NCBI GenBank assembly: GCA_021323735.1
Contig: JAJPKM010000005.1
Location: 1-36,414 of the forward strand
DNA: 36,414 nt
Direction of reading: 5' to 3'
Source: Gammaproteobacteria bacterium
Lineage (GTDB): Bacteria > Pseudomonadota > Gammaproteobacteria > Steroidobacterales > Steroidobacteraceae
Positions 1 through 36,414 of the stretch are shown piece by piece. Each line of letters opens with the position of its first letter. Position 1 is the first letter of the stretch. The notes under the pieces are model-generated. The model searched no databases. It was not told where the DNA came from and was given only the letters and a program-made list of their open reading frames with translations. The translations under genes were made by a program, and so were the position numbers.

Positions 1-827
1 CTCAACCGGTTGAGTTTGTCCTCAGGCACATCTTCCGACATCCAGTCGCGGCCGTTGTCCGTAAAGTACATCTGCTTATTGAGCGGATTCCAATCGAACC
101 CGACGGAATTGCGCACGCCCAAGGCCACGACTTCGGCGCCGCTGCCATCCAGATTGATGCGCCGGATTTGGCCATGCGCGGCGTCATGCAGTACGTTATT
201 CCCCGGCTGACCCACCGGTATATAGAGTTTATTGTCCGGACCGATCGAAATGAATTTCCAGCCGTGGGCTTCGTCCTTGGGTAAATCATCGTAGATCACC
301 GTCGGTTTGGGCGGATTGTCGAGATGATCCTCGATGCCGTCGATCTTTGAGATTTGCGACAGTTCCGCGATGTAAAGTGTGCCGTTGTGAAACGCCACAC
401 CGTTCGGGCGATGCAGGCCGCTGGCAATGACCTTGACCTGGTGATCGGCGTGGGTGATGGCATACACCTTATCGACCAGCCGCGAGCCGACGAATACGGT
501 GCCTTTGTCACCTTCCCGCAATGAACGCGCATTGGTCATGCCGGCGGCGTAAACCTCCAGGGAAAAGCCCGGCGGCAGCTTGAGCTTGGCCGTCGGCAAT
601 TTGTCGACCGGGGTCGCAATCGGCGGCGAGGAGATGGGTGCCAGCTTGGCCGCCTCCAAGTTTTCAGGCCTGCCGATCAACGGGGAGCCGGGCGGCAATA
701 CGGCGGCCGGCGGGGACGCTGCCGCCGGCGTGGTGGCCGGAGGAGTCTGGCCCCAAACAGCGGTGCCGGTGAGGTAAATGGCGGCGCCGGCCAGCAACAC
801 GCGCCATCGAGCGGTACGTAAGATCAT
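1..827 (-). CDS. PQQ-dependent sugar (sorbosone-type) dehydrogenase, partial
   Basis: The reading frame is open from an ATG at 827 to the window edge, giving about 275 N-terminal residues; the C-terminus lies outside. A signal peptide (basic start, then a hydrophobic stretch ending near VWGQ) is followed by a Pro/Ala-rich linker. The beta-propeller portion then begins with LPPGFSLEVYAAG and continues with repeats such as RPNGVAFHNGTLYIAE and ALGVRNSVGFDW, typical of the soluble aldose/sorbosone dehydrogenase family. Such enzymes oxidise sugars in the periplasm with PQQ. A GGGGG run lies about 6 bases before the start. The catalytic His/Arg and calcium-binding parts cannot be checked because the gene is cut. 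The family call is fairly safe; the substrate is unknown. Confidence 0.8.
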   Translation of the reverse strand, partial: MILRTARWRVLLAGAAIYLTGTAVWGQTPPATTPAAASPPAAVLPPGSPLIGRPENLEAAKLAPISSPPIATPVDKLPTAKLKLPPGFSLEVYAAGMTNARSLREGDKGTVFVGSRLVDKVYAITHADHQVKVIASGLHRPNGVAFHNGTLYIAELSQISKIDGIEDHLDNPPKPTVIYDDLPKDEAHGWKFISIGPDNKLYIPVGQPGNNVLHDAAHGQIRRINLDGSGAEVVALGVRNSVGFDWNPLNKQMYFTDNGRDWMSEDVPEDKLNRL

Positions 828-881
828 GTGTGCCCCCAAAAAACGCAGCATCCTATCAGACCGAAAACCTGAGCAGGCAAA

Positions 882-898
882 GGGCGACGACATCGCCC
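882..898 (-). terminator. Short terminator-like hairpin after the repeat-containing secreted protein gene
   Basis: A perfect 6-bp stem (GGGCGA/TCGCCC) with a 5-base loop lies just downstream of the stop at 946 on the minus strand. Only three T residues follow, so termination may be weak. Confidence 0.35.
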
Positions 899-945
899 CG
901 CCAGGCCACGATTTGCATGCGCTGACCCGACATCGCCTCAATTTC

Positions 946-2073
946 TCAATCGCTTACTCGCTTGATCGTCATGACGTTGCTTTCACGGCTGTCCGGATGC
1001 CCGCACACCGTGGGATTCCAAGTGGTCCCGACCAGCACCCACCCCGGCGGCACCGCCGCACGGCAAGCCTGAACGATGGCGCCCGGCGCCTGGTCGCTGA
1101 GTCGTTGAAGGGTCCAGACGTTGAAGGCAACGCCTGTGGGGTTGCCGCACACGGTGGGATTCCATGCATCGTTGATCTTGATCCACCCGGGCGGCAGCGA
1201 TCCGGCGCAAACGTATTGCGTCTGCAACAGCGCTCCCAGTACCAATCGCGCCCCGGGCCCCTGGGGTTCAGCCTCCACGGGCTTGGTCTCAATGGGTTTT
1301 TCCTCCTGGGGCTTGACTTCGCGACGCAGGGCTATGGCTGGGGTTTGATTCGCGGCAGAAGCGCCGAGTAGCTCCAACGCCGCGTTCGTGACCGAACCCG
1401 GTTGGGACGAGCCATTGCTGCAGCCCACTTTCCTGGCGCTCATCGGCGCGAGATTCACAGCCACCGCGCCCACTTGGTTGCCGCGTTCGCCGATGAGCGT
1501 GATCGATGCGGACAGCCGGGCAAAGGGATGCAGGTTCACAACATACAGCAGGCCAGCGGGCCGTGCCCCTGGACCGCATTCGTTGATGCTACCTTGCAAG
1601 GTAAACGCCGCAAAAGAGCCGGCATCGGCGCTCGGGGCTTCGGGTTCACCCGGATCGACATACTTCGCGCCTTGTATGGTGATCACCACCGGTACGGTGA
1701 GTGCTCCCGTCCGCTCGAGCGGTGCGCGATATGTCGAGGTGCAGCCGATCGGCAGCGCTTCGCGCGGTTCCAACCGGCGCGCATGGTACTTGGGGAAGCG
1801 GTCGGTGATGGGTTTGAGGCTCGCATCGAATAAGATGAAGTGCTGCTGCGCTGGGACCGAGTCGTACTTGAAGCGGGCGTCGATACTTTGACTAGGACTG
1901 ACGTTCGTCGCGTAGACCACGAAGCTCTTGTCGCCGGGATCAAATCCCTCGCAGCGTTCCGCACGGACTTCCAACCGGATATCGTCGATCGCCGCCGCCT
2001 CCACGGGGTGCGAAAGCCCGAAGGAAGCAACGAGCGTGAAAGCGACAAACGCGCGACCGAACGACCGTTTCAT
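946..2073 (-). CDS. Secreted protein with two C-terminal PPGW/WNPTVCG repeats
   Basis: This is a 375-residue protein of unknown function. The ATG at 2073 is chosen over the longer frame because AAAGGAG lies 10-13 bases upstream and the protein then opens with a typical signal peptide (MKRSFGRAFVAFTLVASFG). The C-terminus holds two tandem copies of a roughly 40-residue unit. Each contains PPGW, WNPTVCG and an N-V-x-T-x-x-R-x-SD ending, and the paired cysteines suggest disulfides in the periplasm or outside the cell. A Pro/Glu-rich linker (KPIETKPVEAEPQ) separates the N-terminal part from the repeats. It points toward the truncated dehydrogenase gene, with about 118 bases and a weak hairpin between them. 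Confidence 0.8.
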   Translation of the reverse strand: MKRSFGRAFVAFTLVASFGLSHPVEAAAIDDIRLEVRAERCEGFDPGDKSFVVYATNVSPSQSIDARFKYDSVPAQQHFILFDASLKPITDRFPKYHARRLEPREALPIGCTSTYRAPLERTGALTVPVVITIQGAKYVDPGEPEAPSADAGSFAAFTLQGSINECGPGARPAGLLYVVNLHPFARLSASITLIGERGNQVGAVAVNLAPMSARKVGCSNGSSQPGSVTNAALELLGASAANQTPAIALRREVKPQEEKPIETKPVEAEPQGPGARLVLGALLQTQYVCAGSLPPGWIKINDAWNPTVCGNPTGVAFNVWTLQRLSDQAPGAIVQACRAAVPPGWVLVGTTWNPTVCGHPDSRESNVMTIKRVSD

Positions 2074-2267
2074 CTCGGGCAGGCTCCTTTCGCCATCGTA
2101 CTTCACTCGCAAGATCTTTCCCACGGGCCGCCGGGACCGATGCGGACCACCCTGGTTCCAGGCAGACCGGCTCGATGGCAGCGAGGTGCGCGGACTGTGC
2201 GCAGGCGCACAGACGCACCAGGAGGGGTTTGCCCATCATGCCGGAACGGCTGGGATGGAGATTCGCA

Positions 2268-2732
2268 ATGCACTCGAAGAGCAAGTTCGTCGTTCACGGT
2301 CATCTATTATTGCTCGTGCTGCTTTGCGCGGGATGTGTCGTCGCCACACCCAGCCGTCACCCTGCCTACCTGCACGCTCTGACAGACCTGCGTGCCGCGC
2401 GCTGGATGCTGGAGCATCGGCCGGGGGATGCCGCCGTCAGCGTGCATGAAGACGAAGCCATCGTTGAGATTGACCGCGCGATTGCAGAGATCAAGCATGC
2501 CGCGATCGATGACGGCAAGAACATCCATGATCATCCCCCCGTCGACCTACCGAATGATTTCCGTGGCCGGCTGCACCGGGCAGACGAGCTACTGAGGAAG
2601 GTCCGTGCCGATACCTATCGCGAAGAGGACAATCCCGCGGCGCGTGAGCTCCGCGATCGCGCCATTGCGCACGTCGATGCCGCGCTGCATGCCACGGATC
2701 GGGCAATTCATGACGTAGAGGTTGGCCGCTAA
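2268..2732 (+). CDS. Small putative lipoprotein
   Basis: This 154-residue protein opens with MHSKSKF, a long Leu/Val stretch and CAGC, which looks like a lipobox, although Cys at -3 is unusual. The mature part is helical, charged and His/Asp-rich (AIVEIDRAIAEIKHAAIDD, IAHVDAALHATDRAIHDVE) with likely coiled coils. The start at 2268 has GGATGGAG about 7 bases upstream. An in-frame ATG at 2238 preceded by AGGAGGGG is a reasonable alternative. It is transcribed divergently from the secreted repeat protein and convergently with the small gene at 2763-2966. Function is unknown. Confidence 0.75.
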   Translation: MHSKSKFVVHGHLLLLVLLCAGCVVATPSRHPAYLHALTDLRAARWMLEHRPGDAAVSVHEDEAIVEIDRAIAEIKHAAIDDGKNIHDHPPVDLPNDFRGRLHRADELLRKVRADTYREEDNPAARELRDRAIAHVDAALHATDRAIHDVEVGR

Positions 2733-2762
2733 GAAAAGTCGTTAAGAAAACGGAAGGGCCGG

Positions 2763-2966
2763 TTAGCGCGACGTCAATGCGTCCATGTCGGCTTGCATGC
2801 GCCGCTTGTACTCGTCTGACCAGTGCGCTCCGGGCTTCTGATTGCCCTTGCTCTGAGGCTGAGGTTCGGGCTTCGCCTTAGGTTCCTCCAAGGCTCTTTT
2901 CACGCCGGCTTTCAGTTTGAGCGTCGTGCGTGGCGAGGGGTTGGCGGGTGAGTTCGGGTTGTCCAT
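2763..2966 (-). CDS. Small Pro/Lys-rich hypothetical protein
   Basis: This 67-residue protein has a basic, proline-rich N-terminal half (NPSPRTTLKLKAGVKRA, then PEPQPQSK) and a polar C-terminal end (HWSDEYKRRMQADMDALTSR). There is no signal peptide or membrane segment, so it is probably cytoplasmic. GGAGG lies about 13 bases before the ATG. Codon usage resembles that of its neighbours. I believe it is a real gene because of the ribosome binding site and the structured C-terminal helix, but I assign no function. It diverges from the aminomutase gene. Confidence 0.6.
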   Translation of the reverse strand: MDNPNSPANPSPRTTLKLKAGVKRALEEPKAKPEPQPQSKGNQKPGAHWSDEYKRRMQADMDALTSR

Positions 2967-2993
2967 GCAGTTATATCGGCCTCCGTTTGAACT

Positions 2994-3009
2994 AGCTCGT
3001 GATCGAGCT
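2994..3009. promoter_or_regulatory. Perfect inverted repeat in a divergent promoter region
   Basis: AGCTCG-TGAT-CGAGCT is a perfect 6-bp inverted repeat with a 4-base centre. It lies between the divergent small gene (start 2966) and the aminomutase gene (start near 3167). It could be an operator, but this is inference from position only. Confidence 0.3.
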
Positions 3010-3166
3010 GACCGAGCCCGATTCTACCTCAAGCCCATTGGCACACCAATAACTCTGCACCGCCGCAGGGGGCTTAGGCACGTTTCATGCCCAGGAAATG
3101 GCCTACAATCGCGCACCTGCCTCGCGCGACCCGCCGAGCGGTATCGGAAATTCAACTGTCATCTCC

Positions 3167-4156
3167 ATGAAGCAATCCATGCAACCCATCACGACTGCCG
3201 CCGCGAACGCATTCGACTACCGGGTGACGCCCTATCTTAAGTCGCTGCTGCAAGATCGGCCGGCGGACGATCCCTTGAGTCTCCAGTTCCTGCCCCAGCC
3301 ACAGGAGCTGACCGCGCTGGCGTACGAGACCTCAGATCCAATCGGGGATACGCCTTTTACGCCGGTGCCTGGAGTCGTGCATCGCCATCCGGACCGTATC
3401 CTGCTGAAGGTGGCGCATTCTTGCCCGGTGTATTGCCGCTTTTGCTTCCGGCGCGACATGATCGGCAGCAAGGGCGAACCCCTGCAAGGAGCGGCGCTGG
3501 ATGCTGCAATCGCCTATGTGCGCGCGCACCCCGAAATATGGGAAGTCATTTTGACCGGTGGCGACCCCTTCTCGCTTTCCGCCAGACGCCTGCGCGGCAT
3601 CCTGGGCGATTTGACAGCCATCGAACATGTCAGCGTGCTGCGCATTCACACGCGAGTGCCCATCGTGGCACCGCACACCGTGGATGAGACCTATGTGAGC
3701 GCCCTGGAGCAGCCGTTGCCGATATATCTGGCGGTGCATGTGAATCATGCGGACGAGATCACCGATGCCGTCGTTGCGGCGCTGCGGCGGCTGCATGCGG
3801 CCGGCATCGTTCTCCTGAGCCAGACCGTACTGCTCAAAGGCGTCAACGACAATGTGCCGGTGCTCGAAGCCTTGTTCCGCCGGCTGGTACGGTTGAAGGT
3901 CCGTCCCTACTATCTGCACCATCCGGATCTGGCGCCGGGTACCTCGCATTTCCGTGTACCCATCGATGTGGGGCAGCGCCTGATGCATTCCTTGCGAAGA
4001 ACGATGTCGGGATTGTGCCTGCCCACCTACGTGCTCGACATCCCCGGGGGATTCGGCAAGGTGCCCATCGGTCCGATGTACGTCGGCGCGCGAGACGCCT
4101 CTGGGTGCAGACAGATCCAAGATCCCGCCGGTCACCGGCACACCTACCCGGAGTAG
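3167..4156 (+). CDS. Lysine 2,3-aminomutase family radical SAM enzyme
   Basis: This protein of about 329 residues catalyses, by family, a 1,2-amino shift (L-lysine to beta-lysine) using SAM, a [4Fe-4S] cluster and PLP. The cluster motif CPVYCRFC is present, followed by FRR and a TGGDP loop. Near the C-terminus, DLAPGTSHFR and LDIPGGFGK carry the two Asp residues that bind the substrate ammonium group and the PLP lysine of true aminomutases. The latter motif argues against EpmB (EF-P modification), whose C-terminus differs. The start is uncertain: an ATG at 3098 also opens the frame, and 3179 is possible. A TACAAT at 3104-3109 could be a -10 element, which would favour 3167 or 3179. No efp or beta-lysine acetyltransferase gene is nearby. 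Confidence 0.85.
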   Translation: MKQSMQPITTAAANAFDYRVTPYLKSLLQDRPADDPLSLQFLPQPQELTALAYETSDPIGDTPFTPVPGVVHRHPDRILLKVAHSCPVYCRFCFRRDMIGSKGEPLQGAALDAAIAYVRAHPEIWEVILTGGDPFSLSARRLRGILGDLTAIEHVSVLRIHTRVPIVAPHTVDETYVSALEQPLPIYLAVHVNHADEITDAVVAALRRLHAAGIVLLSQTVLLKGVNDNVPVLEALFRRLVRLKVRPYYLHHPDLAPGTSHFRVPIDVGQRLMHSLRRTMSGLCLPTYVLDIPGGFGKVPIGPMYVGARDASGCRQIQDPAGHRHTYPE

Positions 4157-4244
4157 GCGGGATCCCAACCTGGGCCGCTGGAGGCTCCGGTTCCTCCGGA
4201 ACGCCGCCCCTGGAACAGAATCGCGTTGCCGGCGACTCATCACC

Positions 4245-4511
4245 TCATCGGCGTCGATCGTCTCCGCGGTCGCGGTGGTCCCACCGTCCTCGATCATCGC
4301 GGTGTCCGCGCCCGTCGTGATCCCCCCAATGACCGCGGCCGTAGTAGACCGTCGGCGGTGCGTAGTAGCGCGGTGTCTCATAGATCACCGGCGGCGGTTC
4401 ACCCCACCAGCCGAATGGGTTGATGTTGACGCTGACGTGCCCATCGGCAAAGGCGGCGGAACTCGCTGCGAGCGCCAACGCCCCGATGCTGAGTGCAATT
4501 TGCTGCTTCAT
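4245..4511 (-). CDS. Small secreted Arg/His/Asp-rich protein
   Basis: This 88-residue protein has a clean signal peptide (MKQQIALSIGALALAASSAAFA), a Pro/Tyr-rich middle (PFGWWGEPPPVIYE, RYYAPPTVYYG) and a low-complexity tail of RGH, DDR and RWDHRD units. GAGGA lies about 7 bases before the ATG. The tail could bind metal or nucleic acid, but this is speculation. It lies just downstream of the Spy-like gene on the same strand, so both may belong to an envelope-stress unit. Function is unknown. Confidence 0.75.
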   Translation of the reverse strand: MKQQIALSIGALALAASSAAFADGHVSVNINPFGWWGEPPPVIYETPRYYAPPTVYYGRGHWGDHDGRGHRDDRGRWDHRDRGDDRRR

Positions 4512-4527
4512 GATGATTCCTCGATGC

Positions 4528-4558
4528 CCGGCGATGCGGCCGTTTTCGCGATCGCCGG
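4528..4558. terminator. Hairpin between the Spy-like gene and the RH-rich gene
   Basis: A perfect 8-bp inverted repeat (CCGGCGAT/ATCGCCGG) has a 15-base loop. It follows the Spy-like gene stop at 4566 and lies about 17 bases before the next start. There is no T tract on the minus strand, so it may be a partial terminator or an mRNA processing/stability element. Confidence 0.4.
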
Positions 4559-4565
4559 AACAACT

Positions 4566-5051
4566 TCAGTTGGCTTTGGCGACCTTTTTCCCATCGTGAT
4601 GATGACGATGATGACTGAATACCTCGTCGGCTTCCTTCTTCTGATCGTCGGACATCGTGGAATACAAACTGGAGAAGGCGCTCGAGAGCCTTTTGACGCC
4701 GTTTGCATGGGCCTGTGCGATTTCGGCATAAGAATTCAGATCATCGATCGCCGTCGCGTATGCAATGCTCGCGTCACGTTTGTCGATGGCCCGGTCAAGA
4801 TCCCTGGTGTTATCGCGCATCGTGTCCGCGACTTCCTTCCACTGGGACTCCTCGGCGGGAGTAATTTTGAGCTTCGCATGCAGATCCGCGATGTGTTTCT
4901 CCACGGCGGCATCGCGTATGGCATCGCCCTTCGTCCTCGTCGACCGGGAGCCATCGGCGGAGGCGTGTGAGTTCGCGGATGGTTCAGGTGTTTGCGCGAG
5001 TGCGCTCCCAAACACCAGCGTGGATACCAGAACAGCAACAGTCAATTTCAT
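4566..5051 (-). CDS. Spy/LTXXQ-like periplasmic protein
   Basis: This 161-residue protein is probably a periplasmic chaperone-like helical protein related to Spy/CpxP. The start at 5051 has GGAG 7 bases upstream and gives a good signal peptide (MKLTVAVLVSTLVFGSALAQ). The mature part is helical: ITPAEESQWKEVADTMRD resembles the first LTxxQ motif and LYSTMSDDQKKEADEVF the second. It ends in a His-rich tail (HHRHHHDGKK), which might bind metal. Proteins of this type bind unfolded envelope proteins or sense envelope stress. The His tail and the spacing of the two motifs are the supporting observations. The exact role is inferred. Confidence 0.75.
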   Translation of the reverse strand: MKLTVAVLVSTLVFGSALAQTPEPSANSHASADGSRSTRTKGDAIRDAAVEKHIADLHAKLKITPAEESQWKEVADTMRDNTRDLDRAIDKRDASIAYATAIDDLNSYAEIAQAHANGVKRLSSAFSSLYSTMSDDQKKEADEVFSHHRHHHDGKKVAKAN

Positions 5052-5460
5052 AAAGTTCTCCGTGGGGTATGCATTCTTGGATGCACCGGCATTCTTGAAC
5101 AGAATGGACAGTTGACGCTTTTTCGTCGGTGCGCCGCCGCACACATGGGGCAAGAACTCACGGTAACCCAAGATGGGGCGGGGCACCGTCAGACGCGGGC
5201 GCAATCGCCCATGCCGCTGCACCTACAGGTCGCCTGGGAATCGGCATCCCTGACGGTTTTCCCACATCGGTACACTGTTTCGATGTCGGTGTGGTGAAAG
5301 TGTCCTCTTGATCGCGCTTCCAGGACCGCCACACGTCCGCAGGTGCCGCCGCCGCGCAGCGGTCGCGCTTGGGTGCCTCCAAAGTCATTGCCTTGCTGCC
5401 TAAGGCCTGATGAGCGCAAAATTGCGCTCCCTTCCTGGGCCTAATGGAGAGAAACAACGT

Positions 5461-6330
5461 ATGTGCGAACAAGACGATCTGGAAGAGTTTGCGCGGCGCT
5501 CGAACGAGCTGTCGCGGCGCCAATTCGGCGCCCTGGCCTTAGGAGTAGGCCTCGCCGCCTCACTGCCGAAGCTTGCCAATGCCGCCGAGACTCAGGGAGC
5601 GGATATCGAAATCAAAACCGCGGACGGCACGGCCGACGCGTATTTCGTGCATCCCGCCAAGGGCAAACATCCGGGCGTGCTCATTTGGCCGGATATTTTT
5701 GGATTGCGCCCGGCGTTCAAGCAGATGGCGACGCGGCTGGCCGAGTCCGGCTATTCGGTGCTGGTGATCAACCCCTTTTATCGCACCCACAAGGCACCGA
5801 CCTCAGCGGATCATGCGGATTTCAACGATCCCGCGACCCGTCAGGCGCTCATGGCGTTGGCGGGGACGTTGAGTCCCGCGACCGCCGATACCGACGCCAA
5901 GGCTTTTGTGGCCTATCTGGACAGCCAGCCTGCCGTCGACAAGAAGCGCAAAATGGGCACCACCGGATACTGCATGGGCGGCCCCTTCGTATTCCATACG
6001 GCCGCGGGCTTTCCTGACCGCATCGGCGCCGCTGCCACGTTCCACGGTGGCGGTCTAGTCTCGGACAAGGCGGACAGTCCGCATCTCTCGATCCCGAAGA
6101 TGAAGGCGCACTTCCTCATCGCCATTGCCGAGAATGACGATAAGCGGCAGCCGGAAGCCAAGGACGTGCTGCGCGATGGTTTCGCCAAGGCCAAGCTGCC
6201 CGCCGAGATTGAAGTCTATGCCGGCACGCTGCACGGGTGGTGTCCGCCCGATGCCCAGGTGTACAACCACGACCAGGCGGAAAAGGCCTGGAGCCGGATG
6301 CTGGCGCTGTTCAGCAGCTCACTGGCGTAA
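5461..6330 (+). CDS. Tat-exported dienelactone hydrolase family protein
   Basis: This 289-residue alpha/beta hydrolase has a twin-arginine signal (LSRRQFGALALGVGLAAS) near residue 20, so it is exported folded. Family features are visible: a PDIFGLRP segment, GYCMGG with the nucleophilic cysteine, and LHGW with the catalytic histidine near the C-terminus. It probably cleaves small lactones or esters. The start at 5461 has GGAGAG about 10 bases upstream, whereas the longer frame from 5410 would bury the signal. It has a paralogue at 25781-26542 that shares the S-D/T-D-K-x-D-S-P-H-L segment but lacks the Tat signal. A strong inverted repeat follows it. Confidence 0.88.
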   Translation: MCEQDDLEEFARRSNELSRRQFGALALGVGLAASLPKLANAAETQGADIEIKTADGTADAYFVHPAKGKHPGVLIWPDIFGLRPAFKQMATRLAESGYSVLVINPFYRTHKAPTSADHADFNDPATRQALMALAGTLSPATADTDAKAFVAYLDSQPAVDKKRKMGTTGYCMGGPFVFHTAAGFPDRIGAAATFHGGGLVSDKADSPHLSIPKMKAHFLIAIAENDDKRQPEAKDVLRDGFAKAKLPAEIEVYAGTLHGWCPPDAQVYNHDQAEKAWSRMLALFSSSLA

Positions 6331-6379
6331 GGGCTGGAACGCGGCGCAGCAAGCGGCCGCATTGCCGCAAGCGACGAGC

Positions 6380-6416
6380 GCCCCTCGAAGGATCAAGGAC
6401 CGGTTCTTCGAGGGGC
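6380..6416 (+). terminator. Long perfect hairpin after the Tat hydrolase gene
   Basis: An 11-bp perfect inverted repeat (GCCCCTCGAAG/CTTCGAGGGGC) with a 15-base loop starts 49 bases after the stop at 6330. No T run follows, so it may stall transcription or protect the mRNA end rather than act as a full intrinsic terminator. Confidence 0.45.
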
Positions 6417-6488
6417 CGCACGGCCGACGCTCGCGGCCACTCGGAATACTTAAAAAGGCTAGGGCGCGGCTGAGACTTGAAGGGATCA

Positions 6489-7157
6489 ATGCAAGCATCT
6501 GATAAACCCCGGATGTTGGGCCGATTCGTCGTGCTCAGCAGCCTTAGCGTCCTCGGTGCAGCGGCTTTCACGCCAAGCATCATTGCCATGTCCGCGGACT
6601 CGCTCCCGACCGCAGCCTCGTTGTCCGTGTTCGTGCTTCTGGTATCCGCAATTTGCATACCATCCGCTTGGTTCGGATTGCAGCTCGCAGATGCGGCGCA
6701 TCTGCCAATGCCGTGGCTTCGTAGGCTGGATCGGCAAGCGGAAGAAGGGCGGCCGGGGGGCGCTGTCCCTGCGGTTGCACTGGGTGTTCTCTTCGCCATC
6801 GGTGCAAAGTACCTGCTGTATCATTTTCATCTGCCAAACCTGGCGGGCTCGCTATGGTCCAGGATGGCGAGTGTCTTTTTTGCCGCCGGTAGTCTGGAAA
6901 TTGTCGTTCATCTCCTGATCATGAGTCTGGTCGTTCGTCTGAGCGGGAAAGTCTGGATGGGCATCGTGGCGGCGGCCATTGCCTTTGTGATTTTTCACGC
7001 CACGGGTTTGGCAGGGCAGAGCATCGAGCTGGTCACAGCTTCGCTGCTGCTCAATGGAGCGCTGGGTTTGGTTTTGGGAGCGCTATATGCGCGATATGGG
7101 TTCGAATACCTGCTTCTTTGCCATGCCGTGGCCCATGTGCTCGCCGTAGCCTTTTGA
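6489..7157 (+). CDS. Multi-pass membrane protein, CPBP (CAAX protease)-like with degenerate motifs
   Basis: This 222-residue protein has about six hydrophobic segments. The ATG at 6489 has AAGGGA just upstream; a TTG at 6477 is less likely. The C-terminal half has the layout of CPBP intramembrane proteases: a GSLEIVVHLL segment where EExxxR is expected, FVIFHATG (the FxxxH motif), then LGLVLGALYARYGFEYLLLCHAVAHV (broken up: a G-rich helix, YARYG, then H-x-x-x-H). Because the first motif has only one of two glutamates and lacks the arginine, protease activity is doubtful. It could be an inactive family member or a different membrane protein. Confidence 0.6.
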   Translation: MQASDKPRMLGRFVVLSSLSVLGAAAFTPSIIAMSADSLPTAASLSVFVLLVSAICIPSAWFGLQLADAAHLPMPWLRRLDRQAEEGRPGGAVPAVALGVLFAIGAKYLLYHFHLPNLAGSLWSRMASVFFAAGSLEIVVHLLIMSLVVRLSGKVWMGIVAAAIAFVIFHATGLAGQSIELVTASLLLNGALGLVLGALYARYGFEYLLLCHAVAHVLAVAF

Positions 7158-7215
7158 CGCTCAACGCGTTTCAGGATGGCTGCAATGCCGGTCGATCGCG
7201 CGCACCGAAGATCTT

Positions 7216-7255
7216 CAAAAATGACGGCGAACTGAGTTTTTCCGCATCGCCGTCA
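7216..7255 (-). terminator. Intrinsic terminator of the GMC/TIM-barrel operon
   Basis: On the minus strand a 9-bp perfect stem (TGACGGCGA/TCGCCGTCA) with a 16-base loop is followed directly by TTTTT. It begins a few bases after the stop of the fused TIM-barrel gene (7260). This is the best intrinsic terminator in the window. Confidence 0.75.
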
Positions 7256-7259
7256 CCGG

Positions 7260-8902
<1,643 letters not shown>

Positions 8903-8906
<4 letters not shown>

Positions 8907-10597
8907 AGCTCGAAGCGCCGCATCCGGCCCACCGCGTAGTCGCAGGCGCGCGCCGTCAGCGCCATGTACGTGATGCTGGGGTTCTGGCAGGCGCTGCTGG
9001 CCATACAGGCGCCATCGGTGACGAACAGGTTGTCGACATCCCACGCCTGATTCCATTGATTGAGCACACCAAGATCCGGGGTCGCGCTCATGCGCGCTCC
9101 GCCCATTTCATGAATGCAATGTCCGGGTGGATTGTCTTTCGGCTGCAGCGTGATGTCCTTACAGCCGGCAGCCTCGAGCATCTCGGCCATGGCCGTCATC
9201 ATGTCGGCCTGCATGGCACGCTCGTTGTCGCGCCAACGAACCTCGATGCGCGCGGCGGGCACGCCCCACTTGTCCTTGACGCGAGGATCGATGCTGACGC
9301 GATTATCCGCGTGCGGCAGCGTCTCGCCCCAGCCCGCGGCGGAAAGCGTCCAGGGATCTAAGTTCGAGATCAGCGACCGCTTGAAGTCGGCACCGAAGCC
9401 CGGCAGGGCCGCGCCCCGATGCCAGTCGCGGCGGCTCGATCCGCCTTGCATGCCATAGCCGCGCAGGAATTTCGGATGCTGTGTCGAGACATTGCGGAAG
9501 CGTGCGATGTAGATGCCGTTCGGGCGCCGGCCGAACGTGGTGCGGTCCTCGAAGCCGCTCATGGTGCCAGAGGCTCCCGAGCCGTAGTGATGATCCATCA
9601 CATAGCGCCCGAGCGTGCCGCTTGAATTCGCCAGACCATCGGGAAAATGCGCGCTCTTGGAGTTGAGCAGCAGCCGCACCGACTCGATCGCCGAGGCGCA
9701 GAGGAACACCACGCGGGCCTTGTATTCGGTATCACGCAGCGTGCGCGCGTCGATCACCCGCACGCCGCGGATGCGCCCACGCTTCGCATCATAGGTCAGT
9801 TCCGCCGCGATGCTGTGCGGACGCAGCGTCAAGTTGCCCGTGGCCTGCGCCGCGGGCAGGGTCGAGCCTAAGCTGTTGAAATAGGAGTGTGTGATGCAGC
9901 CGCGCTCGCATGGCCCGCAGTAGTGGCAGGCCGCGCGGCCATTGTGGTTCTGCGTCAGGATGGCGACGCGGCCGATGGTCATGACGCGCTCGCTCTTGAA
10001 GGACTTGAGAATCCGCTCGCGTGCGGCGCGCTCCACGCCGGTCATGGGCATGGGCGGCAGGAACTCGCCATCCGGCAGCTGTGCCAAACCCTCGCGTGCG
10101 CCGGACACCCCGATGAAGCGTTCCACATGCGAATACCAGGGCGCGATATCTCGGTAGCGGATCGGCCAATCATTGCCGTGCCCGTCCTTGGCGTTGGCCT
10201 CAAAATCCAAATCGCTCCAGCGATAAACCTGGCGGCCCCACATGATGGAACGGCCCCCGACCTGGCGGCCGCGAAACCAGCTGAAGGGCGCGCCGTCCGG
10301 ATGGGTGTACGGATTCTCGATATCGTTGACGAAGAATTTGTGGCCCAGTTCATCGCAGGCGTAACAGCCGCTCTGTATCGGCCGCTCGCGTTTCAGCGGT
10401 GCGCGATCGCCCCAGCCGCGGAACGGAACTTCATAGGGCTGAACATGCTCGACAAAATCCTTGGCTGGATCGATGGGGCCTCCTGCCTCGAGCACCAGGG
10501 TCTTGAGCCCCGCCTCGGTGAGTTCCTTCGCCGCCCAACCGCCCGAGATGCCGGAGCCGACCACGATGGCATCGAATTCGTTAGGCGTCTTCATCAT
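8903..10597 (-). CDS. GMC family oxidoreductase (probable sugar/glucoside dehydrogenase large subunit)
   Basis: This 564-residue flavoprotein has an N-terminal FAD site (IVVGSGISGGWAAKEL), a CHYCGPCERGC cysteine cluster, and a C-terminal GMC ending with HEMGGARM (catalytic His region), a VTDGACMASSACQNPS segment (conserved Asn) and ITYMALTARA. The Cys cluster resembles that proposed to hold a 3Fe-4S cluster in FAD glucose/glucoside dehydrogenases. The start ATG at 10597 overlaps the upstream gene stop (ATGA), showing translational coupling with a Tat-signalled subunit 3 that probably carries it across the membrane. No cytochrome c partner gene is adjacent, so the electron acceptor is not visible. 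Confidence 0.9.
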
Positions 10598-11202
10598 GTC
10601 AGGCTTGCCGGCGCGAACGGCGCATCGGCATCGTAGCGGCCCGGCACGATCACGAACTTGAGGATGTCCTGCTGCACGGGTTTGCTGGTGAAGTAGCCGT
10701 GAATGACAAGTTCCTTGAGATGGACGTACCCGCGTTGGGCCGGGGTGAGGTCCAAGGACCCGCCGGCAGATTCGTTGGAAGATCCGCTGGAAGATCCAAG
10801 GGCCGCATCGAGTGTCGCGATCACGATGGCTAACCTCGAGTCTTCGAGCCCCGCCACCGGCGCGCCGGCCACCTCGCGCGCAAAGCCGTCGATGGCGGTC
10901 AAATCTCGCAGGAAAGCCGACCGACGGGCGACTGCGAAATACTCCGCAAGCACCAGGTCGATCCAGCTCAACACGCCCACGTCGGTCGCGCTCGGTGTGT
11001 CGGTGCGCGGCAGAATAGTGTCGGCGATGCGGGCGATCATGTCCGATTGCGCGGCGTTGAGTATGCGCGGTTCGCGCGCACCGTCGGCGGCAACGGCGCT
11101 CCACACGGCCTCGGCGGCGGCGGAGGTCAAGCTCAAGGCAAGGCCCCCGCGCGCCAGGATTTTAATGAGAGTGCGACGATCCATCGACGTTGAACTGCGC
11201 AT
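10594..11202 (-). CDS. Gluconate 2-dehydrogenase subunit 3 family protein (Tat-exported)
   Basis: This 202-residue protein is the first gene of the operon. It carries a Tat signal (DRRTLIKILARGGLALSLTSAAAEA) and family motifs IARIADTILPRTDTPSATDVGV and LVIHGYFTSKPVQQDIL. Such small subunits chaperone FAD insertion and carry the GMC subunit through the Tat system. A Ser/Gly-rich insert (GSSSGSSNESAGGS) is encoded partly by a short DNA repeat (TGGAAGATCC twice near 10775-10797) and probably forms a flexible loop. The ATG at 11202 has GGAG about 12 bases upstream; an internal Met seven codons on would also keep the signal. Confidence 0.88.
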   Translation of the reverse strand: MRSSTSMDRRTLIKILARGGLALSLTSAAAEAVWSAVAADGAREPRILNAAQSDMIARIADTILPRTDTPSATDVGVLSWIDLVLAEYFAVARRSAFLRDLTAIDGFAREVAGAPVAGLEDSRLAIVIATLDAALGSSSGSSNESAGGSLDLTPAQRGYVHLKELVIHGYFTSKPVQQDILKFVIVPGRYDADAPFAPASLT

Positions 11203-11340
11203 TCGCTCACGACTCCGGAAGGCACGGCCTTACCCGAAATCTGGCACAGTTGGGGAAGGTTGTCGACTTGCGGTTGGCTAGGAACCATCCCTTAGCCCCA
11301 AGGTCCCTTCATTGAGGGTCCATACGCCAGGAGTCAAGAA

Positions 11341-11934
11341 TTGCCGATCGAGGAGAGCCCGTTGCCATCCGCGCGATATCTTACCGGGGCTGTGGTATTG
11401 GCGGTGCATGTTGCCTTGATCGCCGCGCTGATGGTGGCCTGGCGGCCCGGAACGCTTGGGCAGACGGCCGCGGACGCGGTTCAATTGCTGTACCTGGCGC
11501 CCGTAGTCCCGCCGCAGCCACGCACAGTGGTGGCCAACCTTCGGCGCCGCGGGGGTGGCATGAACGTGGTGCTGGCCCCGCCAGCCTTGGACCTCGCATC
11601 GTTTCCGGTTGCATCAGTACCCGGCTCGAGCAACGGCGAGGGCTCGGGTGTCGATTGGACGGCGGAGGCGCGGCGCGCTCTGCAGGCATTCGAGATCCGC
11701 CACCATCAGCCTGCCCCCAACCAGTCGGTGTCGGGAGGGCCGGAAGAAGAGCACTGGCATCCAGGTACGAGGCACCATGCGGGTGAGAGATTCAAGAACG
11801 CGAATGGCGACTGGATCGTGTGGATCGATGCCAACTGCTATGAAATTGCCGGCGCCGAGACGCGCGCCTACGCGCATGTCGCACCGCTGACCCAACTGAT
11901 CTGCCAGGATCCGCCGGACAAGAACACACCGTGA
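11341..11934 (+). CDS. Membrane-anchored protein with TonB-like N-terminus
   Basis: This 197-residue protein starts at a TTG with AGGAG exactly 7 bases upstream; an in-frame stop lies shortly before, so no longer form exists. One N-terminal membrane helix (YLTGAVVLAVHVALIAALMVAW) is followed by a proline-rich segment (LAPVVPPQPRT), as in TonB/energy-transducer proteins. The C-terminal region (FKNANGDWIVWIDANCYEIAG, then two further Cys) does not look like a TonB domain. It is probably periplasmic with an inner-membrane anchor. It diverges from the GMC operon and precedes the DUF4097 gene. Function is unknown. Confidence 0.7.
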   Translation: MPIEESPLPSARYLTGAVVLAVHVALIAALMVAWRPGTLGQTAADAVQLLYLAPVVPPQPRTVVANLRRRGGGMNVVLAPPALDLASFPVASVPGSSNGEGSGVDWTAEARRALQAFEIRHHQPAPNQSVSGGPEEEHWHPGTRHHAGERFKNANGDWIVWIDANCYEIAGAETRAYAHVAPLTQLICQDPPDKNTP

Positions 11935-12048
11935 CGGGCGGTAGCACCCCGAGTCCGAGCTACAATACCCTGCAACTTTTCCCGTTCAGCGGGGTTGTAC
12001 CGGAAACGTAGCCTTTCAAGCGTAGCAACAGATAGGAAGCCTTCCGCC

Positions 12049-12930
12049 ATGACTCCATTCATGAAGCGACTCCCGATTTTTCGAGCGGGCGTCTGCATTG
12101 CGTTTCTTGCGACAGGTCTCATTGCCCCGAGGGTTCATGCCGAGGACTACGCCAAGTCCTTCAGCGTCTCGAATCGCGCCAATGTGCACGTCGAGACCAA
12201 TGACGGCAGCATCACGGTGGTCGCCGGCGATGCGAAGCAAGTGGAATTTCGGGTTGAGTACAAGGGCTATGAGCTAGACAAGACCTTGCATATCGAAGCG
12301 CATCAACAGGGAGATGACATCGAGCTCTCGGCCCGGGTGGTCAACCGGCTGCAGTTTGTCTTCGGCAACACCAAGCGCGTGCACATCGAGGTGCGCATGC
12401 CGAAAGAGGCGGATCTGCGCGTCGAAACGGGTGACGGTTCCATAAAGGCCAGCGGTCTGTCGGGCAACATCGACCTGCACACCGGCGACGGAAGCCTCAA
12501 GGTGGATTCCCTGGCGGGCATCCTGCGCCTGCGAACCGGAGATGGTTCCATCGAGGCCAGCGATCTGGACGGCCGTTGCGAGGCCGTCTCCGGGGACGGA
12601 CACATTCGGCTCTCTGGCCGCTTCGATGCTCTGCTGGCCAAGAGCGGCGACGGCAGTCTCGATGTGAGCGCCCTTCCGGGCTCCAAGTTGGAATCCGACT
12701 GGAGCATCCGGTCCGGCGACGGCGCCATCGATGTGGCGCTGCCGAGCGATCTGCCGGCCGACATCGACGCCAGTACCCATGACGGGCACATCAGCTCGGA
12801 TATACCGATCACCGTGGCGGGAATCATCGGCAAATCCCATGTGTCCCATGTGCACGGCAAATTGAACGGCGGCGGCCGCTCATTCACCATCCACACGGGG
12901 GATGGTTCGATTCGCTTGAAGCAGGTGTGA
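12049..12930 (+). CDS. DUF4097-type secreted beta-strand repeat protein
   Basis: This 293-residue exported protein has a signal peptide (KRLPIFRAGVCIAFLATGLIAP) and a series of about nine short repeats. Each carries G-D-G-S/H/A (TNDGS, TGDGS several times, SGDGH, SGDGS, SGDGA, THDGH), spaced 20-25 residues apart. This is the pattern of the DUF4097 putative adhesin family, which folds as a beta-helix-like solenoid. The start at 12049 has AGGAAG about 9 bases upstream; the frame is open from 11995 but the N-terminal extension lacks a signal. A TACAAT at 11961-11966 could be a -10 box with no clear -35. The biological role of the family is poorly known. Confidence 0.85.
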   Translation: MTPFMKRLPIFRAGVCIAFLATGLIAPRVHAEDYAKSFSVSNRANVHVETNDGSITVVAGDAKQVEFRVEYKGYELDKTLHIEAHQQGDDIELSARVVNRLQFVFGNTKRVHIEVRMPKEADLRVETGDGSIKASGLSGNIDLHTGDGSLKVDSLAGILRLRTGDGSIEASDLDGRCEAVSGDGHIRLSGRFDALLAKSGDGSLDVSALPGSKLESDWSIRSGDGAIDVALPSDLPADIDASTHDGHISSDIPITVAGIIGKSHVSHVHGKLNGGGRSFTIHTGDGSIRLKQV

Positions 12931-12938
12931 TCTGGCGG

Positions 12939-12969
12939 GCCAGGGAGAATGCTCGAGGCCTCCCTTGGC
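12939..12969. terminator. Weak hairpin between convergent genes
   Basis: GCCAGGGAG pairs with CTCCCTTGGC (one bulged base) across a 12-base loop, between the convergent DUF4097 and lipase genes. There is no T tract on either strand, so this is at best a weak bidirectional terminator. Confidence 0.3.
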
Positions 12970-12977
12970 GATGCGGT

Positions 12978-14522
12978 TTATTGATTCCCGAAGAATGTCT
13001 TGACTGCCGTGAAACAAAACGGCGCGACGAGCTGCGCGTGGTAGGCTTCCTCGACGGCGAGTGCACCGCCATCCGTGGCACCATGTGAGACCGCATCGGC
13101 GGCGACCAGCGATTTTGCCGCTTCAAAACCCTGTTTCAAATTGCCGTAGGGGTCGTTGGCCGTCACCGAGGCCTCCAGATTCAGCATGCTCGAGGGCGCG
13201 GACGCGGGTGCGTGTGATGTCCAGTAGTTCTGCATCAGCTGTGCGTTGAACCAAAACACCAGCGGATCCTCGTCGCCACCGCAAAGTAGTACCGGCGCCG
13301 TCGGCACCCAATCCCGCAGGTCATTCATCTGCAGCGCCTGCCGCCAGGGCAGCCCCGGACTCGCCGCCGCGATGCCGGTCGTGACGCTGGGGAAGCCCCC
13401 GTCGGGGTGCGCCTGGGCGTCTTCGAGGTAGCTCAGACGATAGCTGTTCTCAAGCAGATTGCCGGGGCCAAAGCCGAGCGCGAACACCGGCGCCAAATTC
13501 GCGGGGGTCGTGGGTGGCGTGATGGCGGCGAACTGCGGCGCCGGCGGCGTAGGACTGAAGAGCGCGTATTGCGGTAGCTTTCCTTGTGCGTACAGCTGGC
13601 TGCGAGGCGTGGTGCTCGGCAATAAGGACGCGATACCGGACGCGTACTGCGGCGAGAATACGTCCGCGGCGTTCGCGTAGATGTTGCCGTAGGTCCTCTG
13701 ATAGGCCGTGATCAGCAGCGTGGCCGACACGGGACCATCGCCATTGACCTCGCCGTAAAATACAGCGTCGACGAATGCAGCCAACGCATAGGGTCCCGAC
13801 ATGGGCGCGGATGCCGTCACGTTCATGCCGGCGCCCTGCATGGCCCGGTGCGTCGCCATGGCCACGTAGCCGCCTTGCGAGTAGCCGGTGATGAACAATT
13901 GTCCGCCATCCGTGGTCAAGGTCGCGGACGCATAGGGGAGGGCGGTACGCGCCGCGGTCAGAGCGTCAATCATGTCCTTCGACTGCTGATCGGCGATCAA
14001 GTAGGGATGGTAGGACAGCGTTGAAGTGTCGTACCCGGCGTAGTTAGGGGCCACCACGATGTAGCCCTTGGATGCAAACAACGCCGCCAGGAAGAGCGTT
14101 TCTGCATTGCTCATATCCGTCATTTTGAAGGCGCGGTCGGTGGTCGTACCGTGCGCATACAAAAGAATCGGGCGCTTCCCGGTGCAGTTCGAGCCCGCAC
14201 CGGTGGGCACCATCAAAGCGCCGGAGGCGGTCGTGGACTCATTCGCGCCGCCCACCGTGGCGTACTCGATGTCGTACAGGAGAACATCGCACACCGGCGC
14301 ACCACTCAGCGACAGCAGTTGCAGGTTGCTGGCGAGGTTGAGTGTGATCAATAAATCCGATGCTTTGACCGTCGAGACGAGTTCGGGCGGGGTTTGCAGC
14401 AGCGCTCCACGTGCCGTCCCTAAGGTAGGTGAGGAAGTACCCGCGCCTTTGCCCCCGCAAGCCAGCAGCAGCGCGGAAAGAAGACAAACAAGACCAGGGG
14501 CTAAGCCTCGAATGACGCGCAA
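12978..14522 (-). CDS. Secretory-lipase-like alpha/beta hydrolase lipoprotein
   Basis: This is a protein of about 514 residues with a lipoprotein signal (LVCLLSALLLACGG), so it is probably anchored to the outer membrane. The frame opens at 14552, but I choose the TTG at 14522 because GGAGG lies exactly 7 bases before it and the signal then starts normally. The hydrolase core shows ILLYAHGTT, a YIVVAPNYAGYD segment and GYSQGGYVAM with the nucleophilic serine. A later PVLLCGGDEDPLV supplies a probable acid, and a His near VEEAYHAQLV is the likely third residue. The overall plan matches secreted lipase/esterase families (LIP-like). The substrate is unknown. Confidence 0.85.
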   Translation of the reverse strand: MRVIRGLAPGLVCLLSALLLACGGKGAGTSSPTLGTARGALLQTPPELVSTVKASDLLITLNLASNLQLLSLSGAPVCDVLLYDIEYATVGGANESTTASGALMVPTGAGSNCTGKRPILLYAHGTTTDRAFKMTDMSNAETLFLAALFASKGYIVVAPNYAGYDTSTLSYHPYLIADQQSKDMIDALTAARTALPYASATLTTDGGQLFITGYSQGGYVAMATHRAMQGAGMNVTASAPMSGPYALAAFVDAVFYGEVNGDGPVSATLLITAYQRTYGNIYANAADVFSPQYASGIASLLPSTTPRSQLYAQGKLPQYALFSPTPPAPQFAAITPPTTPANLAPVFALGFGPGNLLENSYRLSYLEDAQAHPDGGFPSVTTGIAAASPGLPWRQALQMNDLRDWVPTAPVLLCGGDEDPLVFWFNAQLMQNYWTSHAPASAPSSMLNLEASVTANDPYGNLKQGFEAAKSLVAADAVSHGATDGGALAVEEAYHAQLVAPFCFTAVKTFFGNQ

Positions 14523-14750
14523 GGGCTCACCTCCAAGGGCAGCGTCGTTCAAGGCTAGGCTAGTTCTTCGGCGAAGTCTGTCAGGCTGCCGCTGCGCCTG
14601 ATCGCGCTGTTACGCAATATCTTGTCAGAAAAGGCGGACTTCACGCGGTGATCCGGCATGGGCAGACCCACAGAAAGCAACCCCAGCAAGGGGCGGTCGC
14701 CATACAATGTGGCTGGCGGCTGTTGCGCAAATGAAAATTCGGGGGTAGCG

Positions 14751-15158
14751 ATGAATAGAGGAATTTGGATAGGGGTGCTCATCGCGCTGAGCGGAGCCTG
14801 CGCGTACGCTGACATTGCACCGTCGGTCGCACAGAGCACGCTGCAAGGTCAAGCGCGGCAGTTCGGCATTTTTTACGGAGGCACAGCTGCCCAGTACGAC
14901 CTGTGCGTCAAGAAGGGATTTCTCCCCAAAGGCGATCAAAGCGCCGAGGAGATGGCCAAGTCCATGCTCGAGAAAGTCCTTCAAGCGTCGAACATCGGAC
15001 CTGACCTGTCGGTGTACGTGCAAGACGGCTGGGACACGATGAAGCAGGAAGTCGCACAGCACGAGTCCTTCTACACCCAAGAGCGCTGTTCCGGTGTGGG
15101 AAAAGAGTGGGCCAAGATGATCGCGGTGTTGCGAGCCAAGAGGATCAGTTCACCCTAG
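14751..15158 (+). CDS. Small secreted hypothetical protein
   Basis: This 135-residue protein has a signal peptide (NRGIWIGVLIALSGACAYA) and a helical mature part with two cysteines (YDLCVKKGFLP and YTQERCSGVG) that could form a disulfide. The ATG at 14751 is preceded by GGGGG with 5 bases of spacing. The longer frame from 14658 is not supported by a signal or codon pattern. It diverges from the lipase-like gene. I do not recognise the family. Confidence 0.7.
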   Translation: MNRGIWIGVLIALSGACAYADIAPSVAQSTLQGQARQFGIFYGGTAAQYDLCVKKGFLPKGDQSAEEMAKSMLEKVLQASNIGPDLSVYVQDGWDTMKQEVAQHESFYTQERCSGVGKEWAKMIAVLRAKRISSP

Positions 15159-15221
15159 GTCGATCTCACCGCTGAATTCAACGCTCGCCTTCAGTACGAC
15201 CTTCGGCCTCATCCGTCAGCC

Positions 15222-15440
15222 TCATCGCTTTCCCATGCCCATATCCAGGATGATTTTGGTGACGCCCTCGACGCGGCGCGCGTCTCTCTCGGCGCTTTTC
15301 GTGATGACGGGATCATTGAGGGCAGCGGCCAGTTTGACGACGCCGTGATGTACCTCGACGCCGACTGTGCCGGCGGGGACTTGTTCGTCTTGATCCAGTT
15401 CGGCAATCACCTCTTGCTGAATTTGCGCATCATTCTTCAT
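15222..15440 (-). CDS. Small BON-domain protein
   Basis: This 72-residue protein is essentially one BON domain without a signal peptide: IQQEVIAELDQDEQV, then VGVEVHHGVVKLAAALNDP and ARRVEGVTKIILDM. BON domains (as in OsmY) bind lipid or other envelope surfaces. The start is secure: AGGAGG lies about 6 bases upstream. Without a signal it would be cytoplasmic, which is common for short BON proteins but leaves its role open. About 150 bases without an evident gene separate it from the MFS gene stop. Confidence 0.8.
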   Translation of the reverse strand: MKNDAQIQQEVIAELDQDEQVPAGTVGVEVHHGVVKLAAALNDPVITKSAERDARRVEGVTKIILDMGMGKR

Positions 15441-15588
15441 TAGAGACCTCCTGTTTCCGTATCGGGTTTGGAATCAGCATGGCGCCGGGGAATGGGCGGG
15501 CAAAGCGGAAGACATGAAGTGGTACGTAGGACAAACACTCGGAAGCCTGTCTGAATATTCCCCGCGACCGCGACCGCGATGGATTTGG

Positions 15589-17133
15589 CTATTCGATGAC
15601 GGCATGGGTGTCCGCCGGCACGTGTTGGGGCGGCTTCAGCAACAGCACCAATGGCAGCACGGCCAAGGAGAGGATGCACATCAGCCAGAAGTCATCGAGA
15701 TAGGCGATCATCGTCGCCTGCTGGGTGATGGCGGCGTCGAGCGCTGCGGCGCCGGCCGGATGGTGCAGGTTGAAGGCGGCGGCGACCGCCGGGTCATGCC
15801 ATGCGGGGTTCGCGTAGTTGATGCTCTCGGTCAGCGAGGCGTGCGCGACCACCGTATTGCGGACCAAGAGAAATTGCACCAGCGAAATTCCGATGCTGCT
15901 GCCGATGTTGCGAACCAGGCTAAAGATGGCGGTGCCCTGGCTGCGCATTGACGCGCTCAAGGTGGCAAACGTCGAGGTACTCAAGGGTACGAAGACCAAA
16001 CCCAACCCTAACCCTTGCCATACCCCCGGCCAGATGATGTCGCTGACGCCAAGATCCAGCGAATAGTGGCTCATTTGCCAGAGCGAAATTGCCAGGACCA
16101 TGAAGCCGATGGTCAGCATGAGCCGGATGCTGACTTTCCCTATCAACCGCCCCGCCACCAGCATGGCCAACATCGTGCCGATGCCGGAAGGGGAGGTGAT
16201 CAGACCGGTGGTCGCCACCGGATAGTCGAGCAGACTCTCGAGCATGGTGGGAATGAGCGCACGGCTGGCATACATCACCAAGCCGACGACGAAGATGAAC
16301 AGGGTACCGGTGGCGTAGTTTCTGTTCTTGAGGAGCCGGTAGTCGAAGAACGACTTTTCAGCCGGGGTGAGCGCCGTATGGGCCACGAAGTAGGTGCCGG
16401 CAACCCCGCACACGATGAGTTCGACCCAGGTTTCGGTCGACGAAAACCAGTCATTCTGCTGGCCCCGGTCGAGCAGCATCTGCAAGGCACCCACCGCAAG
16501 GCTCAACGTGGTGAAACCAAACAGATCGATCTGCATGCGTCGCTCGGCCGGCGTCGGTCGGATGTATCTCCAGATGCCGTAGAAGGCGATCATGCCCACC
16601 GGAACATTGATGAAAAACACCCACCGCCAGTCGTACTGGTCCGTCAGCCAACCGCCCAATGTCGGGCCCAAGATCGGACCCACCATGACGCCCATTCCCC
16701 AAATGGCCATCGCCGAGCCCTGCTTTTCTCGCGGATTGATGTCCATGAGCACGACTTGCGAGAGCGGTACGAATGCAGCCCCGAACACACCTTGCAGCAG
16801 ACGCGCCGCGACGATCTGGCCCAGCGACTCCGAGACGCCGCACAGCGCCGAGGCCAGCGTGAAGCCCGCCACCGAGAACAGGAAAACGGTTTTCTGTCCA
16901 AAGCGGTCGCAGAGAAAGCCGGTCAGCGGTGTGGCAATGGCGGAGGCAACGATATAGGCCGTTAGCACCCAGGCAATTTGGTCCTGGGACGCCGACAAAC
17001 TGCCTTGCATGTGCGGGAGCGCGACGTTGGCGATCGTGCTGTCGAGCGTCTGCAGAATCGTCGCCAGCATGATCGAGATCGTGATCATGGGTCGATTCAG
17101 TCGCGCTGTCATGAACGTCTCGGTGCGACGCAT
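15589..17133 (-). CDS. emrB: DHA2-family MFS multidrug exporter (EmrB-type)
   Basis: This 514-residue transporter probably has 14 transmembrane helices. The N-terminus shows TILQTLDSTIANVALPHMQG, then DRFGQK (MFS loop 2-3 motif) and GPILGPTLGGWL (motif C of drug/H+ antiporters), followed by YDWRWVFFINVP. These are hallmarks of EmrB/QacA-type DHA2 exporters. AGAGG lies about 10 bases before the ATG. No EmrA membrane-fusion gene is adjacent, so the partner is encoded elsewhere or the pump works alone. The promoter at 17179-17207 is overlaid by inverted repeats, suggesting repression by a MarR-type regulator not present in the window. Confidence 0.9.
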   Translation of the reverse strand: MRRTETFMTARLNRPMITISIMLATILQTLDSTIANVALPHMQGSLSASQDQIAWVLTAYIVASAIATPLTGFLCDRFGQKTVFLFSVAGFTLASALCGVSESLGQIVAARLLQGVFGAAFVPLSQVVLMDINPREKQGSAMAIWGMGVMVGPILGPTLGGWLTDQYDWRWVFFINVPVGMIAFYGIWRYIRPTPAERRMQIDLFGFTTLSLAVGALQMLLDRGQQNDWFSSTETWVELIVCGVAGTYFVAHTALTPAEKSFFDYRLLKNRNYATGTLFIFVVGLVMYASRALIPTMLESLLDYPVATTGLITSPSGIGTMLAMLVAGRLIGKVSIRLMLTIGFMVLAISLWQMSHYSLDLGVSDIIWPGVWQGLGLGLVFVPLSTSTFATLSASMRSQGTAIFSLVRNIGSSIGISLVQFLLVRNTVVAHASLTESINYANPAWHDPAVAAAFNLHHPAGAAALDAAITQQATMIAYLDDFWLMCILSLAVLPLVLLLKPPQHVPADTHAVIE

Positions 17134-17163
17134 TTCCGGAAACCTCTCCAGGAGAGGCTCTAA

Positions 17164-17198
17164 TTAGATAGCATACTAATTGTATGGTAACTATCTAA
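17164..17198 (-). promoter_or_regulatory. MarR-like operator over the emrB promoter
   Basis: TTAGATAG (17164-17171) and CTATCTAA (17191-17198) form an exact inverted repeat. Each end also forms part of an imperfect palindrome: TTAGATAGCATACTAA (17164-17179) is of the TTAG-N3-GC-N3-CTAA type, and 17183-17198 is a weaker copy. They cover the -10 element and most of the spacer of the promoter below. The position fits repression by a MarR/EmrR-family protein; that identity is inference. Confidence 0.6.
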
Positions 17199-17207
17199 TA
17201 AAGTAAA
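17179..17207 (-). promoter_or_regulatory. emrB: Sigma70-type promoter for emrB
   Basis: On the minus strand, TTTACT (17207-17202) and TACAAT (17184-17179) are separated by exactly 17 bases, a near-consensus promoter. It fires toward the emrB start at 17133, leaving a short leader with AGAGG. Confidence 0.65.
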
Positions 17208-17246
17208 GGGACTTCCGGCAGCGGATCACGCAGTCGCCCGGCAGGC

Positions 17247-18758
17247 CTACCAGGGTGCCGACTTGTAGTCCTTCAGGAACTGTCCCCACACATGCTCGCC
17301 CGTCAATCTGCCGACGAATATCGGATCGACGATGCGCGACGCGCCGTCGATGATGTCGAGCGGCGGTGCGAAGCCCAGTTCCGCCTTGCGGGATGCATGT
17401 GCCGCAGGGTCCTCATCGGTCACCCAGCCGGTGTCGACCGCGTTCATGTGGATGCCGTCCTTCACGAAGTCCGCAGCGCTGGTGCGCGTCATCATGTTGA
17501 GTGCCGCTTTCGCCATGTTGGTGTGCGGATGCTTGTCGGTCTTGGTGGTGCGATAGAACTGCCCTTCCACTGCGCTCACATTGACCACGTGTTTGTGACG
17601 GTCCGGTGTGCGCAGCATGAGAGGCTTCAGCCGCGCGTTGAGCACGTAGGGCGCGACGGCGTTCACGAGCTGGACCTCGAGCAACTCGGGGGTTTCGACT
17701 TCATGCATGCGCAATCGCCAGCTATTGACCTCGCGCAGGTCCACCTGCTGCAGATCCTCGTCGTAGCGATCCGTCGGGAACAGCGCTTCGCCGTGCTCAT
17801 AGTCCTCATCGAGATAGCGCCGCTGCGAGAGCGCGGCGCTGTGCAAAAGCCCCTCGGCGCGTTGCCGCCCAGGCACGATCATCGGCCCATGATTGAGCGC
17901 CGGCAGTTCTTGGATGCTTCGCCGCAGCTGGTCGTGAGGTGCCAGCGGCGCCCGCCAGGACTTGGGTAGGCTGTCCAACGATTCCGATTCCCGCGCCAGA
18001 AGATGCCGGAAAAAACCCGCTGGCCGACGCACCGTCTGGCACGCATTGTTCAGGATATGGTCGAGGCGCGGCAGCCGCTCGAGCAGGAACTGCGTGAAGA
18101 TCTCGACGCTCGGTGTATGCCGCAAATCCAGACCATGGATCTGCAGCCGGTCGTGAAACTCGGCATAATCCGCTTCTCTCGAGTAGCGCTCCACCGCATC
18201 GATCGGAAAGCGCGTGGTCACGATGACATGCGCACCCGCCCGCAGCAGCTTGAGAGATGCCTGAAAGCCGATCTTGACGCGGGCACCGGTGATGAGCACC
18301 TGTTGCCCGCTGAGATCGGCGCTCAGCTCGCGCTTGGCATAGTTGAAATCCCCGCATGCCTCGCACATCGAGTCATAGTAGCGATGCAACTTGGCGTAGG
18401 GCTTCTTGCAGACGTAGCAATTGCGTTCCTGATGGAACTTAGGATCTGCCTCGCCCGAAGAGGCTTTCGGTCTCTCGAGCCGCAGCGGCGCATAGACCTT
18501 CGAGCGGCGCTGGATGCGAAGACCGGCACCCTCGATGAGCTGCCGATCCTGGGCCTTGGTGACCGCGCGCTTGGCGCGTCGAAACGCCTTAGCCATGCGG
18601 GAGACATCGTGCCGTTCGGGCTTCGCGACCAGGCCGGCGAACATCAGCAGTTCGCGCCGTTGTTCCGGCGGCAGTCGGGCGAGGTGCGAGCGATCGGCCT
18701 CGATCGCCCGCAGCACGCGCAGGCAGGCGAGAATATCCTCGTCGCAAATCGCGGTCAT
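17247..18758 (-). CDS. Atypical SDR-family oxidoreductase with N-terminal zinc ribbon
   Basis: This 503-residue protein combines an N-terminal helical region, a CxxC...CxxC zinc-ribbon-like element (CYVCKKPY...MCEACGDF, about residues 112-135) and a long SDR domain. The NAD(P) site is VLITGARVKIGFQASLKLL, followed by LNNACQ (NNAG-like) and VVNVSAVEG with the catalytic serine. Where YxxxK is expected the sequence reads HTNMAKAAL, so the tyrosine is absent and the lysine retained. A long insertion separates the NNA motif from the serine. The ATG overlaps the upstream KAS III stop (ATGA), so the two are translationally coupled. The reaction cannot be predicted; canonical reductase chemistry is doubtful. 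Confidence 0.75.
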   Translation of the reverse strand: MTAICDEDILACLRVLRAIEADRSHLARLPPEQRRELLMFAGLVAKPERHDVSRMAKAFRRAKRAVTKAQDRQLIEGAGLRIQRRSKVYAPLRLERPKASSGEADPKFHQERNCYVCKKPYAKLHRYYDSMCEACGDFNYAKRELSADLSGQQVLITGARVKIGFQASLKLLRAGAHVIVTTRFPIDAVERYSREADYAEFHDRLQIHGLDLRHTPSVEIFTQFLLERLPRLDHILNNACQTVRRPAGFFRHLLARESESLDSLPKSWRAPLAPHDQLRRSIQELPALNHGPMIVPGRQRAEGLLHSAALSQRRYLDEDYEHGEALFPTDRYDEDLQQVDLREVNSWRLRMHEVETPELLEVQLVNAVAPYVLNARLKPLMLRTPDRHKHVVNVSAVEGQFYRTTKTDKHPHTNMAKAALNMMTRTSAADFVKDGIHMNAVDTGWVTDEDPAAHASRKAELGFAPPLDIIDGASRIVDPIFVGRLTGEHVWGQFLKDYKSAPW

Positions 18759-19960
18759 GCCGATTGCGCAGACTCGGTCGAGCTGCCGTGGTCGGCGCGA
18801 TTCTCCGGAAAGCTCAAAGTCTTGAAGCGCACTGCCTCAGCTTCGCCGAGTTTCTTCTGCGCGCGAATCTCGTTCACGAGTTCCAGCGCGCTCTTGGTAC
18901 AGGGCGGCAGTTCCGCATCGCAGGGCTGTAATGGCGTCAGGCGTTGTCCCCAGCGGATCAAGTGCGCGGACAGCGTCAACCCGCCGCCGAACGCAGGCAT
19001 CAGTACCAGGCTGGCGGGTGCGACACGACCTTCCTCCACGGCCTCCACGAGAGCGACCGGCGCCGTCGCGGAACTCATGTTGCCGTATTTCTGCACGGTG
19101 AGAAACACTTTGTCGGCGCTCGCGCCGGCGCGCTTGGCTACCGCGTCGATGATGTGCAGATTGGCCTGGTGCGGTACCACCAACCCGATGTCATCCATGG
19201 TCACGCCGGCACGGTGCATCACATCGAGGCTGGCATCGCTCATGCCCTGCACGGCCTTGCGAAAGATTTCCTGGCCGTCAAAGTCCCAGCAAGTCTGTCC
19301 GAATTGCACGCCCTGATTGGCGTACATGGTGCCCATGCCGCGCACTCGCAGGATTTGCCGCGCGTCCGCATAGCACTGCAGCTTCTCGCCAATGACACCC
19401 GATTCCTCCTCCGATTGCTGCAGCACCATGGCCGCCGCGCCATCGCCGAACAGCACCGCCACGTTGCGGTTGTCCCAGTCCATGTATTGGGAGATCAATT
19501 CCACACCGATCACCAAGGCATTCTTGACGATGCCGCTCTTGATCATCGATGAGCCGATGGAGAGCCCGTACATGAAGCTGGTGCATGCGGTATTGACGTC
19601 GAAGCTCGCCGCTTGAGTGGCTCCAATACGCTGCTGCACGCCGGAGGCGCTGTTGGGAACCGTCTCGTCGTTGCTGCAACTGCCGTAGATGATCAGCTCG
19701 ATGTCCTTGCCGCTCATGCCCGCGCAGGCGATGGCGCGGCGTGCCGCCGTGATGGCCAGCTCGATGCCGGGGACATGCGAGATGCGCCGCTCCTTCATGC
19801 CGGTCCGGGTGGTGATCCACTCATCGTCCGTGGGCAGGAAAGTCGCCAGGTCTTGATTGGTCAAAATGGACGGCGGTAGGCATTTGCCCCAGCCGATGAT
19901 GGCAGCGTGACTCAAAGACTCCCCCAGATTTATTCGAATTAATCGCGTATTGTCACCCAT
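18755..19960 (-). CDS. Beta-ketoacyl-ACP synthase III-like enzyme
   Basis: This protein of about 401 residues belongs to the FabH/thiolase fold. The catalytic triad is visible: Cys in FDVNTACTSFMYGL, His in VVPHQANLHI and Asn in KYGNMSSAT. It is longer than FabH (about 320) because of a C-terminal extension of about 70 residues after GLTLSAHLIRWG. The ATG at 19960 is chosen with little ribosome-binding support. A TTG close to SHAAIIGWG with GGGGGAG just upstream is an alternative that would start right at the fold. The partner is the coupled SDR gene. Together they may build or modify a fatty-acyl or ketide product; this is inference. Confidence 0.85.
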   Translation of the reverse strand: MGDNTRLIRINLGESLSHAAIIGWGKCLPPSILTNQDLATFLPTDDEWITTRTGMKERRISHVPGIELAITAARRAIACAGMSGKDIELIIYGSCSNDETVPNSASGVQQRIGATQAASFDVNTACTSFMYGLSIGSSMIKSGIVKNALVIGVELISQYMDWDNRNVAVLFGDGAAAMVLQQSEEESGVIGEKLQCYADARQILRVRGMGTMYANQGVQFGQTCWDFDGQEIFRKAVQGMSDASLDVMHRAGVTMDDIGLVVPHQANLHIIDAVAKRAGASADKVFLTVQKYGNMSSATAPVALVEAVEEGRVAPASLVLMPAFGGGLTLSAHLIRWGQRLTPLQPCDAELPPCTKSALELVNEIRAQKKLGEAEAVRFKTLSFPENRADHGSSTESAQSA

Positions 19961-20142
19961 ATGGGCGCAGGGCGCACGCCACGCCAACACCGCGTCGCAG
20001 CAGTCGGTCGGCCCTTGCCGTTATGTTGACTACCGCACATACGGCAATCGCCTATAGGCCTAGTCTGGCACATCCGGTGAACCTCGCGGTTCCTGACTGG
20101 AGGCCATGGATTCTTGAGGCTTCTCCTAGGGAAAGGAACATT

Positions 20143-21870
20143 ATGAAACTCGAGCGCTCATCACCGGTAACGGCGTCGAGAAAGTCGCCCAGCGGGATCC
20201 TTGGCTTTGACGAGATCACCGGCGGCGGCCTGCCGCGGGGACGCACCACGTTGGTCGCGGGTGGTCCGGGCTGCGGTAAAACCATCTTCGCGCTGCAATT
20301 CCTGGTTAATGGCGCCAAGGAATTCGGCGAGCCGGGGATATTCGTCGCCTTCGAGGAGGAATCGAGACGCATCACGGCCAATGCGGAGAGCTTCGGCTGG
20401 CCGCTTACTCAATTGCGGCGAAGCAGGCTGCTGTTCGTCGATGCCCAACCCAAGCTCGATCTCACGCAGTCGGGAGACTTCGATCTGTGCGGAATGCTGG
20501 CCGGCCTGGCACTTCAAGCGAAGCAGATCAAGGCGCGGCGAATCGTCTTCGATGCGTTGGACATGGTATTGGCGCTGCTCCCCGACCTTGCGGCCCGCCG
20601 GCGCGAAGTCTATCGGCTCCATGACTGGCTCATGGCACACGATCTGACCTGCATCTTTACCCTCAAATCGGGCGTCGGCGAACCTACGTTTACCTCGCCG
20701 CAGCCCTACGGATTCATGCAGTTCATGGTGGACTGCTCGGTGATTCTGTCCCACAGCGTCGTGCACGGCGTATCGCAGCGCAACCTGCGCGTGCAGAAAT
20801 ACCGCGGCTCGAGTTTCGATGAAAACGAGTCGCCGTTCGTGATCGGTGACACGGGATTCAATGTGGCCATCTCGCGAATCCTGGGCCAGCTGGACGCCAA
20901 GGTAACGCAGGAGCGGGTCAGCAGTGGCGTCAAGCGGCTCGATACCATGTTGGGCGGCGGCTATTACCGCGCCGCGACGGTGTTGATCACGGGCGTTCCG
21001 GGAACGGCCAAGACCACGCTGAGCGGAGCCTTCGCCGAAGCCGCTTGCCGCCGTGGCGAGCGTACGATGATCGTGAGTTTCGACTCGGACGGCAGCGAGG
21101 TCATCAGGAACCTAGCCTCGGTGGGAATAAAGCTGGAGCGCTTCGCCAAGAGCCGGCTGCTGCGCGTGGTCTCGGCGCGCACCATCACCGGCAGCGCAGA
21201 GGCATGCCTGGTGCGTATCAAGGCGCTCGCGGTGGCGCACCGGGCTCGGTGCCTGGTGATCGATCCGGTATCGTCACTCTCGAATTCCGGCAGCGAAGTC
21301 CGGGCCCATGGTGTCGCGGAACGGCTGATCGATTGGTCGAAGTCGGATCGAATCACTCTGGTGTGCACCAGTTTGCTCAATGAAATCGAGGGCCAGGCGG
21401 TTGGGGACTCGGCGCTGCACATCTCGACGCTGGCCGATACTTGGATTCATCTGAACTATCTGGTGCAGGCCGGGGAGCGCAACCGCGGCATGTCCATCAT
21501 CAAGTCGCGCGGCACGGCGCATTCGAATCAAGTGCGTGAACTGATCTTGAGCAATGCCGGTGTCACGCTGGCCGACATCTTTACCGCCGGCGGGGAAGTG
21601 CTGATGGGCACCATGCGCTGGGAGAAGGAAAGCGCCGAGCGTGTCGCGAAAGAGGTCTCCGAGGTCGCCGGAAAGCTCAAACTCGTTACGCTCGATGCCC
21701 AGCAGGCCGAATTGCAAGTACGGCTCAAGGCCGTTCAGACCGAGCTGGTGGCGAAGCAGGTGGAAAAAACGCTGCTCGCCAGCACCACCGCCAGCCGCAA
21801 GGCGGTCACTTTGCGAGGCAGCGTACGGATGCGCGAACTGCGCGGTGGCGACGCACCGAGGCGCAAGTGA
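20143..21870 (+). CDS. kaiC: KaiC family circadian-clock-type ATPase/kinase
   Basis: This 575-residue protein has two RecA-like halves. Half 1 has Walker A GGPGCGKT (Lys46), the catalytic FEEE pair (71-72) and Walker B-like RRIVFDAL. Half 2 has GVPGTAKTT (Lys290) and CLVIDPVSSL, but the FEE position reads SFDSDG (313-316), so its catalytic glutamates are lost. HIST (425-429 region) matches the Ser431/Thr432 phosphosite of cyanobacterial KaiC. A helical, probably coiled C-terminal tail follows. AAGGA sits 6 bases before the ATG at 20143; the longer frame is not supported. Its stop overlaps kaiB. Non-cyanobacterial KaiC proteins act as timers or stress regulators. Confidence 0.92.
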   Translation: MKLERSSPVTASRKSPSGILGFDEITGGGLPRGRTTLVAGGPGCGKTIFALQFLVNGAKEFGEPGIFVAFEEESRRITANAESFGWPLTQLRRSRLLFVDAQPKLDLTQSGDFDLCGMLAGLALQAKQIKARRIVFDALDMVLALLPDLAARRREVYRLHDWLMAHDLTCIFTLKSGVGEPTFTSPQPYGFMQFMVDCSVILSHSVVHGVSQRNLRVQKYRGSSFDENESPFVIGDTGFNVAISRILGQLDAKVTQERVSSGVKRLDTMLGGGYYRAATVLITGVPGTAKTTLSGAFAEAACRRGERTMIVSFDSDGSEVIRNLASVGIKLERFAKSRLLRVVSARTITGSAEACLVRIKALAVAHRARCLVIDPVSSLSNSGSEVRAHGVAERLIDWSKSDRITLVCTSLLNEIEGQAVGDSALHISTLADTWIHLNYLVQAGERNRGMSIIKSRGTAHSNQVRELILSNAGVTLADIFTAGGEVLMGTMRWEKESAERVAKEVSEVAGKLKLVTLDAQQAELQVRLKAVQTELVAKQVEKTLLASTTASRKAVTLRGSVRMRELRGGDAPRRK

Positions 21871-22166
21871 CCGCTGCAAGCCGACAGGCCATGTACAAAT
21901 TCCGGCTATTTGTGGCCGCCGATACGCTGAATTCCGCCCAAGCGGCGAGCAATTTGCATGCGCTATGCAAGGCGCACCTGGCGGGCCGTCATGAAATCGA
22001 AGTCGTCGATGTGTTCAAGGACCCGAAGCGCGCGCTGGCGGAAGGCGTTCGCATGACACCGACTCTGCTCAAGCTCTCGCCGGGGCCCGTGAGAAGGATC
22101 GTCGGTACTCTCGCGGATGTTGCCCGCGTCATGCAAACCCTGGGACTCGACGCCGAAGCTGCATGA
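21867..22166 (+). CDS. kaiB: KaiB family protein
   Basis: This 99-residue protein has a thioredoxin-like KaiB fold: YKFRLFVAADTLNSAQAASNL, then IEVVDVFKDPKRALAEGV, RMTPTLLKLSPGPVRRIVGTL. In cyanobacteria KaiB binds phosphorylated KaiC and recruits output proteins after a fold switch. The GTG at 21867 overlaps the kaiC TGA (GTGA); the ATG at 21891 is the alternative and would start right at the fold. It ends overlapping the next gene (ATGA), so all three are translated together. No kaiA is present, as usual outside cyanobacteria. Confidence 0.93.
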   Translation: MTAASRQAMYKFRLFVAADTLNSAQAASNLHALCKAHLAGRHEIEVVDVFKDPKRALAEGVRMTPTLLKLSPGPVRRIVGTLADVARVMQTLGLDAEAA

Positions 22167-24931
22167 GCGCCGAACCGCCACCGCCGGGCGACGATGCCGA
22201 CGAAATATCGGTGGTCATCAAGGCGCTTCGCGCGGCGGACCTGCGGCTGGAGGAGTTGACGGCCGGCGAAATAGACACGGTGTCGGATCGCGAGGGGCGC
22301 TCATTCCTGCTGCAGCGGGCGCAGAACCAGTTGCGCGACACCGAGGCGGCCAAGCAGGCGGCGATCTTGAACGCGCTTCCGGCATATATCGCCGTACTGG
22401 ACGTGGAGGGGCAGGTCTTGTCGGTGAATGAGATCTGGGAGCGATCGACGGCCGGCAACCCGCTGCATGGTCCTGGCTACGGGGTGGGAAAGAATTATCT
22501 GGAGATGTGCGACATGCAGCGCGGGCGGGATTCAACCGACGCCCATCGCGCCGCGACCGGCATTCGGTCCGTGCTGGCCGGCGAGCAGCGTAGCTTTTCA
22601 ATGGAATATCCCTGCGCTCTGCCCACCGAGCGCCGCTGGTTTCTGCTGACCACTACACCATTGGCCGCCGATCGCCTGCGGGGCGCCGTCATCATGCACG
22701 TGGATATCACGGATCAAAAGCGTGGCGAAGCCGCGCTGCAGCGCTTTGCCGCTGCGATGGATGCCACCGCCGACGCGATATTCTTGGTCGACCGATCCAG
22801 CATGCGCTATATCCACGTGAATGAGGCGGCATGCCGTATGCAAGGCCAGACTCGCGAGTGGCTCCTGGCATCGCCACCCGAGAAGCTGCTGGGTACCTCG
22901 TCCAAGGAGCTTGCAGAGACCTACGACCGCTTGATCGACAGCGGTATCGATGCGAAGCCGATGGAGATATTGCGGCCGCGCGGCGACCGTTCGATGGCAT
23001 GGATCGAGCTCAGACGGCATGCTCAGCGGACCGGCGATAGCTGGACCATCGTGACCATGGTGCGCGACGTAACCGATCGCAAGGAGGCTGAAACCCGCAT
23101 CATCCACCTCAATCGGGTGCACGCCATGTTGAGCGGGATCAATACCCTGATCGTGCGCGTGCGCGACCGCGGTGAATTGTTCAGCGAGGCCTGTCGCATC
23201 GCCACGGACGAGGGTGGCTTCCGGATGATTTGGATCGGCTTGGTCGACCGGTCGCTGCACAAAATAACTCCCGTGGCATCGGTGGGCATGCGTGACGAAT
23301 TCCTGGAGGAGATTCGCGAACGATTTACGCTCGACGAGGGGTCGCCCATGGGCAACACCATGACCGCGCGGGCGGTCAGAGAGGCCAGGCCGTTGGTTGC
23401 CAACAATTTGGAATTCGACACCAACGTCGTGTTTCACGAGCAGCATTTCGCCGCGGGCATCCGATCGATGGCCGTGTTGCCGCTGATCATCGGCGGCGTG
23501 GTGGTGGGCGTCGTGGCCTTGTTTGCCCACGAACTGGAATTCTTTCACGAGGGCGAGATGAAGCTCTTGACCGAGCTCACCGGCGATATTGCCTTCGCGA
23601 TCGATCACATCGAGAAGCAGGAGCGGTTGGACTACCTGGCTTACTACGATGTTCTCACCGGACTTGCCAACCGGGCGTTGTTTCTCGAGCGCACGGCGCA
23701 ATACATCCGCAGCGCCGCGACCGGCCGCCGCAAGCTGGCCTTGTTTCTGATCGATCTGGAGCGATTCAAGAATATCAACGACAGTCTCGGCCGTCCCGCG
23801 GGCGATCTGCTGCTGAAGCAAGTGGCGGCGTGGCTCACGCAGATCGTGGGAGACGCAAACCTTCTGGCTCGAGTGGACGCGGACCATTTTGCCGTGGTGG
23901 TGCCGGGCATCAAGCATGCGCGCGATGTCATGCGCTTGCTCAAAAAGGCCATGCTGGCATTTCTGTCCCACCCGTTTCAGCTCAACGAGGCGGTGTTTCG
24001 CATCGCGGCGAAGGTAGGCGCGGCCGTCTGTCCGGATGATGCGACTGATGCCGACACGTTGTTTCGAAACGCAGAATCGGCGCTCAAGAAGGCGAAAACC
24101 ACCGGAGATAAGTTTCTCTTCTACTCCCAGAACATGTCGGTGTCGGTGGCGGCCCGTGTCACGCTGGAAAACCAACTGAGGCAGGCGCTCGAACGACGCG
24201 AATTCGTGCTTTTTTTCCAACCGAAGATGAATCTGCTCAGCGGCCAAGTCACGGGCGCGGAGGCGTTGTTGCGGTGGAATGACCCCCTGACCGGATTGGT
24301 CGCCCCAAGCCGGATCATTCCCATCCTGGAGGAAACCGGCTTGATGCATGACGTCGGTCGATGGGCGCTCAACGAAGCGGTCGCTACCTACCGCCGCTGG
24401 CGAGCCGCGGGTCTTCCGGCGGTCTGCATTGCCGTCAATGTGTCGCCCATGCAACTTAGGAATCGCGGTTTCCTCACCGAGATCCGCGAGGCGATTGCCG
24501 ATGATCCCGTGGCGGCGGCGGGCCTTGAACTTGAAATCACCGAGAGTTTGATCATGGAGGACGTCCGCCTCAGCATCGGCAGTCTGCGCGCCATTCGCGC
24601 ATTGGGGATCAAAATCGCCATTGACGACTTTGGCACGGGCTTCTCCTCGCTGAGCTATCTGGCCCGGCTTCCCGTGCACACCCTGAAAATCGACCGCTCG
24701 TTTGTCATCGACATGGGGGCCGGACCCGAGGGGCTGGCGCTGGTTCAGACCATCATCAATCTAGCGCACTCCATGAAGCTCAATGTGGTCGCGGAAGGGG
24801 TGGAAACGGAGGAGCAATCGCGCCTTTTGCGCTTGCTCAATTGCGATGAAATTCAGGGCTACTGGTTTGGGCATCCCGTACCCTGCGATGTCTTTGAGGC
24901 CAAGTATTTGAGTCATAAGGCCTTGCCGTGA
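22163..24931 (+). CDS. PAS-PAS-GAF-GGDEF-EAL c-di-GMP phosphodiesterase, kai-linked
   Basis: This 922-residue cytoplasmic protein has approximate domains PAS (65-175), PAS (185-305), GAF (320-460), GGDEF (465-635) and EAL (655-905). The GGDEF signature is degenerate (V-D-A-D-H-F at 571-576), so cyclase activity is unlikely. The EAL domain keeps EALLRW (700-702), NVSPMQL, LEITES, IDDFGTGFSSL, KIDRSFV, GVETEEQ and IQGYWFG, so it should hydrolyse c-di-GMP. The ATG overlaps the kaiB stop. The tight coupling suggests the Kai pair controls, or is read out by, c-di-GMP turnover; this is inference. It ends 19 bases into the convergent crotonase gene. Confidence 0.92.
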   Translation: MSAEPPPPGDDADEISVVIKALRAADLRLEELTAGEIDTVSDREGRSFLLQRAQNQLRDTEAAKQAAILNALPAYIAVLDVEGQVLSVNEIWERSTAGNPLHGPGYGVGKNYLEMCDMQRGRDSTDAHRAATGIRSVLAGEQRSFSMEYPCALPTERRWFLLTTTPLAADRLRGAVIMHVDITDQKRGEAALQRFAAAMDATADAIFLVDRSSMRYIHVNEAACRMQGQTREWLLASPPEKLLGTSSKELAETYDRLIDSGIDAKPMEILRPRGDRSMAWIELRRHAQRTGDSWTIVTMVRDVTDRKEAETRIIHLNRVHAMLSGINTLIVRVRDRGELFSEACRIATDEGGFRMIWIGLVDRSLHKITPVASVGMRDEFLEEIRERFTLDEGSPMGNTMTARAVREARPLVANNLEFDTNVVFHEQHFAAGIRSMAVLPLIIGGVVVGVVALFAHELEFFHEGEMKLLTELTGDIAFAIDHIEKQERLDYLAYYDVLTGLANRALFLERTAQYIRSAATGRRKLALFLIDLERFKNINDSLGRPAGDLLLKQVAAWLTQIVGDANLLARVDADHFAVVVPGIKHARDVMRLLKKAMLAFLSHPFQLNEAVFRIAAKVGAAVCPDDATDADTLFRNAESALKKAKTTGDKFLFYSQNMSVSVAARVTLENQLRQALERREFVLFFQPKMNLLSGQVTGAEALLRWNDPLTGLVAPSRIIPILEETGLMHDVGRWALNEAVATYRRWRAAGLPAVCIAVNVSPMQLRNRGFLTEIREAIADDPVAAAGLELEITESLIMEDVRLSIGSLRAIRALGIKIAIDDFGTGFSSLSYLARLPVHTLKIDRSFVIDMGAGPEGLALVQTIINLAHSMKLNVVAEGVETEEQSRLLRLLNCDEIQGYWFGHPVPCDVFEAKYLSHKALP

Positions 24932-25677
24932 CGCCCGGCGCCGCTTCCGAAGTTTTTCGCGCCGGCCGCTGTCTCGCCGGAGGCAATGGTGCATAGACCA
25001 TGGGCTATTTCATTGGCCATGGCCTTATCTTCGTCCAGTCCCCACTGCTCGATGGCGGAAAGCCGATCCTGACGCATCGCGGTCTGGGGAAAGCTCGAGA
25101 GCGTCTGCGCAAGAGAAATCGCGGCCGGTAGTGCTTCCCCGTCGGGCACGCATCGGTTGATCAGTCCGATGGAAAGCGCTTCGGCCGCATCGACCGAGCG
25201 GCCGCTCAGAATGAGATCCATCGCCCGCCCGTGACCGATGATGCGCGGCAGACGTATAGTGCCCAGATCCACCAGCGGAATGCCGAAGCGGCGATTGAAT
25301 ACGCCGAAAATCGCGCTCGCGCCGGCGATCCGGATATCCGCCCACAGGGCGAGCTCCAGGCCTCCGGCCACCGCCGGACCCTCGATGGCCGCGATCACCG
25401 GTTTCGACAGGCGCAGCCGTGGCGGTCCCATGGGCGAATCGCCGACCGTGGACAGTTCCACGCGGGCACCCGATGCGATGGCCTTCAGATCCGCGCCGGC
25501 GCAGAACACATCGTCGGCACCGGTGAATACGGCAACGTCGAGCCCTTGATCGGCATCAAAGGCCCGAAACGCGTCCGCCAGAGATTTAGCCGTGGCAGCA
25601 TCCACGGCGTTGCGCCGTTCGGGACGCTGCATGCGGATGACTGCAATTCGATCGATGGTCGTCACTGATATGGACAT
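24913..25677 (-). CDS. Crotonase/enoyl-CoA hydratase family protein
   Basis: This 254-residue protein has the crotonase oxyanion hole GADDVFCAGADLKAI and GPAVAGGLELALWADIRIA, which keeps the glutamate equivalent to Glu144 of rat hydratase. The second position (Glu164, in F-G-x-P-E) reads FGIPLVDLGT, so Leu replaces Glu. Simple hydratase activity is therefore doubtful, and isomerase, hydrolase or other crotonase chemistry is possible. The ATG at 25677 has CGGAG 6 bases upstream; upstream in-frame sequence is AT-rich noncoding. It is divergent from the hydrolase/Nudix pair, with the promoter region at 25678-25780. Confidence 0.85.
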   Translation of the reverse strand: MSISVTTIDRIAVIRMQRPERRNAVDAATAKSLADAFRAFDADQGLDVAVFTGADDVFCAGADLKAIASGARVELSTVGDSPMGPPRLRLSKPVIAAIEGPAVAGGLELALWADIRIAGASAIFGVFNRRFGIPLVDLGTIRLPRIIGHGRAMDLILSGRSVDAAEALSIGLINRCVPDGEALPAAISLAQTLSSFPQTAMRQDRLSAIEQWGLDEDKAMANEIAHGLCTIASGETAAGAKNFGSGAGRHGKAL

Positions 25678-25780
25678 GGTGACTCCGTAAAAATAAAGTA
25701 CCGGGCCAATAAAGTCGGCGACCCGCGAGGCGCGGAACAAGCTAACCTTGAGTACGGCTGATTGGCAATTGGAGTGAAGC

Positions 25781-26542
25781 ATGATCGAACGGCAGGTTGA
25801 AATCAAAACACAAGACGGTCGGATGAACACGTTTATCTGTCATCCCGAGCGCTCGAGTCCCCACCCGGCCGTCATACTTCTGATGGACGCGCCGGGTATT
25901 CGGGAAGAGCTTCGCGATATGGCGCGCCGCTTGGCCACGGTGGGCTATTACGTGATGCTGCCGAATCTCTATTACCGCTCCAACGTGGAAGAGCTGGGCT
26001 CAGTGGTGGGTGAGGTGAACAGCGCCACGCGCCAGAAAGCGTTGCAGCTCATGACCACCATCAACATCCCGATGGTCATGCAGGACATTGATGCCTTGAT
26101 GGCCTTTGCCGACACCGACGCCGCGGCGTCGACCGCCGCCATGGGCTGCGTCGGCTACTGCATGAGCGGCCAGTACGCCGTCAATGCCGCGGTACGCCAC
26201 AAGGATAGGATTCGGGCGGCAGCCTCCATGTACGGAGTGGCGCTGGTGACCGACAAGCCGGACAGCCCGCATCTCGCCCTGCGGCATACCGACGCCAGGC
26301 TGTATTTCGGCTGCGCCGAGACCGATCCGTATGCGCCTCAGGAGATCATCGATCAGCTGCGCACCGAAGTGGAGAGCCGCCGCGCCAATGCGGAGGTGGA
26401 GATTTATCCCGGCACCGGACATGGCTTTGCCTTTCCCCAGCGTCCCGTCTACAACAAGCCGGCGGCAGAGCGGCATTGGGAGCGTCTATTCGCGCTGTTC
26501 GGCGATACCCTCGGAGTGCGGCATCCACGGGAAGGTGGATGA
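25781..26542 (+). CDS. Dienelactone hydrolase family protein, cytoplasmic
   Basis: This 253-residue alpha/beta hydrolase has LLMDAPGIREELRDMARRLA, then GYCMSGQYA with the nucleophilic cysteine, CAETDPYAP with a probable acid and GTGHGFAF with the histidine. There is no signal peptide. GGAGTGAAGC precedes the ATG. Its stop overlaps the Nudix start (ATGA), so the two are one operon. It is a paralogue of the Tat-exported protein at 5461-6330. The substrate is unknown; the Nudix and crotonase neighbours hint at acyl-CoA or aromatic catabolism, which is inference. Confidence 0.88.
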   Translation: MIERQVEIKTQDGRMNTFICHPERSSPHPAVILLMDAPGIREELRDMARRLATVGYYVMLPNLYYRSNVEELGSVVGEVNSATRQKALQLMTTINIPMVMQDIDALMAFADTDAAASTAAMGCVGYCMSGQYAVNAAVRHKDRIRAAASMYGVALVTDKPDSPHLALRHTDARLYFGCAETDPYAPQEIIDQLRTEVESRRANAEVEIYPGTGHGFAFPQRPVYNKPAAERHWERLFALFGDTLGVRHPREGG

Positions 26543-27294
26543 CCGACGAAGTGGCCCCCAGGCCTGCGGCAACCACCATCCTGGTGCGCGCACGCGGCAA
26601 GCAACCTGAAATATTGCTGCTGAAACGCGGCGCGCACGCACGCTTCATGCCCAATGCCTATGTGTTCGCCGGCGGCGCGCTCGATCCACAGGACGAGAGC
26701 GCCGAGGCCCACGATCTGTGCACAGGCCTCGATGACCAAGACGCCGGCGAGCGGCTGCGGCTGCAGAAGGGCCTAAGGTTTTATGTGGCCGCGGTCCGTG
26801 AAACGTTCGAGGAATGCGGCCTGCTGCTGGCCTACGACGCACATGGCGATTTGGTCGACCTGAGCGCATGGGATGAGGCATATTTGCGCGACGCGCGGCT
26901 GCAATTGTCCGGGGGGCGGTTGAGTTTGGCGGCGCTCTGCAGGGCGCATGGCTGGCGCCTGGCGGTGGACAAGCTTATTTTCTTCAGCCACTGGATCACG
27001 CCGCCGGGCGCTTTGCGTTTCGATACGCGATTTTTCCTGTCGCTTGCACCACCGAGACAAACTGCATCGCTGGCCGGCGACGAAATGTCCGAACTCGCGT
27101 GGTATACCGCGGCCGAAGCTCTCTCGGAGTTTTCGAGCGGGCGATTGCTGCTGATGTTTCCGACGCGCGCGATCCTGAAGGATATTGCCGAATTTCCGGA
27201 TATCGACGCACTGTTCGAGTTCGCGAGCCGGCCGCGACACATCACGCCCATCACACCCGTGCTGCCGCGCCATACCGCTGCCTGGAAGCGCTGA
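26539..27294 (+). CDS. NUDT19/NUDT7-like Nudix hydrolase
   Basis: This 251-residue protein opens with ATTILVRARGKQPEILLLKR, then NAYVFAGGALDPQDESAE. The Nudix box is split by an insertion of about 30 residues before VRETFEECGLLL (RExxEExG). This long, split box with a later SHWITPPGALRFDTRFFL segment is typical of acyl-CoA diphosphatases (NUDT7/NUDT19-type). It probably cleaves CoA esters or related pyrophosphates with Mg2+. The ATG overlaps the upstream hydrolase stop, so it is translationally coupled. Activity on CoA is a family inference. Confidence 0.8.
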   Translation: MTDEVAPRPAATTILVRARGKQPEILLLKRGAHARFMPNAYVFAGGALDPQDESAEAHDLCTGLDDQDAGERLRLQKGLRFYVAAVRETFEECGLLLAYDAHGDLVDLSAWDEAYLRDARLQLSGGRLSLAALCRAHGWRLAVDKLIFFSHWITPPGALRFDTRFFLSLAPPRQTASLAGDEMSELAWYTAAEALSEFSSGRLLLMFPTRAILKDIAEFPDIDALFEFASRPRHITPITPVLPRHTAAWKR

Positions 27295-27362
27295 TATCAA
27301 TGCTAGCGGCGGGTCGCTCGTCGCGCTATTATGCGGATATTCGATCGTTTGGAGGGTCGGTC

Positions 27363-27584
27363 ATGGCGCAATTGATCGTGCGGGATTTGCCGGCGGAGTT
27401 GGTGCTGGCGCTGAAGCGGCGGGCGGCCAAACGGAATCGCAGTGCCGAGCAGGAACATCGAGAAATTTTGAAGGCGGCGCTCATGGGGACGAAGCGGCGG
27501 CCGTTGGCGGCAGTGCTGGCGGCCATTCCAAACGTAGGGGAGGACAGCGACTTTCGGCGTGAGCAGAGCGATCGTCGGGGCTGA
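27363..27584 (+). CDS. fitA: FitA-like ribbon-helix-helix antitoxin
   Basis: This 73-residue protein begins with MAQLIVRDLPAELVLALKRR, then AAKRNRSAEQEHREIL, the ribbon-helix-helix layout of FitA/VapB antitoxins. The polar C-terminal part (NVGEDSDFRREQSDRRG) is the probable toxin-binding region. GGAGGG lies about 8 bases before the ATG. TATTAT at 27327-27332 could be a -10 box with no clear -35. It ends two bases before the toxin start. It should repress its own operon and neutralise the PIN toxin. Confidence 0.85.
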   Translation: MAQLIVRDLPAELVLALKRRAAKRNRSAEQEHREILKAALMGTKRRPLAAVLAAIPNVGEDSDFRREQSDRRG

Positions 27585-27586
27585 CC

Positions 27587-28003
27587 GTGTATCTCATCGA
27601 TACCGATGTGATCAGCGAAATTCGCAAGGGCGAGAAAGCCAATTCCGGCGTGCGGGAGTTCTTCGAAAGCACGGTCCGTGATGGGAAGGCTCTTTATTTA
27701 TCGGTGGTGTCAATCGGTGAGCTGCGACAAGGAGTTGAGCGTATCCGGCACCGCGGGGATGAGGAACAGGCCCATCTCCTGGAACGTTGGCTCAAGCACG
27801 TGTCGAGCGCTTATGCCGATGCGATCTTGCCCATTGATGAGGAGACCGCGCATGTGTGGGGCCGCTTAAGGGTTCCGAATCCGGAAAATCCGTTGGATAA
27901 GCAGATTGCGGCCACTGCCCTCATTCACGATTTAACGGTTGTGACGCGCAATACGGAACATTTCGCGCCCACAGGGGTGAGGCTCAAAAATCCGTTTGCA
28001 TGA
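27587..28003 (+). CDS. fitB: FitB/VapC-type PIN-domain toxin
   Basis: This 138-residue PIN nuclease starts at GTG, directly after fitA. Acidic residues fit the family: LIDTDVISEIRKG near the N-terminus, SIGELRQGVE in the middle and LDKQIAATALIHDL then VVTRNTEHF near the end. Such toxins cut RNA with Mg2+. Its stop is only 8 bases from the end of the convergent SagB-type gene. No mobile element flanks the pair. The activity is a family inference; the target RNA is unknown. Confidence 0.85.
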   Translation: MYLIDTDVISEIRKGEKANSGVREFFESTVRDGKALYLSVVSIGELRQGVERIRHRGDEEQAHLLERWLKHVSSAYADAILPIDEETAHVWGRLRVPNPENPLDKQIAATALIHDLTVVTRNTEHFAPTGVRLKNPFA

Positions 28004-28010
28004 CTTTTTG

Positions 28011-29102
28011 TCAGTTGTCCTCAGCGGTCGCCCGCTCGTGCGGGTGATCAGCAACCAAGCCGACTCCTGCCACATAAAGAACGGATTCGGAAATTCCGTC
28101 CAATCCCAAGTCCTTTTCGATCACTGAATCCTTGAGCGCAGCCGTGCTGAAGGGAGCCAGTCCCAGCCTCGTTGCGCAGAGGCAAAAGGTCTGACAAAGA
28201 TGACCGGTCTCGAGCAGGACAACCCGATAGGCCCGCGCTCTACCGTACTTCCACATGGTCCTGGCGAAAACCGCTGTCATGATGAACAGCGCTGCTGCCT
28301 TCGCAGGATACGATTGATCCGCGCAATACGTGCTTGCCATGCGCGGAGTGGCTCTGCCAGGGAGCCGTGCCAGGCGATTGTCCCTGGCCTGGTAGCGATA
28401 CATGCCCCTCTCGAGCCCCTCCACCCTGAGCGCCATCAGATAGACCTCGCCGGGGTGTCTTGCGCCGCCCGATGGGCTTGTCTTGTATGGAAGTTTTCCA
28501 AATGCATCGCTTTGGAAGTAACCCTGGACACCCCACGTTGTTTGCAGCAGCTTTGAGATGTTCCCCAGAGACACCTCTCCTCTCGCAAACTCTCCGTGCG
28601 TCCTCCTGGCGTGCAGTGTCTCGAAGAACGTGTCGCCGGCTATCTCATGCGGCGGTAGCCGGACCGTATCGGCACCCCTGATCGTTTTGAACTGGGGCGG
28701 GGCTCGAGTTGATGGAAGCGTCTGCATTTTCTTTTCGATGGGCCAATCGCGAGGAACGTACGGGGTGTCCTTGGTCATGAAGTGAAATCCGCCTTCCGGG
28801 AGCCAGGGTCTCCATGACGAGCAAACCCGTTCATCTCGTTTCCATTCGGCGGATCCGTGCTCGAGCAGGAGTTGGGCATCGATGAGCTGCAGCAGCGCCA
28901 TTGCTACGCTCCTGCGGCTGTAGGAGCGGAACTCAACGAGCGCATCCCGCATCGTCCGCGGGGTGAAGAAGAAACGAATCAAGTCGAGGGTGGCCGGATG
29001 CGTTGAGAACGTCCTTCCGGTGAGAAAGTTGGCGATTCGCAGTCTTCCGCGCTCCCAGTAGGCAATCTGGCAGGACGCGCTCTTCAGCCTAAGCGACCGC
29101 AT
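28011..29102 (-). CDS. SagB-type nitroreductase-fold dehydrogenase with N-terminal RRE-like region
   Basis: This 363-residue protein has a C-terminal FMN nitroreductase-type SagB/ThcOx domain: FFETLHARRTHGEF, PSGGARHPGEVYLMAL, VLLETGHLCQTFCLCATRLGL. SagB enzymes oxidise azolines in RiPP biosynthesis. Its first 100 residues (ANFLTGRTFSTHPATLDLIR, LLQLIDAQLLLEHG) look like a PqqD/RRE-type winged helix, which in RiPP systems grips a leader peptide. CGGAG lies about 9 bases before the ATG. A 70-residue peptide gene lies 35 bases upstream. No YcaO cyclase is visible, so this may be another RiPP-like oxidation or a stand-alone redox enzyme. Confidence 0.8.
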   Translation of the reverse strand: MRSLRLKSASCQIAYWERGRLRIANFLTGRTFSTHPATLDLIRFFFTPRTMRDALVEFRSYSRRSVAMALLQLIDAQLLLEHGSAEWKRDERVCSSWRPWLPEGGFHFMTKDTPYVPRDWPIEKKMQTLPSTRAPPQFKTIRGADTVRLPPHEIAGDTFFETLHARRTHGEFARGEVSLGNISKLLQTTWGVQGYFQSDAFGKLPYKTSPSGGARHPGEVYLMALRVEGLERGMYRYQARDNRLARLPGRATPRMASTYCADQSYPAKAAALFIMTAVFARTMWKYGRARAYRVVLLETGHLCQTFCLCATRLGLAPFSTAALKDSVIEKDLGLDGISESVLYVAGVGLVADHPHERATAEDN

Positions 29103-29137
29103 CCAGCGAGCTCCGCAACGACAATCGCCACTAGATT

Positions 29138-29350
29138 CTAGAGCCTATACTCATGCATCAATATCTTCTCCAGTCGAGTGTGGAGTTCCTTCAATCCTGT
29201 TTCCAATTTCATCCGTGTTATGGTTCCGCGTTGATTTTGCCCTTGCAGCCTCGCCAACTCGACTCGCGCTCTCCGTGTCAGCTCGCGGACAGTTTTCAAC
29301 GACCGGGCGTTGACCGGCAGCTTTGTCGTGCCTGTTCTCTTCGATGCCAT
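29138..29350 (-). CDS. Small basic peptide upstream of the SagB-type gene
   Basis: This 70-residue peptide starts at ATG 29350 with GGGAG about 9 bases upstream; the longer frame from 29386 is not needed. It is Lys/Arg/Leu-rich and helical (KTVRELTRRARVELARLQ, then LKELHTRLEKILMHEYRL) with no cysteine and few serines. It sits 38 bases after the kinase stop and 35 bases before the SagB-type start, all on one strand. The position suggests a RiPP precursor or a kinase-linked helical regulator. I do not recognise a family, and the azoline-type core residues expected for SagB are lacking. Confidence 0.65.
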   Translation of the reverse strand: MASKRTGTTKLPVNARSLKTVRELTRRARVELARLQGQNQRGTITRMKLETGLKELHTRLEKILMHEYRL

Positions 29351-29388
29351 GGTAACTATCTCCCTTCTTGTTTTAAGGACAATCAAGA

Positions 29389-32019
29389 CTACGAGCTTAA
29401 TTTCCGAGCCCGGACATCTGCGTGCTCCGGCTGCGCTTCCGCCTTCAACCTCATCTTGCTCAGCAAAGCCTGGAATCTCGGGTCGCCGTGCAGGTTTCGA
29501 AGCAGAGGGTCGGTCTTGAGGTAGAGCATACCGTGCTCATGTGTATCATAGGCGTGATCGAGCCATCGGAAGGCATCGTCAATTTCGCCGCGGTATGCGT
29601 GGACCGAGGCGACTCCGTATGCGTCCCTCGATGCAAATTTATTCGTCAACGAATGCAGTGCGGCGTTGGACTCGGTGCGCTGTCCCAGCGCGAAGTAGGC
29701 CATCGCGAGGCCGCGCAGTCTGTACTGCTCGTTGGGCTCCTGTTGCATCGCAGCGAGCGCCGCGGCGAATTTACCAAGGCACAGGAAAGCGATGCCCACG
29801 GAGCTGTTGATCCTGTTGAACTCCGGATGCAGATGAAGCAGCTTTAGGCGCGACTGCAGGCATTGCTCGAGCCGGTTGGCGGCGCAGAGTGCGACGCCGA
29901 GCGAGTCGAGGATGTTCGGGTCGAGCGGATTGTGCGCGACTTCATCCTGGTACAACTCCACGGCCCGGTCGACCTCCCCGAACGTGATTGCGAGGTCACC
30001 GAAAGCGCTTGGCAGCAAATCAAAGCGAGGGTCGAGCTCGCGCAAGCGTTCCGTGTCCGCCCTGGCCGCGGCCCAATTCCACGCAACGGTCCCGTCGAAA
30101 CCTGCGCGCGTGTAGTACGCCCAGGGGATGTTGGGCTCGAGCCGGATGGCCCGCTCCAGTGCATCGAGCACTCGCCGGCTCTTCTCCTTCGATGGCAATC
30201 CTTCAAGGATTTCCTCGCTGAGGTATGCGCTCCCGAGGCGCGCCCACGCCAGCGCGTAGTCGGGACTGATATCGATCGCTTGCTGGTAGAGCTGGGCGGA
30301 TTTTTCCACATCCTGCAGGGTCCTCCGTGCCTTGAAGTAATTTCCCTCCAGAACGAGGTTGTACGCGCGGATATCGGGGGCGTGGTTGCCCGGCTGACTG
30401 ATGTTCCGCAATACGACGCGCAGGGCCTGGGAAACCTGCTCGGCAATGTCGTCCTGTACTTTGAAAACCTCGACGAGGGCGCGATTATTATAGGTGTGCG
30501 ACCAGAGCGACACTCCATCCGACGCGCGAATCAGCTGCGCGCTGATGCGCAGCTGCCGGCCATCCTTGCGAACGCTGCCCTCCAGCAAATGCGTCACAGC
30601 CAGCTGCCGCGCGATTGAGCGCACGTCTTCGTTCTTACCCTTGAATTCGAACGACGAAGTGCGCGCGATGACCTTCAGGTCCGTGCCGTGCACAAGGTGG
30701 TCTATCAGTTCCTCGGACAGCCCGTCCGAGAAATATTCCTGTTTCGGGTCCCCGCTCATGTTCACGAATGGAAGCACTGCAATCGAATCCAGCGGGGGGT
30801 TGGAGACGGAGGTACCGTTGGTGGGTGCATCGGCAGTAGGGGTGGCGGCAAGGGGGGCGGCTTGCCGAGCGCTCGAGGCTCCTTCGGCCACGACAGCGTG
30901 CCGGGACAACCAACCCCTGTCGAGGGCGAGGTAGGCCAGTCCCGCAGCCGCGATCGCAACAATGGCCGCAGCAACTATAAGGGCGACCGGCCGAGTCCGG
31001 GGCGCAGTGTGTGAAGCGAGTCCGGCGAGCAGCGTTTCCACCGTGCCAGTCCGTGTCTCGCGGTCAAAGGCAAGCGCCTGGGCGAGCGCTGCGTTCTGTT
31101 CCCGTGACAGCCCCAGAAGCGGCGGCATTTGGGCAGCATTTTCCCGAGCTTCAAGCGCGGTAAGTTCGCCGAATGGCCGCTCTCCGCAGAGTATCTCGTA
31201 GATCAGGCAGGCGAAGGAGTAGATGTCATCGCGTCGGTCCGCTTCCTTCCCCTCGAGCATCTCGCAGCTGGCGTAGACCGGGGTGAGCGCGCGCGCTCCG
31301 ATAGAAGCGTGCAGCAGTGGACCGCGCGACACTCGCGCAATGCCAAAGTCGAGCAGTTTGGTCCTCCCTGAGACCGTGAGAAACACATTCCCAGGCTTTA
31401 GGTCGCTGTGGACCACGTTGTGATCGTGCGCATTGCTCAACGCCGCGCCCACATCCTCGATAATCGGCCAGGCGTGGCTAAAGGGTATGCCGCGGCCAAA
31501 TTCCTCGTCGAGCAGCATGTTAAGCGACTTGCCCTCGAGGTACTCCATCAGCACGTACAGCCTTTGGCCGTCGACGTTCACCGAATGCATATCGACGATG
31601 TTCTGATGGCTGAGCTTGCGCGTTCTACTGACTTCTTCGCGCAGCAGCATGAGGGCCGCGGGTTGTAATTCCTCTCTCAAGACCTTGATGGCAAATCTCT
31701 CGCCGGGCACTTGCTCGTCGGTGGCCAGGTACACAACTCCCATCCCCCCTTCACCGATCTCGCGCTCAATGCGGTAGCGGTCGCCGAGTAGCTCACCGAC
31801 CGCCAGCCGCGGAGACCCCTTCCGGGACGGACCACCTTGCGCGCAGGCCGACGCCTGTCGAGCGACTTCAGTCCCGCGGGTCGAGACCTCGCTGGGGAGG
31901 GATACGCGGGGAATTTCTTCTGCGGTCATAGGGTCTGCAATGCGCGCCCTGATAGGTGGGGGAGCATGCGCCCACTCGACCAGGGAGAGCAAATCCGATC
32001 GACAAAGATCGGCCGGCAT
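29389..32019 (-). CDS. Transmembrane Ser/Thr protein kinase with TolB-like and TPR domains
   Basis: This protein of about 876 residues has a kinase domain (about 82-330) with GEGGMGVVYLATD, Lys112, VVHSDLKPGN (Asp206) and LLDFGIARV. HSD instead of HRD makes it a non-RD kinase. One membrane helix (ALIVAAAIVAIAAAGLAYLAL) follows, then a TolB-like region (SIAVLPFVNMSGDPKQEYFS), and TPR-type helices to the C-terminus (for example ISPDYALAWARLGSAYL). The outer part probably senses protein partners in the periplasm. The start is uncertain: ATG 32019 or 31929. The divergent region carries 11-bp repeats, and the nearby FHA regulator is a natural phosphothreonine reader. Confidence 0.88.
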   Translation of the reverse strand: MPADLCRSDLLSLVEWAHAPPPIRARIADPMTAEEIPRVSLPSEVSTRGTEVARQASACAQGGPSRKGSPRLAVGELLGDRYRIEREIGEGGMGVVYLATDEQVPGERFAIKVLREELQPAALMLLREEVSRTRKLSHQNIVDMHSVNVDGQRLYVLMEYLEGKSLNMLLDEEFGRGIPFSHAWPIIEDVGAALSNAHDHNVVHSDLKPGNVFLTVSGRTKLLDFGIARVSRGPLLHASIGARALTPVYASCEMLEGKEADRRDDIYSFACLIYEILCGERPFGELTALEARENAAQMPPLLGLSREQNAALAQALAFDRETRTGTVETLLAGLASHTAPRTRPVALIVAAAIVAIAAAGLAYLALDRGWLSRHAVVAEGASSARQAAPLAATPTADAPTNGTSVSNPPLDSIAVLPFVNMSGDPKQEYFSDGLSEELIDHLVHGTDLKVIARTSSFEFKGKNEDVRSIARQLAVTHLLEGSVRKDGRQLRISAQLIRASDGVSLWSHTYNNRALVEVFKVQDDIAEQVSQALRVVLRNISQPGNHAPDIRAYNLVLEGNYFKARRTLQDVEKSAQLYQQAIDISPDYALAWARLGSAYLSEEILEGLPSKEKSRRVLDALERAIRLEPNIPWAYYTRAGFDGTVAWNWAAARADTERLRELDPRFDLLPSAFGDLAITFGEVDRAVELYQDEVAHNPLDPNILDSLGVALCAANRLEQCLQSRLKLLHLHPEFNRINSSVGIAFLCLGKFAAALAAMQQEPNEQYRLRGLAMAYFALGQRTESNAALHSLTNKFASRDAYGVASVHAYRGEIDDAFRWLDHAYDTHEHGMLYLKTDPLLRNLHGDPRFQALLSKMRLKAEAQPEHADVRARKLSS

Positions 32020-32045
32020 GGATCCGGCCTGAGATCTTTACGACT

Positions 32046-32078
32046 CCTAAGAACTTCCTAAGGACTCCCTAAGGATCT
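32046..32078. promoter_or_regulatory. Triple 11-bp direct repeat (probable PhoB-type regulator site)
   Basis: CCTAAGAACTT, CCTAAGGACTC and CCTAAGGATCT follow one another with exact 11-bp spacing between the divergent kinase and urcA-type genes. PhoB/OmpR and SARP winged-helix regulators bind such face-phased repeats. The last repeat lies 17 bases before a TAGTTA (32091-32096) that could be a -10 element for urcA, so the repeats would cover the -35 region. Confidence 0.6.
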
Positions 32079-32135
32079 CCCGTCGCCTGGTAGTTAACGT
32101 TGTAGCCGAGACTTGAAGCCCGCAAGCGATGAAGC
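32068..32135 (+). repeat. Leader repeat, copy A
   Basis: This stretch is similar to 32562-32628. Shared parts include AAGGATC, AGTTAACG, TGT, CCGAG, TTGAAG and CCGCAAG in the same order and spacing (one base gap). It precedes the UrcA gene. It probably arose by duplication of a promoter/leader. Confidence 0.6.
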
Positions 32136-32188
32136 TGGGTTCGCAAGTCGTGAAGCGACCACTAACCATTTTCCTGCAGGAGACAACC

Positions 32189-32551
32189 ATGTACTTGGAC
32201 ACCAACACCAACAGCAAAATTTTCAGCGCTTGCACCGCGACAGTAATGAGCTTGACGTGCGCATTCGTTGTCGCCATTGCGTTCATACCTAAGGAGACCG
32301 TCAAATTCCAGGATCTAAATATCGACAGCCCCGCCGGCGCGGCAGCTCTCTACCAGCGCCTTCATGCCGCGGCGCAGCATGTCTGCTTCGCGGGTTGGGA
32401 TAGGGCCCCCGCAAAAGTGCAGCGAGCCGAGGCCTGCGCCATCGAAGCGGAATCTCGTGCGGTGGGCCAATTGAATGTTACCGCACTGACCGCCTACTAC
32501 CAGGTGAAAGGCCGCCCGGACGCGACGCTCACCGCGAGCTTGGCGAAGTGA
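32189..32551 (+). CDS. UrcA-family secreted protein
   Basis: This 120-residue protein has an N-terminal hydrophobic segment (SACTATVMSLTCAFVVAIAF) and the UrcA pattern KFQDLNIDSPAGAAALYQRLH, AAAQHVCFAGW and CAIEAESRAVGQL, with two cysteines that may pair. AGGAG lies about 6 bases before the ATG at 32189; the frame from 32129 is an extension. UrcA proteins are common in sphingomonads, Steroidobacter relatives and xanthomonads; their role is unknown. It follows the 11-bp repeats, so it is a likely target of the FHA regulator. Confidence 0.82.
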   Translation: MYLDTNTNSKIFSACTATVMSLTCAFVVAIAFIPKETVKFQDLNIDSPAGAAALYQRLHAAAQHVCFAGWDRAPAKVQRAEACAIEAESRAVGQLNVTALTAYYQVKGRPDATLTASLAK

Positions 32552-32561
32552 TTGAGAATTC

Positions 32562-32628
32562 CCGAAGGATCCGAGCCGCTCGGAAGTTAACGCTGTTCCC
32601 GAGTTTTGAAGACCGCAAGTCGCGCAGC
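32562..32628 (+). repeat. Leader repeat, copy B
   Basis: This is a diverged copy of 32068-32135, located between the UrcA gene and the 52-residue ORF. It keeps AAGGATC, AAGTTAACG and the TTGAAG-CCGCAAG block. It also keeps a weaker 11-bp repeat pair (ATTGAGAATTC then CCGAAGGATCC at 32551-32572). Confidence 0.55.
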
Positions 32629-32658
32629 GTCAACACATCTTGTCAGCGAGGCCCGAAC

Positions 32659-32817
32659 ATGAAAACTAGAATTCAATTTTTGACGGCTTGGATTCTCGTC
32701 AGAGTTCAAACCGTCACCGCGAACTTGGATCCCGAGATCCTGCAGTGGCCGGGAGGCATGATCATTGCGCTGCTTCTTTGGCCTTACTTAGTCGCCCGAC
32801 CGGCCACCAATCCCTAG
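32659..32817 (+). CDS. Small membrane peptide ORF
   Basis: This 52-residue ORF begins at ATG 32659 with GAGG about 9 bases upstream. It has two hydrophobic stretches (IQFLTAWILVRVQTV and GGMIIALLLWPYLVA) and ends PATNP. It lies behind leader copy B, whose similarity to the urcA leader supports expression. Its stop overlaps the next 11-bp repeat. It could be a degenerate paralogue or a true small membrane protein. I do not recognise a family. Confidence 0.5.
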   Translation: MKTRIQFLTAWILVRVQTVTANLDPEILQWPGGMIIALLLWPYLVARPATNP

Positions 32818-32834
32818 GAACTTCCTATGAAGAT
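32813..32834 (+). promoter_or_regulatory. 11-bp direct repeat pair before the FHA regulator gene
   Basis: CCTAGGAACTT and CCTATGAAGAT repeat with exact 11-bp spacing about 130 bases before the regulator start. They match the repeats at 32046-32078, which suggests autoregulation. I find no good -10 at the expected distance. Confidence 0.5.
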
Positions 32835-32964
32835 GTGAATATTCGCTCGGCAAGGAGTATGTTCGTTCGTCTGCGGCGCCTTCGTAGCCCGTTTGCGGCA
32901 GTTGCGATAGCCTACCGTCGGATACAGCGTCCAGTCGCATTTGCAAACGCACACGAGCGGGATC

Positions 32965-33609
32965 ATGAAGCTCGAGTTCAAAGATTGCATTTTCGATACA
33001 GCATCGCGGGAGCTATTCCGCGGGGGCGCGATCGTGCCGATTGAACCCAAGATGTACTTGCTGCTTGAGGTCCTCATCCAGCGTCGACCCGCGGTCGTCA
33101 CGAACGTCGAGCTGGATGAGATATTGTGGCCCGAAGTTTATGTGGAACGCGGCAGCTTGACCCGGCTGGTGTCAGAGCTGCGAAGTGTGCTCGGCGACTC
33201 GCCGCGCGAATCGCGCATTATCCGCACGGTTTACAAGACCGGCTATTCTTTCGCTGCCAATGTAGTCGGAAATGATGGCGCGATCAAACGCGTTTCCAAG
33301 TTATTTCTGCTGTGGAACGAACGCATGATGCATCTCGAAGAGGGCGAGAACATCCTGGGGCGAGGAGAGGAGTGCACGTTGGTGATCGATGCGACGACGG
33401 TTTCGCGGCGCCACGCGCGAATTACGGTTTCACGCGACGCCGCGAGTATCGAAGATCTTGAAAGTACCAACGGCACTTTTGTCAACAAGAGCCCCGCAAA
33501 AGTGCCGATCGCGCTCAAAGACGGCGATGAAGTTGCTCTCGGGACTGCCGCCATGCGTTTCCGCAGGAGCGACCGGTCTGCACAGACAGAGCGAAGCGTG
33601 GAGGCTTAA
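32965..33609 (+). CDS. PhoB-type winged-helix DNA-binding protein with FHA domain
   Basis: This 214-residue protein has an N-terminal Trans_reg_C winged helix (about 1-100: DTASRELFRGGAIVPIEPKM, LTRLVSELRSVLGDS, IIRTVYKTGYSF) and a C-terminal FHA domain (about 110-200: ILGRGEECTLVIDATTVSRR, HARITV, LESTNGTFVNK). There is no receiver domain, so it is not a response regulator. FHA domains bind phosphothreonine, which links it to the Ser/Thr kinase encoded nearby. GCGGGATC precedes the ATG; a TTG at 32941 is less likely. It probably controls the 11-bp repeat sites around it. That wiring is inference. Confidence 0.88.
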   Translation: MKLEFKDCIFDTASRELFRGGAIVPIEPKMYLLLEVLIQRRPAVVTNVELDEILWPEVYVERGSLTRLVSELRSVLGDSPRESRIIRTVYKTGYSFAANVVGNDGAIKRVSKLFLLWNERMMHLEEGENILGRGEECTLVIDATTVSRRHARITVSRDAASIEDLESTNGTFVNKSPAKVPIALKDGDEVALGTAAMRFRRSDRSAQTERSVEA

Positions 33610-33923
33610 GCGATCTCAACTTTGATGAATGGGAGCACGCCCCCGTACTCGATCGTCTACCAATGTGTCAGCGATGCCCGTCCGATCGTTAGGCACTACT
33701 GTACCGAGCGAGCGTTGAGCGCTCCTGCCAGATGTGTGCACGGCGGCCGGCTCTAGATGAAACGACCATCGAGTCGAATTGCCCGTTGGATCGAATGTTG
33801 CCCGCGGAACGTCGATGGAATAAACCCTTCCGTACCGAAGTCTCCACAGTAACGGACAAACACGCGGCGGAGGCCGCACTCGCCGAATCACGAGAACCAA
33901 TAGCTCAATCGAAGGAGATATCC
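33610..33923. other. Intergenic stretch of 314 bases
   Basis: Between the FHA regulator and the haloperoxidase-like gene I see no convincing gene, repeat or strong hairpin. An in-frame extension of the next gene reaches 33732, but it has no ribosome binding site and no signal. It may hold the promoter of the downstream gene. Confidence 0.5.
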
Positions 33924-35228
33924 ATGTTGAGAACACGTGCATCGCTTGCACTCCTGTGCGCTGCGCTTTTTGTATACAGCGCCTCTTACGCCGACTCGGC
34001 GGCGGGATCGACCGATCAGGTAATACAATGGAACCAAGCGCTGCTGAAAATCGTCCGCACGCCGGGAGCGCAGCCGGCAACCGTACACCCGACACGGAGT
34101 TTTGCGATCATGCACGCGGCGATTTATGACGCCGTAAATGCGATCGACGCGACGCACAAGCCTTACCTCGTCCATGTCGAACGGGTGTCGCCACATACCT
34201 CGCAAGAAGCGGCGGCCGCGTCCGCCGCCCATGACACGTTGATTGCGCTGTATCCAGCCTCTCAGCCGACACTCGATCTGCAACTCGAGCAATCACTGGC
34301 GGTGATTCCCGACGGTGTCGACAAGACCACCGGGGTCGACGTGGGCAAGGCAGTTGCTCAGGCCATCCTGGCTTTGCGTAACGACGACGGGTCGGCCGCG
34401 CCGCTGATTGCCTTCGTCCCTGGCAATGCGCCCGGAGACTACCAATTGACGCCGCCCAATTTACCGACGCCTGCGTTCACGCATTGGTCAAAGGTCACTC
34501 CCTTCGCCTTAGAGCGCGCAAATCAATTCCGTCTCGGGCCCCCGCCGGCACTGACCAGCGCCCAGTACACTGCCGCCTTCAATGAGGTGAAGTCGCTGGG
34601 CATGCTGGGCAGCACGACCGCCACGGCGGATCAGAAGCTCATCGGCCAGTTTTGGGGCGGAGCAATTCAAAACTACTGGAATGAAATCACTCAGACGGCG
34701 GTCCAGGCGCATCACCTGACAACTGCGCAGAGCGCACGTGTGTTCGCCTTGCTCAATATCACCCTGGCAGACGAAGTGATTGCATTTTACGACACCAAGT
34801 ACACCTATGACTTTTGGCGGCCGGTAACCGCGATTCGCGCCGCCGACACGGACGGCAACCCCGACACCTTGGCGGATCCGAACTGGCTTCCGCAAGCCAC
34901 CAAGACCGCCGCCGATCCGTCATATCCGGGTGCCCATGCCACGATTAGTTCGGGTGCCGAGTTCGTGCTGAACACCGTGTTCGGCCAGAAGCCTTTTAAT
35001 TTGATCATCACTTCTGAAGTGCTTCCCGGAATCACCCGCTCCTTCGATAGTTTCGCGGGCGCCGAGAGCGAAGCCAGCGCGAGCCGAATCTTCGCGGGCC
35101 AGCATTTTCGCACCGATGAGAATGCCGGTGAAACACTCGGCAGGCATGTGGCCGACTTTGTTGTCGACAACTTCCTGACTCGAGTTCACGACCGCGACGA
35201 CCGGGATCACGAGGGACGCGATAACTGA
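33924..35228 (+). CDS. Secreted vanadium-dependent haloperoxidase/PAP2-like protein
   Basis: This 434-residue protein has a signal peptide (LRTRASLALLCAALFVYSASYA). Family motifs lie in the last third: KYTYDFWRPVTAIR (K-x6-RP), SYPGAHATISSGAEF (the P-S-G-H-like motif, here PGAH) and SRIFAGQHFRTDENAG (SR-x5-H). These residues bind phosphate or vanadate. The family includes bacterial vanadium haloperoxidases and acid phosphatases; sequence alone cannot separate the activities. AAGGAG lies about 8 bases before the ATG at 33924. It ends before two strong hairpins. Confidence 0.85.
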   Translation: MLRTRASLALLCAALFVYSASYADSAAGSTDQVIQWNQALLKIVRTPGAQPATVHPTRSFAIMHAAIYDAVNAIDATHKPYLVHVERVSPHTSQEAAAASAAHDTLIALYPASQPTLDLQLEQSLAVIPDGVDKTTGVDVGKAVAQAILALRNDDGSAAPLIAFVPGNAPGDYQLTPPNLPTPAFTHWSKVTPFALERANQFRLGPPPALTSAQYTAAFNEVKSLGMLGSTTATADQKLIGQFWGGAIQNYWNEITQTAVQAHHLTTAQSARVFALLNITLADEVIAFYDTKYTYDFWRPVTAIRAADTDGNPDTLADPNWLPQATKTAADPSYPGAHATISSGAEFVLNTVFGQKPFNLIITSEVLPGITRSFDSFAGAESEASASRIFAGQHFRTDENAGETLGRHVADFVVDNFLTRVHDRDDRDHEGRDN

Positions 35229-35238
35229 TTGATGGAGC

Positions 35239-35299
35239 GCCGCCGAGTGGCGGCCATAGCGTTAATGTCCCCGCGCCGGCGGTGAGTGCAGGCGCGGGG
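35239..35299. terminator. Two strong hairpins between convergent genes
   Basis: Hairpin 1 is GCCGCC-GAGT-GGCGGC (35239-35254), flanked by ATGG/CCAT that can extend the stem. Hairpin 2 is CCCCGCGCC/GGCGCGGGG (9-bp perfect stem, 13-base loop, 35269-35299). They lie between the convergent haloperoxidase-like gene and the hydrolase gene. No T tract follows, but the position suits termination for both. Confidence 0.5.
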
Positions 35300-35329
35300 G
35301 CTACAATAGGCATCGCAGCAAATCCAGCT

Positions 35330-36016
35330 TCACACGCTGGTTACCTCCTCCACCCATCCCGCGAGCGCGTTGAGCAGGTCGGCCTGGATCTCCGCGTTGG
35401 TGAATGCGCTGCGTGCGGGCACGTGGAATGCGTGGTCGGTGTCGGGCAGCACACTTAAAGTGGCCAGGCTTCCCAACCTCGTGATGAGCGGATCGAGGAA
35501 TGCGCGTTGCGCAAATTCGTCGCGTGCGCCCTGCAGAAACAGCATGGGAATCCGCACTTTGGCGAGGTGCTCGGCGCGGGTATCCGAGGGCTGCTTGGGC
35601 GGATGGAGGGGAAATCCCAAGAAGACCAGGCCGCGCACATGCGGTAAGGGATTGGCCGCCTGCGCTTGCGAGGTCATGCGTCCGCCGAAGGACTTGCCGC
35701 CGGCAATCAGCGGCAATCCCGGCACCAACTCGTGGGCCGCGGCGACTGCGGCGCGAATGGTGGCGTGACAGATGGCCGGTGGATCTGGTCTTCGGCCGCC
35801 CTTTTCCATGTAGGGAAATTGATAGCGCAGCGTGGCGATACGGCGCGCGGCGAGGTCGTCCGCCAATTTCTCCATGAAGGGATCCCGCATGCCGGCACCC
35901 GCACCATGAGCCACCACGAAACAGACTTTGGACTGCGGCGGACAGATCAAGATGCCAGAGACGCGTGTGGTCGCGCTGACGTCGATGTGCACGGGGTGAA
36001 GGTCGACGGTGGTCAT
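35330..36016 (-). CDS. KANL3/Tex30-type alpha/beta hydrolase
   Basis: This 228-residue cytoplasmic hydrolase has VVAHGAGAGMRDPFMEKLA, RYQFPYMEKGGRRPDPP, AGGKSFGGRMTSQ with the nucleophilic serine, LFLQGARDEFA with the acid and LPDTDHAFH with the histidine. This is the KANL3/Tex30 group of bacterial and eukaryotic hydrolases. The ATG at 36016 has no clear ribosome binding site. It lies 46 bases downstream of the ligD stop on the same strand. The substrate is unknown. Confidence 0.85.
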   Translation of the reverse strand: MTTVDLHPVHIDVSATTRVSGILICPPQSKVCFVVAHGAGAGMRDPFMEKLADDLAARRIATLRYQFPYMEKGGRRPDPPAICHATIRAAVAAAHELVPGLPLIAGGKSFGGRMTSQAQAANPLPHVRGLVFLGFPLHPPKQPSDTRAEHLAKVRIPMLFLQGARDEFAQRAFLDPLITRLGSLATLSVLPDTDHAFHVPARSAFTNAEIQADLLNALAGWVEEVTSV

Positions 36017-36062
36017 TTATTGAGGCCGTAAATGCAGCAGCGCAGTGGCAGCGGGGCAGGCC

Positions 36063-36414
36063 CTAACCGCGCGTGGCCCGCTTGATGGCATCGGCCAGCG
36101 GCCGCGCCCCGTCGGTGTAATTTTTCCACGGCTTGAGTTTGTGCAGCAGCCGCGGCGCCGTGCGCACGGTATAGGACTTAGGATCCAGGCCCTTTTTGAC
36201 CTCATGCCATTCCACGGGCATCGAGACCGGAGCGCCCTCCCGCGCTCGCGGCGAGAGCACCGCCACTGCCGTTGACATCCGGTCGTTGCGTAAATAGTCC
36301 AAGAAGATCCGGCCGGAGCGCTTGAGCTTCGACATGTTGTCGAGAAATCGGGTGGGGCTGTCCTGCGCCATCTGCGCACAGATCAGGTGCGCGAAGTTCT
36401 TGGCGATAGGCCAG
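36063..36414 (-). CDS. ligD: ATP-dependent DNA ligase LigD, polymerase domain, partial
   Basis: Only the last 116 residues are present. They form the end of the archaeo-eukaryotic primase-like polymerase domain of LigD: SPTRFLDNMSKLKRSGRIFL, DYLRNDRMSTAVA, SPRAREGAPVSMPVEWHEV and NYTDGARPLADAIKRA. LigD with Ku repairs double-strand breaks by non-homologous end joining. The polymerase domain lies at the very C-terminus, as in the Pseudomonas type (phosphoesterase-ligase-polymerase). The frame continues open past the window edge. No ku gene is visible here. Confidence 0.9.
   Translation of the reverse strand, partial: WPIAKNFAHLICAQMAQDSPTRFLDNMSKLKRSGRIFLDYLRNDRMSTAVAVLSPRAREGAPVSMPVEWHEVKKGLDPKSYTVRTAPRLLHKLKPWKNYTDGARPLADAIKRATRG

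Follow-up and report, generated by a model that had tools for sequence, protein, structure and literature searches.

The DNA analyzed here, referred to below as the window, is a stretch of 36,414 nucleotides that carries kaiC, kaiB and a third gene encoding a PAS-PAS-GAF-GGDEF-EAL protein (Table 1). The coordinates of the open reading frames confirmed the 4-base overlaps between consecutive genes (GTGA and ATGA) reported in the initial annotation. For kaiC, the ATG at 20143 was preferred to a start at 20023, as AAAGGA is found five bases upstream of it and the alignment of the nearest relative begins there. The flanking genes, a ketoacyl-ACP synthase III-like gene upstream and an enoyl-CoA hydratase gene downstream, are both read from the other strand, and the operon is therefore limited to three genes. 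The GC content of the window is 56-64% in 2-kb steps; it lies on contig 19 of a host genome of 4.19 Mb on 58 contigs. A scan for sigma-70 promoters found 0 against 1.5 expected, an Rfam search gave no match and a tRNA scan found none. On the 3' side of the operon, a gene pair for a FitA-like antitoxin and a PIN-domain toxin is present at positions 27345-28003; it is followed at 28014-33606 by closely spaced genes for a member of the nitroreductase family, for a Ser/Thr kinase that contains TPR repeats and for an FHA protein whose DNA-binding domain is of the response-regulator type, which perhaps form a separate signalling cluster.

Table 1. Features of the kaiC-kaiB-EAL operon, with positions in the window
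Feature	Position	Strand	Description
kaiC	20143..21870	+	575 aa; two RecA-type domains and a C-terminal extension, MRELRGGD near the end
KaiC CI Glu71-Glu72	20353..20358	+	catalytic Glu pair, in 78/79 aligned KaiC rows, 1 gap
KaiC CII position of the catalytic Glu pair	21082..21087	+	Asp314-Ser315; D in 78, S in 72, T in 6 of 79 rows
KaiC Ser428-Thr429	21424..21429	+	aligned with RsKaiC phosphosites S413/S414
GTGA overlap, kaiC stop/kaiB start	21867..21870	+	from the ORF list
kaiB	21867..22166	+	99 aa, GTG start
ATGA overlap, kaiB stop/third-gene start	22163..22166	+	from the ORF list
PAS-PAS-GAF-GGDEF-EAL gene	22163..24931	+	ATG start, 922 aa, predicted c-di-GMP phosphodiesterase
N-terminal partner element	22190..22378	+	about 60 residues (about residues 10-72), predicted helix-hairpin-helix; nearly only in kaiBC partners
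Degenerate GGDEF site	23876..23890	+	DADHF
EAL domain	24170..24877	+	E700, N759, E791, D821, D822, K842, E878, Q898

KaiC matched Pfam PF06745 in two stretches (E 8e-88) and KaiB matched PF07689 (E 7e-20). In NCBIfam, KaiC scored above the cut-off of PRK09302 and failed that of TIGR02655 (circ_KaiC; 277 vs 546 bits), while KaiB failed both KaiB equivalogs (59 vs 145 bits for TIGR02654); by this yardstick, the two are therefore not cyanobacterial-type clock proteins. Residues of KaiC were compared over an alignment of 79 rows, into which the sequences of two loci with an interrupted kaiC (L061 and L118) never entered. The Walker A lysines of both RecA domains are conserved (K46 in 77 of 79 rows with two gaps, K290 in 79 of 79). 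The catalytic Glu pair, listed among the motifs of all cyanobacterial KaiC groups (PMC5520375), is absent from CII of the window KaiC, where Asp-Ser is found instead. SFEE is retained in CII by the KaiC proteins of loci L130-L132, and the second KaiC of the window genome, a paralog, has SFDE at this pair. The change from the Glu pair to Asp-Ser is, in the alignment, a clade trait of the window KaiC, of which no description was found in the literature searched, most subscription journals being outside it; it marks a clade whose second ATPase ring may work unlike the solved KaiC compared here.

Ser428 and Thr429 align with the Ser-Ser pair of RsKaiC, the KaiC of Rhodobacter sphaeroides, named S413/S414 (PMC10076222) and represented by Glu-Glu in the 8FWI chain. 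The first position is Ser in 78 of 79 rows and the second is Thr or Ser in 61 and Ala or Lys in 16. Given this last substitution and a CII domain without the Glu pair, a cyanobacterial-like phosphorylation cycle is uncertain. Near the C-terminus, the motif LRG[AG]D following an acidic or basic residue is present in 63 of the 75 rows of sufficient length, and the C-terminal extension aligned with the coiled coil of RsKaiC. In three loci, the kaiC frame is broken by a stop or a frame change (L061:5899-7731, L118:5713-7746 and L115:5920-7709), either through decay or through sequencing error.

In the third protein, Pfam delineated PAS_4 (residues 69-187), PAS (194-303), GAF_2 (334-481), GGDEF (493-649) and EAL (670-905, E 2e-70). 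The eight EAL residues listed in Table 1, which we take to be those of the active site, are intact in 47 of 47 domains (the window, 38 third genes and 8 REC-EAL genes); over the 14 EAL motif positions inspected, A701 differs in 2 of the 47 and E881 in one. Of 41 GGDEF domains, 30 have a degenerate site and 11 a canonical one. In the window the site reads DADHF, and an active diguanylate cyclase was ruled out on that ground. With its EAL residues intact and its GGDEF site degenerate, the third protein is predicted to be a c-di-GMP phosphodiesterase and not a cyclase, in line with the initial annotation, which had proposed as output a phosphodiesterase carrying two PAS and one GAF domains.

To survey gene order, genome contigs were scanned with an alignment of five KaiC proteins, and the best 80 of 185 confirmed candidate loci were retained. 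The order kaiC-kaiB-GGDEF-EAL, pointed out in the initial annotation of the single locus, recurs across phyla in 38 of these best 80 of 185 loci; 36 are complete and two run off the contig, and two others among the 38 have an interrupted kaiC. The 38 include L103, from a genome of the same genus (G018), with identities of 66, 58 and 56-57% for KaiC, KaiB and the EAL protein. This recurrence places the order beyond chance and excludes a strain-specific accident. In the remaining loci of the 80, the third gene encodes a histidine kinase followed by a REC-EAL gene (8 loci), a histidine kinase and REC-EAL in one protein (2), a histidine kinase without EAL in the available DNA (7) or a histidine kinase at the contig end (1); others were classed as histidine kinase open (2), GGDEF open (4), PAS open (11) or as having no partner (7). 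Among the last seven, the contigs of L049, L081 and L113 lack kaiB and L083 ends 120 bases past kaiB, whilst L052, L055 and L105 extend for 0.7 to 5.7 kb past kaiB without an element-bearing partner (see below).

EAL forms the end of the chain in 48 of the 55 resolved loci (38+8+2+7), the other seven having a histidine kinase without EAL in the available DNA. In 10 loci, REC-EAL is encoded downstream of the histidine kinase partner or fused to it. The kinases of L076, L080 and L120 are of the hybrid type, containing REC and Hpt domains, and the REC-EAL gene follows them. In the proteins encoded at L091:7736-13402 and L106:7832-13345, one chain of about 1850 residues joins the N-terminal element described below to several PAS domains, HisKA, HATPase, REC, Hpt, REC and EAL; judged by their domains, these are complete phosphorelays onto their own putative EAL phosphodiesterase output. 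On a quick LG+G4 tree of KaiC (88 rows, the cut-off L110 and L113 being left out), parsimony required 9 changes of the EAL/histidine kinase label over 57 labelled rows, and outputs have been swapped repeatedly. Combined, these results support the view that the predicted output converges on EAL, loci with a histidine kinase partner included. In two loci, the kaiC-kaiB operon is immediately preceded by a GGDEF gene and a diverged gene resembling kaiC (L060:639-3888 and L082:2486-5864), as if a second Kai-like/c-di-GMP pair had been attached.

The third proteins have in common, regardless of an EAL- or a histidine kinase-type output, the first PAS domain and an element preceding it. The first scan placed this element at the start of the third protein for 72 loci among the best 80 of 185, to which a profile added L120; of the 76 loci in which kaiB is followed by 200 bases or more, 73 have the element, with EAL and histidine kinase outputs alike. 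Its mean identity is 54% between EAL- and histidine kinase-type partners, close to the 53% of the first PAS domain, and 58% within the EAL type. An AF2 model of window residues 1-189, based on 67 sequences, had block means of at least 90 for residues 11-90, and consists of a helix (8-32), two strands (39-41 and 47-49) and a helix (51-71) that runs into the PAS fold. Residues L22, G35, D38 and G45 are invariant in 67 of 67 rows, and the core of the hairpin reads G-x-[VI]-D-[AT]. A Pfam search of the element gave no credible match, the best being DUF7393 at E 0.18.

The distribution of the element was analyzed with a profile, A3, built from the window element together with 16 of the 72 sequences. 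In 60 relatives, A3 gave five matches in four genomes: the window, the kai locus of G018 (both of these being rows of A3), a gene of G001 beside kaiB, a gene of G031 after kaiC-kaiB and a solo EAL protein of G018. In a draw of 299 genomes from the phylum, where about 20 candidates per genome were scored, three matched, namely the window's own genome and two with weak, chance-like matches; in a comparable phylum draw, a KaiC relative at E ≤1e-20 was found in 55 of 299 genomes with four candidates per genome scored. We then turned to 42 genomes traced from the 80 loci, and hence picked for having a kai locus, 11 of which had contributed rows to A3. All 42 matched, with 45 matches in total and a single match in 39 genomes. 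The match lies no more than 600 bp from the end of kaiB in 41 of the 42, the exception being the genome of L055, whose sole match is weak; for the 31 genomes outside A3, the count is 30. The extra matches fall in the next gene of the same locus (L091), in a second kaiC-kaiB operon (G361) and in a solo EAL protein (G390).

A less biased test used 300 genomes from the order of Massilia sp. Root418 (G366), presumably the Burkholderiales. Five A3 matches were obtained, four strong (G366, G543, G648 and G649) and a fifth weak. The four strong matches are in the four genomes with a KaiC of at least 57% identity, and each is beside that KaiC; G366 and G543 had given rows to A3, G648 and G649 had not. 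No A3 match was detected in the 20 further genomes of this draw with a KaiC of at most 40% identity. Since only part of the candidates in each genome was scored here as in the phylum draw (about 20 for A3, four for KaiC), absences in the two draws are less firm. A generic PAS cap spread over many sensors, which we had expected, did not appear in these genome searches, and weak element matches in L207, L208, L209 and L212 were dismissed by eye as chance.

Three loci lack the element despite at least 0.7 kb after kaiB (L052, L055 and L105); the genome of L105 has it beside another kaiB, and that of L055 has no credible copy. Two solo EAL proteins (G018:C53 and G390:C99), with no kaiB in the 13-14 kb analyzed, carry diverged copies; the invariant Gly is kept in the former and lost in the latter, which are too few cases to argue from. 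In G001, kaiB and the EAL gene (L205:6360-9496) adjoin cta/heme A-like genes with no kaiC in the 14 kb analyzed, and a kaiC-kaiB pair without the EAL gene is found on another contig (L035:6642-8692). With the operon split in this way, there is a hint of KaiB as the more direct partner of the EAL protein.

Related elements are found in other KaiC clades. The window genome has a second kaiC-kaiB pair (G000:C14, L033:4757-8801), with a KaiC 48% identical to the first. The next gene encodes a PAS-GAF-PAS protein that starts with a related element, and the gene flanking this pair on its opposite side is Crp-like by eye. At L036:5864-9313 (G031), the product of the gene after kaiC-kaiB combines the element with a PAS-like region and an HTH domain of the Crp type; it is possibly a directly Kai-controlled transcription factor. 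A profile of the elements of the L033, L037 and L036 partners (A5) matched in the 60 relatives its three source sequences and the window (E 8e-4), with no others, and a profile (A6) of the version found in one histidine kinase after kaiC-kaiB-kaiB in G020 matched its own source alone. As these matches are the sources, plus the window for A5, the searches show absence elsewhere and not independent presence. In the 299 phylum genomes, A6 gave eight independent matches, all eight within 1 kb of a KaiC relative from the phylum draw.

An A6-type element was found in 14 of the 17 loci with a distant KaiC besides L039 (L136 and L200 look like one genome) and was absent from L134, L203 and L204; no kaiB was seen in L203, and in L134 and L204 kaiC-kaiB is present with no element detected. 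L134 (G197) has a GGDEF-EAL frame directly upstream of kaiC and a GGDEF frame downstream, maybe another wiring to c-di-GMP. When profiles were compared, A3 scored 41.5 with A5 and 37.1 with A7 (the 14 rows of the A6-type element), against maxima of 18.9 and 16.1 in 200 column shuffles each; A5 and A7 matched weakly (probability 35). A7 in 18 genomes gave one match, in G204, itself a source of A7. Across these loci, the output behind the element may be EAL, a histidine kinase, a histidine kinase with REC-EAL, a Crp-type HTH domain (L036) or GGDEF (L201). The case for a kai-linked element rests on the independent matches, those of A3 in the 42 kai-bearing genomes and of A6 in the eight phylum genomes.

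We give a probability of roughly 0.55 to the interpretation that KaiB and KaiC, probably with no KaiA, form an ATPase switch to which a c-di-GMP phosphodiesterase is directly wired, the phosphodiesterase reading the switch through its N-terminal element. KaiC, with intact ATPase motifs in CI and a modified CII, would change its phosphorylation or nucleotide state with the ATP/ADP level of the cell or with time, and this change would alter the binding of KaiB. A surface of KaiC, KaiB or the KaiBC complex would be read by the element of about 60 residues, and the signal would pass through PAS/GAF to the EAL domain, which would hydrolyse c-di-GMP, the degenerate GGDEF being a regulatory domain at most. 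RsKaiBC is reported to be an hourglass driven by the ATP-to-ADP ratio (PMC10076222); by homology, the window KaiBC would be an ATP/ADP-driven hourglass-like switch as well. The element is a front end that stays constant while outputs are exchanged behind it, and it is nearly absent elsewhere in the genomes tested; the best explanation is that it makes the contact with KaiC, with KaiB or with the complex of the two. More tentatively, at just short of an even bet, it may be a general docking tag of non-cyanobacterial KaiBC timers, such that any output placed behind it is Kai-controlled; in the window clade this output would be mainly c-di-GMP breakdown.

The linkage might also stem from descent. 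The element and the first PAS domain would then have been retained from the first half of an ancestral partner gene, or would serve as a cap for PAS dimerisation; outputs would have been exchanged behind them by fusion, with the element making no contact with the Kai proteins. Such helices entering a PAS domain resemble dimerising signal helices, and both the straight run of helix 51-71 into the PAS fold in the AF2 model and the similar conservation of the first PAS domain and the element fit this explanation. We regard it as unlikely, since 39 of 42 genomes have one match despite 23 to 155 first-look candidates each, and since related elements front the partners of other KaiC clades.

A reversed flow of information, from the PAS/GAF sensors through the element to KaiC, would make the EAL protein an input by which the Kai switch is set, and c-di-GMP turnover would form a branch alongside. 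The two PAS and one GAF domains of the partner would suit a sensor, and room for another input to KaiC is possible given that kaiA is reported from cyanobacteria only (PMC6627678); yet the output end varies while the Kai-linked end is constant, the pattern expected of an effector behind an adaptor, which makes the reversal improbable. It seems more improbable still that the genes form a co-transcribed stress operon whose products act separately. A stress-response role is cited for Legionella KaiC2 (PMC5520375), but separate action fits poorly with a Kai-linked element, with repeated exchanges of the output after which EAL mostly remains the end point, and with the kaiB-EAL pair found apart from kaiC in G001.

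Models of the DosP, GepA and DibA type matched the GGDEF-EAL half of the third protein, with the EAL residues intact, all of them under curated cut-offs. We know of no kai linkage as a feature of these phosphodiesterases. A small, recognisable and nearly kai-exclusive element would predict which proteins are Kai outputs, and it points to c-di-GMP hydrolysis as the common end point in mostly beta- and gammaproteobacterial loci. In the literature searched, to which most subscription journals and all supplements were external, no description of the element was found; its genome-wide specificity and the convergence of histidine kinase loci on REC-EAL were likewise not found described.

The arrangement of the genes is known. 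The initial annotation had presented the linkage of kaiBC to a GGDEF/EAL gene as a departure from the usual PAS histidine kinase partners; it was already described in 2011, in a paper on Ramlibacter tataouinensis reporting histidine kinase or GGDEF/EAL genes directly downstream of non-cyanobacterial kaiC-kaiB (PMC3164672). The first kaiC context of that paper corresponds to the window, with kaiC and kaiB clustered outside cyanobacteria and a GGDEF/EAL or histidine kinase gene immediately 3'. Its section on kai contexts presents, solely for the histidine kinases of kaiB-less loci, a module at the N-terminus (RtaNt) that is compared there with SasA and KaiB, and makes no mention of the window element, of the CII change or of wiring from a histidine kinase to REC-EAL. 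The shared N-terminal element of the kaiBC partners, on which the initial annotation is silent and which we regard as the central point, is the apparently new part, in that we did not find it described.

Among solved structures, the closest KaiC is RsKaiC (PDB 8DBA, 8FWI and 8FWJ; E 6e-103 over residues 13-554), which belongs to a system of KaiB and KaiC alone (PMC10076222). RsKaiC and the window KaiC share a C-terminal extension as well as a pair of neighbouring phosphorylatable residues in CII; they differ in CII, with SFEE in RsKaiC and SFDS in the window clade, and in that the partner gene in the window encodes an EAL protein. The cyanobacterial output kinase SasA, like the partner proposed here, reads the state of the Kai proteins and relays it, in that case as SasA-RpaA (PMC13001216). 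The N-terminal domain of SasA is KaiB-like (PMC3164672), whereas the element of the window has about 60 residues, is predicted to form a helix-hairpin-helix and fronts EAL, histidine kinase and HTH outputs.
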